DNA of 64,000 nucleotides from Cereibacter azotoformans (GTDB lineage Bacteria > Pseudomonadota > Alphaproteobacteria > Rhodobacterales > Rhodobacteraceae): positions 248,001-312,000 of the forward strand of contig JAGFXX010000001.1 of the NCBI GenBank assembly GCA_017599285.1, in the 5' to 3' direction. Shown here piece by piece: positions 1 to 64,000 of the stretch (position 1 is the stretch's first letter; each line of letters begins with the position of its first letter). Position numbers and translations under genes: made by a program. The notes beneath the pieces were generated by a model. It worked only from the letters and a program-made list of their open reading frames with translations, searched no databases and was not told the origin of the DNA.

Positions 1-69
1 CAGCACCATCTGGCCGGGCAGAAACTTCAGCGTCGCCGGGTTCGGCGTGGATTCGGTCTGGATGAACAT
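1..69 (-). CDS. NifU-like Fe-S scaffold protein (Nfu), N-terminal fragment
   Basis: Only the first 23 codons are inside the window; the gene continues past the left edge. The visible start MFIQTESTPNPATLKFLPGQ is the typical N-terminus of the Nfu N-terminal domain, found in alphaproteobacterial and mitochondrial NFU1-type proteins that deliver Fe-S clusters to target enzymes in the cytosol. The C-terminal NifU domain with its CxxC motif lies outside the window and cannot be checked. This is a housekeeping Fe-S protein family and by itself does not point to nitrogen fixation. Confidence 0.85.
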   Translation of the reverse strand, partial: MFIQTESTPNPATLKFLPGQMVL

Positions 70-175
70 GGGGCAGCCTCCGCGATCAGGTCCCGATATG
101 CGCTTCCCGACCCCCCGAGTCAAGAAAGGCGCCCGCACAGCGCGCAGATCGTCCGCCCGATCCCGGACCTGCGCC

Positions 176-223
176 CTTCATTCTGGGCCAAATATCCCGG
201 GGGTCCGGGGGCAGAGCCCCCGG
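176..223 (-). repeat. Interspersed hairpin/GATATTTGG element, copy 1
   Basis: Read on the minus strand: a hairpin with an 8-bp stem and 3-nt loop (CCGGGGGC TCT GCCCCCGG), then ACCCCCGGGATATTTGG and CCAGAATGAAG. It starts about 30 bases after the stop of the universal stress gene and points the same way, as a 3'-end element would. There is no U-run after the stem. It is one of seven related copies in the window. Confidence 0.8.
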
Positions 224-252
224 CCCTTGGCCCCGGCACGACCGCCAAAGGC

Positions 253-708
253 TCAGGTGATCGCCTCCAGCCGCTCCTTCGACATCTCGCCGGGCACGAT
301 GGTGATCGGGATCGGCAGGTTGCCCGAGTTCCGGCTCATCTGCGTGACCAGCGGGCCCGGCCCGGCCTTCTCGGTCGAGGCGCCGAGCACGAGCACCCCG
401 ATCGCCGGATCCTCCTTCACCTGCGCAAGGATCTCCTGCACCGGATCGCCCTCGCGGATCACAAGCTCGGGATCGATCCCCTGCCGGTCGCGCATCCACT
501 TGGCGAAGACCTCGAAATGGGCCTCGATCCGTTCGCGCGCCTCGCTGCGCATCAGGTCGGCGACGCCCATCCAGTGCTGGTATTCCTCGGGCGGGATGAT
601 CGACAGGATCTGCACCCCCGCGCCCGTGTGGGCGGCGCGCAGCGCGGCAAACCGCATCGCGTTCAGGCATTCGCGGCTGTCGTCCAGAACGACCAGAAAC
701 TTGCGCAT
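253..708 (-). CDS. Universal stress protein (UspA family)
   Basis: A 151-aa single-domain cytosolic protein. It opens with MRKFLVVLDDSRECLNAMRFA, the usual beta-1/alpha-1 of the Usp fold. The C-terminal part has VLVLGAST followed by a weak version of the nucleotide-binding glycine/serine pattern and ends in PITIVPG, the last beta-strand of the family. Family members respond to stress or starvation; the specific role and ATP binding here are not evident from sequence. The start is the internal ATG at 708, because upstream in-frame codons lie inside the aminotransferase gene in another frame. It lies 53 bases downstream of the aminotransferase on the same strand and may be co-transcribed. Confidence 0.88.
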   Translation of the reverse strand: MRKFLVVLDDSRECLNAMRFAALRAAHTGAGVQILSIIPPEEYQHWMGVADLMRSEARERIEAHFEVFAKWMRDRQGIDPELVIREGDPVQEILAQVKEDPAIGVLVLGASTEKAGPGPLVTQMSRNSGNLPIPITIVPGEMSKERLEAIT

Positions 709-761
709 CACACCCTCCCTGACCGCCGGATCATGGCGAAGCCCGCCCGAGGAGGCAAGCC

Positions 762-1625
762 TCAGCCGGCCGAACGGGCCCAGTCCCAGTAAAGCTGCCG
801 GGCCAGCCGCGTCACGGAACCCACCTGATAGGTCGTGCCGTCGAACTCCGTCACTGGTGTCACCTTGGCGAAGTTGCCCGACAGGAACACCTCGTCCGCC
901 CCGTGGAAATCCTCGAAGGTCAGCACCGTCTCGACCACATCCACCCCGTCCCCGCGGAGGTTCGCGATATGGCGCGCGCGGGTGATGCCGGACAGGAAGG
1001 TGCCGTTGGCCACCGGGGTGAAGACCACGCCGTCCTTTACCATGAAGACGTTCGCCGTCGCCGTCTCGGCCACATTGCCCATCGCATCGGCCACCAGCGC
1101 GTTGCCGTAGCCTTTCGACCGCGCCTCGACCAGCATCCGCGCATTGTTCGGATAAAGGCAACCCGCCTTGGCGTTGCAGACATTGTCCTCCAGCACCGGG
1201 CGGCGAAAGCGCGTGCGGGTGAGGGTGGTCGTGGCCTCGGGTGCGGGCATCGGCACTTCCTCGAGGCAGAGGGCGAAGCCGGTCGAGCCCGGCTTTGGCG
1301 CCACGCCCAGGTCGGACCCGTCGAGCGCCCAGTACATCGGCCGGATATAGACAGCCTGATCCCGCCCGTAGGCCCTGAGCCCGTCGCGGGCGATCGCCAC
1401 CATCTCGTCGGTGGCCACGGTCGGCGTGATCATCAGCGCCTCGGCCGAGCGGTTCACGCGGGCGCAGTGGGCCTCGAGGTCCGGCGCCACCCCGTCGAAG
1501 AACCGCGCCCCGTCGAACACCGAAGAGCCCTGCCAGATCCCGTGATCGGCCGCGCGCATGACCGGCACGTCGCCCTCGTGCCAGCGGCCCTCAAAGAAGG
1601 TGCGGATGTTCTTGCCGAATGCCAT
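762..1625 (-). CDS. Branched-chain amino acid aminotransferase-like protein (class IV PLP)
   Basis: A 287-aa fold-type IV aminotransferase that probably interconverts branched-chain amino acids and 2-oxo acids in the cytosol. The PLP lysine is probably K153 (VCNAKAGCLYPNN), and the family signature GNVAETATANVF with its conserved glutamate follows near residue 183. The N-terminal VPVMRAADHGIWQGSSVFDG matches the BCAT active-site region. The length fits short IlvE-type enzymes. It could instead be a paralogue acting on other amines or D-amino acids, since no ilv or leu genes are nearby. The start is the ATG at 1625, with a divergent gene upstream. Confidence 0.85.
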   Translation of the reverse strand: MAFGKNIRTFFEGRWHEGDVPVMRAADHGIWQGSSVFDGARFFDGVAPDLEAHCARVNRSAEALMITPTVATDEMVAIARDGLRAYGRDQAVYIRPMYWALDGSDLGVAPKPGSTGFALCLEEVPMPAPEATTTLTRTRFRRPVLEDNVCNAKAGCLYPNNARMLVEARSKGYGNALVADAMGNVAETATANVFMVKDGVVFTPVANGTFLSGITRARHIANLRGDGVDVVETVLTFEDFHGADEVFLSGNFAKVTPVTEFDGTTYQVGSVTRLARQLYWDWARSAG

Positions 1626-1839
1626 TCTGGTCTCCTGCCTCTTGCGGCCGCCACTTAATCACCGGGCGGGGGCCGGGTCCAGACGGCTCCCGGCCCGCCC
1701 GCTCCCGCCCCGGTCGGCGGATTTCCCCAGCGGAAACGAAACGTGAGTTGCCCGGAGAAACGGCCGGCACCACCTTGTCGGCAAGGCGCGGCCAGAAGCG
1801 GCCGCCTGCAACAAAAACACAACGAGCAGGACCATTTCC
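1626..1839. promoter_or_regulatory. Divergent intergenic region with GC hairpin
   Basis: This 214-base space separates the aminotransferase (minus) from the L,D-transpeptidase (plus) and must hold both promoters. A strong imperfect inverted repeat lies at 1664-1677 and 1689-1700 (GGGCGGG..CCGGG against CCCGG.CCCGCCC, with a two-base bulge). I cannot name a promoter class or regulator for it. Confidence 0.4.
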
Positions 1840-2388
1840 ATGCAGAAGCTCAACCTTCGACGGCGGGGGATCCTGTCGGCTTTGGCGGCCGCCGCAGCCG
1901 GGATCGCGCTGGCCGACGGGGCCCGCGAGGCTCAGGCCGCGCCACAGGCGCCGGTCCGTTGGCGCGATCATTTCCCGTCGCTCGCGCGCGGGGCGATTCT
2001 GGCCGACCTGCGGCAGCGCGCCGTCCTCTTCTGGTCCGAGGATGGAACTGTTCACCGTCGCTTTCCCGCAGCCGTGCCGGCGGCGCGCGATCTCTCGCGG
2101 GTGGGAGTGACGCGGATCATCCGCAAGGTCGAGGGCCCGACCTGGCGCCCGACGCCCGCCATGCGCGAGCGCGATCCGGGCCTGCCGGTGAGCCTTCCGC
2201 CGGGACCGGGCAATCCGTTCGGGACCCACGCGCTCTGTCTCGAATGGGACCATTTCCGCATCCACGGGATCTCCGATCCCGCTCTGTTGGGTGGCGAGGT
2301 CGCTCATGGCTGCATCGGGCTGCACAATGCCGACATCGCCGAGCTTTTCAGTCTGGCGCGGGTGGGCACGCAGGTCCGGCTGATCTGA
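1840..2388 (+). CDS. L,D-transpeptidase (YkuD domain), exported
   Basis: A 182-aa protein with a twin-arginine-like leader (RRRGILSALAAAAAG, likely cleaved near AQA, residue 33). The YkuD catalytic motif is HGCIGLHNADIAELF, with H156 and nucleophile C158; the upstream conserved IHG is at residues 141-143. The family cross-links peptidoglycan stems (3-3 links) or attaches proteins to the wall in the periplasm. The motif reads HGCIGL where most homologues have SHGCIRM, so the arginine is replaced. No LysM or second domain is present. It is a stand-alone gene with an AGCAGGA ribosome-binding site before the ATG. Confidence 0.88.
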   Translation: MQKLNLRRRGILSALAAAAAGIALADGAREAQAAPQAPVRWRDHFPSLARGAILADLRQRAVLFWSEDGTVHRRFPAAVPAARDLSRVGVTRIIRKVEGPTWRPTPAMRERDPGLPVSLPPGPGNPFGTHALCLEWDHFRIHGISDPALLGGEVAHGCIGLHNADIAELFSLARVGTQVRLI

Positions 2389-2410
2389 CATCACCGGCGG
2401 CCGGGGCGCA

Positions 2411-3292
2411 TCACTGGGTCGGCACGCGCCAGCGACGGTGGATCCAGAACCACTGGTCGAGGTGATCGCGCACCACCGCCTCAAGCGAGTCGTTCAGCGC
2501 CTGCGTCATCTCGGCCGGCGTGCCCCGTGCGATCGGATCCCCCACGCGGATATCGAAGTCGAGGCCGTTCTCGGCGCGGATCGCATAGACCGGCACCAGC
2601 GGCGCGTCATATTTCAGGGCCAGCTCTGCCGCCGAAAGGGCCGTCTTGGCCGGATGGCCGAAGAAGCGCAGCACCGCGCCGTCGCGCATGTGCACATCGA
2701 TCAGCAGCCCGAGCATGCCCCCGCCCTTCAGGTGGCGCAGCATGCCCGCGAACCCCGCCTTGCCGCGCGGGAAGACGGGGCCTCCGATCGCGGCCATGGC
2801 CTGAACGTAATGCTCGTTGAAATAGCGGTTGTTCATCGGCCGGTAGAGGCCCCCGATGCGGAACCCGCGGGCCCGGAGGGCTGCCCGGCTCGCGTCGTAA
2901 TTGCCGAAATGCCCGGTCACGAGGACAACCGGCCGCCCTTCGGCATGGGCGGCCTCGAGCGTGGCAAGACCCGGACCCGTGACGGGATTGCGCGACGCGC
3001 GTTCGACAAAGGCCTGGCCCGAGTAGGATTCGATCACCGCCCGCCCGACATTGTCCGGCACCTTGCGCATGAGGCGGCGAACCTCGGCCGGCGGCAGGTC
3101 GGGCAGAACGCGGGCGAGATTGTCCCTCACCCGCCGGTCCCAGCCCGCAAGGGGGGCGATCAGGCGCGACATGACCCAGCCGCAGAGCGGAACGCGCCAC
3201 TCGTAAGGCAGCAGGAGCAGCGCACCGATGAGGGTGCGCAACAGGCGATCTTGCGCCCAGGCGGCGGGTCCGGTTCGTCTGGAAGCCATCAT
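2411..3292 (-). CDS. Lauroyl/myristoyl-type lipid A acyltransferase (LpxL/LpxM family)
   Basis: A 293-aa inner-membrane-associated acyltransferase. One hydrophobic segment near residues 18-45 anchors it, and the HX4D motif is H128-F-G-N-Y-D133, followed by RPMNN (residues 155-159) as in LpxL-type enzymes. The family transfers secondary acyl chains from acyl-ACP to the lipid A precursor at the inner leaflet; some members acylate other lipids. No other lpx gene is nearby, so the acceptor is uncertain. The start could be M1 or M2 (MMASRR). It converges with the L,D-transpeptidase. Confidence 0.85.
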   Translation of the reverse strand: MMASRRTGPAAWAQDRLLRTLIGALLLLPYEWRVPLCGWVMSRLIAPLAGWDRRVRDNLARVLPDLPPAEVRRLMRKVPDNVGRAVIESYSGQAFVERASRNPVTGPGLATLEAAHAEGRPVVLVTGHFGNYDASRAALRARGFRIGGLYRPMNNRYFNEHYVQAMAAIGGPVFPRGKAGFAGMLRHLKGGGMLGLLIDVHMRDGAVLRFFGHPAKTALSAAELALKYDAPLVPVYAIRAENGLDFDIRVGDPIARGTPAEMTQALNDSLEAVVRDHLDQWFWIHRRWRVPTQ

Positions 3293-3504
3293 CTCCGCGG
3301 CCAGCGCCGCATTTGTGGGACAGGGCAGACATAGAGACGCCCGCCCGGAAGCTCAAGCCGAGGGGCCGGAACCCCTGCAGGAGGCCCGGCTCGTGCAGGG
3401 GCGGCTCGGCGGGCAGCCCATGCGGAGGGGCTGCTTTCCCCCTGCGTCGGCTCCCGGGAGAGCTGCGCCGCGGACGGCGGATGGCGAGGCGGCAAGGGGC
3501 CTGC

Positions 3505-4575
3505 CTAGTCGGCCTCACCCTCCACCACGAGCACCAGCTCGCCTGCGACTTCGAGTTGGCGGATGCCGGCAACGACCGAATTCATCGCCTCCTCCGCCTC
3601 CTTGTCCTTTACCCGGCCGCGCGCCGTGGCATCTTCGCGCAGCGCCTGCGCGAGCCGCTGCGACATGTTGGAGAGGAGGAATTCCACCCCCTCCGACAGG
3701 TCCGGCCGCGTCGAGGCGGCGGCCACCACCGTGACCAGACGCCCCTGATCCACGACGCGCGCCACCTTGGGCACGTCGCGCGCCAACAGCCGCCGGGGCA
3801 CATGCTGAAAGGTGAAGATCGCCTTCCGCACCTGTTCGGCGAAGGCCGCGTCGGTCTCGTCGAGGCCTTTCAGCACGTCGTCGCGGGTCATCGCGGCCGA
3901 GACGTTGAGGATTGCGCCCACCCGTTCGACAGGCGTGGCTGTGAAGGCGCGCGCAGGCTCGGCGTCAAGCTGCGTCAGCAGCGAGATCCCGATCCGGCGG
4001 ACGGTCTCGGGCTCGACCGAGCCGGTCATCGAGACGGCGTAGGCCACGCGCCGCGCCTTCTCGCCCGGCAGCTTGCCGAGAAGGTCCGCGGCCTTGGGCA
4101 CCGGCAGTTTGGACAGCATGACGGCCGCCACCTCGACGCTTTCCTCTTCCAGCACCTTGAGCAGCGATTCGGCGGGCATCGTGACCAGACGTTCCCACGG
4201 ATCGCCCTTCGCGCCGGCCTGGCGCCGCAGGCGGGTGGCCGCCGTCGGGCTGATATGGCCGTCCATCACGGCCAGCGCCCCTTCGAGCCCGCCGGGGAAA
4301 GAAAGGCCCACGGCCTCAAGCTCGCCCACGAACTCTTCGACCACGGCGGTCATGGTCGCGCGGTCGATCGTGCGCATCCGGGCCATCTGCTCGGCGAGGC
4401 CCTCCTGCATGTCCTCGGGCAGGGCGGTCAGCAGCAGGGGCGCACCCTCCGCCAGCAGAAGCCGCACGATGATGGCCGCCTTTTCGCGGCGGGAGAGGGG
4501 GCGTGGCTCCCCCTCGTCCCTCTCGATGGGAACCGCCCGCTGAACCGGGCGTATTCGTGCCATAGCCTGTGACAT
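3505..4575 (-). CDS. fliG: Divergent flagellar motor switch protein FliG, orphan
   Basis: A 356-aa protein with the three-part alpha-helical build of FliG, the rotor component that couples FliF to the stator and to FliM. The N-domain starts near residue 27 (LSRREKAAIIVRLLLAEGA). The middle domain has WERLVTMPAESLLKVLEEESVEVAAVMLSKL, where the usual EHPQ motif has become ESVE (around residues 145-148). The C-domain (about 215-350) keeps the helical pattern, but the charged torque helix is rewritten. No other flagellar gene is in the window. It may belong to a second flagellar set encoded elsewhere, which I infer from the known two sets in R. sphaeroides. Confidence 0.75.
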   Translation of the reverse strand: MSQAMARIRPVQRAVPIERDEGEPRPLSRREKAAIIVRLLLAEGAPLLLTALPEDMQEGLAEQMARMRTIDRATMTAVVEEFVGELEAVGLSFPGGLEGALAVMDGHISPTAATRLRRQAGAKGDPWERLVTMPAESLLKVLEEESVEVAAVMLSKLPVPKAADLLGKLPGEKARRVAYAVSMTGSVEPETVRRIGISLLTQLDAEPARAFTATPVERVGAILNVSAAMTRDDVLKGLDETDAAFAEQVRKAIFTFQHVPRRLLARDVPKVARVVDQGRLVTVVAAASTRPDLSEGVEFLLSNMSQRLAQALREDATARGRVKDKEAEEAMNSVVAGIRQLEVAGELVLVVEGEAD

Positions 4576-4634
4576 GCTGCCCCGAATCGCTGTCTCTACC
4601 GGGGCAGCTTGGCCGGCGGGCGGTTAATGCCGCC

Positions 4635-4790
4635 TTAGCCGGTGACGGTCGTGCAGGCCTTGGCCACCGGATCATAGACCTGCCCGTCGCCACAGATGGA
4701 GACGGTGGTCTGGTGCTTCATCGGGCAGTCCGCCAGAGCGAGCGCGGGTGCGGCGATGAGGGCGAGGGTCGCGAGGGTCAGCTTCGTCAT
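4635..4790 (-). CDS. Small secreted cysteine-containing protein, 51 aa
   Basis: A 51-aa protein with a clear Sec signal peptide (MTKLTLATLALIAAPALALA, cleavage before DC at about residue 20). The mature part is about 31 residues with three cysteines (C22, C33, C46). A very good ribosome-binding site, AGGAGGAA, lies 4-5 bases before the ATG. I do not recognise the family. It probably lives in the periplasm, with one disulfide and one free thiol or metal ligand. It lies between fliG and purB on the same strand, with a hairpin terminator in between. Confidence 0.65.
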   Translation of the reverse strand: MTKLTLATLALIAAPALALADCPMKHQTTVSICGDGQVYDPVAKACTTVTG

Positions 4791-4859
4791 TCATTCCTCC
4801 TGTCAGGGGTGGGATGGCAAAGGCCGGCGTCAATCGCACCAACGAAGGCTAACATGATT

Positions 4860-4886
4860 CGCCCCGCGGCCAGAGACCGCGGGGCG
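4860..4886 (-). terminator. Hairpin downstream of purB
   Basis: A 10-bp perfect stem (CGCCCCGCGG against CCGCGGGGCG) with a 7-nt loop, about 32 bases after the purB stop. No long U-run follows on the minus strand (AATCATGTT), so it is either a weak intrinsic terminator or a 3'-protecting hairpin. Confidence 0.5.
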
Positions 4887-4917
4887 TCACGCACGCGTGA
4901 AGGGCAGACTTTCCCGC

Positions 4918-6222
4918 TCAGGCTCCGAAGACGCGGGCGAAGATCGTATCGACGTGCTTGAGATGGTAGCCGAGGTCGAACTTCTCCTCGATCTCGGCCG
5001 GGCTCAGCGCGGCCGTCACTTCGGGATCGGCCAGCAGCTCCTCCTTGAAGTCCTTGCCCTCTTCCCAGACCTTCATCGCGTTGCGCTGCACGAGGCGATA
5101 GCTGTCCTCGCGGCTCACGCCGGCCTGCGTCAGGGCCAGCAGCACGCGCTGGCTCATCACGAGGCCGCGGAACTTGTTCATGTTCTTCAGCATGTTCTCG
5201 GGATAGACCACGAGCTTTTCCACCACACCCGCCAGCCGGTGCAGCGCGAAATCCAGCGTGATCGTGGCGTCGGGGCCGATGGCGCGCTCCACCGAGGAAT
5301 GCGAGATGTCGCGTTCGTGCCAGAGCGCCACGTTCTCCATCGCCGGGATGACGGCCATCCGCACCAGCCGCGCAAGGCCGGTCAGGTTCTCGGTCAGCAC
5401 CGGGTTGCGCTTGTGCGGCATCGCCGACGAGCCCTTCTGGCCGGGCGAGAAGAACTCTTCCGCTTCCAGCACCTCGGTGCGCTGCATGTGCCGGATCTCG
5501 ATCGCGACGTTTTCGATCGACGAGGCGATGACCCCCAGCGTGGCGAAGAACATGGCGTGCCGGTCGCGCGGGATCACCTGGGTCGAGATCGGCTCGGGGA
5601 GGAGGCCCAGCTTCTCGCAGACATGCTCCTCGACGCGGGGGTCGATGTTGGCGAAGGTGCCGACGGCGCCCGAGATCGCGCCGGTGGCGACCTCGGCGCG
5701 CGCATTGACGAGGCGCGTGCGGTTCCTCGCCATCTCGGCGTAGAAGCGCGCGAAGGTCAGGCCCATCGTCGTCGGCTCGGCATGAATGCCGTGGCTGCGC
5801 CCGATGCGGACGGTGTCCTTATGCTCGTAGGCACGGGTCTTCAGCGCCGCCAGCACCCGGTCGAGGCCGGCCAGCAGCAGGTCGGCCGCGCGCACGAGCT
5901 GGATGTTCAGCGTGGTGTCGAGCACGTCCGACGAGGTCATGCCCTGATGGACGAAGCGCGCCTCGTCCGATCCCACGATCTCGGCCAGATGGGTCAGGAA
6001 GGCGATCACGTCATGCTTGGTCACCGCCTCGATCTCGTCGATGCGGGCGACGTCGAAGGTGGCGTCGGCGGCCTTCCAGACGGCTTCGGCATTGGCCTTC
6101 GGGATCACGCCAAGGGCGGCCTGCGCGTCGCAGGCATGGGCCTCGATCTCGAACCAGATGCGGAACTTCGTCTCGGGCGACCAGATGGCCACCATGTCGG
6201 GGCGGGAATAGCGCGGGATCAT
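4918..6222 (-). CDS. purB: Adenylosuccinate lyase
   Basis: A 434-aa cytosolic fumarase/aspartase-superfamily enzyme. It cleaves SAICAR to AICAR and adenylosuccinate to AMP in purine synthesis. The superfamily signature GSSAMPHKRNP is at residues 264-274, including the catalytic serine loop; TSSDVLDT is near residue 97 and RSHGIHAEPTT near 142 (catalytic histidine). Length is standard. The start MIPRYSRPDM at 6222 is typical for the family and has AGGAGAGG upstream; the longer open frame upstream is read-through of non-coding sequence. It is the only other purine gene here besides purC at 45.6 kb. Confidence 0.97.
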   Translation of the reverse strand: MIPRYSRPDMVAIWSPETKFRIWFEIEAHACDAQAALGVIPKANAEAVWKAADATFDVARIDEIEAVTKHDVIAFLTHLAEIVGSDEARFVHQGMTSSDVLDTTLNIQLVRAADLLLAGLDRVLAALKTRAYEHKDTVRIGRSHGIHAEPTTMGLTFARFYAEMARNRTRLVNARAEVATGAISGAVGTFANIDPRVEEHVCEKLGLLPEPISTQVIPRDRHAMFFATLGVIASSIENVAIEIRHMQRTEVLEAEEFFSPGQKGSSAMPHKRNPVLTENLTGLARLVRMAVIPAMENVALWHERDISHSSVERAIGPDATITLDFALHRLAGVVEKLVVYPENMLKNMNKFRGLVMSQRVLLALTQAGVSREDSYRLVQRNAMKVWEEGKDFKEELLADPEVTAALSPAEIEEKFDLGYHLKHVDTIFARVFGA

Positions 6223-6335
6223 CGGGGCCTCTCCTTCTACCGGCGCGGTCGCCTTAGCGCCGGGCGCCGGTGCTGGCAAGGCTTGCGCAGGCGCGGCTGC
6301 GGTCGCGGGCCGGTCAGGCGGGCCGGTGGGCGGTG

Positions 6336-6593
6336 TCAGAGCGGCTCGGCGTCGCGGTAGAGTTCCCACTCCTCGAGCGTGCGGCCGTCGGGCAGGTGGC
6401 AATAGCCCGTGCTGCCCGCACCCTCGGCGCGGATCTCGAGCCGGCCCCCCTGGCGGGCGCAATAGACCGAGGCGGGATTGGCCATGCCGGGCCGGTGGAG
6501 GTCGGCCGTCGCGGCGACGGGGGCAGGGTCCGGGCTTCCTCCGCAGGCGGGCAGGGCGAGAAGCAGCAGGATCGGGGCGCGGGAACGAAGCAT
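6336..6593 (-). CDS. DUF333 lipoprotein
   Basis: An 85-aa small lipoprotein with signal MLRSRAPILLLLALPAC and lipobox LPAC (C17). The rest is a DUF333 domain: NPASVYCARQGG, then GYCHLPDGRTLEEWELYR, with two cysteines that could pair. DUF333 proteins are short envelope proteins, often labelled putative hemolysin without good evidence. It lies between the RND permease and purB on the same strand, with roughly 110-140-base gaps, so it is probably transcribed on its own. Confidence 0.85.
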   Translation of the reverse strand: MLRSRAPILLLLALPACGGSPDPAPVAATADLHRPGMANPASVYCARQGGRLEIRAEGAGSTGYCHLPDGRTLEEWELYRDAEPL

Positions 6594-6733
6594 GGGGCTG
6601 GCCTTCGGCGGAACGGATCAAGCGGGCGCGCAACAGGGCGGGCGAGAGGCGATCTTCGCCTGCCACCGCCGTCCCCGCAAGGCCGCACGAGGGCGCCGGG
6701 GGACGGGGAGGCGGGGCACCGCCTCCTCGCGGA

Positions 6734-9700
6734 TCATTCGGCGGGCACCGGCTCGGCCGGCTTCGCGCCCGGCTGGGTTGCCTCGTGCAACTCGCGCAGC
6801 AGCCGGCTCTGCTCCTCGGCCTTGGGTTTGGACAGACCCGCGAGCAGAAGATAGGCCACCGGCGTGAGATAGAGCGTGGCGATGGTGGCAAGGCCCAGCC
6901 CGCCGACGATGATCCAGCCCAGAACCTCGCGCGCCTCGGCCCCTGCGCCGAAGGCCAGCACCAGCGGCAGGCCGCCCAGCACCGTGGCGATCATGGTCAT
7001 CATCACGGGGCGGAGCCGGATGGCGCAGGCATCCTCGATCGCCTGCCGTACCGAATACCCCTCGTCCCGCAGCTGGTTCGCGAACTCGACGATCAGGATG
7101 CCGTTCTTGGCCATGATCCCCACCAGCAGCACCAGACCGATCTGGCTGTAGACGTTGAGGCTGCCGCCCGTGGCCACCAGCGCAAAGACCGCGCAGGCCA
7201 GACCCAGGGGCACGGTGGCCATGACGATGAAGGCCGAGACGAAGCTCTCGAACTGGGCCGCCAGCACCAGAAGGACGATGACGATGGCAAAGCCGAAGGT
7301 CGCCGTCAGCCCCGAGGAGGTCTCGCCCAGCGTGGCGGCCTCGGCCAGAGGCTCGATGCGGCTGTCGCCCGGCAGGATGTCGGCCGCGAGACGCTCGACC
7401 TCGTCCAGCGCCTCGCCCAGTGCCATGGCGGGCGTCAGGCTTGCCGTCACAGGCACCGCACGCAGCTGCCCCTCGCGCGAAAGCTCGGGCGCCACCGCGC
7501 GTTCGGTCAGCGTCACGAAGCTCGAGATCGGGACCATCTGCCCGTCGCCGGCCTGCACGAAGATCCGCTCGAGATCGCCCGGATCGTTCACCGGCTCGGC
7601 CGTGGAGAGCATCTGGATGTCGTAGCTCGAATCGTCGAGGAACACCGTCCCGACCGTCCGGCCATCGAGCACGGCCTGCAGCGCGTCGCCAAGGCCGGTG
7701 ATCTCGATGCCAAGGTCGGAGGCGCGGGTGCGGTCCACCTCGATGTAGAGCTGCGGCTGGGTCGTCTCGTAGCCAAGGCGGACCTGGCCGAAGGCGGGAT
7801 TCTCCTCCATGCGCTCGACCAGTTGTTGCGCGCTCTCCGCAAGACGGGCGTAGCTGTCGCCCACCACCGCGAAGCTCAGGCCCTGGCCCGCGCCGCGAAC
7901 CCCCAGCGAGTTCGGCTGGATCGCAAAGGCGCGGATGCCCACGATGTCGCGCAGCCCCCGGTTCAGCTCTTCCGCGATCTCCTGCTGGCTGCGGTCGCGC
8001 GCCTCCCACGGCGCGAGCGAGATCACCATGAAGCCGCGGTTGTCGCGGCTGCCCGACCCGGCGATGGCAAAGACATTGACGACCTCGCCGCGGTCGCGGA
8101 GCGGCCCGATCAGATCCTCGATCTCGCGCATCTTGCGGTCGGTGTAGTCCAGCGCCACGCCCTGCGGGGCCTGAACCGACATGAGGATCACCGAACGGTC
8201 CTCGGGCGGGGTCAGCTCCTGCTTGAGCGTGCCGAAGAGGAAGGTGGCGGTCAGCGCAAAACCCGCCGCGATCGCCAGGACGACGAAGGGCGCGTCGAGT
8301 GCCCAGTGCAGCGTCCGCCGGTAGAAGGCCGCCAGCGTCCGCCCGAGCCAGACGACCGGGCCGCGGGCCTCGCCCCCGTCGCCTGCGCGCAGGAAGCGGC
8401 TGGCCAGGACCGGACAGAGGCTGAGGGCGGTGATCGACGACAGCAGGACCGAGATCGCCAGCGTGAAGCCGAACTCGCGGAAGAGCCCGCCAGTCTGGCC
8501 CGGCAGGAAGGAGAGCGGAATGAAGACGGCGGCCAGCGTCGTCGTCGTGGCGATGACGGCGAAGAACACCTGCTGCGTGCCGAGCACGGCCGCCGCCCGC
8601 GCGCCGATCCCCTGCGAGCGCCAGCGCACGATGTTCTCGAGCACCACGATCGCATCGTCCACCACCATCCCGGTGGCCAGCACCAGCGCGAGCAGCGTGA
8701 GGATGTTGATGGAAAAGCCCGCCAGCCAGATGGCCGCCAGCGTGCCCACCAGCGCCACCGGAATGGCCAGCGTCGGGATCAGCGTGGCGCGGAAGTCGCG
8801 CAGGAAGAGATAGATGATCGCCACCACGATCAGCACCGAGATGCCGAGCGCGATCTCGACCTCGTGGATCGCGCCGTTGATGAAGGTGGCATCGTCCGAG
8901 GTCACGAAGATGCGCACGTCGTCGGGCAGGTCGTCCTGCAGCCCGGCCACGATCTCGCGCACCGCCTTCGAGATTTCGAGCGTGTTGCTCTGGGCCTGCC
9001 GGATGATGCCGAGGCCCACCCCGTTCTGGCCGTTGGCGCGCAGGTAGGAGGCGCCGGGCTCGGGGCCGATCTCCACCGAGGCCACGTCGCCGAGCCGCAC
9101 GTTCGGCGCGATCTCGAGGGCTTCGAAGGCCGCGGGCGTCGAGACGGTCGCGGTCGTGCGCACCACGAGGCTCTGCCGGTCGGAGGTGAGCGAGCCGGCC
9201 GGCGCGTCATAGGCCACATTGGCGAGCGCCGTCCGCAGGCTGGCGAGCGTCAGCCCGCGCGAGGCCAGCTGCATCAGGTCGATGTCCACCCGGAAGATCG
9301 GCGCACGGTCGCCGTAGATCTGCAGGTCGGCCACGCCCGGCGCGGCCAGAAGGCGGCTCTCGATCTGGTCCTCGACCAGCTGGGTCAGCTCCTGCGCCGA
9401 GCGGCGCGGCGAGGTCACGGCCACGCGCATCACGGCCTCGGAATTGGCGTCGGCCTTCACGATGCGCGGTTCGTCGGCGTCATCGGGCAGGTTGTTGCGG
9501 ATGCGCGAGATCGAGTCGCGCATGTCGCTGGCCGCCACGTCGAGGTTGGTGTCGTCGTTGAACTCGACCGTCACCTGGCTGCGCCCGAAGCGCGAGCTGG
9601 CCGAGATCGACTTGACGCCCGCCACCCGCGAGGCCGCGCCCTCGATCTCGTCGGTCACCTCCTGGTCGATCGTCTCGGAGGATGCGCCGTCGAAGGTGGT

Positions 9701-9883
9701 GGTGACGGTGATCACGGGGCTGTCCACGTCGGGCAGCTCGCGCACGTCCGCGCCGTAGAGGGCCGCAAGGCCCGCGATCAGGATCAGCGCGTTCAGCACG
9801 AAGGCCAGGATCGGCCGGCGGATGAAGAGCGCCGTGTTGGAATGGGCCAGTTCGCGCTCGTCGGGTTCGGGAAGCGTGGACAT
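6734..9883 (-). CDS. RND efflux transporter, inner-membrane permease (AcrB/MexF type)
   Basis: A 1049-aa protein of standard RND length with twelve expected membrane spans and two large periplasmic loops. TM4 carries GMVVDDAIVVLENI with the paired proton-relay aspartates, and TM10 carries AKNGILIVEFANQ with the relay lysine. The porter domain starts with DVRELPDVDSPVITV. It exports drugs, solvents or metabolites using the proton gradient, together with the adaptor encoded 4 bases upstream. No outer-membrane TolC-type gene is adjacent, so that partner must be shared. No regulator gene adjoins it. Substrate cannot be predicted. Confidence 0.95.
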   Translation of the reverse strand: MSTLPEPDERELAHSNTALFIRRPILAFVLNALILIAGLAALYGADVRELPDVDSPVITVTTTFDGASSETIDQEVTDEIEGAASRVAGVKSISASSRFGRSQVTVEFNDDTNLDVAASDMRDSISRIRNNLPDDADEPRIVKADANSEAVMRVAVTSPRRSAQELTQLVEDQIESRLLAAPGVADLQIYGDRAPIFRVDIDLMQLASRGLTLASLRTALANVAYDAPAGSLTSDRQSLVVRTTATVSTPAAFEALEIAPNVRLGDVASVEIGPEPGASYLRANGQNGVGLGIIRQAQSNTLEISKAVREIVAGLQDDLPDDVRIFVTSDDATFINGAIHEVEIALGISVLIVVAIIYLFLRDFRATLIPTLAIPVALVGTLAAIWLAGFSINILTLLALVLATGMVVDDAIVVLENIVRWRSQGIGARAAAVLGTQQVFFAVIATTTTLAAVFIPLSFLPGQTGGLFREFGFTLAISVLLSSITALSLCPVLASRFLRAGDGGEARGPVVWLGRTLAAFYRRTLHWALDAPFVVLAIAAGFALTATFLFGTLKQELTPPEDRSVILMSVQAPQGVALDYTDRKMREIEDLIGPLRDRGEVVNVFAIAGSGSRDNRGFMVISLAPWEARDRSQQEIAEELNRGLRDIVGIRAFAIQPNSLGVRGAGQGLSFAVVGDSYARLAESAQQLVERMEENPAFGQVRLGYETTQPQLYIEVDRTRASDLGIEITGLGDALQAVLDGRTVGTVFLDDSSYDIQMLSTAEPVNDPGDLERIFVQAGDGQMVPISSFVTLTERAVAPELSREGQLRAVPVTASLTPAMALGEALDEVERLAADILPGDSRIEPLAEAATLGETSSGLTATFGFAIVIVLLVLAAQFESFVSAFIVMATVPLGLACAVFALVATGGSLNVYSQIGLVLLVGIMAKNGILIVEFANQLRDEGYSVRQAIEDACAIRLRPVMMTMIATVLGGLPLVLAFGAGAEAREVLGWIIVGGLGLATIATLYLTPVAYLLLAGLSKPKAEEQSRLLRELHEATQPGAKPAEPVPAE

Positions 9884-9887
9884 GGCG

Positions 9888-11060
9888 TCAGCTCTTCGAT
9901 CCGGTCGAGGCGGCGGCGAGGGCGCCCGACTGCTCGACCAGCTCGACCGGCCCGCCGGGGCGCAGGGTCTGGACGCCCTCGATCACCACGAGGTCGTCGG
10001 GACGCAGCGCGGCCTGGATCAGCACGGCATCGGCATCGCGTTGCAGGATGCGCACCGGAACCTTCTGGGAAACGCCCTCGCGGACGACCCAGACGAAGGC
10101 CCCGTCCGCGCCCCACTGGATCGCCAGAGGATCGACCGCCGGCCGCGGCTCTCCCGGCAGTTCGAGCCGGATCGAAAAGGACATGCCGGCCCGCAGCCGG
10201 TCGTCCGCGTTGGGGATGGTGGCCCGGATGCGCAGGGTCCGGCTGGCTTCGTCCACCCGGTTGTCGAGCGCGCTGATCCGGCCCTCGAGCGGATCGCGCG
10301 CCCCCGACAGCGGCGTCGCCGTCACGAGATCGCCGATCGCCACCTTGCCCACCACCCGCTCGGGCAGGCGGAAGTCCACCAGCAGGCTCGAACGGTCGTC
10401 GAGCCGGGTCAGCACCTCGCCCCGGCTGATCTGATCGCCGACCTCGTGCTCGAGGATGCCGACCCAGCCCTCGAACGGGGCCACGATCCGGTGTTGCGAG
10501 AGATCGAAGCGGGCCTGCTGCAGTTCAAGCTCGGCCGTGCGCACGGCGAGCAGCGCCTCCTGCCGGGCCAGATCGCTGGTGACGCCCGAGCCGGCAAGAC
10601 GCTGTGCGCGCGAGAGATCCTCTTGAGCGTCCGCGAGGATCAGTTCGGCCCGGTTGACCGCGATGCGCGCCGCCTCGCTGTCGAGCGAGGCGATGAGCGC
10701 GCCGGCCGCGACGCGTCCTCCCGGTTCCGCGCCGAGCGCATCGATCCGGCCCTCGATCTCGGGGGCGAGGGTCACGGCGCGCACCGCCCGCGCGCTGCCC
10801 ACCGCGGTGACGACGGCATTGAGCGAGCGCTCCTCGACGGGACGGGCGATGACGCGGGTGAGCGGTGCCCCGCCCGCGGCCTGCGGGCCGGGCGCGGCCG
10901 CCGCCTCGGCATCCTCGGCCACGATCCCGAGGCGCGCCATCGGCTCGAGCAGGCCCGCGCGGGCCAGCATCGGCCGCGCCGCCGGCACATAGAGCACCCA
11001 GATGATCAGCACCGCCGCCGCGACGGCCAGAACGAGCAGGCTCTGCTTCACCAGTGACAT
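9888..11060 (-). CDS. RND efflux periplasmic adaptor (membrane fusion protein)
   Basis: A 390-aa adaptor with one N-terminal transmembrane helix (LLVLAVAAAVLIIWVLYV). The barrel-sandwich start VTLAPEIEGRIDALGAEPGGRVAAG is near residue 98, a short alpha-hairpin (AELILADAQEDLSRAQRL ... RTAELELQQARFDL) follows, then HRIVAPFEGWVGI and a beta-barrel domain. It bridges the RND permease to an outer-membrane channel. The start at 11060 has AAGGAGAG just upstream. It lies upstream of the permease with a 4-base gap, so the two are one operon. Confidence 0.92.
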   Translation of the reverse strand: MSLVKQSLLVLAVAAAVLIIWVLYVPAARPMLARAGLLEPMARLGIVAEDAEAAAAPGPQAAGGAPLTRVIARPVEERSLNAVVTAVGSARAVRAVTLAPEIEGRIDALGAEPGGRVAAGALIASLDSEAARIAVNRAELILADAQEDLSRAQRLAGSGVTSDLARQEALLAVRTAELELQQARFDLSQHRIVAPFEGWVGILEHEVGDQISRGEVLTRLDDRSSLLVDFRLPERVVGKVAIGDLVTATPLSGARDPLEGRISALDNRVDEASRTLRIRATIPNADDRLRAGMSFSIRLELPGEPRPAVDPLAIQWGADGAFVWVVREGVSQKVPVRILQRDADAVLIQAALRPDDLVVIEGVQTLRPGGPVELVEQSGALAAASTGSKS

Positions 11061-11292
11061 CGTCTCTCCTTGGTTGTGGCGGGCCTGATACGCCCGCCCC
11101 TGCCTGTTCCGTCGTTTCTTGTAGCGCGGGCGGCGCCGAGATCGCGTGCCAACTCCCCGGTGGCCGGGCACATCCTGCCACAAATGCGTGATCTGCACCG
11201 CCAGAGGCAGATGCGATCATCGTGCAAGAGCGGCGGGAACTTGATTGCCGCCACGCACTCCTATCATTCATGCAGAGCCAGTGTGAGGCCCC

Positions 11293-11964
11293 ATGTTCAT
11301 CGTCAGCCCGTCCACCGTCTGGAACCGGAGCGCGCTCGAGACCCGGCAGGTGCCGCGCCGGATCTTTGGCCGGGTGCTGCTCCTGCCGCGCCGGGGCTTT
11401 CCGCTGCGCCTGATCTGGCGGATCGTGTTCGAGACGCAGATGCTGCGGTTCCTGGCCGTGCTGGCACCCTTCGTCGTGGCCATGCTGATCTGGCGGCAGA
11501 GCGCGCTGGCCATCGCGCAGGCGCCCCTGCTGATGATCGTGGCGATCCTGTTCGTCGAGACGAACGTGCTGCGCATCCCCAAGGAGCGGCGCGAGAAGAT
11601 CATCGACCGGGCCGAGGCCGATCGCGGGCTCGACCTCCTGCAGGTGCGGGGGCGGACGATCCTGACCCGCATCGCCGCGCGCCGGAAGCTTGAGAGGGGC
11701 GTGCTGCATCTGGTGATCGAACAGTCGGACATGGCGCACATCACGCCGCTGACCTTCGTCTCGGTCCAGTCCGAGGCCGGCCCCGAGATCGTGCGTCTGA
11801 GCCGGGAGGAGGAAGCGATGATCCGAAAGACGCTGTTCGAGGCGCCCCTCAGCGAGCGAAAGCTGCTGCGGATCAATCTCCTGGAGAATGTGTTCCTGCG
11901 CGACGTGACCCTCGACATGCGCGGCGTCTCGGCCCACGCGCGGCTGGCGGCCCTTTCAACCTGA
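11293..11964 (+). CDS. Conserved hypothetical membrane protein, 223 aa
   Basis: The family is not recognised. Two hydrophobic helices lie near residues 50-65 and 72-90 (FLAVLAPFVVAMLIW and IAQAPLLMIVAILFVE). A cytosolic tail of about 125 residues, rich in charge, follows and contains KERREKIIDRAEADRGLDLLQVRGRTILTRI. The N-terminus MFIVSPSTVWNRSALETRQVPRR is basic. It lies alone, divergent from the RND operon across a 232-base gap; a repeat element follows its stop at once. It reads as a real gene by its codon usage and defined topology, but no function can be assigned. Confidence 0.6.
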   Translation: MFIVSPSTVWNRSALETRQVPRRIFGRVLLLPRRGFPLRLIWRIVFETQMLRFLAVLAPFVVAMLIWRQSALAIAQAPLLMIVAILFVETNVLRIPKERREKIIDRAEADRGLDLLQVRGRTILTRIAARRKLERGVLHLVIEQSDMAHITPLTFVSVQSEAGPEIVRLSREEEAMIRKTLFEAPLSERKLLRINLLENVFLRDVTLDMRGVSAHARLAALST

Positions 11965-11974
11965 GGGCGCAAGG

Positions 11975-12022
11975 CCGGGGGCTCTGCCCCCGGACCCCCG
12001 GGATATTTGGGCAGAGTGAAAG
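11975..12022 (+). repeat. Interspersed hairpin/GATATTTGG element, copy 2
   Basis: CCGGGGGC TCT GCCCCCGG hairpin, then ACCCCCGGGATATTTGG and GCAGAGTGAAAG. It starts 10 bases after the stop of the plus-strand membrane-protein gene, between it and the convergent glgX. It is nearly identical to copies 1 and 7. Confidence 0.85.
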
Positions 12023-12067
12023 CCGAACGGGGGAGGTGCGCCAGCGCGGGGGTGTCGGGCGGCCGGT

Positions 12068-14139
<2,072 letters not shown>

Positions 14140-14143
<4 letters not shown>

Positions 14144-15369
14144 GCCGAGCGTCCCATGCGCGAGTCGGCAAAGGGCGCCACGGGACGGCCACGGTCGGCG
14201 GCGCGGCGGGCGAGCATCTGGGTCGTCACGAGCACGGTGCCCTCCTCGGTGCGGCGGAACCAGCGGGCATCCTCGTCCGCGTCCTCGCCGATCACGAGGC
14301 CCGCGGGCACCGACGTGCCGGGCGCGACGATGGTGCGGGTCAGCCGGACGCCGGGCGCGACGCGGGCGCCGGGCAGCAGGACGCTTTCATCGAGCATCGT
14401 CCAGCGGCCGGGAGTGTCCGCGCCCAGCCGCGGCGCATGAAGCGACATGCCGCCGGTCTGCATTCGGAAGGCGAACTGGATCAGCTCGCCGCTGGCGGCC
14501 CTCATCTCATGCTCGCTGGCGCCGATCCGGGGCGGCAGGGCGCAGGGCGGCTCGCCGCGCTGAAACTCGAGCTGGGCCAGCCGGTAGGCGTCGAGCGTGC
14601 CCACGTCGCGCCAGTAGAACCCCTCATCTGGCACGCGATAGGCGTTGGCCTCGCCGAGCGCGACCGCCAGCGGCAGGATGTCGTTGCCGAAATCCTGCGC
14701 GGTGCCGGGGATGATCCGCAGGACCGAGGCGAGCCAGTCGAGGTCGAAGACATAGATCCCCATGCTCACCTGCGCGCGTCCGGGGAGGGCGGGATCGGCC
14801 GGCACGGGATCGGGCTTCTCGAGAAAGCTCTCGATCCGGCTGCCCTCGCTGGTGCGCACCACGCCGAAGGCCGAGGCCCTGTGGCGCGGGACGGTATCGA
14901 CGGCCACCGTTGCAGAGGCGCCCGAGGCGCGGTGCGCGGCCACCATCCCGGCATAGTCCATCGCATAGACATGATCGGCGGCCAGAACCACCAGCTCGCG
15001 CACGCCTTCGGCCTGCAGCTCGTCGAGGTTGGCGGCCACCGCGGCCGCCGTGCCGCCGTAGCCCTGCGGGGTGCCGGTGACGGCCGTGCCCTCGCGCAGG
15101 CGCAGCGCGCCCGGCGCGAACTGTCCGGCCCAGTGGGTCTTCAGATGCCGCGCCAGTGTCTCCGGGCGGTATTGCGTGGCCACGATCATCCGCCCCAGCC
15201 CCGAGCGGACGGCGTTGGCGAGGGTGAAATCCACGATGCGCCGGGGACCGGCGAAGGGCAGGGCGGGCTTGCATTCGCGCGAGGTCAGTTCGTGCAGGCG
15301 GGAGCCGCGACCTCCCGCCAGAAGCACCGTGGCGGTGGCGGTAAGGTCCGGGCGGCGGGCGTCGCGCAT
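14140..15369 (-). CDS. Divergent glucose-1-phosphate adenylyltransferase-like protein (GlgC paralogue)
   Basis: A 409-aa nucleotidyltransferase. It has the NTP loop LLAGGRGSRLHELTSRECKPALPFAG, ADHVYAMDY with the metal-binding aspartate, FLEKP, SMGIYVF and YWRDVGTLDAY, then a left-handed beta-helix C-terminal domain (MLDESVLLPGARVAPGV...). The GlgC motif that is normally WYxGTADAV reads GYGGTAAAV here, so the tryptophan and aspartate are lost. It may make ADP-glucose or another NDP-sugar. Start choice is uncertain: I took the ATG at 15369, but an in-frame TTG at 15408 would add 13 residues. It is translationally coupled to glgX. Confidence 0.8.
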
Positions 15370-15623
15370 GGGGTTCGCATCCAGTTGTCGTGAAGTTGCG
15401 CGCTTCAACCGGCTGCGACAGGCCGCGGTTCCGCACCGCCGAGCGAAAATCTCGATCTTCCGCCGTGGCGGGAGCGGGCGCGCGTTCCGCCTCGGGGGTG
15501 TTCAGCGGAACCGGCGGTGCGGTGCGACGTTCGTCAGGCTGACCGCGAGAGGCTAAAGGCTTGGAGATCGACCGCAAATACCCCGACGGCACCGGATTTC
15601 GCGCGGCATGCGCCCGCCGTCGC

Positions 15624-16154
15624 TCAGCCTCGCCGCTCCCAGGCGCGCACCAGGGCCGCCGCCGCCTGGGCAAGATGCCGGCGGCTGTCCATCTCGAGCC
15701 GGGCCGCCACCGTCCCAATCCGCGCCAGCTCGCCGGTCAGCGCCCCGGCATGGCCGGCCGCGGCGGCCTCCTCGGAATTGCCCGATCGCCCAAGCTCGAA
15801 CTGCGAGCCGAGGAAGTAGTCCGGCGCGTCCGGCCGCCCGCCCACGGGATGCAGGAAGAGCAGGTTGTCGAACGGCTCGTCATTGGCGCGGTAGTTGCGC
15901 AGCACCACCTGCAACTCGCGCCCCAGCTTCAGCGCGTCGCGGATGTCGGCGCGGGCCTGCGCATTCTCGTCTCCCCGTTGCAGGAAACGGCAGTTGAAGC
16001 CGAGGATCTGCCCTTCGGTATAGCCCGTCATGCGCAGGAAGGGCGGGTTGGCCAGAACAAGCGGCTGCTCGGGCAGGGACATGTCCACGAGCGTCAGCGC
16101 CACACCCGAGCGATCGAAGACTGCGCGGATCTTCTCGAACTGTTTTTGATCCAT
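15624..16154 (-). CDS. Short LOV-domain blue-light photoreceptor (RsLOV)
   Basis: A 176-aa cytosolic protein made of a LOV/PAS core (about residues 15-130) and a helical C-terminal extension. The flavin-adduct motif is GFNCRFLQ with C55; it has phenylalanine where most LOV domains have arginine in GRNCRFLQ. RNYRANDEPFDNLLFLHPV follows as the conserved FMN-contact region. There is no output domain. I recognise this as the R. sphaeroides short LOV protein whose dimer is reported to dissociate on illumination. The start ATG at 16154 is 70 bases from the divergent kinase gene, which suggests a shared control region. Confidence 0.93.
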   Translation of the reverse strand: MDQKQFEKIRAVFDRSGVALTLVDMSLPEQPLVLANPPFLRMTGYTEGQILGFNCRFLQRGDENAQARADIRDALKLGRELQVVLRNYRANDEPFDNLLFLHPVGGRPDAPDYFLGSQFELGRSGNSEEAAAAGHAGALTGELARIGTVAARLEMDSRRHLAQAAAALVRAWERRG

Positions 16155-16224
16155 GTCCTCTCGCCTCTTGCGTTGCCGGAGCGTATGCGTCGGCTTGTCG
16201 CAGTTCCAGACGAAAGTTGACAGC
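16155..16224. promoter_or_regulatory. Divergent promoter region between LOV and CheBR-kinase genes
   Basis: Only 70 bases separate the two start codons, so promoters for a blue-light receptor and a large sensor kinase must overlap or abut. I see no convincing sigma-70 or ECF consensus. A GGAAC lies on the minus strand, but the matching -10 of EcfG-type promoters is absent. The interval gives linkage, not a mechanism. Confidence 0.4.
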
Positions 16225-19200
16225 ATGACGGAAAAGCTCTCCGAAGTCGAATCCGGAGCCGACCAGGAGCTGATCCTCCTCGGGGTCGGGGCTTCGGCTG
16301 GCGGGCTCGAGGCGTTCCAGAGCCTGCTGGGGGCGCTGCGTCCCACGGACCGCTTTGCCCTGATCCTTGTCCAGCATCTCGATCCCGAACATGAGAGCCT
16401 GCTGCCTGAACTGCTCTCGAAGCGCACGCGGCTGCCGGTGCGGTCGATCTCGGACGGGATGGAGGTCGAGGCCGGCAACATCTACCTGATCCCGCCGGCC
16501 TACGGTCTCGATATCCGGGGCCGGGTGCTGAAGCTGGAGGAGTTCGAATCCCCGCGCGGCCTTCGCCGTCCGATCGATGATTTCCTTCAGGCGCTCGCCC
16601 GCGAGCACGGGGCGAATGCGGCGGGCGTGATCCTGTCGGGGACCGGATCGGACGGGGCCAACGGCGTCCGGGCGATCAAGGAGGCGGGGGGCCTTGTCTT
16701 CGCGCAGGATCCCAGGGACGCGCGCTATGACGGGATGCCGCGCGCGGCGATCGCCACGGGCGCCGTCGATCTGGTGCTGCCGGCGGGCGAGATGATCAGC
16801 ATCCTGCGCGACTTTCACGACCGCGCCTCGGGGATCGCCCCCACCATCGAGAGCGACGCCGAGTTCATCGAGAAGGTGGTCCGCAACGTCCGCTACCGGA
16901 CCGGCCATGATTTCGCGGGCTACAAGAGCGGCACGCTGCTGCGGCGGATCACGCTGCGCATGTCGGTCCTGGGGCTGGAGGAACCGGGCGACTACCTGCG
17001 CGAGCTGGTCCAGAACCGCAGCGAGGCCGACCGTCTCTTCCGCGACCTGCTGATCAACGTCACGAGCTTCTTCCGCGATCCGGCCGCCTTCGAGTCGCTG
17101 GCGCGGGTCGCCGTGCCGGCCATCCTCGAGAGCAAGGACCGTGGCGACGAGGTGCGGATCTGGGTGCCCGGCTGCTCGACGGGACAGGAGGCCTACACCG
17201 TGGCGATGATCGTGGCGGATGCCATGGCGCGGCTCGACGTGCGGGCGCGGCTGTGCGTCTTCGGCACGGACATCGACGAGGAGGCGCTGGCCGTCGCGCG
17301 TCGGGGGCATTATCCCAACTCCATCGCGGCCGAGGTGCCGCCCGAGTTCCTCGAACGCTATTTCACGCCGACGCGGAACGGCTTCGAGGTGCGGGGCGAG
17401 TTGCGCGATGCGGTGCGCTTTTCCTCGCAGAGCCTGGTGAAGGACCCGCCGTTCTCGCGGCTCGACCTCGTGACCTGCCGCAACCTGCTGATCTATTTCG
17501 ATCACGAGCTTCAGGAACTGGCGCAGCGCGTCTTTCACTATGCGCTGCAGCCGGGCGGGTTCCTGATGCTTGGCCCCTCGGAGACGGCCAGGGCCGAGGG
17601 CGAGCCCTTCCTCGACGTGGTGCCCGAACACCGCATCTACCGCCGCAACGAGGGCGCTGCGCGCTCGCTCGATCTGCCCCGACGCTTCCGTGGCATCTCG
17701 ACGGGGACAGAGCCCTCGCACGAGGTCTTGCCCGAGCAGGTGTTCGGCATTCCCTATTCGGCCGCCGAGGCGCTGCTGGCGCGTCATGTGCCCGCCTTCC
17801 TGCTGATCGGCCCGCAGGATGAGGTGACGCGCGTGGGGCCCGGCGCCGAGTCCTTCGTGCGGCTCAATCCGGGGAACACCTCGCTGGGCATCCGGTCGTT
17901 GATCCTGCCCGAGCTTGAGCAGCCGGTGAAACGGCTGCTGACGGCGGGGGCGATCGCGGGGGGCGGCTACCGGCAGACGCGGGTCGCGTTTGCCGACCCC
18001 TCGGGCGCGCGGGATGTGCTGATCGGGGTCGAGACGCTGCCGGACGGCTCTCGCCTCGTCACCTTCGGCGCCACGGCCGCCGTGCCCGAGCCCGAGAACC
18101 GGATCGTGCTCGACGAAGCCTATGTAAGCCAGCTCGAGGACGAGCTGGAAGAGGCGCGCCGGATGGTGCGCACCACGGTGGAGGAACTCGAGACCTCGAA
18201 CGAGGAGCTGAAAAGCTCGAACGAGGAAATGATGTCGATGAACGAGGAGCTCCAGTCGGCGAACGAGGAGCTTTCGACCACCAACGAGGAGTTGCAGACC
18301 AAGCTGATGGAGCTGGCCGAGGCCAACGCGGACCTTGCCAACTTCATGTCCTCGACCCAGATCGCGACCGTCTTTCTTGATCGCGACCTCAGGCTGCGCA
18401 GCTTCACCCCCGAGGCGGCCAGCTGGTTCCGCTTCGTGGATCAGGACCGCGGACGCGAGATCACCGACATTCGTGCGCGGCTCGACATGGGCGTGGTGGC
18501 CGAGGTGAGCCGGCGCATCGCCGACGGCGGCGCGCCCGAAGAGGTGCGGCTGGCCTCGTCGGATGGCGAGGCCGAGGTGATCGTGCGGTTCGCGCCCTAC
18601 CGCAACGCCTCGGGCGACCGGGGCGGGGTGGTCTTCTCGGTGTTCGACGTGACCGCGGTTGCCCGCTACGCGCGGGCGGCCGAACGGGCCTCGGCCGAGG
18701 CCCGCGCCAGCGCCGAGGAGATCGAGGAACTCTACCTCGGCAGTCCCGGCGCGATGGGCCTTGTGGACCGCGACTTCCGCTACCTGCGGGCGAACCCGAA
18801 GATGGCCGAGTTCAGCGGCCTGCCGGCCGATGCGATCGTCGGCCGCTCGATTTCGGAGGTGCATCCCGAGATCGCGGGGCGGATGGTGGCGTCGGTCCGC
18901 AAGGTGTTCGACACGGGCGAGCCGGTGCTGCGGCAGATGGTGCGCGGCACGACGCCGGCCGAACCGGGCGTGGCGCGGGTCTGGGAGGTGGACTGGTATC
19001 CCGTCCATCGGTCCGACGGGGTGCGCGCCGTGGGGTTCAACGTGACCGACGTCACCCGCCTGCTCGAGTTGCAGGCCGACCTGCGCCGCATCATGCGCGA
19101 GCTGCAGCACCGGGTGAAGAACATGCTGTCGAACGTGATCGCGCTGGTGAACCGCGCGCGGCGCGAGCAGGGCGACCCGCAGGAGATCCTCGAGACGCTG

Positions 19201-19722
19201 GCGCAGCGCATCCGCGCGCTGGCCAACACGCACAACCTGCTGACGGCCGAGAACTGGGCCTCGACCGCGCTGCGCGACATCCTCGCGCTCGAGCTTCTGA
19301 ACGTCTATGGCGAAGAGCGGGTGATGCTGCGCGGGCCCGACATGCGGCTCAACGCCCGCGCCACGCTGAGCCTCGGGATGGTCATCCACGAGCTTGCGAC
19401 CAACGCCTCGAAATACGGTGCCTTCGCCCGCCCCGAGGGCAAGGTGTCCGTCCGCTGGTCGCGCGTGGACGAGGGCGAGGGCGAGGAGTTCCGGCTGGTG
19501 TGGCAGGAGAGCGGCGGTCCGGCAGTTAATGCGCCCTCGCGAGAGGGATTCGGCACCCAGCTCATGCGCTCCATGGTAGAGGGCTCCTTCAACGGCAGCA
19601 TCGACAGCCACTGGGAACCGGCCGGACTGCGCCTCGTTGTGGCCGTGCCCTGGAATGCAGCAACCGAAGTGGACTACGACAGTGACATGGACCCCCTCCG
19701 CCATGCGGATCCTCTACCTTGA
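16225..19722 (+). CDS. CheB-CheR-PAS-PAS HWE-type sensor histidine kinase
   Basis: A 1165-aa soluble multidomain signalling protein without transmembrane segments. Residues 15-200 are a CheB methylesterase lacking its receiver domain, with the triad intact (S24 in GASAGG, H51, D143). Residues 212-455 are a CheR methyltransferase (INVTSFFRD, PGCSTGQEAYT, FGTDIDEEAL, CRNLLIYF). A coiled coil at 633-705 has NEEL-type repeats every seven residues. PAS domains follow at about 710-815 and 838-948. The kinase has phospho-acceptor H962 (ELQHRVKN) and ATPase HELATNASKYGAF with WQE near 1093, the HWE class. No che operon or chemoreceptor is adjacent. The downstream response regulator overlaps its 3' end and is the likely partner. 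Confidence 0.92.
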   Translation: MTEKLSEVESGADQELILLGVGASAGGLEAFQSLLGALRPTDRFALILVQHLDPEHESLLPELLSKRTRLPVRSISDGMEVEAGNIYLIPPAYGLDIRGRVLKLEEFESPRGLRRPIDDFLQALAREHGANAAGVILSGTGSDGANGVRAIKEAGGLVFAQDPRDARYDGMPRAAIATGAVDLVLPAGEMISILRDFHDRASGIAPTIESDAEFIEKVVRNVRYRTGHDFAGYKSGTLLRRITLRMSVLGLEEPGDYLRELVQNRSEADRLFRDLLINVTSFFRDPAAFESLARVAVPAILESKDRGDEVRIWVPGCSTGQEAYTVAMIVADAMARLDVRARLCVFGTDIDEEALAVARRGHYPNSIAAEVPPEFLERYFTPTRNGFEVRGELRDAVRFSSQSLVKDPPFSRLDLVTCRNLLIYFDHELQELAQRVFHYALQPGGFLMLGPSETARAEGEPFLDVVPEHRIYRRNEGAARSLDLPRRFRGISTGTEPSHEVLPEQVFGIPYSAAEALLARHVPAFLLIGPQDEVTRVGPGAESFVRLNPGNTSLGIRSLILPELEQPVKRLLTAGAIAGGGYRQTRVAFADPSGARDVLIGVETLPDGSRLVTFGATAAVPEPENRIVLDEAYVSQLEDELEEARRMVRTTVEELETSNEELKSSNEEMMSMNEELQSANEELSTTNEELQTKLMELAEANADLANFMSSTQIATVFLDRDLRLRSFTPEAASWFRFVDQDRGREITDIRARLDMGVVAEVSRRIADGGAPEEVRLASSDGEAEVIVRFAPYRNASGDRGGVVFSVFDVTAVARYARAAERASAEARASAEEIEELYLGSPGAMGLVDRDFRYLRANPKMAEFSGLPADAIVGRSISEVHPEIAGRMVASVRKVFDTGEPVLRQMVRGTTPAEPGVARVWEVDWYPVHRSDGVRAVGFNVTDVTRLLELQADLRRIMRELQHRVKNMLSNVIALVNRARREQGDPQEILETLAQRIRALANTHNLLTAENWASTALRDILALELLNVYGEERVMLRGPDMRLNARATLSLGMVIHELATNASKYGAFARPEGKVSVRWSRVDEGEGEEFRLVWQESGGPAVNAPSREGFGTQLMRSMVEGSFNGSIDSHWEPAGLRLVVAVPWNAATEVDYDSDMDPLRHADPLP

Positions 19723-20056
19723 AGATGAAGCCATCATCGCGATGGAAACGGTGGAGACCCTGCGGGAGATGGGGTTCGAGCAGATCGACATGGCCTATTC
19801 GTTGCCCGCGGCCGAACGGTTCGTGGCCGACGCCCGCCCCGACATCGCGCTGCTGGACGTGAACCTGAGCCACGGGCGGACCTCGTTCGACCTGGGCAGC
19901 CGGCTTCTGGGCGAGGGGGTGCCGGTGGTCTTTGACACGGGCTACGCCAGCTCCAGCCTGCCCGCGGACCCGCGCGCCACGGTGATCGAGAAGCCCGTCA
20001 CCCCCAGCGCGCTGGAACGGGCCCTCAGCCAGGCGGCCGGCGCCGCCGAGGGCTGA
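19703..20056 (+). CDS. Single-domain response regulator
   Basis: A 117-aa stand-alone receiver domain with no output domain. The acidic pair is E-D-E near residues 7-9, the phosphorylation site is the aspartate in LLDVNL, the switch region is VVFDTGYA and the conserved lysine lies in IEKPV. The F-x-TGY arrangement resembles the FATGUY class of alphaproteobacterial receivers that work with HWE/HisKA_2 kinases. Its start lies 20 bases inside the kinase gene, so expression is coupled and the kinase is the obvious phosphodonor. Any downstream partner must act by protein contact. Confidence 0.88.
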   Translation: MRILYLEDEAIIAMETVETLREMGFEQIDMAYSLPAAERFVADARPDIALLDVNLSHGRTSFDLGSRLLGEGVPVVFDTGYASSSLPADPRATVIEKPVTPSALERALSQAAGAAEG

Positions 20057-20128
20057 CGGGAACTGTCGCTGCCTGCGGGCGTTGTCCTTCAAAGGCGGGT
20101 GCTCCCGTCGCATCGGAGGATGAAGCCC

Positions 20129-20260
20129 ATGTCCAGCGAGACCCTCGCCCTGACCCTTGCATTCGCCGCGGCTGCGAGCCTGATCCTCGCGGCGCTGGCC
20201 CTTGTCCGCAGCCCGAAGCGCGCCACCGTGCCTGTGGCGGTCCGCCGCCGGAGCCGCTGA
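20129..20260 (+). CDS. Small membrane protein, 43 aa
   Basis: A 43-residue reading frame with one transmembrane helix (TLALTLAFAAAASLILAALALV) and a very basic tail (RSPKRATVPVAVRRRSR), which predicts a cytosolic C-terminus. The start at 20129 has GGAGGA at a spacing of eight; an in-frame ATG at 20120 sits too close to that site. The stop overlaps the next ATG (TGATG), typical of coupled genes and good support for translation. Family not recognised. Confidence 0.6.
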   Translation: MSSETLALTLAFAAAASLILAALALVRSPKRATVPVAVRRRSR

Positions 20261-20514
20261 TGGACCGACTGAGCATCATCCTGACCCTGATGACCGGCGC
20301 GGTCATCACCGGCGGTCTCGTGATCCTGTTCTTCACCTTCGGCTGGTATGGCTGGCTGCCGATCGCGATCGGCGCCGTGGTGGGCATCGTGCTGTCCTGG
20401 CCGGCGGGATACGTCATCTCGCGCCGGATCAAGCGCACGGATCCGCAGTGGGACGAATCCCGCGTCGAGCGGGTCGAGAGCACGGTTCCCAAGCCGGACG
20501 CCCCCGAAGTCTGA
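20260..20514 (+). CDS. Small two-helix membrane protein, 84 aa
   Basis: An 84-aa protein with two hydrophobic spans (residues about 5-27, LSIILTLMTGAVITGGLVILFF, and 30-53, ending in PAGYVISRRIKR) and a charged tail (TDPQWDESRVERVES...). Both ends are predicted to face the cytosol. It is coupled to the 43-aa gene by a TGATG overlap. Function unknown. The location after the response regulator is compatible with co-transcription across a 72-base gap, but nothing shows a shared role. Confidence 0.7.
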   Translation: MDRLSIILTLMTGAVITGGLVILFFTFGWYGWLPIAIGAVVGIVLSWPAGYVISRRIKRTDPQWDESRVERVESTVPKPDAPEV

Positions 20515-20543
20515 GCCCCGGAAGGACCGGAATCTGGCGCGCG

Positions 20544-22001
20544 TCAGTCCAGCGTGCCAAGCAGGGCATGGGCCGCGGCCAGATCCGCACGGAAGCGGCG
20601 ACGCTCCTCCGTCTGGGCCGCGGCGTCGGGCAGGCGCAGGATGTAGGAGGGATGGACCGTCACGAAGACCGGCGTCCCGTCTTCGAGTCGTTCCACCGTT
20701 CCGCGCCGCCTGAGGATGCCGGCGCCCGTCCCGGTCAGCGAGGCCAGCGCCGTGGCGCCCATCGCCACGATGAGCCGCGGCCGCACGAGATCGCGCTCGA
20801 GATCCAGCCACCAGCGGCAGGCGGTGACTTCGCCCGCGTCGGGCTTCTGGTGGATGCGGCGCTTGCCCCGCGGCGAGAACTTGAAGTGCTTGACCGCGTT
20901 GGTGACATAGAGCGTCGAGCGGTCGAGCCCGGCGGCGGTGGCCTCTTCGTCAAGGAGCTGCCCCGCGGGCCCCACGAACGGCCGGCCGGCCAGATCCTCG
21001 CGGTCCCCCGGCTGCTCGCCCACCATCATCATCCGCGCACGGGGCGGCCCTTCACCGAAGACGACCTGCGTCGCATGGGCCCAGAGCCCGCAGCGCCGGC
21101 ACGCCTCGGCTTCGGCCTTCGCCTGCGGAAGGGCCGCGGGCTCTCCCGCGCCGGCCCTGCGGGCAGAGCCTTCGGCCGCCGCCTCTCTCCGTCGCGCCAT
21201 GGCGGCGGTGCGGGCGGGCGGTTCGGTCGGTGCGGCCGCCTGCATCGCCGCGGCACGCCCGGCCGCGCCCCGGATCAGGTCGGGGATCAGGCCGGCCTCG
21301 GGCAGGTTCTTCCAGTAACGCTTCGGCATCTCGGACTGCATCGCCTTCACCATCAGCCGGGCGGGGTTGAAGATGTTGGCGTAGTAAGTGCGCCAGAGGT
21401 CTTCCGTTCCATCGGGCGGCGGCGGCGTGCGGTCCTCGGTCAGCACATGTTCCAGCGTGCCGTTCACGAAGCGCGACGTCACCTCTGGGGTGACGATGGC
21501 CCAGTCCATGTCCCCGAAGCGGCGGGTGAAGAAGGGGGCTGCGGCCTCCTCGACCGGGTGATCGGGTTCGAACCAGGCGGCGAAGGTGCGGCGGGTGCCG
21601 GTCGCGGGCAATTCGCGGAACCGCACGAAGGCGTGCATCTTGTGGATCTCGCGCCGGACGGTCTTTTCCTGCGCAAGCAGCCGGCGCAGGGCCGGGTCGC
21701 TGCGGTCTCCCCACCGCACCGACCCGTCCGCCAGCCGCAGCAGAAGCGCGTAGCTGCGCGCAAAGCGCTCGGGGTCCGCGTGGCAGAGCGCGGTCTCGAT
21801 CACCTCCACCGCCTCGCGCGGCAGGCGGATCTCGCGCGGCGGCGCCGAGGCGCGGGCGGGCTCGCTTGCGAAAAGGTCGGGCTCTCCCGCGCCGATGCGC
21901 CAGACGACGGCCTCGGCCGGGATGCCGGCGCGCGCCAGCCGCCGCGCCTCGGTGCGCCAGGCGGCCACCGTTCCCAGCCGCGGCAGGACCACCTCGGGCA
22001 T
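20544..22001 (-). CDS. DUF4130-UdgX fusion, uracil-DNA glycosylase superfamily
   Basis: A 485-aa two-part protein. Residues about 65-235 form a DUF4130 domain (HKMHAFVRFRE, FNPARLMVKAMQSEMPKRYWKNLPE). Residues 293-485 are a family-4-like uracil-DNA glycosylase (GEQPGDREDLAGRPFVGPAGQ, TNAVKHFKF, HPSYILR) with Fe-S ligand candidates C301, C304 and C395. The loop KRRIH at 380-384 marks the UdgX subclass, whose histidine (here H384) is known in mycobacteria to bond covalently to uracil-excised DNA. It probably detects or seals uracil lesions. It is coupled to the upstream radical SAM gene by a one-base TGATG overlap. Confidence 0.92.
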   Translation of the reverse strand: MPEVVLPRLGTVAAWRTEARRLARAGIPAEAVVWRIGAGEPDLFASEPARASAPPREIRLPREAVEVIETALCHADPERFARSYALLLRLADGSVRWGDRSDPALRRLLAQEKTVRREIHKMHAFVRFRELPATGTRRTFAAWFEPDHPVEEAAAPFFTRRFGDMDWAIVTPEVTSRFVNGTLEHVLTEDRTPPPPDGTEDLWRTYYANIFNPARLMVKAMQSEMPKRYWKNLPEAGLIPDLIRGAAGRAAAMQAAAPTEPPARTAAMARRREAAAEGSARRAGAGEPAALPQAKAEAEACRRCGLWAHATQVVFGEGPPRARMMMVGEQPGDREDLAGRPFVGPAGQLLDEEATAAGLDRSTLYVTNAVKHFKFSPRGKRRIHQKPDAGEVTACRWWLDLERDLVRPRLIVAMGATALASLTGTGAGILRRRGTVERLEDGTPVFVTVHPSYILRLPDAAAQTEERRRFRADLAAAHALLGTLD

Positions 22002-23221
22002 CAGAACAGGCTCAGCTGTTCCGGCGGCGCGACGAAACGGGCGCGCAGGCTGGCATCGTCCAGCCCCTGAGGCCGCCATCCGGGGGCCACGATGAAGGGC
22101 CGCGCGTGCTTGAGCACCGCGCCCATCGCCGGAAGATGTTCGTAGCGCACCGCCCCGTGCGCCCGCGCGGCGAGAATCCGGCCCACGGTCTTGGTGCCGA
22201 AGCCCGGCACCCGCAGCAGCATCTCACGCGAGGCGCGGTTCACATCGACGGGAAAGGCCGCCCGGTGCGCCAGCGCCCAGGCAAGCTTGGGATCGACCTC
22301 GAGATCGAGCATCCCCCCTTGCGCGATCTCGTCCACCGCAAAGCCGTAGAACCGCAGCAGCCAGTCCGCCTGATACAGCCGGTGCTCGCGCAGAAGCGGC
22401 GGGCGCACCAGCGGCAGCGCCTTGGACGCGTCCGGGATCGGGGAGAAGGCCGAGTAATAGACGCGGCTGAGCCCGTAGTTCGCATAAAGCGTCGAGGCAT
22501 TGCCGAGGATGGCGGCATCGTCCGCCCCGTCCGCGCCCACGATCATCTGGGTGGATTGCCCGGCGGGCGCAAAGCGCGAGGGCCTGCGGCCCCGAAAGCT
22601 CGGCTCGCGCGCGGCTTCCCGCTTCAGCCGCACGTCGGCCATCGCCTTGCGGATCCCCAGCGCGGACTTTTCGGGCGCGAGGCGGCTGAGGCCGGCCTCG
22701 GTCGGCAGTTCGACATTGATCGAGAGCCGGTCGGCGTAAAGCCCCGCCTGCTCGATCAGCTCGGGCGCGGCATCGGGGATGGTCTTGAGGTGGATGTAGC
22801 CGCGAAAGTTCTCACGCTCGCGGAGCGTACGGGCGATGCGCACCATGTCGCCCATCGTCTCGTCGGGTGAGCGGATGATGCCCGACGACAGGAACAGCCC
22901 CTCGATATAGTTGCGCCGGTAGAACTCGATCGTGAGCGTCACCACCTCCTCGACCGAAAAGCGCGCGCGCTCGACCCGCGACGAGGCGCGGTTGACGCAA
23001 TAGGCGCAGTCGAAGATGCAGAAGTTCGTCATCAGGATCTTGAGCAGGCTGATGCAGCGACCGTCGGGCGCATAGGCGTGGCAGATGCCGGTGCCGCCCG
23101 CCGAGCCGAGGCCCTTGCCGTCCTTCGAATCGCGCCGCTCGCCCCCGCTCGAGGCGCAGGAGGCGTCGTATTTGGCGGCGTCCGACAGGATCGCCAGCTT
23201 GCGGGCCAGGTCACGCTTCAT
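22001..23221 (-). CDS. Radical SAM protein with helix-hairpin-helix, putative DNA repair/modification
   Basis: A 406-aa protein of the family annotated as putative DNA modification/repair radical SAM protein. The 4Fe-4S SAM cluster ligands are C68, C72 and C75 (CIFDCAYC), and further cysteines (C22, C48, C56) lie upstream. A helix-hairpin-helix DNA-binding motif covers about 324-352 (VNRASREMLLRVPGFGTKTVGRIL). The last five residues are QLSLF, a match to the bacterial sliding-clamp-binding consensus. Its substrate is unknown in the literature I know. It is translated just ahead of the DUF4130-UdgX protein, which is the usual partner domain of this family. Confidence 0.88.
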   Translation of the reverse strand: MKRDLARKLAILSDAAKYDASCASSGGERRDSKDGKGLGSAGGTGICHAYAPDGRCISLLKILMTNFCIFDCAYCVNRASSRVERARFSVEEVVTLTIEFYRRNYIEGLFLSSGIIRSPDETMGDMVRIARTLRERENFRGYIHLKTIPDAAPELIEQAGLYADRLSINVELPTEAGLSRLAPEKSALGIRKAMADVRLKREAAREPSFRGRRPSRFAPAGQSTQMIVGADGADDAAILGNASTLYANYGLSRVYYSAFSPIPDASKALPLVRPPLLREHRLYQADWLLRFYGFAVDEIAQGGMLDLEVDPKLAWALAHRAAFPVDVNRASREMLLRVPGFGTKTVGRILAARAHGAVRYEHLPAMGAVLKHARPFIVAPGWRPQGLDDASLRARFVAPPEQLSLF

Positions 23222-23287
23222 GTGTTCTTAATATGTTCCTGCGTGCGCGTGATCAAGCGCCGGCGCCGTGGCTGACCGAAACGTGAC

Positions 23288-24301
23288 TCAGGCGCTGCGC
23301 AATTCGGGCACGGCCACCTCGCCGATCAGCCGCATGAGATCGCCGAAGTAGCCCCCGCTGCGGGCGGGCTGGGTGGCGTCCGAGGTGACGACCATCGTCG
23401 CCTCGAGATCCGGCAACAGGCACACGAGCTGGCCTCCGTAGCCGCGGGCCAGCGCGATCCGCTCGTTGCCCGCGCGGCCGATGAACCAACCATAGCCGTA
23501 GCCCAGGCCCGAGAAGGGCGACCGCGTCCTCGCCTGCAGCGAGCGCCGCACCCAGTCTTCCGAGAGCACCTGCGCGCCGTCGTGCCGGCCGCCCCGCCGG
23601 ACCATCTCGCCGAAGCGCAGCAGGGCGAGCGGCGACAGCGCCATCTCGTTCCCGCCAAGATAATATCCCTGCGGATCGCGCGTCCAGGCGGGGATGTCCA
23701 CCCCGAGCGGGCGGCCCAGCCACTCGCGCGTCATGGCGAGCAGACTTTGCCCGCTGGCCTCGGCCAGCACGGCGCCCAGCACATGGAAGCTGCCGGTCGA
23801 ATAGAGCATCCGCCCGCCGGGGTCCGCCACCATCGGCCGCGAGAGCGCGTAGGACACCCAGTTCCGGCTGGAGACCCAGGCGCCGTAATTGCCGCCCGAC
23901 GTGCGCTCGAGCCCCGCCCGCATCGTCACCAGATCCTCGAGCGCAAGATCGCGGACGCGCGGATCGGCGCCGGGCGGGATCAGCCGGGGCGCAACCTCTC
24001 CGATGGTGGTCCCGATCCCCGGCACCACCCCGCGGTCGAGTGCGGCGCCCAGCACCGCGGCCACGATGGTCTTCGAGACCGACTTCACATTCACCGCCCG
24101 GTCCGGGGCGGGGCCGCGCACGGCCTCGGCCAGCAGCGTCTCGCCGCCCTGCGCGATCACCAGCGCGCGCAGCTGGTCGTGCCGGCTGGCGGCGGCCAGC
24201 GTGCGCGACAGCCGGGGCCGCCGCGGCGCCTGCGCGCGGATCGAGGTGGGCAGGGCAAGCGATGCTCCGGCGGCGAGGAACAGGCGGCGGGAGAGGGTCA
24301 T
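23288..24301 (-). CDS. Serine hydrolase of the beta-lactamase/class C penicillin-binding family, exported
   Basis: A 337-aa protein with a twin-arginine leader (SRRLFLAAGASLALP, cleavage near RAQA, residue 24). SVSK is the nucleophile/lysine motif (SxxK) near residue 74, and YSTG takes the place of YxN near 167. The C-terminal KTG-like element is not clear; GYGGQ near 289 is the candidate. Such proteins are D-alanyl-peptidases, esterases or lactamases in the periplasm, and resistance is not implied. It is divergent from marR across 133 bases. Confidence 0.85.
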   Translation of the reverse strand: MTLSRRLFLAAGASLALPTSIRAQAPRRPRLSRTLAAASRHDQLRALVIAQGGETLLAEAVRGPAPDRAVNVKSVSKTIVAAVLGAALDRGVVPGIGTTIGEVAPRLIPPGADPRVRDLALEDLVTMRAGLERTSGGNYGAWVSSRNWVSYALSRPMVADPGGRMLYSTGSFHVLGAVLAEASGQSLLAMTREWLGRPLGVDIPAWTRDPQGYYLGGNEMALSPLALLRFGEMVRRGGRHDGAQVLSEDWVRRSLQARTRSPFSGLGYGYGWFIGRAGNERIALARGYGGQLVCLLPDLEATMVVTSDATQPARSGGYFGDLMRLIGEVAVPELRSA

Positions 24302-24406
24302 GCGGACGGTCCTGAGGGCTCCCTGCGCGACATGGGCCCCGCGGGGTCCGCATCAACCGCGCCTTCCCCTCACGATTTCGCGCGCGCAGCAGCGGCGGCT
24401 TGAATG

Positions 24407-24420
24407 ATAAGCAGGCTTAT
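24407..24420. promoter_or_regulatory. Putative MarR operator
   Basis: A perfect inverted repeat ATAAGC-AG-GCTTAT centred between 24413 and 24414, 14 bases before the marR start codon. It sits in the only AT-rich stretch of this divergent region (TTATTATAT follows and could be a -10). Its position and symmetry fit autoregulation by the MarR protein of marR-emrA-emrB. Confidence 0.6.
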
Positions 24421-24434
24421 TATATCCGAGGCAC

Positions 24435-24902
24435 ATGAAAAAGGACACGGACAGATTGGGACTCCTGCTGCACGACGCGACCCGCGCCGTCCGCAAGCGC
24501 TTTGAAAGCCGCACGAGCCACCTCGGCCTTTCGACGGCGCAATGGCGGCTTCTGGCGCAGCTTTCGCGCGAGCCTCGGGCGACGCAGGCCCGGCTCGCGG
24601 ATCTGCTCGACATCGAGCCGATCAGCGTCTCGCGCCTGATCGACCGGATGGAGCAGGGCGGATGGGTGCGCCGCGAGCCCGACCCCTGCGATCGGCGGGC
24701 CCGCCTCGTGGCGCCGACGGAAAAGACGCTGGCCGCCTATGCGGGCATCCAGACCATCGCCGACGAGGTCTATGACGAGGCTCTCGAAGGCATTCCCGCC
24801 GAGCGCCGCGGCGAACTGGCCGCGATGCTGCGGACCATCGTCATCAATCTCCACGACGCGGAGGCGGAGGACCGCCATCCCTGCATCAAGGCCAGCCGAT
24901 GA
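24435..24902 (+). CDS. MarR family transcriptional regulator
   Basis: A 155-aa dimeric winged-helix regulator. The recognition-helix region LADLLDIEPISVSRLIDRMEQGGWVRREPDPCDRRARLV (about residues 54-92) carries the conserved D-x-R-A-R wing. It probably represses the efflux genes that follow and is released by a small phenolic or drug-like ligand. Its stop overlaps the emrA start by four bases (ATGA). The palindrome at 24407-24420 is the natural operator. A cysteine in the wing (C82, DPCDRR) could allow redox sensing, which is inference only. Confidence 0.93.
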   Translation: MKKDTDRLGLLLHDATRAVRKRFESRTSHLGLSTAQWRLLAQLSREPRATQARLADLLDIEPISVSRLIDRMEQGGWVRREPDPCDRRARLVAPTEKTLAAYAGIQTIADEVYDEALEGIPAERRGELAAMLRTIVINLHDAEAEDRHPCIKASR

Positions 24903-26005
24903 ACGCCCAGACCTCTTCCGACTCTCTCCGCGCAACCCCGGTGGTGACCGAGCCGAAGCCCCGCCGGGCGCGCCGCATCCTGCTGATGGCGGCCCTGCCG
25001 GCCGCGCTCCTTGGCGGCGCCGGCGCCTGGTGGATCACCGGCGGCCGCTACGAGACGACCGACAACGCCTATCTGCATCAGGCGGTGGTGGCGATCGCGT
25101 CCGAAGTCTCGGGCCGCGTGACGGAGGTGTCGGTTGCCGACAACCGGCCCGTGCAGAAGGGCGACATCCTGTTCGTGATCGACCCCGAGCCGCGCCGCCT
25201 CGCGCTGGCCAAGGCCGAGGCCGCCGTCGCCGCGGCCCGGCTGCAGGTCGAGCAGCTGAAGGTGGCCCATGCGCAGGCCGTGGCGCAGGAGAATCTGGCC
25301 GCCGACGATGCGGCCTACCTTGCCAACGAACTTGTGCGCCAGCAGGCGCTTTCGACGAAGGGCGTGTCCGCGACGACCGCGCTCGACGATGCCCGCCACG
25401 AGGCGCAACGCGCGGCCGAACTGCTCGTCGTCGCGCGGCAGGCCACGGCGAGCGCGCTGGCGGCCCTGGGTGGCGTGGCCGACGGCCCGGTGGACGATCA
25501 CCCGTCGGTGCGCTCGGCGCTGGCGGCTCGCGACGAGGCCGCCTACCAGCTCTCGCTGACCGAGGTGCGCGCGCCCGCCGATGGTGTGATCTACCGCGCG
25601 GCGTCGTTCAAGCCGGGGCAGATGGTGACGGCGGGCCAGTCGCTCTTCGCGCTGGTCGAGACGCAGGATGTCTGGATCGACGCCAACTTCAAGGAGACGC
25701 AGCTGGCGGGCATCGCGCCCGGCCAGAAGGCCGAGGTGACCTTCGACCTGCGCCCCGACCGGCCCTACGAGGCGACGGTCGAATCCGTGGGCGCGGGCAC
25801 CGGCTCGGAGTTCTCGCTGCTGCCGGCGCAGAACGCGACCGGCAACTGGGTCAAGGTGACCCAGCGGGTTCCCGTTCGCCTGCGGTTCGAGGAGGGGGCC
25901 GAGCTGGCGGGCCTCGCCTCGGGCCTCTCGGCCGAGGTGTCGGTCGATACCGGCCGCGTGCGCCACATCCCGGGGCTCGCGAGCTTCGCCGCCACCGCCG
26001 ACTGA
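24899..26005 (+). CDS. emrA: EmrA-type membrane fusion protein (HlyD family)
   Basis: A 368-aa periplasmic adaptor with one N-terminal helix (ILLMAALPAALLGGAGAWWI). The barrel-sandwich half-motif is YETTDNAYLHQAVVAIASEVSGRV, followed by a long alpha-hairpin, then LTEVRAPADGVIYRA and a beta-barrel. DNAYLHQ is the typical EmrA signature. It joins an MFS exporter of the EmrB type to an outer-membrane channel. Gene order marR-emrA-emrB with tight spacing shows a single operon. Confidence 0.93.
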   Translation: MNAQTSSDSLRATPVVTEPKPRRARRILLMAALPAALLGGAGAWWITGGRYETTDNAYLHQAVVAIASEVSGRVTEVSVADNRPVQKGDILFVIDPEPRRLALAKAEAAVAAARLQVEQLKVAHAQAVAQENLAADDAAYLANELVRQQALSTKGVSATTALDDARHEAQRAAELLVVARQATASALAALGGVADGPVDDHPSVRSALAARDEAAYQLSLTEVRAPADGVIYRAASFKPGQMVTAGQSLFALVETQDVWIDANFKETQLAGIAPGQKAEVTFDLRPDRPYEATVESVGAGTGSEFSLLPAQNATGNWVKVTQRVPVRLRFEEGAELAGLASGLSAEVSVDTGRVRHIPGLASFAATAD

Positions 26006-26012
26006 GGTTGCC

Positions 26013-27536
26013 ATGACCCATGCCCTGAAACAGCCCGTGGAGCACCGCGGGCTGATCACCCTCGTGATCATGCTCGCCACGATCATGCAGGTGCTCGACA
26101 CGACGATCGCGAACGTGGCGCTGCCCTCGATGACGGGGGACCTCGACGCCTCGGCCGACACGATCAACTGGGTGCTCACCTCTTACATCGTGGCTGCCGC
26201 CATCATGACGCCGGTCACGGGCTGGCTCGCCGACCGCATCGGCAAGCGCGAGCTGTTCCTCGTCTCGATCGTGGGCTTCACGCTGGCCTCGATGGCCTGC
26301 GGCCTGGCCTGGAGCCTGCCCTCGATGGTGGGGTTCCGCCTGCTGCAGGGCGTCTTCGGCGCGGCCATCGTGCCCTTGTCGCAGACGTTCCTTCTCGACA
26401 TCAACCCGCGCGAGAAGGCGGGGCAGGCGATGGCGCTCTGGGGCGCGGGGATCATGGTGGGGCCGATCATCGGGCCCACGCTCGGCGGCTGGCTGACCGA
26501 GAGCTGGGACTGGCGCTGGGTCTTCTTCATCAACCTGCCCGTGGGGATCGTGGCCTTTCTCGGCTGCGCCGCCTGGCTGCCGAGGGCCGAGCGGGTCGTG
26601 CGCCGCTTCGACTTCTTCGGCTTTGCCATGCTTGCGATTGCGCTCGGCGCACTGCAGCTCATGCTTGACCGGGGGGCCGAGGTGGAGTGGTTCGCCGCCC
26701 TCGAGATCTGGATCTACCTGTTCCTGATGATCACCGGCTTCTGGATCTTCGTGATCCACATTCTCGGCGCCGAGAAACCCTTCCTCGAGCCCGCAATGTT
26801 CGCCGACCGCAACTTCGCCACCGGCCTCGTCTTCATCTTCGTGGTGGGAATCATCCTGCTGGCAAGCCTCGCGCTCCTGCCGCCGATGCTGTCGCACATC
26901 TTCGGTTATCCGGTGATCACCACGGGGCTCGTGATGGCCCCGCGCGGAGTGGGCACGATGATCTCGATGCTGATCGCAGGGCGTGTCCTGCGCCATGTCG
27001 ATGCGCGGCTGATGGTGACGGCGGGTCTCGCGCTCACGGCCCTCTCGCTGGACATGATGACGGGCTTCAGCCCGCAGATGGACAGCACGCCCATCATCCT
27101 GTCGGGCGTCGTGCAGGGGCTGGGCCTCGGCCTCGTCTTCGTGCCGCTCTCGACCGTGGCCTTCGCCACCATCGCGCCCCGCTTCCGGGCGGACGCCACA
27201 AGCCTCTTCAGCCTCGTGCGCAACATCGGCTCGTCGGTGGGGATCTCGATGGTGACGGTGATGCTGACCCACAACAGCCAGATCAACCACGCCGAGCTGG
27301 GCGCGCATGTCTCGCCCTACAACCCGCAGCTCTGGCGGATCTCGCCCGAGGCGGCGCAGGGCGCGGTGCAGCCGCTGGCGGTGATGGACCAGCTCGTGAC
27401 GCAGCAGGCGACGATGATCGGCTATGTCGACGACTTCCGCCTGATGATGCTGATCACGCTCGCGGCGCTTCCGCTCGCGCTTCTGTTGCGAAAGCCGCAG
27501 GCGGGCGGGGCGCCGGTGACGGCGCATGCGGACTGA
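26013..27536 (+). CDS. emrB: EmrB-type multidrug exporter (MFS, DHA2 family)
   Basis: A 507-aa inner-membrane drug/proton antiporter, with 14 spans expected from length and family. VLDTTIANVALPSMTGDL in TM1 is the DHA2 motif D1; GWLADRIGKRELFL is motif A, and LLQGVFGAAIVPLSQ and GAGIMVGPIIGPTLGG (motif C) follow. It pumps hydrophobic compounds out through EmrA and a TolC-like channel. It starts 7 bases after emrA. A strong hairpin lies 20 bases past the stop. The inducing drug cannot be deduced. Confidence 0.95.
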   Translation: MTHALKQPVEHRGLITLVIMLATIMQVLDTTIANVALPSMTGDLDASADTINWVLTSYIVAAAIMTPVTGWLADRIGKRELFLVSIVGFTLASMACGLAWSLPSMVGFRLLQGVFGAAIVPLSQTFLLDINPREKAGQAMALWGAGIMVGPIIGPTLGGWLTESWDWRWVFFINLPVGIVAFLGCAAWLPRAERVVRRFDFFGFAMLAIALGALQLMLDRGAEVEWFAALEIWIYLFLMITGFWIFVIHILGAEKPFLEPAMFADRNFATGLVFIFVVGIILLASLALLPPMLSHIFGYPVITTGLVMAPRGVGTMISMLIAGRVLRHVDARLMVTAGLALTALSLDMMTGFSPQMDSTPIILSGVVQGLGLGLVFVPLSTVAFATIAPRFRADATSLFSLVRNIGSSVGISMVTVMLTHNSQINHAELGAHVSPYNPQLWRISPEAAQGAVQPLAVMDQLVTQQATMIGYVDDFRLMMLITLAALPLALLLRKPQAGGAPVTAHAD

Positions 27537-27555
27537 CGGGACGCGGAAGATAAAG

Positions 27556-27589
27556 GGCCGCGGGCGCAATGGGGAGGTCGCCCGCGGCC
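27556..27589 (+). terminator. Hairpin terminator after emrB
   Basis: An 11-bp perfect stem (GGCCGCGGGCG against CGCCCGCGGCC) with a 12-nt loop, 20 bases after the emrB stop. AAAG precedes it, so on the minus strand it is followed by CTTTATC and could also stop transcripts coming from the tRNA side. Confidence 0.55.
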
Positions 27590-27727
27590 AAAGCCCTCGG
27601 TGCGGAAGGGACACGCGAAAGGGCCGTCGCAAACCGACATAAGCATCCGCCGGCCGGCCGCAAGGGTCGGGCCTTGCGGCGCTTTGACCCGGAGACGGGT
27701 CCGCGGCCAGCCGCCCTCCCCTGTGCC

Positions 27728-27910
27728 TCAGAAAGCCCGGAGCGTGCCCGAGAGCAGGGCCGTCACGGCGCCCCCCGCAAGAGAGATCAGGACGGCGTGC
27801 GCGCCGATCGCCAACCGCGAGCGGAAGTCGGAGGGCGGCTCGGCCGGGCTGTGGTGCCTGTGCTGCGGATGGGCGTGCACGGGCCCCGTGCGGTCGGGTG
27901 CGTCTGGCAA
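27728..27910 (-). CDS. Possible small membrane protein, 60 aa
   Basis: A 60-aa frame with a His/Pro-rich N-terminus (HAHPQHRHHSPAEPP) and a single hydrophobic helix at the C-terminus (AIGAHAVLISLAGGAVTALLSG). The histidine-rich head could bind metal. The ribosome-binding site is weak and no partner gene is near. It could be a real small membrane protein or chance. Family not recognised. Confidence 0.35.
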   Translation of the reverse strand: MPDAPDRTGPVHAHPQHRHHSPAEPPSDFRSRLAIGAHAVLISLAGGAVTALLSGTLRAF

Positions 27911-28076
27911 CAGGTGTCTCCACCGATTTCACTGGCACCATGTTTTGCCCGCAGGCAGGGCCGTTCAACGCGGCGAAATGGCCCTCCGCCCGCGGATCAT
28001 GCGGCAAAAAGCCCGGTCCCGGCCGTCATCTGCCAACGCGCCCGAAGGCGATCCGACGCGTTCAATGTCAGGAGGA

Positions 28077-28160
28077 TGGTGGGCGACCCTGGAATCGAAC
28101 CAGGCATGAGTCGCCTCGGCGGAGTTACAGTCCGCTGCCGCACCTTGCAGCACGTCGCCC
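28077..28160 (-). tRNA. tRNA-Tyr (GTA anticodon)
   Basis: An 84-nt class II tRNA on the minus strand with encoded CCA end (28077-28079). The acceptor stem is GGGCGAC/GTCGCCC, the T arm CCTGG-TTCGATT-CCAGG, and the anticodon loop ACTGTAA gives GTA. The extra variable arm fits tyrosine tRNA. It lies 120 bases upstream of rlmB on the opposite strand. Confidence 0.95.
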
Positions 28161-28279
28161 ACTGGCGGCGTGATTATCCGAGGGTCAGCAGAGGGTCAAG
28201 GGCCCATCGACGCATTTCTTTCGGCTTGCGCCGCGTGGTCGCAAGGATCATTCTGCCCCCCGTTTTTCAGGAGTTCCCG

Positions 28280-29065
28280 ATGCCGAAACCCGTCAAGCCC
28301 GCCTGGGTGATCGAGAAGGAGCGCGCGCGGCGCACGACCGCGCAGGAAACCGTCTGGCTCTTCGGGATCCATGCAGTGCGCGACGCCCTCATCAATCCGA
28401 GCCGGGAGAAGCTGCGTCTGGTGCTGACGAAGAACGCGGCCGACCGGCTGGGCGAGGCCGTCGCGGCCGGGGGGATCGAGCCCGAGATCGTGGATCCCCG
28501 CAAGTTCTCGGCGCCGATCGACGAGGGCTCGGTGCACCAGGGCGCCGCGCTCGAGGTCAGGCCGCTCGACTGGGGCAGCCTCGAGGACCTGGCCGCCTCG
28601 GGCGAGGGCGAGCCGCTCGTCGTGCTGCTCGACCGCGTGACCGACCCGCACAACGTCGGCGCCGTGCTGCGTTCGGCCGAGGTCTTCGGCGCCCGGGCGG
28701 TCGTCGCGCCGCACCGCCACTCCGCCCCGGAAACCGGGGCGCTGGCCAAGACGGCCAGCGGCGCGCTCGAACGGCAACCCTATCTGAGGGTCGGCAACCT
28801 GGCCGAGACCATGGAGAGGCTGAAGGCGATGGGCTACATGCTGCTCGGGCTCGACTCGGAAGCGCCCGCCACGCTGGCCGAAGGGCTTGCGATTGCCGGC
28901 AAGCGGCCGGTGGGGCTCGTGCTCGGGGCCGAGGGGCCGGGCTTGCGCGACAAGACCCGCGACACCTGCGATGTCCTGGTGCGCATCCCCGCCGCCGGAG
29001 GCTTCGGCTCGCTCAATGTCTCGAACGCGGCCGCGGTGGCACTCTATGCGGCCGCAAGCCGATAA
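28280..29065 (+). CDS. rlmB: 23S rRNA (guanosine-2'-O-)-methyltransferase, SpoU/TrmH family (RlmB-like)
   Basis: A 261-aa protein. An N-terminal substrate-binding domain (ETVWLFGIHAVRDALINPSREKLRLV) is followed by a SpoU knot domain with the three motifs LLDRVTDPHNVGAVLRSAEVFGA, GLVLGAEGPGLR and GSLNVSNAAAVALY. It methylates the 2'-O of a guanosine in 23S rRNA (G2251 in E. coli), or a related rRNA or tRNA site. The start at 28280 has CAGGAG upstream; the much longer open frame upstream runs through the tRNA and is not coding. A terminator lies 112 bases past its stop. Confidence 0.9.
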   Translation: MPKPVKPAWVIEKERARRTTAQETVWLFGIHAVRDALINPSREKLRLVLTKNAADRLGEAVAAGGIEPEIVDPRKFSAPIDEGSVHQGAALEVRPLDWGSLEDLAASGEGEPLVVLLDRVTDPHNVGAVLRSAEVFGARAVVAPHRHSAPETGALAKTASGALERQPYLRVGNLAETMERLKAMGYMLLGLDSEAPATLAEGLAIAGKRPVGLVLGAEGPGLRDKTRDTCDVLVRIPAAGGFGSLNVSNAAAVALYAAASR

Positions 29066-29125
29066 ATCATCACGGATACGCGACCGCCACTTTTCTTCGG
29101 CCTTGTGGCCCCCATGTTACAGGAG

Positions 29126-29209
29126 GAACGGGGCCGGAACCCCCGTTCTACCTTCACTGTCCCTCGTTCCGCACTGGCGCCCGGCCGAATGGCCAGGGCG
29201 CTTTTTTTT
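29126..29209 (+). ncRNA. Candidate small RNA or 3'-UTR-derived RNA ending in a strong terminator
   Basis: Two hairpins lie in tandem after rlmB. The first is GAACGGGG-(7 nt)-CCCCGTTC at 29126-29148. The second, at 29177-29201, is GCGCCC-GGCC-GAAT-GGCC-A-GGGCGC, followed by eight T (29202-29209), a textbook intrinsic terminator. The region has no frame with a ribosome-binding site. It may be just the rlmB 3' UTR or an independent sRNA; I see no clear promoter. Confidence 0.4.
29177..29209 (+). terminator. Rho-independent terminator
   Basis: A 10-bp stem with a one-base bulge, a GAAT tetraloop and a run of eight T. It is the only classical U-run terminator noticed in the window. It ends the rlmB transcript (or the candidate sRNA) before the CoA-binding gene. 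Confidence 0.85.
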
Positions 29210-29212
29210 GCC

Positions 29213-29238
29213 AAGGCGCCTGTTTGCGAGGGCGCCTT
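29213..29238 (+). repeat. Second hairpin just before the CoA-binding gene
   Basis: An AAGGCGCC-(10 nt)-GGCGCCTT perfect inverted repeat directly behind the terminator, ending 18 bases before the ATG at 29257 and followed by CTTT then GACGGAGG. It could be a leader hairpin of the next gene or a back-up terminator. Confidence 0.45.
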
Positions 29239-29256
29239 CTTTGACGGAGGGTTCTC

Positions 29257-29673
29257 ATGACCGATGACGCGCTGCGCCAGATCCTGACCTCGACCCGGAC
29301 CATAGCACTTGTGGGCTGGTCGCCCAACCCCGAGCGGCCGAGCCATCGGGTGGCGGCCTTCCTCAGGAAGCAGGGGTACCGGGTCATTCCCGTCAATCCG
29401 GGCCAGGCCGGTCGCGAGGCGCTGGGAGAGACGGTCCGGGCCGGGCTCGCCGACCTCGCCGGAGAACGGGTGGACATGGTGGACATCTTCCGCCGCTCGG
29501 AACATGTGCCCGAGGTGGTCGCGGCCGCCCTTGCAAGCCTGCCCGACCTGCGCACGGTCTGGATGCAGCTCGGCGTGTCGAACGCCGATGCCGCAACCCA
29601 GGCCCGCGCGCGCGGCGTGGCCGTGGTGGAGAACCGCTGCCCCGCCATCGAGATCCCGCGCCTCGGCCTCTGA
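29257..29673 (+). CDS. CoA-binding protein (YccU-like Rossmann domain)
   Basis: A 138-aa single-domain protein of the CoA-binding family. The nucleotide loop is [22 protein letters not shown] (about residues 15-36), with [10 protein letters not shown] and the conserved late segment [16 protein letters not shown]. It binds CoA or a related nucleotide in the cytosol; the reaction is unknown. The start has GACGGAGG upstream. It is a lone gene between a terminator and a repeat copy. Confidence 0.88.
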
Positions 29674-29700
29674 GCCCGCGCCCCGAGGCGTCGCGCGCCG

Positions 29701-29740
29701 CTTTCATTCTGGCCCAAATATCCCCGCCGGAGGCTCCGAC
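29701..29740 (-). repeat. Interspersed hairpin/GATATTTGG element, copy 3 (degenerate)
   Basis: On the minus strand it reads GGGGATATTTGGGCC then AGAATGAAAG, preceded by GGAGCCTCCGGCGG, which forms only a weak stem. It lies between the convergent CoA-binding gene and hisE, about 50 bases after the hisE stop and in hisE orientation. Confidence 0.65.
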
Positions 29741-29791
29741 CGATCCGCGCGGCGCTCCGGCGGGCGGGATTTCCCCCGAACGGCCCCGGCG

Positions 29792-30103
29792 TCAGCCCCG
29801 CCCGGCCTTTTCGGCAATGCCGGATGTGCCCTCGCGCCGCTCCAGCTCCGCCATCACCTCCGCCAGCGTCACGTCGCGGGCGGCGAGCATCACGAGGAGG
29901 TGGTAGAGGACATCCGCCGCCTCGGAGGCGAGCCGGGCGCGGTCGCCGCGCACCGCCTCGATGATCGCCTCGACCGCCTCTTCGCCGAACTTCTCGGCGC
30001 ATTTCTCGGGCCCCCTGGCCAGGAGCTTGGCCGTCCAGGAACTGTCGGGATCGGCGCCCTTGCGGGCCTCGACGGTGGCGGCGAGCCGCTCGAGCACGCT
30101 CAT
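29792..30103 (-). CDS. hisE: Phosphoribosyl-ATP pyrophosphatase
   Basis: A 103-aa MazG-like all-alpha enzyme, step 2 of histidine synthesis: PR-ATP to PR-AMP plus pyrophosphate. The motif [14 protein letters not shown] and later [13 protein letters not shown] carry the metal-binding acidic residues. It is stand-alone and not fused to HisI. The start ATG overlaps the hisF stop by four bases, so it is the last gene of the his operon here. Confidence 0.95.
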
Positions 30104-30861
30104 GCGAGCCTCACGGGGATGCCGGCCGCGGCCATGTGCGCCTTGGCCTCGCCGATGGTGAATTCGCCGAAGTGGAAGATCGAGGCGGCAAGGACCGCCG
30201 AGGCGCCGCCTTCGGTGACGCCTTCGACCAGATGGTCGAGCGTGCCGACGCCGCCGCTCGCGATCACCGGGATGCGCACCGCGTCCGAGATGGCGCGGGT
30301 GAGCGGCAGGTTGAAGCCCGAGCGGGTGCCGTCGCGGTCCATCGAGGTCAGCAGGATCTCGCCCGCGCCCTTCGCCGCCACATCCTGCGCGAACTCGACC
30401 GCGTCGATGCCGGTGGCGCGCCGGCCGCCATGGGTGAAGATCTCCCACCGGCCCGGCGCCACGGTCTTGGCGTCGATCGCGACCACGATGCACTGGCTGC
30501 CGAAGCGGTCGGCCGCCTCGGCCACCACGTTCGGATCGGCCACGGCGGCCGAGTTGAAGCTGACCTTGTCGGCGCCCGCGAGGAGCAGCGCGCGCACGTC
30601 CTGCTGGGTGCGCACCCCGCCGCCCACGGTGAGCGGCATGAAGCACTGCTCGGCCGTGCGGGTGACGAGATCATACATCGTGCCCCGGTTCTCGTGGGTG
30701 GCATGGATGTCGAGGAAGCAGAGTTCGTCGGCGCCGGCGGCATCATAGGCGCGCGCGGCCTCGACCGGGTCGCCGGCGTCGCGCAGATCGACGAAGTTCA
30801 CGCCCTTGACCACGCGGCCGTCGGCCACGTCGAGGCAGGGGATGATGCGGGTCTTGAGCAT
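30100..30861 (-). CDS. hisF: Imidazole glycerol phosphate synthase, cyclase subunit
   Basis: A 253-aa (beta-alpha)8 barrel. It starts [12 protein letters not shown] with the catalytic Asp11, and VAIDAKTV carries the second catalytic aspartate. It combines PRFAR with ammonia delivered by HisH to give IGP and AICAR. Standard length. It is followed at once by hisE (ATGA overlap) and separated from upstream hisA by a repeat copy (30931-30992). Confidence 0.97.
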
Positions 30862-30930
30862 GGCGGATCTCCTGGAGCCCTGGCCGGCCGCGTTCCCGGG
30901 CTTCCTAGCGCCTGGGGCGGGCCGGGGGAA

Positions 30931-30992
30931 GGGGGCTCTGCCCCCTCGCCGCCCTGCGGCTCACCCCCGGGATACTTGAGCCAGAATGAAAG
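30931..30992 (+). repeat. Interspersed hairpin/GATATTTGG element, copy 4 (inside his operon)
   Basis: GGGGGCTCTGCCCCC hairpin, an insert (TCGCCGCCCTGCGGCTCA), then CCCCCGGGATACTTG and AGCCAGAATGAAAG. It lies between hisA and hisF but points opposite to them. The tail ends 10 bases from the hisA stop. Confidence 0.75.
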
Positions 30993-31002
30993 GCGCGCCG
31001 GA

Positions 31003-31722
31003 TCAGGCGCGCAGCGTCCGCAGCGCCTCGGCGAGATCGAGGGCGCCGTCGTAGAGGGCGCGGCCCGAGATCGCGCCCGCGATGCGGCCGGTGTCGCGCA
31101 GCGCCACCAGATCGGCGAGCGAGGAGACACCGCCCGAGGCGATGACCGGGATCGAAACCGCGCGGGCCAGCGCGTCGGTCGCCTTGATGTTGGGCCCGGC
31201 CATGGCGCCGTCGCGGTCGATGTCGGTGTAGATGAGGGCCGCCACGCCCGCATCCTCGAAGGAGCGCGCGAGGTCGGTGGCCGTCACGTCGGTCTCGGTT
31301 GCCCAGCCCTTGGTGGCGACGCGGCCCTTGCGAGCGTCGATGCCGACCGCGACCCGGCCGGGGAAGGCGCGGGCGGCCTCGCGCACGAGGGCCGGATTCT
31401 CGACCGCGACGGTTCCGAGGATCACCCGCGCGAGACCCTTCTCGAGCCACAGGGCGATGGTCTTCATGTCACGGATGCCGCCGCCGAGCTGGGCGGGCAC
31501 CGTCAGTCGGGCGAGGATCGCCTCGACGGCGGCGCCATTCACCGGATGACCCGCGAAGGCGCCGTTCAGATCGACGAGATGCAGCCATTCGCAGCCCGCG
31601 GCCTCGAAGGCCGCCGCCTGGGCGGCCGGATCGTCGCCGAAGACCGTCGCCGCCTCCATCTCGCCGCGCAAGAGGCGCACGCACTGGCCGTCCTTGAGGT
31701 CGATGGCGGGATAGAGGATCAT
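31003..31722 (-). CDS. hisA: ProFAR isomerase
   Basis: A 239-aa barrel enzyme, homologous to HisF, that isomerises ProFAR to [22 protein letters not shown] has the catalytic Asp8; the second aspartate lies in [16 protein letters not shown] and [11 protein letters not shown] form the phosphate sites. Start at 31722 gives the family N-terminus; the longer frame reads through the 157-base gap behind hisH. In operon order it follows hisH. Confidence 0.96.
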
Positions 31723-31879
31723 GGCGCTCTCCGGTCTGTCTCTGTGAGGCGGCTTCTGGCACGGCGGACCCGTGATGCCAAGGACCCCGCACGAGGCCGG
31801 CCGCACGGGGCGCGCGGCCGCGATCCTCGGCCGCATGGGCTGCCGCGGGCCTGCCTGCCTGCGGGATCCCGTCCTGTTC

Positions 31880-32518
31880 TCAGGGCTTCCAGCTCAGGAA
31901 GTTGGCGATGAGCCGCAGGCCGGTCTTCTGGCTCTTTTCGGGATGGAACTGTGTGCCCACCATCGTCTCGCGGCCCACGATGGCGGTGATGGCCTCGCCG
32001 TAATCCGCATGCGCCAGCCGGTCGTGATCGTGCGCCACGCGGAAATGGTAGGAGTGGACGAAATAGGCGTGATCGCCCGTCTCGATCCCGGCCAGCACCG
32101 GGTGGGGATGGTCCACCGTCAGGTCGTTCCAGCCCATGTGCGGCACCTTGAGATGCGGATCGGAGGGCGCGATCCGAACCACCTCGCCCTCGATCCAGCC
32201 GAATCCGGGCGTTTCCTCATATTCGAGGCCGCGGCTCGCCATCATCTGCATCCCGATGCAGATGCCGAGGAAGGGGCGCGCGCGGCGCGTCACGGCCTCC
32301 TCGATGGCCTCGGAGAGACCGCCATAGCTGCCCAACGCGCGGCGGCAGGCCGGAAAGGCGCCGTCGCCCGGCAGCACGATCCGGTCGGCGCGGGCCACAT
32401 CCTCGGGCCGATCCGAGACGATGACCTGCCCGGCCCCCACCTCGACGGCCATGCGCTGGAAAGCCTTTTCCGCCGAATGGAGGTTGCCGCTGTCGTAATC
32501 GACCAGAACCGTCAGCAT
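31880..32518 (-). CDS. hisH: Imidazole glycerol phosphate synthase, glutaminase subunit
   Basis: A 212-aa class I glutamine amidotransferase. The nucleophile elbow is GICIGMQMM, and the catalytic His-Glu pair lies in [10 protein letters not shown]. It hydrolyses glutamine and channels ammonia to HisF. The start overlaps the hisB stop by one base (TGATG), so the two are translated together. A 157-base gap to hisA follows. Confidence 0.96.
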
Positions 32519-33105
32519 CAGAGCATCCCCTTGGTCGAGGGAATGGCGGAGGCCGCGCGCGGATCGGGCTCCACCGCCTCGCGCAAGCTGCGCGCCACCG
32601 CCTTGAAGGCCGCCTCGGCGATGTGGTGGCTGTTCAGCCCGTGGATCATGTCCACATGCAGCGTGATGCCGCCGTGGGTCGAGAGCGCCTGGAAGAACTC
32701 GCGCACCAGCTCGGTGTCGAAGCTGCCGATCTTGGCGGTGGGGAAGGGCAGGTTGCAGACCAGATAGGGCCGTCCCGACAGGTCAAGCGCGCAGCGCACA
32801 AGCGCGTCGTCCATCGCGAGATGGAAGCTGCCGTAGCGCCGGATCCCGCGCTTGTCGCCCAGCGCCTGCGTCAGTGCCTGCCCGAGTGCGATGCCGCAAT
32901 CCTCGACCGTGTGGTGGTCGTCGATGTGCAGGTCTCCCTCGCAGCGGAGCGTGATGTCGATCAGCGAGTGCCGGGCAAGCTGGTCCATCATGTGGTCGAA
33001 GAAGCCCACGCCCGTGCGGATGTCGTAGCGCCCGGTTCCATCGAGATCGACCTTCACCGAGATGGCGGTCTCGGCGGTCTTGCGGGTGATGTCGGCCTGT
33101 CGCAT
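32518..33105 (-). CDS. hisB: Imidazoleglycerol-phosphate dehydratase
   Basis: A 195-aa monofunctional dehydratase that makes imidazole acetol phosphate from IGP. Metal-binding histidine motifs: [30 protein letters not shown] and [13 protein letters not shown]. The start [10 protein letters not shown] at 33105 fits the family, with GAGGAGCCGCCG before it. It is the first gene of the his run and divergent from the EF-G-like gene over 236 bases, which must contain its promoter. No phosphatase domain is fused. Confidence 0.96.
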
Positions 33106-33341
33106 CGGCGGCTCCTCTTCGGTCGGCCACCTTATAGGAAACTGCCGTGGCCGAGGAAAGGCCATGGCTTCGGGGGATTTCCATTGATTCAGGTCAAGGC
33201 AGCAGGGGCAGCGCGGGTGGAGCAATTGGCTCAGGCGGGCCACGAAACACTGGCCAGACTTCCGGCAAAGACGCACACTGAGCCGGGGAGAGGCGCCTTT
33301 GCGGCTCTCCGCCTCCGGATTGTGCGATGGGAGAACGATCC

Positions 33342-35354
33342 ATGAGCCATCAACCATCAGGCCCGCGCTGCGCCGCACTGGTCGGCAGCTACACCTGCGG
33401 CAAGACGACCCTCTTCGAGGATCTGCTCTTTGCCGCGGGCGCCATCGACCGGCGCGGCGCTGTCAAGGACGGCAACACGGTGGGCGACGCCGCCCCCGAG
33501 GCGCGGGCACGCCAGATGAGCACCGAACTGTCGGTGGCCCATTTCGACTATCTCGGCGAGCCCTGGGCGCTGATCGACTGCCCCGGCTCGGTCGAGCTGA
33601 CCCATGACGCGCAATGCGCCATGATGGTGGCCGACATCGTGGTGGTGGTCGCCGAGCCCATGCCCGAGCGGGCCGTCACGCTGTCGCCGATCCTGCGCTT
33701 TCTCGATGATCGCAACATCCCCCACCTTGTCTATGTGAACAAGATGGACCTGCCCGAGGCCACGGTGCGCGGCACGTTCGAGGCCCTGCAGGCGGTGTCG
33801 GCGCGCCCCCTCGTCCTGCGCGAGATCCCGATCCGCGACGCGGCGGGCAAGGTCACGGGAATGGTGGATCTGGTGTCCGAGCGCGCGTGGCGGTGGAACC
33901 CGCACAAGCCTTCGGATCTGGTGGCGCTGCCCGACGCGATGGCGGATGCCAGCGGCGAGGCGCGGACGGGGATGCTCGAGGCGCTGGCCGATTTCGACGA
34001 CGGGCTGATGGCGGAACTGCTCGAGGATGTGGTGCCCTCGACCGACGAGATCTATGCCAACCTCACGCGGGATCTGCAGAAGGACCTGATCGTGCCCGTC
34101 TTCTTCGGCTCGGCCGAGAACGAGAACGGCATCCGGCGGCTGCTCAAGGCGCTGCGGCACGAGGCGCCGGGCGTGGAGGCCACGGCCGAGCGGCTGGGCA
34201 TCGCCCCCGCAGGCACGATGGCGCAGGTCTTCAAGACGATCCATGCGGGCCAGTCGGGCAAGATGTCGATGGTGCGGATCTGGTCCGGCGAGGTCAGGGA
34301 CGGGATCACGCTCGGGCAGGACCGGGTGGGGTCGGTCATGGCGCTGACGGGACGCCGCACCTCCGCGCGCGGCGCGGCCGGGCCGGGTGAGGTGGTGGCT
34401 CTGGGGCGGATGGCCTCGGCCGCGACGGGCGACCTGCTGACGGAAACGGGCGTGGCCGAGGCGGACTGGCCGGCGCCGCCCGCGCCGCTCCATGCGCTTG
34501 CGATCCGGGCCGAGAAGCAGGCCGACGAGGTGAAGCTCGCGGCGGCGCTCGCCCGGCTGGCCGAGGAGGATCCTTCGCTCGCGGCGGCCCATCAGGCCGA
34601 GACGGGTGAACTGGTGCTGAGCGGGCAGGGAGAGATGCAGCTTCAGATCGCCCTGTCGCGGATGAAGAACGAATATGGCCTGAGCGTCACCGCGTCGCGG
34701 CCCGCGGTGCCCTACCGCGAGACGATCACCAGGGCCACCTCGATCCACGCCCGGCACAAGAAGCAGTCGGGTGGACACGGGGAGTTCGCCGACATCCATC
34801 TCGAGATCCGGCCGCAGCCGCGCGGCGAGGGCTTTGCCTTCGACGACCGGATCACCGGCGGCGTCGTGCCGAAGAACTACATCCCGGCGGTGGAAAAGGG
34901 GGTGCAGTCCTACCTGGGCAAGGGGCCCCTCGGGCATCAGGTGGTCGATGTGGCCGTGACCCTGACCGACGGCAGCTACCATACGGTGGACAGTTCGGAC
35001 ATGGCCTTCCAGAAGGCCGCGCTGAAGGGGATGACCGAGGCGATGCCCTCGTGCGGGCCGGTGCTTCTGGAGCCGATCCTCGCGGTGGCGATCTCGGTCC
35101 CGTCGGAGTTCACGCCGCGGGTGCAGCGGATCGTGACCGGACGGCGGGGGCAGCTTCTGGGCTTTGACGCCAAGTCGGGCTGGCCGGGCTGGGACGAGGT
35201 GCAGGCGCTGATCCCGCAGGGCGAGATGGACGGGCTGATCGTCGAGATCCGCTCGCAGAGCCTGGGCGTCGGCACCTATGCCTGCCGGTTCGACCATCTG
35301 CAGGAGCTGCACGGCCGCGAGGCGGAACGGGCGCTGGCTGCGCAGGGCGCCTGA
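33342..35354 (+). CDS. EF-G-like translational GTPase paralogue
   Basis: A 670-aa protein with the five-domain EF-G layout but an altered G domain. The P-loop GSYTCGKT (residues 15-22), IDCPG and NKMD are present, while switch I has lost the ERxRGITI motif ([12 protein letters not shown] instead). Domain IV keeps [15 protein letters not shown] and domain V ends in [12 protein letters not shown]. Alphaproteobacteria often carry such a second EF-G-like protein besides FusA; its role is unclear. The start at 33342 has GGGAGAA at good spacing; the ATG at 33327 lacks it. It is a lone gene, divergent from hisB. Confidence 0.88.
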
Positions 35355-35358
35355 GGAA

Positions 35359-35428
35359 GGGGGGCTTTGCGCCCCCCGGTCTCCGCAGGCGGAGACCTCC
35401 CCCCGCAGGATATTTGCGAAGAGTGAAA
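35359..35428 (+). repeat. Interspersed hairpin/GATATTTGG element, copy 5 (two hairpins)
   Basis: GGGGGGC-TTTGC-GCCCCCC, then a second perfect stem GGTCTCCGC-AG-GCGGAGACC (35378-35397), then CAGGATATTTGC and GAAGAGTGAAAC. It starts 4 bases after the EF-G-like stop and ends at the stop of the convergent MFS gene. Confidence 0.8.
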
Positions 35429-35429
35429 C

Positions 35430-36629
35430 TCAGGCGCGGCGCGCGAGATGAAGGACGAGCGCCCCGACCATCAGGAGCGCGGCCAGAAGGAACGGCGCGC
35501 CGGGCAGATGCAGCGGCGCGCCGTCCTGCGTGAAGGCGCGGAACGTGGCCGTCATCACGAGCGGTGAGGTGATCATCGCGACGGCATTGAGAGAGGCGAG
35601 CAGGCCCTGCAGCTCGCCCTGCGCATCGGCGGGCGTGCCGCGCGACAGGATGGATTGCAGCGCAGGCACCACGACGCCGCCCAATGCGGTCAGGGGGATG
35701 ACGAGAAGCGCGCCGGTTCCCGAGGCCAGGAAGCCGAAGGCGGTCAGCGTGAGGATATCGACCCAGATGCCGAAGAGCGCCGTGCGATGCTCGCCGAGGC
35801 GGCGGATCGCGGGCCCGACCAGCGCCACCTGTCCCACGGCGAAGCTGATGCCGTAAAGCGCGAGCGAGGCGCCGACCATGGCCGCGCCCCAGCCGAAGGC
35901 GGCCTGGCCGTAGAAGGCCCAGACGGCCGGGTAGACGTTCATCGCGATCCCCAGGATCAGGAAGACCGCGAGCGGGCGGCGCAGCTCGGGCAGGCGCGCC
36001 ACGGCCCGCAGCGCGCCGAGCGGGTTGGCGCGGGCGAGAGAGAAGGGGCGGCGGGTGGCGTCGGTCACCGTTTCGGGCAGGATGAGGCTGCCGAGGATGA
36101 GGTTCAGCACCGCCATCAGCGCCGCCGCATGGAAGGGCGCGCGCAGGTCGATCCCCGCCAGCAGGCCCCCCATGGCGGGGCCCAGCACGAAGCCGATCCC
36201 GAAGCCCGCGCCGATCAGGGCGAATCGCTTGGCGCGGTCCTCGGGCGGGGTCACGTCGGCGATGAAGGCCGAGGCCGTGGCGTAGGTGGCCGAGACGATC
36301 CCCGCCACGATCCGCGCGGCCAGCAGGATCGCCATGGTGGGGGCCAGCGCCATGGCGAGATAGGTGGCCGCCATGATGACGAGCGAGCCGAGCAGGATCG
36401 GCCGGCGCCCGAACCGGTCCGACAGGCTTCCGATGGTCGGGCCGAACAGGAACTGCATGACCGCGAAGGAGGCCGACAGGAGCCCTCCCCAGACCGCCGC
36501 GTCCGACAGGGGCTGGCCGGTGATCTCGAGGATCAGGTCCGGCATGACCGGAAAGATCAGCCCGATCCCGATCGCATCGAGCGTGACGGTGATCAGGATG
36601 AAGGCAAGGGCAAGCCGGGGCTTTTGCAT
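35430..36629 (-). CDS. MFS transporter, TetA-like (DHA1 family)
   Basis: A 399-aa inner-membrane antiporter with 12 expected spans. TM1 has TLDAIGIGLIFPVMPDLI, motif A is GSLSDRFGRRPILL, and motif C GAGFGIGFVLGPAMGG is in TM5. It resembles TetA/TCR12-type exporters of drugs or metabolites. There is no TetR gene beside it, so tetracycline resistance should not be assumed. The alpha/beta hydrolase gene upstream on the same strand ends 30 bases before its start, so they may share a transcript. Confidence 0.88.
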   Translation of the reverse strand: MQKPRLALAFILITVTLDAIGIGLIFPVMPDLILEITGQPLSDAAVWGGLLSASFAVMQFLFGPTIGSLSDRFGRRPILLGSLVIMAATYLAMALAPTMAILLAARIVAGIVSATYATASAFIADVTPPEDRAKRFALIGAGFGIGFVLGPAMGGLLAGIDLRAPFHAAALMAVLNLILGSLILPETVTDATRRPFSLARANPLGALRAVARLPELRRPLAVFLILGIAMNVYPAVWAFYGQAAFGWGAAMVGASLALYGISFAVGQVALVGPAIRRLGEHRTALFGIWVDILTLTAFGFLASGTGALLVIPLTALGGVVVPALQSILSRGTPADAQGELQGLLASLNAVAMITSPLVMTATFRAFTQDGAPLHLPGAPFLLAALLMVGALVLHLARRA

Positions 36630-36659
36630 GTCGCGTCCGCGGGGAAGGGCGGGCGGACC

Positions 36660-37385
36660 CTAGCCGGGGGTGGGGCGGCAGGAAAGCGGATTTGCCGCAA
36701 CCGAGATGAGACGTTTTGCCAGAGCCTCGGGGCAGGACAGGAAGGGCGAATGGGCCGCGGGCAGGGTCGAGACCGTCCCCTCGGGCCAGCCTTCGGTCAT
36801 GGCCTCCTGATGCTCGGGCGGGATGGCGCGATCCTCGAGGCAGCGGATGTAGTGCCGGGGCGTGGCGTGGTAGCGGGCGGTCAGCCGGATCGGCTCTTCC
36901 TGCGGAGCCGTGGGCTCGGGGACCAGGCGCGCGAGGGCGACGGCGCGCACCTCGGGCGGGCAGTCGTGGAAGAGGCGGTCGCCGGCAAGCGCGGGATCGA
37001 AGGAATAGGTGCGGCGATCCGGCGCCACCCGGATGGCGGGCCGCAGCGGCTGGCGCGTCTGCTCCCTGCGCAGGGACGCCACCGAGGCGCCATCGCGCGG
37101 CGCGTAGGCGCACAGGAAGATCAGCCGCTCGATCAGACCGGGCGGGGCGCGCTCGGCTGCGGCGGCGATGGGAAAGCCGCCGGCGGAATGGCCCACAAGG
37201 GTTACGGGCTCATGGATTTCCGCAAGGATCGCATCGGCATAGTGGCCAAGGCTCGGGTCCTGCATGAAGTGACGGGGCAGGTCGAGGGCGCGGGCCGTGT
37301 GGCCCCGGATCTCGAGCGCGCGGATCGTCTCGTCCCAGCACCAGGCGCCATAGCCCGAGCCGTGGACGAGCAGGAAGTCAGACAT
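36660..37385 (-). CDS. Alpha/beta hydrolase (methylesterase/SABP2-like)
   Basis: A 241-aa hydrolase that starts directly with the oxyanion segment FLLVHGSGYGAWCWDE. The nucleophile is in GHSAGGFPIA (about residue 67) and the catalytic histidine in PAAHSPFLS near the C-terminus. The pattern is that of small carboxylesterases and hydroxynitrile lyase-like proteins. Substrate unknown. Its start overlaps the end of the lactonase-like gene by 8 bases, so both are made from one mRNA. Confidence 0.82.
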   Translation of the reverse strand: MSDFLLVHGSGYGAWCWDETIRALEIRGHTARALDLPRHFMQDPSLGHYADAILAEIHEPVTLVGHSAGGFPIAAAAERAPPGLIERLIFLCAYAPRDGASVASLRREQTRQPLRPAIRVAPDRRTYSFDPALAGDRLFHDCPPEVRAVALARLVPEPTAPQEEPIRLTARYHATPRHYIRCLEDRAIPPEHQEAMTEGWPEGTVSTLPAAHSPFLSCPEALAKRLISVAANPLSCRPTPG

Positions 37386-38166
37386 GGCCGATCGAGTGCA
37401 GGAACTCGGTCAGGAGCCGGGCCATCTCGGACGGCTTGTCGATCGAGGGCACATGGCCCGCGCCGCGGATGATCTCGAACCGGCTGCCCTTGATGAGTCC
37501 GGCCGTCTCGCGCACCAGGTCGGGCGGGGTCGAGCCGTCCTCGGAGCCGACGAGGACGAGGGTGGGCAGCGTGAGGCTCGCGGTCGTCGTGTAGAAGTCG
37601 GTTCCCGCAATGGCCGCGGCGCCGCCGGCGTAGCCGTCGGGATCGCCCGCCATGTAACGCTCGCGCCAGAGCTGGCCCTCGGGGCTCGCGCGGAAGGCGG
37701 GCGCGAACCAGCGTTTCATCGTCGGGTCGGCGAGGGATTCGAGCCCGTAGCTGCGCACCTGGGCGATCCGGTCCTGCCAGATCTCGGGCGTGCCGATCTT
37801 GGCCGCCGTGTCGCAGAGCACCAGCGCCCGGATCAGGTCGAGCCGCTTGACCGCGATCCCCTGGGCGATCATCCCGCCGATCGAGCAGCCGACAAAGACC
37901 GCATCCCGGATCGAGAGCGCCTCCATCAGCCGCTCGGCGTCGCGGATGAGCGCGCCCATCGCATAGGGCGGCTCGGGCGTCGAGGAGCCGCCGTGGCCGC
38001 GCAGGTCGTAGCGCACGAGCCGCAGGGACGGGGGCAGGAGGGGAAGGATATTGTCCCAGATCCGCAGGTCGGAGCCGAGTGCGTGGGCGAAGACGACGGG
38101 CGCGCCGGTCGGGTCGCCCTCCTCGCGGTAGTTCAGGTGAAGGTCGCCGAGTTCGAGGTCAGGCAT
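37378..38166 (-). CDS. 3-oxoadipate enol-lactonase-like hydrolase (PcaD family)
   Basis: A 262-aa alpha/beta hydrolase. It has FAHALGSDLRIWDNILPLL, the YDLRGHGGSS segment, nucleophile GCSIGGMIAQG (about residue 100) and the late GAGHVPSIDKP with the catalytic histidine. It resembles PcaD, which opens beta-ketoadipate enol-lactone in protocatechuate breakdown. No other pca gene is near, so a different ester or lactone is possible. The start MPDLELGDLHLNY at 38166 is the natural one. Confidence 0.78.
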   Translation of the reverse strand: MPDLELGDLHLNYREEGDPTGAPVVFAHALGSDLRIWDNILPLLPPSLRLVRYDLRGHGGSSTPEPPYAMGALIRDAERLMEALSIRDAVFVGCSIGGMIAQGIAVKRLDLIRALVLCDTAAKIGTPEIWQDRIAQVRSYGLESLADPTMKRWFAPAFRASPEGQLWRERYMAGDPDGYAGGAAAIAGTDFYTTTASLTLPTLVLVGSEDGSTPPDLVRETAGLIKGSRFEIIRGAGHVPSIDKPSEMARLLTEFLHSIGHV

Positions 38167-38301
38167 CGGTGCGTTCCATCTGGCCGGGTGTGGGGCGGAC
38201 GCGTCCCGAAGGCGCGGGGGAACGTTCCTCCCTCCACTTCGCGGCGTCAAGGCGCGACCGCCCACCGGCGCCAGGCATTTGGCGAAGCGCGAATTGCCGC
38301 C

Positions 38302-39279
38302 TCAGTCCGGGAACCGGGCGAGGGCGCGCGCGAAGACGGACGGATCGACATTGCCGCCCGATGCGACGCAGATCACCGCGTCCCCGGCGATGGCCTCGGG
38401 CCGGAACAGCGCGGCGGCCAGCGCCACGGCGCCCCCCGGCTCGAGCACGATCTTGAGGCGCAGGAAGGCCAGCGCCATGGCCTCGAGCGCCTCCTCGTCC
38501 GACACGGCAAGCCCCGGCCCGCACAGCCGCGCGAGGATGGGAAAGGTGATCTGCCCCGGTTCCGGCGTCACAATGGCATCGCAGATCGAGCCGGTGAGGG
38601 CGGCGTTGCGCCGGATCGCCCCCGCCGCGAGGCTGCGGGCGGTGTCGTCGAACCCCTCCGGCTCGGCGGGGCGGGCGCGCAGGCCGGGCGCATGGGCCTC
38701 GAGCGCCAGCGCGATCCCCGCGGCAAGGCCGCCGCCGCCGCAACAGGTGAGGACATCGGCCTGCGTCACGCCCTCCTCGGCGGCCTGCGCGGCGATCTCG
38801 AGGCCGGTGGTGCCTTGCCCCGCGATCACCAGCGGCTCGTCGAAGGGCCGGATGAGGGTGAGGCCGCGCTCTTCCGACAGGCTGAGGCCGATCGCGTCGC
38901 GGTCCTCGGTGGCGCGATCGTAGAGCACCACCTCGGCCCCCAGCGCGCGGGTGTTCTCGATCTTGAGCCGGGGCGCGTCCGCCGGCATCACGATCACCGC
39001 GGGCGCCCCGTGGCGCGCCGCCGCCAGCGCCACCCCCTGCGCATGGTTGCCCGAGGAGTAGGCGATCACCCCGCGCGCCCGCCGGCCGGGGTCGAGGGCC
39101 GAGACCGCCGACCAGGCGCCGCGGAACTTGAACGAGCCGGTGTGCTGAAGGCATTCGGCCTTCACCAGAACCCGCCGGCCCGCGATCGCATCGAGGAACG
39201 GGGACGAGAGCAGCGGCGTGCGCCGGGCATGGCCTGCGAGCCGTGCGGCCGCCGCTTCGATCATCGCGATGTCGGTCAT
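38302..39279 (-). CDS. PLP-dependent threonine/serine dehydratase-like enzyme
   Basis: A 325-aa fold-type II PLP enzyme. The cofactor lysine is in HTGSFKFRGA (about residue 51). SSGNHAQG is the substrate loop and TCCGGGGLAAG binds the cofactor phosphate. It lacks the C-terminal ACT regulatory domain, so it resembles catabolic threonine dehydratase or serine/threo-hydroxyaspartate dehydratases. It probably deaminates a hydroxy-amino acid to a 2-oxo acid. The stop of the upstream hydrolase overlaps its start by four bases. Confidence 0.85.
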   Translation of the reverse strand: MTDIAMIEAAAARLAGHARRTPLLSSPFLDAIAGRRVLVKAECLQHTGSFKFRGAWSAVSALDPGRRARGVIAYSSGNHAQGVALAAARHGAPAVIVMPADAPRLKIENTRALGAEVVLYDRATEDRDAIGLSLSEERGLTLIRPFDEPLVIAGQGTTGLEIAAQAAEEGVTQADVLTCCGGGGLAAGIALALEAHAPGLRARPAEPEGFDDTARSLAAGAIRRNAALTGSICDAIVTPEPGQITFPILARLCGPGLAVSDEEALEAMALAFLRLKIVLEPGGAVALAAALFRPEAIAGDAVICVASGGNVDPSVFARALARFPD

Positions 39280-40100
39280 GCCACGGCCCTCAGGAAGCCG
39301 CGGATCGCCGACAGGCTTTCAGGTTCGTCGAGGAAGGGGATGTGCGCCCGCCCGGGCACCTCGGCAAAGATCATGTCGGGACGTCGCCGCCGCATCTCGG
39401 CCACCGAGGTGGGCGACAGGAGGTCCGAGTTCGCGCCGCGGATCAGCGCGAGCGGCAGGGCGGCGCAGGCGTCGAACAGCGGCCAGAGATCGGCCGGCTC
39501 GCCCTCGAAGGCGGCGAGGAAGGCCTCGCGCAGCGTGGGGTCGTAGGTGATGCGCAGCCCGTCGGGCCCCTGACCGTAGTGCAGGCGCGCCTCGGCGAGC
39601 CAGCGGTCCGGGGGCACCTGCTCAAAGCCCGTCATCAGCCGGGGCAGGGCCTCGGCCAGATCCTCGTGGGTTGCGAAGGCGGGGTTGCGGCCGACATAGG
39701 CAAAGATCTTCTCGAGGCCCGCCCGCTCGATCTCGGGCCCGACGTCGTTGAGGCAGAGGCCGGTCAGGCGCTCCTTTGCGATGGCGGCGAGGAACATGCC
39801 GATCAGCCCGCCGCGCGAGGTGCCGAGGATGGCGACCTGCGCAAGCCCCAGATGGTCGAGCAACTCCAGCGCGTCGCGTGCCTCCTGCGGGACCGTATAG
39901 GTGGCGGCGCCGGTCCAGTCCGACGCGCCGCGCCCGCGATAGTCCGGCCGGATCAGCCGGACCCCCGGCAGGTGGGGCGCGACATGGTCGAAGTCCGCCC
40001 CCGTCCGTGTCAGGCCTGGAAGGCAGAGCAGCGGCAGCCCCTCGCCCTCGTCGGTGAAGGCAAGGCGGGCACCGTCGCTTGCGGTGAAGAACTGGGGCAT
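39276..40100 (-). CDS. Alpha/beta hydrolase
   Basis: A 274-aa hydrolase. LLCLPGLTRTGADFDHV carries the oxyanion region, YRGRGASDW follows, nucleophile GTSRGGLIGM is near residue 94, and the histidine is in VPGRAHIPFLDEP. General esterase/lactonase family; substrate unknown. It comes first in a two-gene operon with the dehydratase-like gene (ATGA overlap). It is divergent from the ABC exporter across 185 bases. Confidence 0.82.
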   Translation of the reverse strand: MPQFFTASDGARLAFTDEGEGLPLLCLPGLTRTGADFDHVAPHLPGVRLIRPDYRGRGASDWTGAATYTVPQEARDALELLDHLGLAQVAILGTSRGGLIGMFLAAIAKERLTGLCLNDVGPEIERAGLEKIFAYVGRNPAFATHEDLAEALPRLMTGFEQVPPDRWLAEARLHYGQGPDGLRITYDPTLREAFLAAFEGEPADLWPLFDACAALPLALIRGANSDLLSPTSVAEMRRRRPDMIFAEVPGRAHIPFLDEPESLSAIRGFLRAVA

Positions 40101-40285
40101 GCAGAGGCTCTCCTGACAGTCGGCGGGAGCCTCGCACAGGTTCGGGCGAGGGAAAAGCCCGGGCGTGCCCTCGCGCGGGCGAGACCCTGTGCCGTCGGGT
40201 CAGCCGACGACCCTGCCGAAGGGTGAGCTTGCCGCGAGGGCCATTGCGCCCTAAACCACGGCCCGACAAGAGGAGGACGGGACGC

Positions 40286-42073
40286 ATGGCACGAAGACCC
40301 ACCACCCAGCTCGAGGACCGTCCGACGTCACGGAGTATGGGCGCGCTGCGGGGCCTCGTTCCGTTCCTCGCCCCCTACCGAAAGCTGACCCTTGGGGCCA
40401 TCGGGGCGCTGATCCTCACCGCGATCATCAGCCTGATCCTTCCGGTAACGGTCCGGCGCGTGGTCGATGGCTTCATGGAGAACAACGCCGAACTGCTCGA
40501 CCAGTATTTCGCCGCGGCGCTGCTGATTGCGGCCGCGCTCGCGGCGGGCACGGGCCTGCGCTACTACCTCGTGACGCGGCTTGGCGAGCGGGTCGTGGCC
40601 GACATGCGCCGCGCGCTCTTCGACCGGATGATGGGCATGAGCCCCGCCTTCTTCGAGCGGATCATGACGGGCGAGGTGCTTTCGCGGTTGACGACGGACA
40701 CGACGCTGATCCTGTCGGTGATCGGCTCGTCGATCTCGGTCGCGCTGCGCAACCTGCTGATCCTGATCGGCGGCATGATCCTGCTGCTCTTCACCTCGAC
40801 GAAACTGAGCGGGCTGGTGCTGCTGCTGGTGCCGCTCGTGGTGGTGCCGATCGTGATCCTCGGCCGCAAGCTCCGCCGCCTCTCGCGCGAGAACCAGGAC
40901 TGGATCGCGCAAAGCTCGGGCAACGCCTCCGAGGCGCTGCTGTCGGTCCAGACTGTGCAGGCCTTCACGCACGAGCGCCAGTCTCGCGCCTTCTTCGGCG
41001 ACGTGACCGAGAAATCCTTCCTCTCGGCCAAGGAGCGGATCGGAACGCGGGCGATCATGACGGTGATCGTGATCTTCCTCGTCTTCACGGGCATCGTGGG
41101 GGTGCTCTGGGTCGGCGCGCGCGACGTGCGCGCGGGCGAGATGACGCCGGGCGAGATGGTGCAGTTCCTGATCTACGCGGTGATGGTCGCAGGCTCCGTC
41201 GGCGCCCTGTCCGAGATCTGGAGCGAGCTGCAGCGCGCCGCGGGCGCGACCGAGCGGCTGAACGAGTTGCTGACGGCCGAGGATCCGGTGCAGGATCCGG
41301 CCGAGCCGGTGACGCTGCCGCGGCCCGTGAAGGGCGAGATCCGCTTCGAGGGGGTGCGCTTCCGCTATCCGGCGCGCCCCGAGGTTTCGGCGCTGGACGG
41401 CGTCGATCTCGAGGTGCGGCCGGGCGAGACGGTGGCGCTGGTTGGCCCGTCGGGTGCGGGCAAGACCACCATCCTCCAGCTTCTGCTGCGCTTCTACGAT
41501 CCGCAGCAGGGCACGGTGCGGATCGACGGGATCGACCTGCGCGACATGGCCCGCGACGATTTCCGCCGCGCCATTGCGCTCGTGCCGCAGGATCCGGTGA
41601 TCTTCGCCACCTCGGCGCGCGAGAACATCCGCTTCGGCCGGCCCGACGCCACGGACGCCGAGGTGGAGGCGGCCGCCCGCGCCGCCGCCGCGCATGATTT
41701 CCTGAGCCTGCTGCCGCAGGGCTACGACACCTATGTGGGCGAGCGCGGCGTGATGCTCTCGGGCGGGCAGAAGCAGCGCGTGGCGCTGGCGCGGGCGATC
41801 CTGCGGGGGGCCAAGATCCTGCTGCTGGACGAGGCCACTTCGGCCCTCGATGCCGAGAGCGAGCGGGCCGTGCAGACGGCCGTGGAGGCGATGGCGCACG
41901 ACCGCACGACGCTGGTCGTGGCCCATCGGCTCGCCACGGTGAAGCGTGCGGACCGGATCGTGGTCTTCGATCACGGGCGTATCGTGGCCACCGGAACCCA
42001 CGATGCGCTGGTGGCCGAGGGCGGTCTCTATGCCCGGCTCGCGCGCCTCCAGTTCACGGACGGCACCGTCTGA
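40286..42073 (+). CDS. ABC exporter, fused permease-ATPase (MsbA-related)
   Basis: A 595-aa half-transporter that works as a homodimer in the inner membrane. Residues about 15-320 form the six-helix exporter domain (LVPFLAPYRKLTLGAIGALIL...). The ATPase follows with Walker A GPSGAGKTT, signature LSGGQKQRVALARA, Walker B ILLLDEATSALDAES and the H-loop VAHRLAT. It is of the MsbA-related multidrug/lipid type. The start at 40286 has AGGAGGAC upstream. The acyl-CoA synthetase gene begins 105 bases downstream, possibly co-transcribed. Confidence 0.92.
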   Translation: MARRPTTQLEDRPTSRSMGALRGLVPFLAPYRKLTLGAIGALILTAIISLILPVTVRRVVDGFMENNAELLDQYFAAALLIAAALAAGTGLRYYLVTRLGERVVADMRRALFDRMMGMSPAFFERIMTGEVLSRLTTDTTLILSVIGSSISVALRNLLILIGGMILLLFTSTKLSGLVLLLVPLVVVPIVILGRKLRRLSRENQDWIAQSSGNASEALLSVQTVQAFTHERQSRAFFGDVTEKSFLSAKERIGTRAIMTVIVIFLVFTGIVGVLWVGARDVRAGEMTPGEMVQFLIYAVMVAGSVGALSEIWSELQRAAGATERLNELLTAEDPVQDPAEPVTLPRPVKGEIRFEGVRFRYPARPEVSALDGVDLEVRPGETVALVGPSGAGKTTILQLLLRFYDPQQGTVRIDGIDLRDMARDDFRRAIALVPQDPVIFATSARENIRFGRPDATDAEVEAAARAAAAHDFLSLLPQGYDTYVGERGVMLSGGQKQRVALARAILRGAKILLLDEATSALDAESERAVQTAVEAMAHDRTTLVVAHRLATVKRADRIVVFDHGRIVATGTHDALVAEGGLYARLARLQFTDGTV

Positions 42074-42178
42074 CGTTGCGTTTGTCGCGGACAGTTGCCT
42101 TGCCGTCCGCGGCAAAACACCCCATCGTTCCTCGCAAAGACGGGGTTTCCGAAGAACGGGAACCGGGAGGAGGAAAAT

Positions 42179-44068
42179 ATGGGGAGTTTCGCCTGCGCCG
42201 CCGACCTGAAGGCGATCGAGGCTGAAGGGGCATGGGCGGATCTCGACAATCCGCGCACGATGCACCGCTTTCTGGGCCGCGCGGCGGCCGAGCATGGCGA
42301 CCGCCCGGCGGTCAGCTTCCAGCTTCTCTCGGCCCCCAAGAGCCGGGCCGAGACGCTGACATGGAGCCAGCTTCACCGGCAGGTCACGCAGGCCGCCAAC
42401 CTGTTCCGCAGCCTCGGCGTGGGGCCGCGCGACGTGGTGGCCTTCGTGCTGCCCAACTGCACCGAGACCGTGGTGACGCTGCTCGGGGGGGCTGTGGCGG
42501 GGATCGTGAACCCGATCAACCCGCTGCTCGAGCCCGACCAGATCGCCTCGATCCTGCGCGAGACGAAGGCGCGGGTGGTCGTGACGCTGCGGGCCTTTCC
42601 CAAGACGGATGTGGCGCAGAAGGTGGCCGAGGCGGTGCGCCACGCGCCCGAGGTGCGGGCCGTCCTCGAGGTGGATCTGCTGCGCTACCTCGGCCCGCCC
42701 AAGAGCCTCATCGTGCCGCTGATCCGGCCGAAGGTGAAGCCCGGCCACCACGCCCGCGTCCTGTCCTTCGCCGCCGAGCTGGCCCGGCAGCCCGCGACGC
42801 TCGGCTTTCCCGACCCCGAGGACGACCGTGTGGCGGCCTATTTCCACACCGGCGGCACCACGGGGATGCCGAAGGTCGCCCAGCACAAGGTGTCGGGCAT
42901 GATCTACAACGGCTGGTGCGGCAAGCGGCTGCTGTTCCGGCCATCCGACACGGTGATGTGCCCGCTGCCGCTGTTCCATGTCTTTGCGGCCTATCCGATC
43001 CTCATGTCGATGATCGCAAGCGGCGCGCAGGTGGTCTTTCCCACCCCCGCGGGCTACCGGGGCGAAGGGGTCTTCGACAACCTGTGGAAGTTGATCGAGC
43101 GGTGGCGCTGCACCTATCTCGTGACCGTGCCCACCGCGCTTGCCGCCCTGATGCAGCGGCCCATCGATGCCGATGTGAGCACGCTGCGCGGCGCCTTCTC
43201 GGGGTCGGCGCCGCTGCCTGTGGAGCTGTTCAACCGGTTCGAGAAGGCCACCGGCGTGCAGATCGTCGAGGGCTACGGGCTGACCGAATGCACCTGCCTC
43301 GTCTCGGTGAACCCGCCCGAGGGGTCCAAGAAGATCGGCTCGGTCGGGCTGCCCTTCCCGCACACCCATGTCCGCATCCTCCATTCCAACGGCAACGGCC
43401 ATGTGCTGAGGGAATGCGGCGTGGATGAGGTGGGCGAGATCTGCGTGGCCAACCCCGGCGTCTTCGAAGGCTCGACCTACACCGAGGAGGACAAGAACCA
43501 CGGCCTCTTCGCCGAGGATCGCTTCCTGCGCACGGGCGATCTCGGGCGCATCGACTCGGAAGGGTATCTCTACATCACGGGGCGGGCGAAGGATCTGATC
43601 ATCCGCGGCGGCCACAACATCGACCCGGCGGGGATCGAGGCCGCGCTGATGTCGCATCCGGCCGTCAGTTTCGTGGGCGCGATCGGCCAGCCCGACGCCT
43701 TCGCGGGCGAGCTGCCCTGCGCCTATGTCGAACTCGTCAAGGATGCCGATGTGGAGGCGTCCGAGCTGCTCGAACATGCCCGCGCCCACATCCACGAGCG
43801 GGCGGCGGTGCCCAAGCATATCGAGATCCTGCCCGAGCTGCCGAAGACCGCGGTGGGCAAGGTCTTCAAGCCCGACCTCCGCAGGCTGGCCATCGCGCGG
43901 GTGTACAATGCGGCGCTCGAGGCTGCGGACCTGCCCGCGCGGGTGGCCGATGTGGTCGAGGACCGAAAGCGCGGCCTCGTGGCCCGGCTGGAGCGGACGG
44001 GCGAGGTTGACGAGGAGCGTCTGTCGCACGTTCTCGGTGAATATACCCGTCCCTGGGACTGGGCGTGA
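42179..44068 (+). CDS. Acyl-CoA synthetase (AMP-forming)
   Basis: A 629-aa member of the adenylate-forming family that activates a carboxylic acid to acyl-AMP and then acyl-CoA. ATP loop YFHTGGTTGMPKVAQH, GYGLTECTC, RTGDLGRID and the C-terminal PKTAVGKVFKP with the catalytic lysine are all intact. Length and the insert around residues 150-200 fit medium/long-chain enzymes, but the substrate is not set by sequence. The start at 42179 follows GGGAGGAGG. The ABC exporter lies just upstream. Confidence 0.9.
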   Translation: MGSFACAADLKAIEAEGAWADLDNPRTMHRFLGRAAAEHGDRPAVSFQLLSAPKSRAETLTWSQLHRQVTQAANLFRSLGVGPRDVVAFVLPNCTETVVTLLGGAVAGIVNPINPLLEPDQIASILRETKARVVVTLRAFPKTDVAQKVAEAVRHAPEVRAVLEVDLLRYLGPPKSLIVPLIRPKVKPGHHARVLSFAAELARQPATLGFPDPEDDRVAAYFHTGGTTGMPKVAQHKVSGMIYNGWCGKRLLFRPSDTVMCPLPLFHVFAAYPILMSMIASGAQVVFPTPAGYRGEGVFDNLWKLIERWRCTYLVTVPTALAALMQRPIDADVSTLRGAFSGSAPLPVELFNRFEKATGVQIVEGYGLTECTCLVSVNPPEGSKKIGSVGLPFPHTHVRILHSNGNGHVLRECGVDEVGEICVANPGVFEGSTYTEEDKNHGLFAEDRFLRTGDLGRIDSEGYLYITGRAKDLIIRGGHNIDPAGIEAALMSHPAVSFVGAIGQPDAFAGELPCAYVELVKDADVEASELLEHARAHIHERAAVPKHIEILPELPKTAVGKVFKPDLRRLAIARVYNAALEAADLPARVADVVEDRKRGLVARLERTGEVDEERLSHVLGEYTRPWDWA

Positions 44069-44171
44069 GCGCGCAGCCGTTCCCTCCGGCTGAACCCGAG
44101 ACGGGCGGGGCGGATGCGGCGGGGGCCGAGCCCGCCCGCGGCCTCGCCGGGGTTCCGGCCCGGAGCGCCGG

Positions 44172-44624
44172 TCAATTCTCGCGCTGGGCCGTGTCCATCC
44201 AGATCGTGACCGGGCCGTCGTTCAGCAGGCTCACCTTCATGTCGGCGCCAAAAAGCCCCTTGGCGGTGGGCACGCCCTCGGCCTGCATCCGCGCCGCGAA
44301 ATGATCGTAGAGCCGCTCGCCCTCGGCGGGCGGGGCGGCGGTCGAGAAGCCGGGGCGGTTCCCGCGGCTGGTGTCGGCGGCCAGCGTGAACTGGCTGACC
44401 ACGAGGGCCGATCCCCCGATGTCACGGACCGAGCGGTTCATCTTGCCCGCCTCGTCCTTGAAGATCCGCAGTTTCGCGATCCGGGCCGCCAGCGCGTCGG
44501 CCTGTGCCTCGCCGTCGCCCTGCATGGCGCAGACAAGGATCAGGAGGCCGGGGCCGATCGCGCCGATCGTCTCGCCCTCGACCACCACCGAGGCGTCGCG
44601 CACCCGCTGGATCAGCGCCCGCAT
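44172..44624 (-). CDS. dtd: D-aminoacyl-tRNA deacylase
   Basis: A 150-aa homodimeric deacylase that removes mischarged D-amino acids (and glycine from tRNA-Ala). The start is [17 protein letters not shown]. The two active-site motifs are [10 protein letters not shown] (SQxTL) and [13 protein letters not shown] (the GPxT-type motif). Standard length. Its start overlaps the stop of the fructokinase gene by one base (TGATG). Confidence 0.95.
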
Positions 44625-45544
44625 CAGAGCTCGTCCGCCCAGGGCGGATTGGCGCCCGGACGCGACACGGTGACGGCGGCCGCCCGCGTGCCGAGCGACA
44701 GGGCCGCGTCGAGAACTTCGTCGGGCAGGGACGCCACCGAAGCCTTCGACAGCGCGCCCGCCTCGTGCAGGGCGGCAAGGATGCCGGCGTTGAACGTGTC
44801 GCCCGCCCCCACCGTATCGGCCACCGCCACCGGGGTCGCCGGGCAGAACCGCTCCTGAGTGGCCGTGATCGCATGCGCCCCGCGGGCGCCCTCGGTGATC
44901 AGGACAAGCCGCGGACCACGCGCGAGCAGCGCCCGTGCAAGGGCCGGGATCTCGCCCGGCCCTTCGAGCCAGTGCAGATCCTCGTCGGACAGCTTGACGA
45001 TGTCGGCCAGGGCGATCATCCGGCCGATCCGCGCGCGGTAGGCCGAGGGGTCGGTGATGAAGCCCGGACGGATGTTCGGATCCAGCATCGTGACCCGCGC
45101 CCCCGCCTCGCGCGCCATCAGCGCCTCGTAGGTGGCGGCCGCGGGCTCGTTCACAAGCGAGATGCCTCCGAAGAAGAGCGTGCTCACGCTGTCGGGCAGG
45201 GCGGGCAGGTCGGTCGGGGCCAGCAGTCGCCCGGCGGTGTTCTCGTCGTAGAAGGCGTAAGTCGCCTGCCCGTTCACCAGCCGCACGAAGGCCAGCGTGG
45301 TGGGCCTGTCCGAACGGGCGCAGAGCGCGCTGTCCACCTGGCTTGCGGCCAGCGTGTCGGCCAGCTGCGTCCCGAAGAGGTCGGTCGAGAGGCCCGAGAA
45401 GAAGCCCGCCGGGGCCCCGACGCGCCCCAGCGCGATCGCCGTGTTGAAGACCGCGCCGCCGGCGTAGGGTGCAAAGGCCTGTTCCCCCGCCGCTGTCTCG
45501 CGCGGCAGCATGTCGATCAGGGCCTCGCCGCAGCAGAGGATCAT
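44624..45544 (-). CDS. Fructokinase-like sugar kinase (PfkB family)
   Basis: A 306-aa ribokinase-fold kinase. The N-terminal substrate motif is [25 protein letters not shown], and the C-terminal signature [14 protein letters not shown] holds the catalytic aspartate and anion hole. It probably phosphorylates fructose or a related sugar. It lies between purC (12 bases upstream) and dtd (overlap), an unrelated trio suggesting a housekeeping operon. Confidence 0.88.
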
Positions 45545-45556
45545 GGGCGTCTCCCG

Positions 45557-46516
45557 TCAGCGGGTGAAGAAGGGGGCCAGATTGGCGCGGATGCGGTCGA
45601 GCGGCGTGGCGCCCGACAGGTCCGGCTCGAACGGCCGGCCGGTGATGGTCTCGAAGGCCTCGACATAGACGTCGGAGGTGCGCCGGATCATCTCGTCGGG
45701 GATCTCGGGGATCGCATCGCGATAGGGGTCGCAACGGGCGGCGACCCAGGCGCGGATCACGTCCTTGTCGAACGAGGGCGGGCGAGAGCCGTCGCGGAAG
45801 GCCTCGTCATAGCCCGAGGCGATCCAGTAGCGGCTGGAGTCCGGCGTGTGGATCTCGTCGGCGATCAGGATGCGGCCCTCGTCGTCGAGCCCGAACTCGT
45901 ACTTGGTGTCCACGAGGATCAGCCCGCGCTCCGCCGCCATCTTCTGGCCGCGCGCGAAGAGGGCGAGCGCATGGGCCGAGACCTCGTCCCATTGCGCGGC
46001 GCTCAGCAACCCTTGCGCGACGATCTCGGAGGCGGTCAGCGGCTCGTCATGGCCGCCGTCGAAGGCTTTTGAGGTGGGGGTGATGATGGGCTGAGGCAGG
46101 GCCTCGTTGTCGCGCAGCCCGTCGGGCAGGCGATGGCCATACATCTCGCGCGCGCCCTTTTTGTAGAGCGTCAGGACCGAGGTGCCGGTGGTGCCCGCGA
46201 GATAGCCGCGCACCACGATCTCGACCGGCAGGATCGTCACCCGCTTGGCCAGCACCACGTTCGGATCGGGATAGGAGATCACATGGTTGGGGCAGATGTC
46301 GGCGGTCGCGTCGAACCAGAAGCGCGCGGTCTGGGTCAGGACCTGGCCCTTGAAGGGGATCGCGGCGAGGATGCGGTCGAAGGCCGAGATCCGGTCGGAC
46401 GAGATCAGAAGCCTTCGCCCGTCGGGCAGGTCGTAGCAGTCGCGGACCTTGCCGTAATAGGGGTTCGGAAGCTCGGGGATATGCGCCTCGGGGAGGACGC
46501 GGGAGAGGTCGGGCAT
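45557..46516 (-). CDS. purC: Phosphoribosylaminoimidazole-succinocarboxamide synthase (long type)
   Basis: A 319-aa SAICAR synthetase that joins aspartate to CAIR in purine synthesis. [28 protein letters not shown] is the N-terminal ATP-binding signature; [14 protein letters not shown] and [33 protein letters not shown] follow. At 319 residues it is of the longer (yeast ADE1-like) class rather than the roughly 240-residue bacterial type. The start [12 protein letters not shown] has GGAGGCCCC before it. It leads the purC-fructokinase-dtd operon. Confidence 0.95.
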
Positions 46517-46614
46517 GGGGCCTCCGTGACTGGTTCCGGCTCTATCGGCCCGGCGGTTGCGGCTGTCAACCTTGGAGGGGCGATCTCCGCCGTCAGGCGT
46601 GGCCCTTCCGGCGG

Positions 46615-47052
46615 TCAACCCGCCACCGCGGCGAAGCCCGCGGCCAGCAGGGCGTAGCGGGCGGCCTTGCCGATCCCCACGAGGATCAGGAAGGGCCAGA
46701 AGCCCACCTTGAGCGCGCCGGCCGCCACGGTCAGCGGATCGCCCACCACCGGCACCCAGGCGAACAGGAGCGACCAGAGCCCCCAGCGCCGATAGCCCCG
46801 CTGCGCCCGTTCGAGCGCCGCCTCGGACACGGGAAACCAGCGGCGGTCGCGGAACCGGATCAGGAAACGGCCGAGCGCCCAGTTCACCAGAGATCCGGCG
46901 AGGTTGCCTGCGGTTGCAACGGCCACGAGGGGCCCGGCGGCATGACCGGCGGCCAGGAGGGTGAGCAGCAGCGCCTCGGACGAACCGGGCAGCAGCGTGG
47001 CCGAAGCGAAGGCGCTGAGCGCGAGGAGGGCTGCGGCGGGCAGATCGTCCAC
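46615..47052 (-). CDS. YqaA-like membrane protein (DedA/SNARE-associated superfamily)
   Basis: A 145-aa protein with several hydrophobic segments ([79 protein letters not shown]). The segment [13 protein letters not shown] is the conserved re-entrant motif of this superfamily. Related proteins act as lipid scramblases or flippases. It lies 3 bases downstream of the zinc-ribbon gene and is the last gene of the SPFH/TelA cluster. Confidence 0.82.
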
Positions 47053-47055
47053 GGG

Positions 47056-48153
47056 TCAGCGCATCTGCGTGATGAGGGCGGCGATTCCGGCCGCGATCAG
47101 TGCGAGCAGAACGGCAAAGGCGATCTTCCACGCCGACCACGGCCGCTCGCCCTGCACACGGCCGGTCTGGCCATTGACCACGAAGCGGTAGCTCTTGCCG
47201 TTGTAGCGGTAGGCGGCCATCCAGACCGGCAGAAGCACATGCTTGAAGCTCTCGCGGTCGTAGCTTGTCTCGACCCGGCCGATGCGCTGTTCGTCGCCGC
47301 CGATGGCGCGGGCGACATCGCCCCGGATGGTGCGCGCCATGATCTCCTGCCCGCGCTGCCACCCTGCGGGCAGGTCCACCGTATAGCCCTCCGCGGTGAA
47401 GCCCGCGAGCCAGTCGGGCCGGTAGGGGGTCAGTGCCGACAGGTCCCACGGCTCGAGCGCCTCGGTGTAGCGGTGCGGCAGGCTTTGCGAGGCCAGCACC
47501 AGCACATCGTCGAAGTCGCGCGCCACGCGGCCCGACACGGGCGTCCAGCGGATCTGGCGCACCTGCTGGGTCCGGCGTTGCGGGCGGCCGTCCACCTGGA
47601 CCGTGACGGTGCGGGTCGTGTAGTAGGCGTCGCCCCGCTGGCCGGTGTAGCGGCTGCGGGTGGCGGCGTCGAAGGTCCAGTAGGGGACGTAGATGCCCGA
47701 CAGCGCGCGCCCCTTGCGGGCATATTGCACAAGGCCGTTGGGCGCGAACCAGAGCCGGCCGAGCCAGTCCACCATCGCCTGCCGCGCCTCGCGTTCGGTC
47801 AGGCGGAAGGGGATCACCGCCTGCGGCTTGATCAGCCGCGTCTCGCCGGTGCCCACCACGACCGGCGTGGCGCAGAAGGGGCATTCGGTGGCATGGATCG
47901 CGCCCTGAAACTCGACCAGCGCCCCGCAGGAGGGGCAGGGCGTGGTGCGCACCCGCTCGCAGGCCGAGGCGGGCAGCCGGTCGTCCAGCGCGGCCCGCAG
48001 GTCAAGCTCGCCCATGCCGCGACGGTCGGCGGGGGCGGTCTCGGGGATATCCTGCACATGGCCGCAATGGTCGCAGACCAGCCGCGTCTGTCCCGGCGCA
48101 AAGCGGAGATCGGCCCCGCAGCTTTCGCAGGGCCAGTGCCGCACGTCCTGCAC
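47056..48153 (-). CDS. Zinc-ribbon membrane protein
   Basis: A 365-aa protein. The N-terminus has two zinc-ribbon modules: [10 protein letters not shown]...CDHCG (about residues 9-31) and [10 protein letters not shown]...CPFC (about 73-95). A large middle domain without recognised motif follows ([23 protein letters not shown]). A single C-terminal helix ([18 protein letters not shown]) anchors it to the membrane. It is sometimes labelled PriA/TFIIB-like because of the ribbons, which is misleading. The ribbon-plus-tail-anchor layout and the adjoining SPFH gene (1-base gap) recall the B. subtilis YdjG-YdjI pair. Confidence 0.8.
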
Positions 48154-48154
48154 C

Positions 48155-49264
48155 TCAGGCCCCCGGCGGCAGGGGCGGCGGCATGTGCGCGAAGAGCCCG
48201 GCGAGTGCGGGAACCTCGCCCGCGGGTTGCCAGCCTTCCTGTCCCGGCGTCCAGACGAGCGTCGCGCGCGTCAGGGTGCCCGCCGAGACGCGGGCGGCCA
48301 GATCGGCGCGGGCGAGGGGGCCTTCGGACTGGCCGTTGGCCGCCACGTGCCAGACCGGCTCGGCCGGCGGTGGGGGCGGAGGTGGCGCGGCCTGCGCAGC
48401 CGCCTCGGGGGCGGCGCCCCAGGGGCCCATGCGCTGCGCCATCCCGAGGCCCATGGCCGCCCCCATGCCGCTCGCCACCGCGGCGCCCGCGGCCGAGTTG
48501 GGCGCCGACAGGGCCTCGGCCGCGCTGTATTGCGTGAACCGGCCGAGATCGCCCACGATGCCCATGGAGGTGCGCTTGTCGAGCGCCTTCTCGACCTCCT
48601 GCGGCAGCGAGATGTTCTCGATGTAGAGTTCGGGGATCGAGAGCCCGTAGGCCGCCACGGTGGGCGCGATGGCCTGCGCCACCAGCTTGCCCAGATCGGC
48701 CGTGTTGGCCGCCATGTCGAGGACGGGGATGGTCGAGGCCGCCAGCGCGCGGCCCATCTCCTGCACGATCACGTTGCGGATCTGGAAGCTGATCTCGTCG
48801 GCGGTGAACTCGCCGTCGGTGCCCACGATCTCGGTCATGAAGCGGCCGGGATCGGTCACGCGCATCGAATAGGTGCCGAAGGCGCGCAGGCGCACCGGGC
48901 CGAACTCGGGGTCGCGGCAGATGATCGGGTTCTTCGTGCCCCACTTCTGGTTGTTGAAGCGGGTGGTGTTGACGAAATAGACCTCGGACTTGAAGGGCGA
49001 GCGGAAGCCGTGGTCCCAGTGCTGCAGCGTGGTCAGGATCGGCAGGTTGTTGGTCTCGAGCATGTAGAGACCGGGGCCGAAGACATCGGCGAGCTGCCCC
49101 TCGTGGATGAAGACGCCGGCCTGTCCCTCGCGCACGGTCAGCTTGGCGCCATACTTGATCGCATGGCCCTGCCGCTCGAAGCGCCAGACCATCGTGTCGC
49201 GCGTGTCATCGACCCAGTGGATGACGTCGATGAACTCTCCGCCGAGGAAATCGAAGATCGGCAT
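48155..49264 (-). CDS. SPFH-domain protein with C-terminal GYF_2 domain
   Basis: A 369-aa protein. Residues 1-260 form an SPFH/band-7-like domain of the YdjI/virion-core type (TMVWRFERQGHAIKYGAKLTVREGQAGVFIHEGQ, GLYMLETNNLPIL, FGTYSMRVTDP). A poly-Pro linker (PPPPPPP) lies near 290, and a GYF_2 domain (WHVAANGQSEGPLARADL...LVWTPGQEGWQPAGEV) at about 305-355. SPFH proteins scaffold membrane microdomains. No transmembrane helix is obvious, so recruitment by the neighbouring membrane-anchored zinc-ribbon protein is plausible. It ends in a Pro-rich tail. Confidence 0.85.
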   Translation of the reverse strand: MPIFDFLGGEFIDVIHWVDDTRDTMVWRFERQGHAIKYGAKLTVREGQAGVFIHEGQLADVFGPGLYMLETNNLPILTTLQHWDHGFRSPFKSEVYFVNTTRFNNQKWGTKNPIICRDPEFGPVRLRAFGTYSMRVTDPGRFMTEIVGTDGEFTADEISFQIRNVIVQEMGRALAASTIPVLDMAANTADLGKLVAQAIAPTVAAYGLSIPELYIENISLPQEVEKALDKRTSMGIVGDLGRFTQYSAAEALSAPNSAAGAAVASGMGAAMGLGMAQRMGPWGAAPEAAAQAAPPPPPPPAEPVWHVAANGQSEGPLARADLAARVSAGTLTRATLVWTPGQEGWQPAGEVPALAGLFAHMPPPLPPGA

Positions 49265-49282
49265 GGCTCTCCCTCTTGTGCG

Positions 49283-50248
49283 TCAGCTTTCGCCGCCGAG
49301 CAGCTCGTAGGCGATGGTCTCGACGATGGGGCGCGCCTCGGCCACGGTCATGCCGGGGCGAAGGCGTCGGTCGTAGAGGATCTTCAGCATCAGCTCGTCC
49401 TGCGTCGTCAGCAGGGCAAACTCCTCGTCATCGTTGAAGATCGAGGGCCGGGCGTTCGGGCTGTCGTTGGCCAGCCCCAGACCTTGCGCGATCTCCTCGT
49501 GCAGGCAGGCCAGGCGGAGAAGGTCGGGATGCTCGGCCCGGATCACCGCGAAGGCCCGGTTGTAGATGCTGGTGGCATCGTCCGAGAGGGCATAGACCAG
49601 ACAATAGGTCGTGGTGCTCATCTGCGTGATGCCCGCGATCTCGGACGCCGAAAGCGTGGGCAGCGCCTCGGCCACCTGCGGGCCCAGCGCCCGCCGCTCG
49701 TCCTCGGCGACGACATGGAGCCAGAAGTTCACGCCGCTGTCCGACAGGCCGATCGGATGGCCGGTGATCTTCGACAGCCGCGCGAGATAGGAGGAGATGC
49801 GGGCGCGATCCGTGGCGCGGCGCTCTTCGGGCACCGAAGGTCCGAACCGCAGCCCCACGCGCACCGGCACCTCCCAGCGGCGCAGGTGGCTCTCGACCTC
49901 GCGCTGGGCGAAGCCGCCGTCCCGACGCTCGTATTCGTCATAGAGCGCGATGCGGAGGAAATTCTCGGCGAGCATCCGGTCGTTGTAGGGCGTATCGCGC
50001 CCGCCGCCATCGGTGCGCAGCAGGCCCTGCGCCAGAAGGTCGGTCTGGACCTTGGCAAAATAGGCCCGCATGGCCTGCGACTCGGGGCTCTCCTTCACCG
50101 GGCCCTGAAGGTTGGCCGGGCGGGCGCGTGGCGCGATCCCCTGCGGCTGATCGGGCGGCGGCGGCGGCGTGCAGGCCGCCAGGACGGCGCAGGCGGCCAG
50201 CGGCAGGCCACCGCGCAGAAGGGTCGAGAGGCGGGCGCCCCGGTGCAT
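49283..50248 (-). CDS. DUF2927 lipoprotein
   Basis: A 321-aa exported protein with lipobox LAAC (C26 in LAACAVLAAC) followed by a Pro-rich linker. The DUF2927 domain covers about 75-300: WEVPVRVGLRFG, then CLHEEIAQGLGLANDSPNARPSIFNDDEEFALLTTQDELMLKILYD. HEEIAQGLG looks like a gluzincin helix, but glutamine replaces the second histidine, so zinc peptidase activity is doubtful. It sits 12 bases downstream of telA and 18 upstream of the SPFH gene. Confidence 0.85.
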   Translation of the reverse strand: MHRGARLSTLLRGGLPLAACAVLAACTPPPPPDQPQGIAPRARPANLQGPVKESPESQAMRAYFAKVQTDLLAQGLLRTDGGGRDTPYNDRMLAENFLRIALYDEYERRDGGFAQREVESHLRRWEVPVRVGLRFGPSVPEERRATDRARISSYLARLSKITGHPIGLSDSGVNFWLHVVAEDERRALGPQVAEALPTLSASEIAGITQMSTTTYCLVYALSDDATSIYNRAFAVIRAEHPDLLRLACLHEEIAQGLGLANDSPNARPSIFNDDEEFALLTTQDELMLKILYDRRLRPGMTVAEARPIVETIAYELLGGES

Positions 50249-50260
50249 GACGGTCTTTCC

Positions 50261-51451
50261 TCAGGGTCGGACGGCGGTCCCGGCCGTATCGCCGGGCCCG
50301 GTGCGGCGCGCGCGGGCCGAGGCGAGCGTCTCGCGCAGCTCGGCCTCCATCCGCTGGAGATCGGCCTCGGCCGCGGCGCGACGGGCACGGCCCTCGTCGG
50401 CGATGGCGAGGCTTTCGTTGATCGTGGTGATCAGGATGGCGTTGGCCTTCTTCACCGCCTCGATGTCGAAGACCCCGCGCTCCATCTCCTTGCGGACGAT
50501 CCTGTTGGCCTGCTGGAGGTTCTCGGCATTGGCCGTCAGCAGGTCGTTGGTCAGGTCCGAGGCCCCGCGCACCGCCTCGGCCGCCTCGCGCGAGCGCTGG
50601 ATCGTCACCGCCTGCGCCAGTTGCGTCTCCCACAGCGGCACCGTGTTGACGAGGGTCGAGTTGATGCGCGTGACCAGCGCCTTGTCGTTCTCCTGCACCA
50701 GCCGGATCGAGGGCAGCGACTGCATCGTGACCTGCCGGGTCAGCTTGAGGTCATGGACCCGCCGTTCCAGATCGTCGCGGGCGGCGCGCAGGTCGCGCAG
50801 TTCCTGCGCCTTGATCATCCGGTCGCCCTCGGGCGTGGCCGCGACCTCGGCCTCCTTGGCGGGGATCACCCGGGCGTCGAGATCGGTCAGCACCTCATCG
50901 CCCGCCGCGATGTAGAGCGCCAACTCGTCGTAGAAGTCGAGCGTGCGGGCATAGAGGATGTCGAGCCCCTTGATGTCCTTGAGCAGCCGGTGCTCGTGCA
51001 TGAGCAGCGACTGGGTGATGCGGTCGATCTGCGACTGGACTTCCTCGTAGCGGGCGACAAACTTTGCGAAGGGGGCGGTGCGGCCGAGAAGCCGCTCCCA
51101 CCAGCTGGCGTTGCGCCGCACGTCCAGTTCCGAGATCGAGAAGCCGCGGATGGTCGAGACCACCTCGCGCAGGGAATCGCCCGCCGGCCCCACGTCCTTG
51201 TTCTTCACGTCGGCCAGCATCTGCTGGCTGATCGTCTGCAACTCGGACTGGGCCTTCGAGCCAAAGCCGATGATCGACTGCGAATCGCCGATGTCGAGCT
51301 CGGCCATGCGGCGGCGGATCTCCTGCGCCTTCTCGGGCGGTGCCGAGGCCAGCGGGGTCACGGCCGGCGCAGGCTCGGGCAGGGCGGGCGCGGTGATCTC
51401 TTCGATCTGCAGGAGATCCTTGGCGGCCTCACGGCGGATGCTGTCGGTCAT
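50261..51451 (-). CDS. Toxic anion resistance protein TelA-like
   Basis: A 396-aa mostly helical cytosolic protein of the TelA/KlaA family. IIGFGSKAQSELQTISQQML is the conserved N-terminal segment; WWERLLGRTAPFAKFVARYEEVQSQIDRI and VTMQSLPSIRLVQENDKALVTRINSTLVNTVPLWETQLAQA are family hallmarks. The protein is rich in coiled coil. TelA was first linked to tellurite resistance, but the chromosomal homologues are more generally tied to envelope stress and antimicrobial tolerance. The start at 51451 excludes a longer upstream frame. XpaC, its usual companion, is encoded 160 bases upstream. Confidence 0.9.
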   Translation of the reverse strand: MTDSIRREAAKDLLQIEEITAPALPEPAPAVTPLASAPPEKAQEIRRRMAELDIGDSQSIIGFGSKAQSELQTISQQMLADVKNKDVGPAGDSLREVVSTIRGFSISELDVRRNASWWERLLGRTAPFAKFVARYEEVQSQIDRITQSLLMHEHRLLKDIKGLDILYARTLDFYDELALYIAAGDEVLTDLDARVIPAKEAEVAATPEGDRMIKAQELRDLRAARDDLERRVHDLKLTRQVTMQSLPSIRLVQENDKALVTRINSTLVNTVPLWETQLAQAVTIQRSREAAEAVRGASDLTNDLLTANAENLQQANRIVRKEMERGVFDIEAVKKANAILITTINESLAIADEGRARRAAAEADLQRMEAELRETLASARARRTGPGDTAGTAVRP

Positions 51452-51611
51452 GGGTAGAACCTCGCTCTCTGGGATGATCGCTACAGGCCGCGCCGACGTA
51501 GGCGTCGATCTCCTGTATAGCAGGCCCCCGGACCTACTCAATCGGCGCGGAGGGACGTGGGCGAAGCGGCGCGCGGGCGATGCAAGCCTGCCGCAGGCGG
51601 CGGCGCATCGC

Positions 51612-52490
51612 CTAGGATTCGCGCCGCAGACGCTCGCGCAGCACCTCGATCTCGAGGTCGAGGCCCGCCCGGTCGTTCGACAGGAGCAGCTTCGTGCGGT
51701 CGGCGAAACTGGAGCCGAGATCGTCGAGCAGCCGCTCGTAATCTGCGCGGACCTTCGGATCGCGGCCGCGTTCGTAGAGGTCGGCGAACTTGAGCGTCGC
51801 GTCGCGGGCGCCCATCAGATAGACGCCGAGATAGCGGCGGGCCGCGGTCAGGTCGCGCGGGTCGGCCTCGACGCTGCGGAAAAGCTCCCGCGCGGTGCCG
51901 GCGAACCCCTCGACCCGGCGTTCGAGCGCGGGCTCGCGCAGGCGGGCCACCGCCGCGCGCATCGCGGTCAGGTAGGTCTCGGCCTCGGCCACGGCCCGGC
52001 TCACGCGATCGCTCTGGAAGCTGTCCACGCCCTCGGGGATCTTGTCCTTGAGCGGGTCGGTGCCGAAGGCCGCCAGATGGAGGAGGGCGCCGAGCCCGCC
52101 CCAGGCCGCCGCCGTGACGAGGCCCGCGTCCCCCAGAAGCCCGCCGGCGAAAAGGCCGGCCCCGGTCAGCACCGAGGCGAAGATCTTGCGCGGGATCGCC
52201 GGGCGCCGGGCCACCGGGCGCGCGTCATAGGCTTCTTCGGCGAGGATCCCCTGCCGCGTCAGCCAGGCCGCGAGAAAGAGCGAGCCGAAGGCCGCGAAGG
52301 CGGGGATCAGCCCCTCGGCCGGCCCGAGGAAGCCGTTGGCGAGAAAGAGGAACGGCAGGATGAACAGGATGTTCGACCGCCCGCCCGCCCGGCTGCGGCG
52401 CTTGCGGTCCCAGCCGTTCCGGTCCGGCTTGGCGGGCGCGTCGCGGCGGGCGTTGGGCGGGCTGAAACGGCCGCCGTAGCGTTGGGCCAT
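51612..52490 (-). CDS. XpaC-like membrane protein (5-bromo-4-chloroindolyl phosphate hydrolysis family)
   Basis: A 292-aa protein. A basic N-terminus precedes hydrophobic pairs at about 40-80 (ILFILPFLFLANGFLG, LIPAFAAFGSLFLAAWL) and 105-140. A helical cytosolic C-terminal part (about 155-292) has DSFQSDRVSRAVAEAETYLTAMRAAVARL and a charged end. XpaC and TelA are repeatedly found together, and the name does not reflect a proven enzyme activity. A GGGAGG ribosome-binding site is embedded in the end of the preceding 27-codon gene. Confidence 0.82.
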   Translation of the reverse strand: MAQRYGGRFSPPNARRDAPAKPDRNGWDRKRRSRAGGRSNILFILPFLFLANGFLGPAEGLIPAFAAFGSLFLAAWLTRQGILAEEAYDARPVARRPAIPRKIFASVLTGAGLFAGGLLGDAGLVTAAAWGGLGALLHLAAFGTDPLKDKIPEGVDSFQSDRVSRAVAEAETYLTAMRAAVARLREPALERRVEGFAGTARELFRSVEADPRDLTAARRYLGVYLMGARDATLKFADLYERGRDPKVRADYERLLDDLGSSFADRTKLLLSNDRAGLDLEIEVLRERLRRES

Positions 52491-52491
52491 C

Positions 52492-52575
52492 TCAGGCGCC
52501 TCCCTGTGCCGCGACGTAGATGGTCAGCCCCACCAGCAGCAGGAAGGCGAGCGTGCGCAGGCTCTTGGAGGTCAT
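52492..52575 (-). CDS. Tiny membrane protein, 27 aa
   Basis: A 27-codon frame, MTSKSLRTLAFLLLVGLTIYVAAQGGA, with one hydrophobic helix and a positively charged start. It lies one base upstream of the xpaC start and carries the ribosome-binding site for xpaC in its last codons, which suggests coupling. GGAAAGGG lies upstream as its own ribosome-binding site. It could be a leader peptide or a small membrane subunit of the XpaC/TelA cluster. Confidence 0.5.
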   Translation of the reverse strand: MTSKSLRTLAFLLLVGLTIYVAAQGGA

Positions 52576-52644
52576 GGGCGGCCCTTTCCGGTCATCATCC
52601 AGAGCAATATAGGAAGCCCGGACCCGGCCTGCCAATGCAAGGGG

Positions 52645-54045
52645 TCAGCCCTTGCCCGGCCGCCCCTTCGGCCCGCGGGGCGGAGGGCCGCCGCTGCCGC
52701 CCGGTCCACGCGACGGGCCGCGCGGGCGCCCCTCGGACGGCGGCTTGCGAGGGGCGGAGGCCGCAGGCTTGCCGGTGCGCGCGCTGCCTGCGCCGGCCGG
52801 GCCGCCGCGCCCCTCGTCCGGCCCTGTCCGGCGAGGCGCCTTGGCCGGAGCCGACTTCGGGCCCTGCCGAGGCCCTCCCGAAGCCGGGCCCGTCCCGGGA
52901 CCCGTTCCGCGGGGCGCGGGGCCAGGCGGCCGGCGGCCGCCCGCCTTGGCCGGTCCTGTCGCGGCCGGAGTACCGGCCGGAGTGCCGGTCGGGCGCGAGG
53001 ATGTCGGCCTGGCACCGCCGAAGACGCGCCCGGACGGCGCCTTTGCGGCACCGGCGGCGGGGCGTGCCCGGGGCCCGGACGGCCGGGCGTCGATGGCGGC
53101 CTCGGGGAGAGGGTCGCGGCGACGGGCCGGTCCGGCCGATTTCGGACCCGCCCCGGCACCGCGGCCGTGCGGGGCGCCTTTCGACCCGCCGCGCGCTTCA
53201 TCGGGCGAGAGCGGTTTCGATGCCGCGGGCCGGGCACCCGGATGGGAGCGGCCGGAGGTCGCGCCGGCCCCGCGCGGAGGCCGCGCAGCCTTGGGCGGAC
53301 GCCCATCCTCTTCGCGCGGATCGAGGCCGAGCTGGTCGCGCAGGACCTTGGGGCGGACCTCCTCGACCATGCCCGGCTGCAGCTCGTTCAGCCGGAAGGG
53401 GCCGTAGCTGATGCGGATCAGCCGGTTGACCGTCAGGCCGATGGCCGACATGGCGCGCCGGATCTCGCGGTTCTTGCCCTCGCGCAGCCCGACGGTGAGC
53501 CAGGCGTTGGCGCCCTGCACCCGGTCGAGCGTGACCGTCATCGGCTGGAACCTCTCTCCCTCGACGGTGATGCCCTTGCGCAGCGGCTCGAGATCGGGAT
53601 CCGTGGGGTTGCCCTTCACCCGGACGCGATACTTGCGCAGCCAGCCGGTCGAGGGAAGCTCGAGCCGGCGCTTGAGTTCGCCGTCGTTGGTCAGGAGCAG
53701 CAGCCCCTCGGAGTTGAGGTCCAGCCGGCCGACCGACATGACGCGGGGCAGGTCCTCGGGCAGATGGTCGAAGACCGTCTCGCGGCCCTTCTCGTCGGCG
53801 GCCGACGTGACGAGCCCCTCGGGCTTGTAATAGAGCCAGAGCCGCGCGGGCTCGGGCGGGGCGAGGGGCTGGCCATCGACGGTGATCCGGTCCTTCGGAC
53901 CCACGTTCAGCGCGGGACTGTCGATGGTGCGGCCGTTCACGGCGACGCGGCCGAGTTCGATCATCCGCTCGGCGTCGCGTCGCGAGGCGACGCCGGCGCG
54001 GGAGAGAACCTTGGCGATGCGCTCGCCGTCTGTGCTGTCGGTCAT
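52645..54045 (-). CDS. rluB: 23S rRNA pseudouridine synthase RluB-like, with long basic tail
   Basis: A 466-aa protein. The S4 RNA-binding domain is at about 8-55 (RIAKVLSRAGVASRRDAERMIELGRVAVNG). The RsuA/RluB catalytic domain follows with SVGRLDLNSEGLLLLTNDG (catalytic Asp), KYRV and GKNREIRRAMSAIGL. From about residue 245 to the end there is a disordered Pro/Gly/Ala/Arg/Lys tail of about 220 residues. It converts a uridine to pseudouridine in helix 89 of 23S rRNA. The tail may bind RNA. Start at 54045, in the divergent region shared with tadA. Confidence 0.9.
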   Translation of the reverse strand: MTDSTDGERIAKVLSRAGVASRRDAERMIELGRVAVNGRTIDSPALNVGPKDRITVDGQPLAPPEPARLWLYYKPEGLVTSAADEKGRETVFDHLPEDLPRVMSVGRLDLNSEGLLLLTNDGELKRRLELPSTGWLRKYRVRVKGNPTDPDLEPLRKGITVEGERFQPMTVTLDRVQGANAWLTVGLREGKNREIRRAMSAIGLTVNRLIRISYGPFRLNELQPGMVEEVRPKVLRDQLGLDPREEDGRPPKAARPPRGAGATSGRSHPGARPAASKPLSPDEARGGSKGAPHGRGAGAGPKSAGPARRRDPLPEAAIDARPSGPRARPAAGAAKAPSGRVFGGARPTSSRPTGTPAGTPAATGPAKAGGRRPPGPAPRGTGPGTGPASGGPRQGPKSAPAKAPRRTGPDEGRGGPAGAGSARTGKPAASAPRKPPSEGRPRGPSRGPGGSGGPPPRGPKGRPGKG

Positions 54046-54084
54046 GGAGGGTCCCGGGTTGAGGATGTTCCGCTGGCGGAACCC

Positions 54085-54137
54085 CCGGGGGTTTTCCACC
54101 CCCGGACCCCCGGAGGATATTTGGACCAGAGCGAAAG
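54085..54137 (+). repeat. Interspersed hairpin/GATATTTGG element, copy 6 (between divergent genes)
   Basis: CCGGGGG-TTTTCCA-CCCCCGG, then ACCCCCGGAGGATATTTGG and ACCAGAGCGAAAG. Unlike most copies it sits between two divergent start codons (rluB and tadA), so it cannot be a 3'-end terminator for either gene. Confidence 0.8.
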
Positions 54138-54202
54138 GGCAAGGCGGGTGCCGGGGCGGCGGTCGGACTTGCGCGGGGGCGGAGGGCGCGGCAAGAGGGG
54201 GC

Positions 54203-54658
54203 ATGAGCCGGTTCAGGAGTTTCATGGGCGAGGCGCTGGCCGAGGCGCAGGCCGCGGGGGCGCGGGGCGAGGTGCCGGTGGGCGCCGTGGTCGTGGCGCC
54301 CTCGGGTCGGGTGGTGGCGCGGGCGGGCAACCGATGCCGCGAGTTGTCCGATCCCACGGCCCATGCGGAGATGCTGGCGATCCGGGCGGCCTGCGCGGAA
54401 CTGGGCGAGCGGCTGACCGGCTGCGATCTCTATGTGACGCTGGAGCCCTGCCCGATGTGCGCGGCGGCGATCTCGGCGGCGCGGATCGCGCGTCTCTATT
54501 ACGGGGCGGCCGACCCCAAGTCGGGCGGTGTGGCGCAGGGGGCGCGCGTCTTCGCGCATCCGCAGTGCCATCATGTGCCAGACGTCTATGACGGGATCCG
54601 CGAGGAGGAGGCCGCGGCCCTGCTTCGCGGCTTCTTTGCCGCGCGGCGCGCGGTCTGA
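54203..54658 (+). CDS. tadA: tRNA-specific adenosine deaminase
   Basis: A 151-aa zinc deaminase that converts A34 to inosine in tRNA-Arg(ACG). The zinc/catalytic motifs are THAEMLAIR (His and catalytic Glu) and LEPCPMCAAA (two Cys). The C-terminal helix region with FFAARRA is typical. Start at 54203; upstream in-frame sequence overlaps the rluB start and the repeat copy and is not coding. Confidence 0.95.
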   Translation: MSRFRSFMGEALAEAQAAGARGEVPVGAVVVAPSGRVVARAGNRCRELSDPTAHAEMLAIRAACAELGERLTGCDLYVTLEPCPMCAAAISAARIARLYYGAADPKSGGVAQGARVFAHPQCHHVPDVYDGIREEEAAALLRGFFAARRAV

Positions 54659-54714
54659 TCCGGGCGATGGGGAGAACAGCCTGAGGAGCGGGGGGCCGCG
54701 GGGGCCCCCGCGGG

Positions 54715-55407
54715 TCAGATCGTGATCGGCTCGAGCACCTCGGGCTCGAGGACCTCGACCCCCGGCAGGCTCTGGCGCAGGGCCTCGGCGGATTGCTCGA
54801 GGAGCGGGAAGGTGCGGTAATGGCAGGGGATCACGGTCCGGAAGTCGAAATATTTGCGGGCCGCGAAGGCCGCGCGCTTCATGTCCATGGTGAAATGGCC
54901 GCCGGCTGCGAGGATGCCGATGTCGGGGCGGTGGTACTCGCCCATCCAGCCCATGTCGGCCATGATGTCCGTGTCGCCCGAGACATAGATCACATGGCCC
55001 TCGCCCGCGATCATGTAGCCCGATTCGGTGCCGGTATAGACCGGGCCCGCCTCGCCCATGATCGAGGAGGAGTGGGTGGCATGGACCATCGTGACGCGGG
55101 CGCCGTCGAGCGTGACCGTGCCGCCCTTGTTGAAGCCGATGCCGTCCAAGCCGTCGCGCGACTGGAGCCAGGTGACGAGGTCGTAGATGCCCACGATCGG
55201 CAGGCCGAGCTCGGAGGCGATGGCGACGGCGTCGCCGGAATGGTCTCCGTGACCGTGGGTGAGCAGGATGTGGGTGGCGCCTGCGATCGCCTCGTCGCGC
55301 CGCTCGATGGGGAACATCGGGTTGCCGCTGAGCCAGGGATCGACGAGCAGCACGGCCTCTTCGATCTCGATGCGGAAGCCGGAATGGCCAAGCCAGGTGA
55401 TCTTCAT
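54715..55407 (-). CDS. Metallo-beta-lactamase-fold hydrolase (UPF0173 type)
   Basis: A 230-aa protein. MKITWLGHSGFRIE opens the fold. The metal motif is LLTHGHGDHSGDAV (HxHxDH), with further ligands in VHATHSS, VSGDTD and PCHYRTFP. It is a metal-dependent hydrolase with unknown substrate, probably housekeeping. Start at 55407, preceded by AGAAGGAGC. It converges with tadA. Confidence 0.92.
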   Translation of the reverse strand: MKITWLGHSGFRIEIEEAVLLVDPWLSGNPMFPIERRDEAIAGATHILLTHGHGDHSGDAVAIASELGLPIVGIYDLVTWLQSRDGLDGIGFNKGGTVTLDGARVTMVHATHSSSIMGEAGPVYTGTESGYMIAGEGHVIYVSGDTDIMADMGWMGEYHRPDIGILAAGGHFTMDMKRAAFAARKYFDFRTVIPCHYRTFPLLEQSAEALRQSLPGVEVLEPEVLEPITI

Positions 55408-55523
55408 GCAAGCTCCTTCTGACAGGGTCATGGTGTGACCGGGGTGCCGGCCCTCTGCGGTCGGCGGCTCGGGGTGGACAGGTTCGGCCGGAACGCGGCC
55501 AAGGGCAAGGGAGAGTGCAGGCG

Positions 55524-56174
55524 ATGGACTGGTTCGCGCCGATTGACAGCTATTGCGAGCGGCTTGGCCCCGCCTACTGGGCCGAGCCGGTGAATGCGCT
55601 GACGAACCTCGCCTTCGTGGTCGCCGCCGCGGTGGTCTGGCCGCGCGTGCGGGGCATCGGGCGGGCGCTGGCGGCGGTTCTGGCGCTGATCGGGCTGGGG
55701 TCCTGGCTCTTTCACACCCATGCCAATCGGCTGACCGGGCTGATGGATGTGCTGCCGATCCTGGCCTTCATCCTGCTCTACATCTTTGCGGCCAGCCGGG
55801 ACATGCTGGGGATGCGGGGCTGGCAGGCGGGCCTCGCCACGGCGGCCTTCCTGCCCTATGCGGCGCTGACCGTGCCGCTCTTCCAGCGCGTGCCGGGTCT
55901 TGGGTCGTCCGCGGCCTATGCGCCGGTGCCGGCGCTGATCCTGCTTTATGCGCTTCTTCTGGTCCGTCGCGCGCCCGCCACGGCGCGGGGGCTGGCGGCG
56001 GGGGCGGGGCTTCTGGTGCTGTCGCTCACCTTCCGCACGCTGGACGGGCCGCTCTGCGCGGCGCTGCCCCTGGGCACGCATTTCCTGTGGCATCTGCTCA
56101 ACGCCCTCATGCTCGGCTGGATGATCGAGGTCTGGCGCCGGCACCGGCTTGCAGCGGAAGGGCGGCCTCGCTAA
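55524..56174 (+). CDS. Ceramidase-like integral membrane hydrolase (CREST superfamily)
   Basis: A 216-aa protein with about six or seven membrane helices. It has [34 protein letters not shown], then [20 protein letters not shown] with the conserved S...H...D residues, and [10 protein letters not shown] with the HxxxH pair: the metal ligands of alkaline ceramidase and adiponectin-receptor relatives. It may hydrolyse a lipid amide in the inner membrane. The start at ATG 55524 has GGGAGAG upstream; a GTG at 55515 is the alternative. Confidence 0.78.
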
Positions 56175-56205
56175 ACGGACCCAAACGGCAAGCGGAGCGA
56201 AGGAC

Positions 56206-56493
56206 ATGTCGATCGACATCGAGACCGCGCGGCGGGTGGCGCATCTCGCGCGGATCCGCGTGGACGAAGCGGACCTGCCGGCCCTGGCCGGCGAGCTTTC
56301 GGGCATCCTCACCTTCATGGAGCAGCTGAACGAGGTGGATGTCGAGGGCGTCGAGCCCATGACCTCGGTCACGCCCATGCGGCTGAAGCGGCGGCAGGAC
56401 GTCGTGACGGACGGCGACATGCAGGACAAGGTGCTGGCCAATGCGCCCGACGCCCGGGAGGGCTTTTTCGCCGTGCCGAAGGTGGTGGAATGA
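56206..56493 (+). CDS. gatC: Aspartyl/glutamyl-tRNA amidotransferase subunit C
   Basis: A 95-aa small subunit that tethers GatA to GatB in the transamidation of Glu-tRNA-Gln/Asp-tRNA-Asn. The family pattern [47 protein letters not shown] and the end [12 protein letters not shown] are clear. Its stop overlaps the gatA start by four bases. gatB is not in the window. Confidence 0.96.
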
Positions 56494-57965
56494 ACGCGAA
56501 CGAACTGACGATCGCCGAGGCCCGTGACGCGCTGGCGAAGGGCGAGCTTTCGGTGGTGGACCTGACCATGGCCTGCCTCACGGCCATCGACGCGGGCACG
56601 CCGCTCAATGCCTTCGTGCATCTGACGCCCGAGATCGCGCTGGATCAGGCGCGCGCCGCCGATGCCCGCCGCGGCGAGGGGGCGGGGGCGCTGAACGGCA
56701 TCCCGCTGGGGATCAAGGACCTGTTCTGCACGCGAGGCGTCGCCTCGCAGGCGGCCTCGAACATCCTCAAGGGCTTCAAGCCGGAGTACGAGTCGACCGT
56801 CACCTCGAAGCTCTTCGAGGCGGGGGCGGTGATGCTCGGCAAGCTCAACATGGACGAGTTCGCGATGGGCTCGTCGAACGAGACCTCGTGCTACGGCGAT
56901 GCGGTGAACCCGTGGAAGGTCGATGACCGGAAGCTGACGCCCGGCGGCTCGTCCGGCGGTTCGGCCGCGGCGGTGGCGGCGGATCTCTGCCTTGGCGCCA
57001 CGGGCACCGACACTGGCGGCTCGATCCGGCAACCGGCGGCCTTCACCGGCATCGTGGGGATCAAGCCGACCTATGGCCGCGTCTCGCGCTGGGGGATCGT
57101 GGCTTTCGCCTCGTCGCTGGATCAGGCCGGGCCGATGACCAAGACGGTGCGCGATGCGGCGATCCTGCTGGGCGCGATGGCCGGGCACGACCCGAAGGAT
57201 TCGACGTCCGCCGATATTCCGGTGCCGGACTTCGAGGCGGCGCTGACCGGGGACATCCGTGGCAAGAAGATCGGCATTCCGCGCGAATACCGCATGGAGG
57301 GCATGCCCGCCGAGATCGAGGCGCTCTGGGCCAAGGGACGCGAGATGCTGGCCGATGCCGGCGCCGAGATCGTGGACATCAGCCTGCCGCACACGAAATA
57401 CGCGCTGCCCGCCTATTACGTCATCGCACCGGCCGAGGCGTCCTCGAACCTCGCGCGCTATGACGGGGTGCGCTACGGCCACCGCGCCAAGCTCGGTCAG
57501 GGCGACGGCATCGTGGACATGTATGAGAAGACCCGCGCCGAGGGCTTCGGCAAGGAGGTCCAGCGCCGGGTGATGATCGGCACCTATGTGCTCTCGGCCG
57601 GCTTCTACGACGCCTATTACAACCGCGCGCGGAAGGTGCGGGCGCTGATCAAGCGCGACTTCGATCAGGTCTTTGCCGAAGGCATCGACGCGATCCTGAC
57701 GCCGGCCACGCCGTCCTCGGCCTTTGGCCTCGGAGAGATGGCCCATGCCGACCCGGTCGAGATGTATCTCAACGACGTCTTCACCGTGACGGTGAACCTC
57801 GCCGGGCTTCCGGGGATCTCGGTGCCGGTCGGGCTCGACGCCAAGGGGCTGCCGCTCGGGCTGCAGCTGATCGGGCGGCCCTGGGACGAGGCGGGGCTGC
57901 TCAATCACGCCCATGTGCTTGAGCAGGCGGCGGGATTTGTGGAAAAACCCCGGAAATGGTGGTAA
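56490..57965 (+). CDS. gatA: Glutamyl-tRNA(Gln) amidotransferase subunit A
   Basis: A 491-aa amidase-signature enzyme that supplies ammonia from glutamine. Catalytic triad: Lys in [14 protein letters not shown], cis-Ser in the [11 protein letters not shown] loop, Ser nucleophile in [17 protein letters not shown]. Standard length. It is translated with gatC. The next gene starts about 35 bases after its stop. Confidence 0.97.
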
Positions 57966-58000
57966 GGGCCCCCGGATCCATGCGTCACAGGACGAAAGCC

Positions 58001-58807
58001 ATGCGCGCTTCCGCGGCCCTTCTTCTCGTCGTTGCCACCGCCGCCTGTCAGCCGACGGTGCCCGACTCGGGCGCCGGGTTCGAGGATTATTCCTCGTATC
58101 TCCAGCGCCGCGAGGCCGAGCTGATGGGCCAGCGCGGCGCGTCCGCGATGCCACAGATGGGGGCACCCGCCGCGCAGCCGCAGTTCTCGCCCGAGATCAT
58201 CGGCTCGGCGATCGACTCGGCCGAGCAGGGCGGCGGCGCGCGCGCGCCGGCTTATGGGGCGCCCGGATCGACCAATCCGGCCGCGCCCGCACCCGGGGCG
58301 CTGATCGGCGGCACGACGAGCTACACCACCGGCGAGGCGGGGTTGCCGGCCAATCGCCCGCGGGGGAACGCCCCGGCCGGGATCCGCACCGAGTCCGGCG
58401 AGATGGCCGGCGCGGGCAGCCACACCGGGATCTCGGACGAGAATGACTTCAACGCCGTCTCGGAACGCCGGAGCCGTGAGGACGATGCCGAGTTCATGGC
58501 GCAGAACCGGGCCAGCTACACGGTGATCCCGCCCCAGCCCGTGCCCGAGCGGGTGAATGCGAACGGGCCGAACATCGTGCAGTTCGCCCTCTCGACGAGC
58601 CACAATCCGGGCACGCCGGTCTACAAGCGGTCGTCGCTGCGCCTGTCCAATCCGGGCTCGGCCTGCGCGAAATACGCCTCACCCGATCTTGCGCAGCAGG
58701 ACTTTCTCGCCTCCGGCGGGCCCGATCGCGACCGCAAGGGGCTTGATCCGGACGGCGACGGCTTCGCCTGCGGCTGGGATCCCCGGCCGTTCCGTGCCGC
58801 CCGCTGA
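58001..58807 (+). CDS. Lipoprotein with excalibur-like C-terminal motif
   Basis: A 268-aa exported protein. The signal is MRASAALLLVVATAAC, with the cysteine at residue 16. A long low-complexity Pro/Ala/Gly stretch lies at about 55-130, and a conserved-looking end runs from about 185. The C-terminus has SACAKYASPDLAQQDFL and DPDGDGFACGWDP, a compact Asp-rich, two-Cys module like the excalibur calcium-binding domain. An earlier ATG at 57980 is possible; the ATG at 58001 has a better upstream AGGA. It is followed by the amidase gene three bases later, so both may act on the cell wall. Confidence 0.65.
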   Translation: MRASAALLLVVATAACQPTVPDSGAGFEDYSSYLQRREAELMGQRGASAMPQMGAPAAQPQFSPEIIGSAIDSAEQGGGARAPAYGAPGSTNPAAPAPGALIGGTTSYTTGEAGLPANRPRGNAPAGIRTESGEMAGAGSHTGISDENDFNAVSERRSREDDAEFMAQNRASYTVIPPQPVPERVNANGPNIVQFALSTSHNPGTPVYKRSSLRLSNPGSACAKYASPDLAQQDFLASGGPDRDRKGLDPDGDGFACGWDPRPFRAAR

Positions 58808-58810
58808 GGC

Positions 58811-59470
58811 GTGAGTCTGTCGCTCAATCACGGGCCGCGGCGCGATGGCGCCCGGCCCGATCTCGTGGTGATCCACTACACGGCGATGGCGAGCGCCGAG
58901 GCGGCCTGCGCGCGTCTCTGTGATCCGGCGGCCGAGGTTTCGGCCCACTGGCTGATTTCCGAACCGGGAGAATGCCGGGCGCTTGTTCCCGAAGAGCGGC
59001 GGGCCTGGCACGCAGGGGCGGGCGCATGGGGCGCGGTGACGGATGTCAACTCGCGCTCGATCGGGATCGAGCTGGCCAATCCGGGCGATCGGCCGTTCCC
59101 CGAGCCGCAGATGGCCGCGCTGGAGCGGCTTCTGGCGGGCATCCTCGACCGCTGGTCGATCCCGCCCGAGCGGGTGATCGCCCATTCCGACATGGCGCCG
59201 GGGCGCAAGATCGATCCAGGCCCGCGCTTCGACTGGCGCAGGCTTGCGCGTGCGGGGCTGTCGGTCTGGCCCGAGCCGCGCGCGCCCGGCGACTTTCGCG
59301 CCGCCGCCTTGGCCTTCGGCTATCCCGATCTGCCGGAGGAGCTGATCCTTGCCTCCTTCCGCCTCCGGTTCCGCCCCTGGGCCTGCGGACCCCTGCAGGC
59401 CGAGGATGCGGCGCTCGCCGCCGATCTTGCGGCGCGCTTCCCGGTTGACGGGCGCGGGGCGGCGGCGTAA
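58811..59470 (+). CDS. N-acetylmuramoyl-L-alanine amidase (AmiD/AmpD type)
   Basis: A 219-aa Amidase_2 zinc enzyme cutting the sugar-peptide bond of murein. Zinc and catalytic motifs: LVVIHYTAM, WHAGAGAWG, SIGIELAN and HSDMAPGRKIDPGPRFDW. No signal peptide is visible, so it resembles a cytosolic AmpD-like recycling enzyme more than the outer-membrane AmiD. The start codon is GTG at 58811. It lies just upstream of rnpB. Confidence 0.9.
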   Translation: MSLSLNHGPRRDGARPDLVVIHYTAMASAEAACARLCDPAAEVSAHWLISEPGECRALVPEERRAWHAGAGAWGAVTDVNSRSIGIELANPGDRPFPEPQMAALERLLAGILDRWSIPPERVIAHSDMAPGRKIDPGPRFDWRRLARAGLSVWPEPRAPGDFRAAALAFGYPDLPEELILASFRLRFRPWACGPLQAEDAALAADLAARFPVDGRGAAA

Positions 59471-59479
59471 GCCCCCGTC

Positions 59480-59875
59480 GTGCGGGTGGCCGGATGACCG
59501 CGTGCCTTCGGGCGCGAGGAAAGTCCGGACTCCATGAGACAAGGGTGCCGGGTAACGCCCGGCCGGGGCAACCCGAGGGAAAGCGCCACAGAGAAGAGAC
59601 CGCCCCACCGGCCGAAAGGCCCGGGGCAAGGGTGAAACGGTGGGGCAAGAGCCCACCGCGGGACTGGCAACAGGACCGGCACGGCAAGCCCCACCCGGAG
59701 CAATGCCGAATAGGGGTCTCGCGCGGGGCTGATCCGTCAGGATATCGCCGCAGGGAAGTCTCAGCCCGAGAGACCCGGGTTGGCAGCTCGATCCCGTCGG
59801 CAACGGCGGGGCCAGAGGAATGGTCATCGAAGGGGGCAACCCCGGAACAGAATCCGGCTTACAGGCTGCCCGCAC
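59480..59875 (+). ncRNA. rnpB: RNase P RNA (bacterial class A)
   Basis: About 396 nt. The hallmark 5' segment GAGGAAAGTCCGGACTCC at about 59515 and the 3' segment ACAGAATCCGGCTTA at about 59848 form the conserved P4 core. Terminal helix P1 pairs GTGCGGG (59480-59486) with CCCGCAC (59869-59875). It is the catalytic RNA that trims tRNA 5' ends. A repeat copy starts 18 bases after its end and may be its terminator. Confidence 0.95.
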
Positions 59876-59893
59876 AACCCACTCCGGCCCGCG

Positions 59894-59945
59894 CCGGGGG
59901 CTTCGCGCCCCCGGACCCCCGCGGGATATTTGGGCAGAGTGAAAG
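59894..59945 (+). repeat. Interspersed hairpin/GATATTTGG element, copy 7
   Basis: CCGGGGGC-TTCGC-GCCCCCGG hairpin, then ACCCCCGCGGGATATTTGG and GCAGAGTGAAAG. It is placed directly behind rnpB in the same orientation and before the convergent PaaK-like gene. Confidence 0.85.
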
Positions 59946-59988
59946 ACGGGGCCGGCCGGGGACCCGTGTCTTCGTGCGGCGGGGGGCG

Positions 59989-61203
59989 TCAGCCGTAGGT
60001 TCGACGGTCCTCGATCACCTTGCCGTCGTTGGGCAGCGTGCCGGGCGTCACGATCTCGATCCGGCCGCGGAGCTTCAGCGCGGCGAGAACCGAGGCCTCG
60101 TACACCGCCGGGTTGGTGGCGCGACTCTCGATCTGGACCGTCATCGCGTCCATCTCGCCCTCGCGGGTGGCGATAACGCGGGCGCGGCTGACCTCGGAGT
60201 GCCGTGCCACGAGGTCGGCCACCTGTTCGGGGCGGACGAACATGCCCTTGATCTTGGTGGTCTGGTCGGCGCGGCCCATCCAGCCACGGATGCGGCGGTT
60301 GGTGCGCCCGCAGGGGCTGGTGCCGGGCATGAGCGCGGAGAGGTCTCCGGTGGCGAAGCGGACCAGCGGATAGTCGCGGTTCAGGGTGGTGACGACGACC
60401 TCGCCCACCTCGCCCTCGGGCACCGGGTCGCCGGTGCCGGGGCGGACGATCTCGACCAGCACGCCCTCGTCGAGGATCATCCCCTCCATCGCCTCGCTCT
60501 CGTAGGCGATGTTGCCGAGATCGGCGGTGGCGTAACATTGCAGGGTCAGGATGCCACGGTCGGCATAGTCCTTGCGCAGGCTGGGAAAGAGCGCGCCTCC
60601 GCCGACGGCGGCGCGGGTGATCCTCAGCCGCTCGCCCATCTCCTCGGCGCGGTCGAGGATCACCTTCAGATAATCCGGCGTGCCGGCATAGGCGGTGGTG
60701 CCGATATCGGCGGCGGCGCGGACCTGAAGGTCGGTCTGGCCGGTGCCGGCGGGCAGGACGCGGGCGCCGACCGCGCGGGCCCCGGATTCGAAGATCATGC
60801 CCGCAGGCGTCAGATGGTAGCCGAAGCAGTTCTGCACGATGTCGGCCGGACCCACGCCGCAGGCGTGCAGGAAGCGGCCCATCCGCCACCAGTCGGGCGT
60901 GGTGCGGCCGATCTCGTAGATCGGGCCCGGAGACTGAAAAACATGTTCATAGGCGCCGCCCTCGGGGGTGAAGCCGCCAAGCGGCGGGTGCGCCTTCTGC
61001 GCCGCCGTGAGGTCCGACTTGCGGATCACAGGAAGGCGGGCCAGCGCCTCGAGGCTGGTGACGCCGGCGGGATCGACACCGGCCAGCGGCTCGCGCATGG
61101 CGGGCGTGGCCCGGGCGTGGGCGATCAACTGGGGCAGGTCCCGGGCGATGGCGGCCTGGCGTTCGTCGGCGGAACGGGTCTCGAGCTCGTCGAAATGGGT
61201 CAT
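59989..61203 (-). CDS. Phenylacetate-CoA ligase-like enzyme (PaaK family)
   Basis: A 404-aa adenylate-forming ligase of the short PaaK type. Segments seen: HVFQSPGPIYEIGRT, FGYHLTPAGMIFESGARAVGARVLPAGTG, TTAYAGTPDYLKVILD, GEVGEVVVTTLNRDYPLVRFATGDLS and the C-terminal TTKIKGMFVRPEQVADLV. It would activate an aromatic or other acid to its CoA ester. The start at 61203 has AGGGGAGA before it; an ATG at 61221 overlapping the livF stop is also possible. The gene is in the liv-type operon, so its substrate may be what the transporter brings in. No paa ring-cleavage genes are here. Confidence 0.85.
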   Translation of the reverse strand: MTHFDELETRSADERQAAIARDLPQLIAHARATPAMREPLAGVDPAGVTSLEALARLPVIRKSDLTAAQKAHPPLGGFTPEGGAYEHVFQSPGPIYEIGRTTPDWWRMGRFLHACGVGPADIVQNCFGYHLTPAGMIFESGARAVGARVLPAGTGQTDLQVRAAADIGTTAYAGTPDYLKVILDRAEEMGERLRITRAAVGGGALFPSLRKDYADRGILTLQCYATADLGNIAYESEAMEGMILDEGVLVEIVRPGTGDPVPEGEVGEVVVTTLNRDYPLVRFATGDLSALMPGTSPCGRTNRRIRGWMGRADQTTKIKGMFVRPEQVADLVARHSEVSRARVIATREGEMDAMTVQIESRATNPAVYEASVLAALKLRGRIEIVTPGTLPNDGKVIEDRRTYG

Positions 61204-61217
61204 GATTCGTTCTCCCC

Positions 61218-62048
61218 TCATGCCAGCCACCGCTTGCGCCGCCGGTAGGAGCGCACGTCACGGAAGGACTTGCGGCCCTTGTCGGACATGCCGAGGTAGA
61301 ATTCCTTCACGTCAGGGTTCTCGCGCAGCTCCTGCGCCGAGCCCTCCATGACCACGCGGCCGCTCTCGAGGATGTAGCCGGTGTGGGCGTAGCGCAGGGC
61401 CACGTTGGTGTTCTGCTCGGCCAGAAGGAAGGTGACGCCCTCGCCCTCGTTCACCGCCCGGACGATTTCGAATATCTGTTCGACGAGCTGCGGGGCGAGG
61501 CCCATCGAGGGCTCGTCGAGCAGGATCATCTCGGGACGGCTCATCAGGGCGCGGCCCATCGCCACCATCTGCTGCTCGCCGCCCGAGGTGTAGCCGGCCT
61601 GGCTTTTCCGCCGCTCTCGCAGGCGCGGGAAGTAGGTGTAGACCATCTCGAGATCGTCCATGATCGCCGCCCGCCCGTCCGTGCGGGTGTAGGCGCCGGT
61701 CAGCAGGTTCTCCTCGACGGTCAGATGCTCGAAGCAGTGGCGTCCTTCCATCACCTGGATGACGCCGCGCCGGACCAGCGTCGCCGGGTCCAGATCCTGC
61801 ACCCGCTCGCCGCGGTAGAGGATCGAGCCCTTGGTGACCTCGCCGCGCTCGGACTGCAGGAGGTTCGAGATCGCCTTCAGCGTGGTGGTCTTGCCCGCGC
61901 CGTTGCCGCCCAGAAGCGCCGTGATGCCGCCCTTGGGCACATGCAGGCTCACCCCCTTCAGCACGAGGATGACGTGGTTGTAGATGACCTCGATATTGTT
62001 GACCTCGAGCAGCGTCTCGGTCGCGGCGGGGGGGCGTTCGTCGAACAT
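61218..62048 (-). CDS. Branched-chain-type ABC transporter ATP-binding protein (LivF)
   Basis: A 276-aa cytosolic ATPase: Walker A GGNGAGKTTTLKAISN, signature YTSGGEQQMVAMGRAL, Walker B MILLDEPSMGLAPQL, H-loop LLAEQNTNVAL. It belongs to the LivF subgroup and pairs with a LivG not seen here. It is somewhat longer than usual at the C-terminus (KSFRDVRSYRRRKRWLA). It lies between the binding protein and the PaaK-like gene on the same strand. Confidence 0.9.
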   Translation of the reverse strand: MFDERPPAATETLLEVNNIEVIYNHVILVLKGVSLHVPKGGITALLGGNGAGKTTTLKAISNLLQSERGEVTKGSILYRGERVQDLDPATLVRRGVIQVMEGRHCFEHLTVEENLLTGAYTRTDGRAAIMDDLEMVYTYFPRLRERRKSQAGYTSGGEQQMVAMGRALMSRPEMILLDEPSMGLAPQLVEQIFEIVRAVNEGEGVTFLLAEQNTNVALRYAHTGYILESGRVVMEGSAQELRENPDVKEFYLGMSDKGRKSFRDVRSYRRRKRWLA

Positions 62049-62071
62049 GGGTCTGGCCTCGGCGGGGGAGG

Positions 62072-62095
62072 GGGAGGCCCCGGACGGGGCCTCCC
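62072..62095 (-). promoter_or_regulatory. Intercistronic hairpin between binding protein and livF genes
   Basis: A perfect 10-bp stem GGGAGGCCCC-(4 nt)-GGGGCCTCCC, 6 bases after the binding-protein stop codon and 24 before livF. No U-run follows. Such hairpins protect the upstream mRNA from 3' exonucleases or give partial termination, so binding protein is made in excess. Confidence 0.6.
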
Positions 62096-62101
62096 GTGTC
62101 G

Positions 62102-63391
62102 TCAGTTGCAGCGTTCGGTGAGACCCGCTTCCTTGGCGTAGGCCGCGGAATCCTCCATCACGAGCGGGGTCAGAACCTCGTCATCCGGGGCGATCCAGTC
62201 CGAGATCAGCGTCCACTTGCGCTCGTTGGCGTCCCATTGCTGGATGCGCGCCATGCCGGGGCCGCCGTGGTCCTCGCAGGAGGCGGCGAAGGGCTGGCCG
62301 AAGTCGGGCAGGCCGAGTTCCTCCATCCGCGCCTCGGTGATCTCCAGCGCCTCGAACCCGTCGCGCACCTGCGCGGCATTCACCGCCGAAGTGCCAGCCA
62401 GTTCCTGCGCCTTGCGGATCGCCTCGGCGATGACCATGGCCGCATACATGCCGCGCGAGTAAAGCACCGTGCCCACGTTCGAGCCGTCGCCCGCGGCCTT
62501 GCCCGCGTCGTGCACATACTGCTTCAGGTCGGCATAGACCGGATAGTCCGAGCCCACGCCATGCATCGTCAGCGACTTGTAGCCGTTCGCGCCCGCGCCC
62601 GCCGGGATCACGTCATTCTCGGAGCCCGACCACCAGATGCCGATGAAGTTCTCCATCGGGAAGCGGATGTTGGCGGCCTCCTGGATCGCGACCGAGTTCA
62701 TCACGCCCCAGCCGTAGAACACCACGAAGTCGGGCTTTTCGCGGCGCACCTGGAGCCACTGGCTCTTCTGTTCCTGTCCGGGGCTGTCGATGGGCAGCAT
62801 CGAAAGCTCGAAGCCGTGCTTCTCGGACAGTTCCTCCAGCGTGCGGATCGGCTCCTTGCCGTAGGCCGAGTTGTGGTAGAGCAGCGCGATCTTCTTGCCC
62901 TCAAGGCTGCCGCCGTTCTCGTCGAGAAGGTATTTCACCGCGACCGAGGCGGCATCCCAGTAGTTCGCGGGATAGTTGAACACCCATTCGAAAACCTTGC
63001 CGTTGGCGGCCGAGGTGCGGCCGTAGCCCGGCGTGTAGAGCGTGATGCCGTCGGCCTGCATCTTGGGGATGAGCTGGTAGGTGATGCCGGTGGAGAGCGG
63101 GTTGTAGACCAGCGCGCCCTGGCCCTTGGTGGCCTCGTAGCACTCGACGCCCTTTTCGGTGTTGTAGGCGGTTTCGCATTCCGGCGTCAGCACCTTCTCG
63201 CCGCCGATGCCGCCGTCACGCTCGTTCAGCAGGGTGAAGTAATCCTGGAACCCGTCGGCGTAGGGGATGCCGCCGGCCGCGAAGGGTCCGGTGCGGTAGC
63301 TGAGGTTCGGCACGACGAGATCCGCCTGCGCCGCACCCGCCGCTCCGGCCGCGATGGCCGCCGCCGCGAGCAGGGTGAAACTCTTTTTCAT
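62102..63391 (-). CDS. Branched-chain-type ABC transporter substrate-binding protein
   Basis: A 429-aa periplasmic protein with a Sec signal (MKKSFTLLAAAAIAAGAAGAAQA, cleaved before DLVV). It is of the type I periplasmic fold (LivJ/AmiC-like): LSYRTGPFAAGGIPYADGFQDYF, ALLYHNSAYGKEPIRTL, PDFVVFYGWGVMNSVAIQEAA, ending in TERCN. It is larger than leucine-binding proteins. Cysteines in ECETAYNTEKGVECYEATKG may form a disulfide loop. Family members bind amides, ureas or aromatic acids as well as amino acids, so the ligand is unknown; the PaaK-like neighbour hints at an aromatic acid. Confidence 0.9.
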   Translation of the reverse strand: MKKSFTLLAAAAIAAGAAGAAQADLVVPNLSYRTGPFAAGGIPYADGFQDYFTLLNERDGGIGGEKVLTPECETAYNTEKGVECYEATKGQGALVYNPLSTGITYQLIPKMQADGITLYTPGYGRTSAANGKVFEWVFNYPANYWDAASVAVKYLLDENGGSLEGKKIALLYHNSAYGKEPIRTLEELSEKHGFELSMLPIDSPGQEQKSQWLQVRREKPDFVVFYGWGVMNSVAIQEAANIRFPMENFIGIWWSGSENDVIPAGAGANGYKSLTMHGVGSDYPVYADLKQYVHDAGKAAGDGSNVGTVLYSRGMYAAMVIAEAIRKAQELAGTSAVNAAQVRDGFEALEITEARMEELGLPDFGQPFAASCEDHGGPGMARIQQWDANERKWTLISDWIAPDDEVLTPLVMEDSAAYAKEAGLTERCN

Positions 63392-63452
63392 GGACACTCC
63401 TCCCGTTGGTCCTTTGCCGGTTGGCCCGGCGTTCATCCGGCCGCGCCCCGCA

Positions 63453-64000
63453 TCAGTGCGGGAAGGGCCACAGTCGCAGTTTCTCCTTCAGCACGCGCCA
63501 GAGCTGGGCCAGCCCGTGCGGTTCGAGGATGAGGAAGCCGATGATGAGGCCGCCCAGGATCATCAGCTCGATGTGGGCCGCGAGATCCGAGGGCCAGCCA
63601 AGGCCACCCACCAGCACGTTCTTCAGGAACACCGGCAGCAGGACGAGGAAGGCCGCGCCCGCGAAGCTGCCGAAGATGCTGCCGAGGCCCCCGATGATGA
63701 TCATGAAGAGGATCAGGAACGACTTCTGGATGCCGAAGGCCTCGCCCACCTCGGCCGCGCCCAGATAGACCGCGAAGAACAGCGCCCCCGCGATGCCGAT
63801 GAAGAAGGACGAGACGGCAAAGGCCGACAGTTTCGCGGCCAGCGGGTTCACCCCGATGATCTCGGCCGCGATGTCCATGTCACGGATCGCCATCCACTTG
63901 CGCCCGATGGTGCCGCGGGTCAGGTTGCGGGCGATCCAGGCGAGGGCGAAGAGGAAGACCGCGCAGAAGAGATACTTGGCCCAGGCCGGCGTGTTGGCCC
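63453..64000 (-). CDS. Branched-chain-type ABC transporter permease (LivM), C-terminal part
   Basis: The frame stays open to the window edge, so the start is missing; about 181 codons are visible. Inner-membrane permease: TIGRKWMAIRDMDIAAEIIGVNPLAAKLSAFAVSSFFIGIAGALF is the LivM coupling-loop signature (EAA-like), with later helices GIQKSFLILFMIIIGGLGSIFG and HIELMILGGLIIGFLILEPHGL. It precedes the binding-protein gene in the operon, with a 61-base gap. Confidence 0.92.
   Translation of the reverse strand, partial: ANTPAWAKYLFCAVFLFALAWIARNLTRGTIGRKWMAIRDMDIAAEIIGVNPLAAKLSAFAVSSFFIGIAGALFFAVYLGAAEVGEAFGIQKSFLILFMIIIGGLGSIFGSFAGAAFLVLLPVFLKNVLVGGLGWPSDLAAHIELMILGGLIIGFLILEPHGLAQLWRVLKEKLRLWPFPH

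Follow-up and report, generated by a model that had tools for sequence, protein, structure and literature searches.

In a 64 000-nt stretch of Cereibacter azotoformans DNA (hereafter the window) we found a short LOV blue-light receptor, a CheB-CheR-PAS-PAS-HWE histidine kinase and a single-domain receiver encoded side by side, and we consider it fairly probable that the three form one functional module in which the kinase is the partner of the LOV protein. Judged from the sequence, the locus is most likely a split LOV-histidine kinase with the LOV protein provided in trans. Pairing a CheB-CheR HWE kinase and a receiver with a LOV protein that acts in trans would be a new arrangement of known parts, and the gene arrangement is found well beyond the window genome. 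RsLOV, with which the LOV protein is identical, is structurally well studied and also serves as an optogenetic part (passages of PMC9614035). According to passages of PMC9758184 RsLOV was still without an identified binding partner in 2022, and the conserved neighbour kinase is one testable and strong candidate. If the module is real, it suggests why the kinase bears both chemotaxis methylation enzymes far from chemoreceptor genes, and it would open a route for light into the shared HWE phosphate network of alphaproteobacteria. Our literature searches, which were carried out at title and abstract level and mostly without subscription papers, returned no LOV protein linked to a CheB-CheR kinase.

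Domains and layout of the locus

The coordinates of all features are listed in Table 1. We observed that the LOV protein equals the PDB chain 4hj4 over 176 of 176 residues; the PDB entry listed together with this chain, 4HNB, is named as RsLOV of Rhodobacter (Cereibacter) sphaeroides in passages of PMC4335406. The protein contains the motif GFNCRFLQ, it is matched in Pfam by PAS models alone and it carries no fused output domain. Its relatives are 168–203 aa long, given the chosen start codons, and the cysteine motif NCR[FL][LM]Q is present in 27 of 27 extracted LOV proteins.

Table 1. Features of the LOV-kinase-receiver locus (positions refer to the window)
Feature	Position	Strand	Details
Short LOV blue-light receptor	15624..16154	-	176 aa; identical to RsLOV; Pfam and PDB comparison
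Divergent intergenic region, LOV to kinase	16155..16224	.	70 bp
17-bp element AGTTCCAGACGAAAGTT	16202..16218	.	near-identical in 6/7 aligned loci
CheB-CheR-coil-PAS-PAS-HWE histidine kinase	16225..19722	+	1165 aa; Pfam
CheB methylesterase domain	16282..16800	+	residues 20-192; S24, H51, D143
CheR N-terminal and SAM-binding domains	16870..17595	+	residues 216-457
Glu-pair heptad coil	18181..18294	+	residues 653-690
PAS_10 domain	18334..18654	+	residues 704-810; Pfam
PAS_4 domain	18742..19059	+	residues 840-945; without LOV cysteine motif
HWE kinase core	19099..19644	+	H962, E1056, N1060, W1093-x-E1095
Single-domain receiver	19703..20056	+	117 aa; D52, T79, K97

The Pfam domains found along the kinase are CheB_methylest, CheR_N, CheR, PAS_10, PAS_4 and HWE_HK, the last one (PF07536) with an E-value of 1.2e-19. 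The highest mean hydropathy over 19 residues is 1.56, with no clear membrane helix. In an alignment with Salmonella CheB (1a2o), S24, H51 and D143 fall on its residues 164, 190 and 286, which we take to be the catalytic triad, and the CheR part aligns with 1bc5 and 1af7 over 245 residues. All three CheB residues are invariant across 36 of 36 kinase orthologues, and the same holds for the H-box, N-box and W-x-E residues of the HWE core (H962, E1056, N1060, W1093 and E1095) and for the checked positions of the CheR SAM-site motif, except for G316, which is Ala in two orthologues. Two PDB chains match the PAS_4-HWE part at an E-value of 1e-10 and both are blue-light-activated histidine kinases, the best-aligning of them presumably being the Brucella enzyme. 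Among the matches of the core, the NCBI model for blue-light-activated kinases ranks second, at 150 bits versus a cut-off of 450. The LOV motif NCRFL occurs in none of the 36 kinases, and LOV would therefore be supplied separately.

The most conserved stretch of 38 residues in the kinase is non-catalytic and corresponds to the coil at residues 653–690, which consists of six heptads with a Glu pair in each. Over 34 kinases the mean share of the top residue is 0.91 in the coil, compared to 0.77 in the best stretch elsewhere, 0.66 in CheB and 0.64 in CheR. We searched the kinases for methylation motifs of the type known from MCPs: the half-motif EExx[ASTG][ASTG] has four matches in the window kinase, all of them in the coil, and 13 of 20 000 shuffled versions of the 41-residue coil segment attain this number, while the full consensus [ASTG][ASTG]xx[EQ][EQ]xx[ASTG][ASTG] was found in 0 of 36 kinases. 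We regard the four half-motifs as a hint only at MCP-like methylation, as a coil would have heptad repeats anyway. The consensus is given in passages of PMC6829392, according to which the consensus approach yielded no candidate sites in the cytoplasmic receptors of R. sphaeroides and mass spectrometry then gave candidates. An AlphaFold model of the whole kinase from a two-row alignment (mean pLDDT 32.6, pTM 0.22) was too poor to use.

The receiver matches the Pfam family Response_reg with an E-value of 9.5e-7 and 29.4 bits, slightly below the curated cut-off of 30.2, and D8, D52, T/S79 and K97 are conserved in 31 of 31 aligned receivers. Its closest PDB chains are 2lpm, which we take to be Sma0114, and 2n9u; SdrG (5ieb) and PhyR receivers match as well. 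We take the FATGUY motif, named in PMC5964349, to read FAT-G-Y. The window receiver is like the FATGUY receivers MrrA, SdrG and Sma0114 in its closest PDB chains and in the Asp, Thr/Ser and Lys residues, and it shares N54 (D+2) and Y81 (T+2) with the description of MrrA. It differs in the motif itself, which reads FDTGY in the window, where four other Cereibacter genomes have FATGY; over the 31 receivers the motif varies more widely and is often xSGY or HSGH at other loci. In passages of PMC5964349 the Caulobacter receiver MrrA is described as accepting phosphate from a number of kinases and handing it on, with LovK among the recipients, and the stability of the MrrA phosphate is related there to an Asn at D+2 and a Tyr at T+2.

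The 17-bp element in the region between LOV and kinase is near-identical in five Cereibacter genomes and in one further genome (G094), though not in another (G359). We also looked for EcfG-like promoters by scanning up to about 900 bases in front of 34 kinases. Of the six matches three come from one genus, and the 70-bp gap of the window has none; such sites were not used as evidence. The surroundings were checked on the contig for MCP and CheB matches; the closest MCP lies about 423 kb away and the closest CheB other than the window kinase about 546 kb. In total the window genome, which is about 84% complete, contains four MCP matches and three CheB matches including the window kinase. The earlier note had described a LOV protein without an output domain, located 70 bases from a soluble kinase with intact CheB and CheR active sites, followed by an overlapping stand-alone receiver and with no che operon or chemoreceptor nearby. 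This description was borne out: the LOV and kinase genes are transcribed divergently from either side of a 70-bp gap, the receiver gene overlaps the kinase gene by 20 bp, and both active sites appear intact by the residues compared above.

Occurrence and co-inheritance in related genomes

We surveyed the locus in a family sample of 394 genomes from 393 genera. The kinase matched in 94 of these genomes at an E-value of 1e-60 or better, with two candidates scored per genome, and many of these matches stop near residue 692. Near-full-length kinases, defined as matched from residue 19 or earlier to residue 1115 or later, were obtained for 32 loci in 31 genomes, and the neighbourhoods of the 32 loci (31 from relatives and the one in the window) were compared. 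We observed that a LOV gene adjoins the kinase in 21 of the 32 loci, in two gene orders: in 13 loci a short LOV is divergent from the kinase at a distance of about 60–200 bp, and in eight it lies upstream on the same strand (co-directional), once with an intervening Crp-family gene. Near the other 11 kinases no LOV match was found, with at least 2.2 kb upstream covered. In 27 of 32 loci a receiver gene lies downstream of the kinase in the same orientation (one of them, L064, assigned by eye from the open reading frame), and in one more it is on the opposite strand. Because the whole architecture recurs in other genera, the three-gene arrangement is not a matter of chance. The earlier note had made its reading depend on the LOV gene being kept beside the kinase in relatives, and at these 21 loci it is kept.

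The survey was also carried out from the side of the LOV protein. With RsLOV as query we obtained 29 matches in the 394 genomes at an E-value of 1e-18, of which 16 are short LOVs, 13 located at the kinase and three elsewhere; the other 13 matches lie in open reading frames of 339–399 aa, 12 of which contain a kinase-type Pfam domain (E 0.001). Searching with a co-directional LOV yielded 10 matches at 1e-22, namely the eight co-directional loci, one of the three LOVs away from the kinase and one frame of 428 aa. Taken over both queries, 21 of 24 short LOVs neighbour a CheB-CheR-PAS-PAS-HWE kinase. Outside the family, a class sample of 385 genomes contained 35 places with a CheB-CheR kinase at 1e-120; eight loci were compared, two of which match end to end. 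None of these eight loci showed a LOV match near the kinase and six of them showed a receiver match. Because LOV is missing at 11 of the 32 family kinases and at the eight loci outside the family, it looks like an add-on by which an older kinase-receiver pair gained an input.

In a tree of 36 kinases built by a quick method, the 15 kinases with a divergent LOV fall into one clade of 19 together with four LOV-less kinases, and the eight co-directional kinases form their own group with a support of 99; the presence of LOV requires five changes on this tree. These two groups recur in the LOV tree (40 rows), with a support of 83 for the divergent and 99 for the co-directional LOVs. The three LOVs from other contexts group with the divergent ones (81) and not outside both kinase-linked groups. 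The data neither establish nor reject a single clade comprising every kinase-linked LOV (p-AU 0.42), and LOV may have been recruited once or twice. We then compared the pairwise distances of both proteins. The LOV-kinase correlation was r = 0.92 for the 15 divergent pairs, 0.79 when keeping one per genus (12 divergent pairs) and 0.96 for the eight co-directional pairs, and in each of the three sets 0 of 5000 permutations reached the observed value. As far as sequences can tell, this shows that LOV and kinase travel together, and plain vertical descent may explain the correlation.

Within Cereibacter, LOV is present in five of five genomes and adjoins a full kinase in four. In the fifth genome (G002) a large deletion and frameshifts have reduced the kinase to a remnant, and the LOV (71% identical) and the receiver (90%) are intact. 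The dN/dS of LOV at this genome, 0.21–0.25, resembles the 0.09–0.23 among the other Cereibacter, with dS near 1. The kinase damage may be an assembly error or recent decay. An intact LOV and receiver next to a broken kinase speak against a strict LOV-kinase pairing.

Proposed signalling and comparison with known systems

For comparison we considered fusions of CheB and CheR, whose KEGG name we take to be cheBR. The window kinase is like such fusion signalling proteins (cheBRA in passages of PMC6829392) in that CheB-CheR is followed by a coil and PAS; unlike plain CheB/CheR fusions it is joined to an HWE core and paired with a receiver and a short LOV. According to the same passages cheBRA was deleted in R. 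sphaeroides WS8N by a chemotaxis group, and the kinase gene may be this cheBRA. The LOV-histidine kinases Brucella LOV-HK, Caulobacter LovK-LovR and Rubellimicrobium RT-HK resemble our locus in the LOV sensor, the HWE/HisKA_2-type core and the single-domain receiver or PhyR as phosphate partner (passages of PMC5964349 and PMC12148442). Membership in this class requires LOV and kinase on a single chain, whereas in the window they are encoded by separate genes, the kinase has CheB/CheR domains, and its PAS domains lack the photoactive cysteine motif. A stand-alone LOV gene beside an effector gene is also described for Pseudomonas PmSB-LOV/PmlR2 (passages of PMC9758184); light-dependent contact is a property of PmSB-LOV, whose partner is the MerR-type repressor PmlR2, while the partner proposed for the window LOV is a kinase.

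The signalling that we propose starts with the RsLOV dimer, which forms in the dark and falls apart in blue light according to passages of the RsLOV papers. On balance we favour, by a small degree of confidence, that the LOV protein would then act in trans on the adjoining CheB-CheR-PAS-PAS-HWE kinase and shift its kinase/phosphatase balance, probably by its C-terminal helices contacting the PAS or coil region. It is quite likely that the kinase would exchange phosphate with the overlapping FATGUY-like receiver and that this receiver would share the phosphate with other HWE/HisKA_2 kinases. More tentatively, the sharing might plausibly include the PhyR-NepR-sigma general stress circuit of the genome. 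NepR, a sigma factor, PhyR and another HWE/HisKA_2 kinase are clustered elsewhere in the window genome, and NepR was found in 16 of 16 genomes tested (13 with a divergent LOV and three more Cereibacter); because of the MrrA-like receiver residues and this PhyR/NepR/sigma cluster an output of the receiver to the general stress response is suggested. It is rather doubtful that CheB and CheR would remove and add methyl esters on the Glu-pair coil of the kinase or on another protein and thereby provide adaptation to steady light. We hold it to be unlikely that the kinase has built-in adaptation, with its own CheB/CheR reversibly methylating its own Glu-pair coil; such a kinase would be a cytoplasmic, chemoreceptor-free light switch with memory, driven by a LOV protein that would bind it in trans once blue light has split the dimer.

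The earlier note had suggested that the locus may link blue light to a protein-methylation/phosphorelay switch. Of this claim the functional link between LOV and kinase gains support from the 21 linked loci, the two gene orders, the matching tree groups and the correlated distances; it is weakened by the broken kinase of G002 and the 11 kinases without LOV.

Alternative readings

LOV and kinase might just share a short regulatory region, with no LOV signal reaching the kinase and with CheB/CheR in a structural role. The divergent genes across a short gap at 13 loci and the 17-bp element conserved in the Cereibacter gap would agree with this. However, eight loci have the LOV upstream on the same strand, so a divergent promoter is not kept there, and the conservation of the CheB/CheR key residues in 36 of 36 kinases argues against a structural role; we regard this explanation as very unlikely. 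The kinase might instead be a chemotaxis adaptation enzyme whose CheB/CheR modify chemoreceptors in trans and convey light to swimming. It is in accordance with this that cheBRA, which may be the window kinase, appears in R. sphaeroides chemotaxis work (PMC6829392) and that chemotaxis genes are affected by RsLOV (passages of PMC4335406). The distance of the nearest MCP and other CheB on the contig and the output through an HWE core and a FATGUY-like receiver rather than CheA/CheY make such a role quite unlikely, and the passages of PMC6829392 give no separate phenotype for cheBRA alone. The earlier note had likewise called the switch not classical chemotaxis, which fits the HWE kinase, the receiver and the lack of an MCP or other CheB nearby.

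The LOV protein might also act chiefly elsewhere, on photosynthesis-gene control through the AppA/PpsR branch, in which case the neighbourhood would reflect shared expression and not contact with the kinase. Passages of a review (PMC4844311) describe RsLOV as acting with AppA and lowering the expression of photosynthesis and photo-oxidative stress genes, in Dinoroseobacter shibae PpsR is bound by a LOV protein that lacks kinase activity (passages of PMC10890935), and in G002 the LOV outlives the kinase. To set against this, 21 of 24 short LOVs adjoin the kinase, and photosynthesis genes cannot be the common target because 8 of the 13 genomes with a divergent pair and 5 of the 8 with a co-directional pair contain no reaction-centre match; we assign a low probability to this explanation. 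As 8 of the 13 divergent pairs are in such genomes, the pair is not a photosynthesis accessory. We conclude that a general role of the pair in photosynthesis control is unlikely, and that R. sphaeroides may have added one.

The reaction-centre family PF00124 was found in 167 of the 394 genomes (166 above the cut-off), with matches for 5 of 13 loci with a divergent LOV, 3 of 8 with a co-directional LOV and 8 of 11 without LOV. A link of LOV to phototrophy was rejected, as PF00124 is not enriched among the LOV loci. The four LOV-less kinases within the divergent clade (L052–L055), a set too small to read anything into, are all located in genomes with reaction-centre matches.

A second recurrent context of short LOV genes

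We observed that three of the 24 short LOV blue-light receptors found lie away from the CheB-CheR-PAS-PAS-HWE kinase, and that in each of these cases (genomes G019, G061 and G297) an ORF for a GTPase adjoins the LOV gene or is found near it. This ORF matches Dynamin_N (Pfam) at L049 and L051, while at L050 it was assigned by eye. A small roadblock-like ORF, likewise recognized by eye, also adjoins the short LOV gene at two of the three loci (L050 and L051); the one of these two ORFs that was scanned gave no Pfam match. The GTPase-associated genes constitute a second recurrent context of short LOVs, comprising three loci.

Coordinates of the features described (window or related locus)
Feature	Location	Coordinates	Strand
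Region with short LOV away from kinase and GTPase ORF	L049	9461-10723	
Region with short LOV away from kinase and GTPase ORF	L050	3384-4836	
Region with short LOV away from kinase and GTPase ORF	L051	7090-8723	
17-bp element in LOV-kinase gap	window	16202-16218	
CBM_48/alpha-amylase protein and nucleotidyltransferase (one flank)	window	12068-15408	minus
UDG with DUF4130, radical SAM and beta-lactamase-family protein (other flank)	window	20544-24301	minus
Kinase remnant	L034 (G002)	9105-10434	
PAS-HTH_8 (PpsR-like) and B12-binding genes	L054	4670-6885	
Crp-family regulator (Pfam)	L058	6128-6868	
ORF resembling the L058 regulator (by eye)	L056	5975-6760 (kinase-oriented)	
Second, small HWE-like kinase ORF	L039 (G359)	5724-6773	

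Variation at the kinase loci

The element in the LOV-kinase gap is conserved across the genus and in one neighbour genus. Within the kinase itself, the Glu-pair coil of the L044 protein is shorter by exactly seven residues, i.e. one heptad, compared to the other aligned kinases. In genome G002, of the same genus, the kinase gene is a deleted and frameshifted remnant which still overlaps the start of the receiver gene, and both LOV and receiver are intact.

Additional genes near LOV or kinase

At L058 the regulator separates LOV from the kinase, and the similar ORF at L056 is divergent from a kinase lacking LOV. The PpsR-like and B12-binding genes are likewise found near a LOV-less kinase, and the additional HWE-like ORF, which has a weak receiver match, lies just past the LOV gene.
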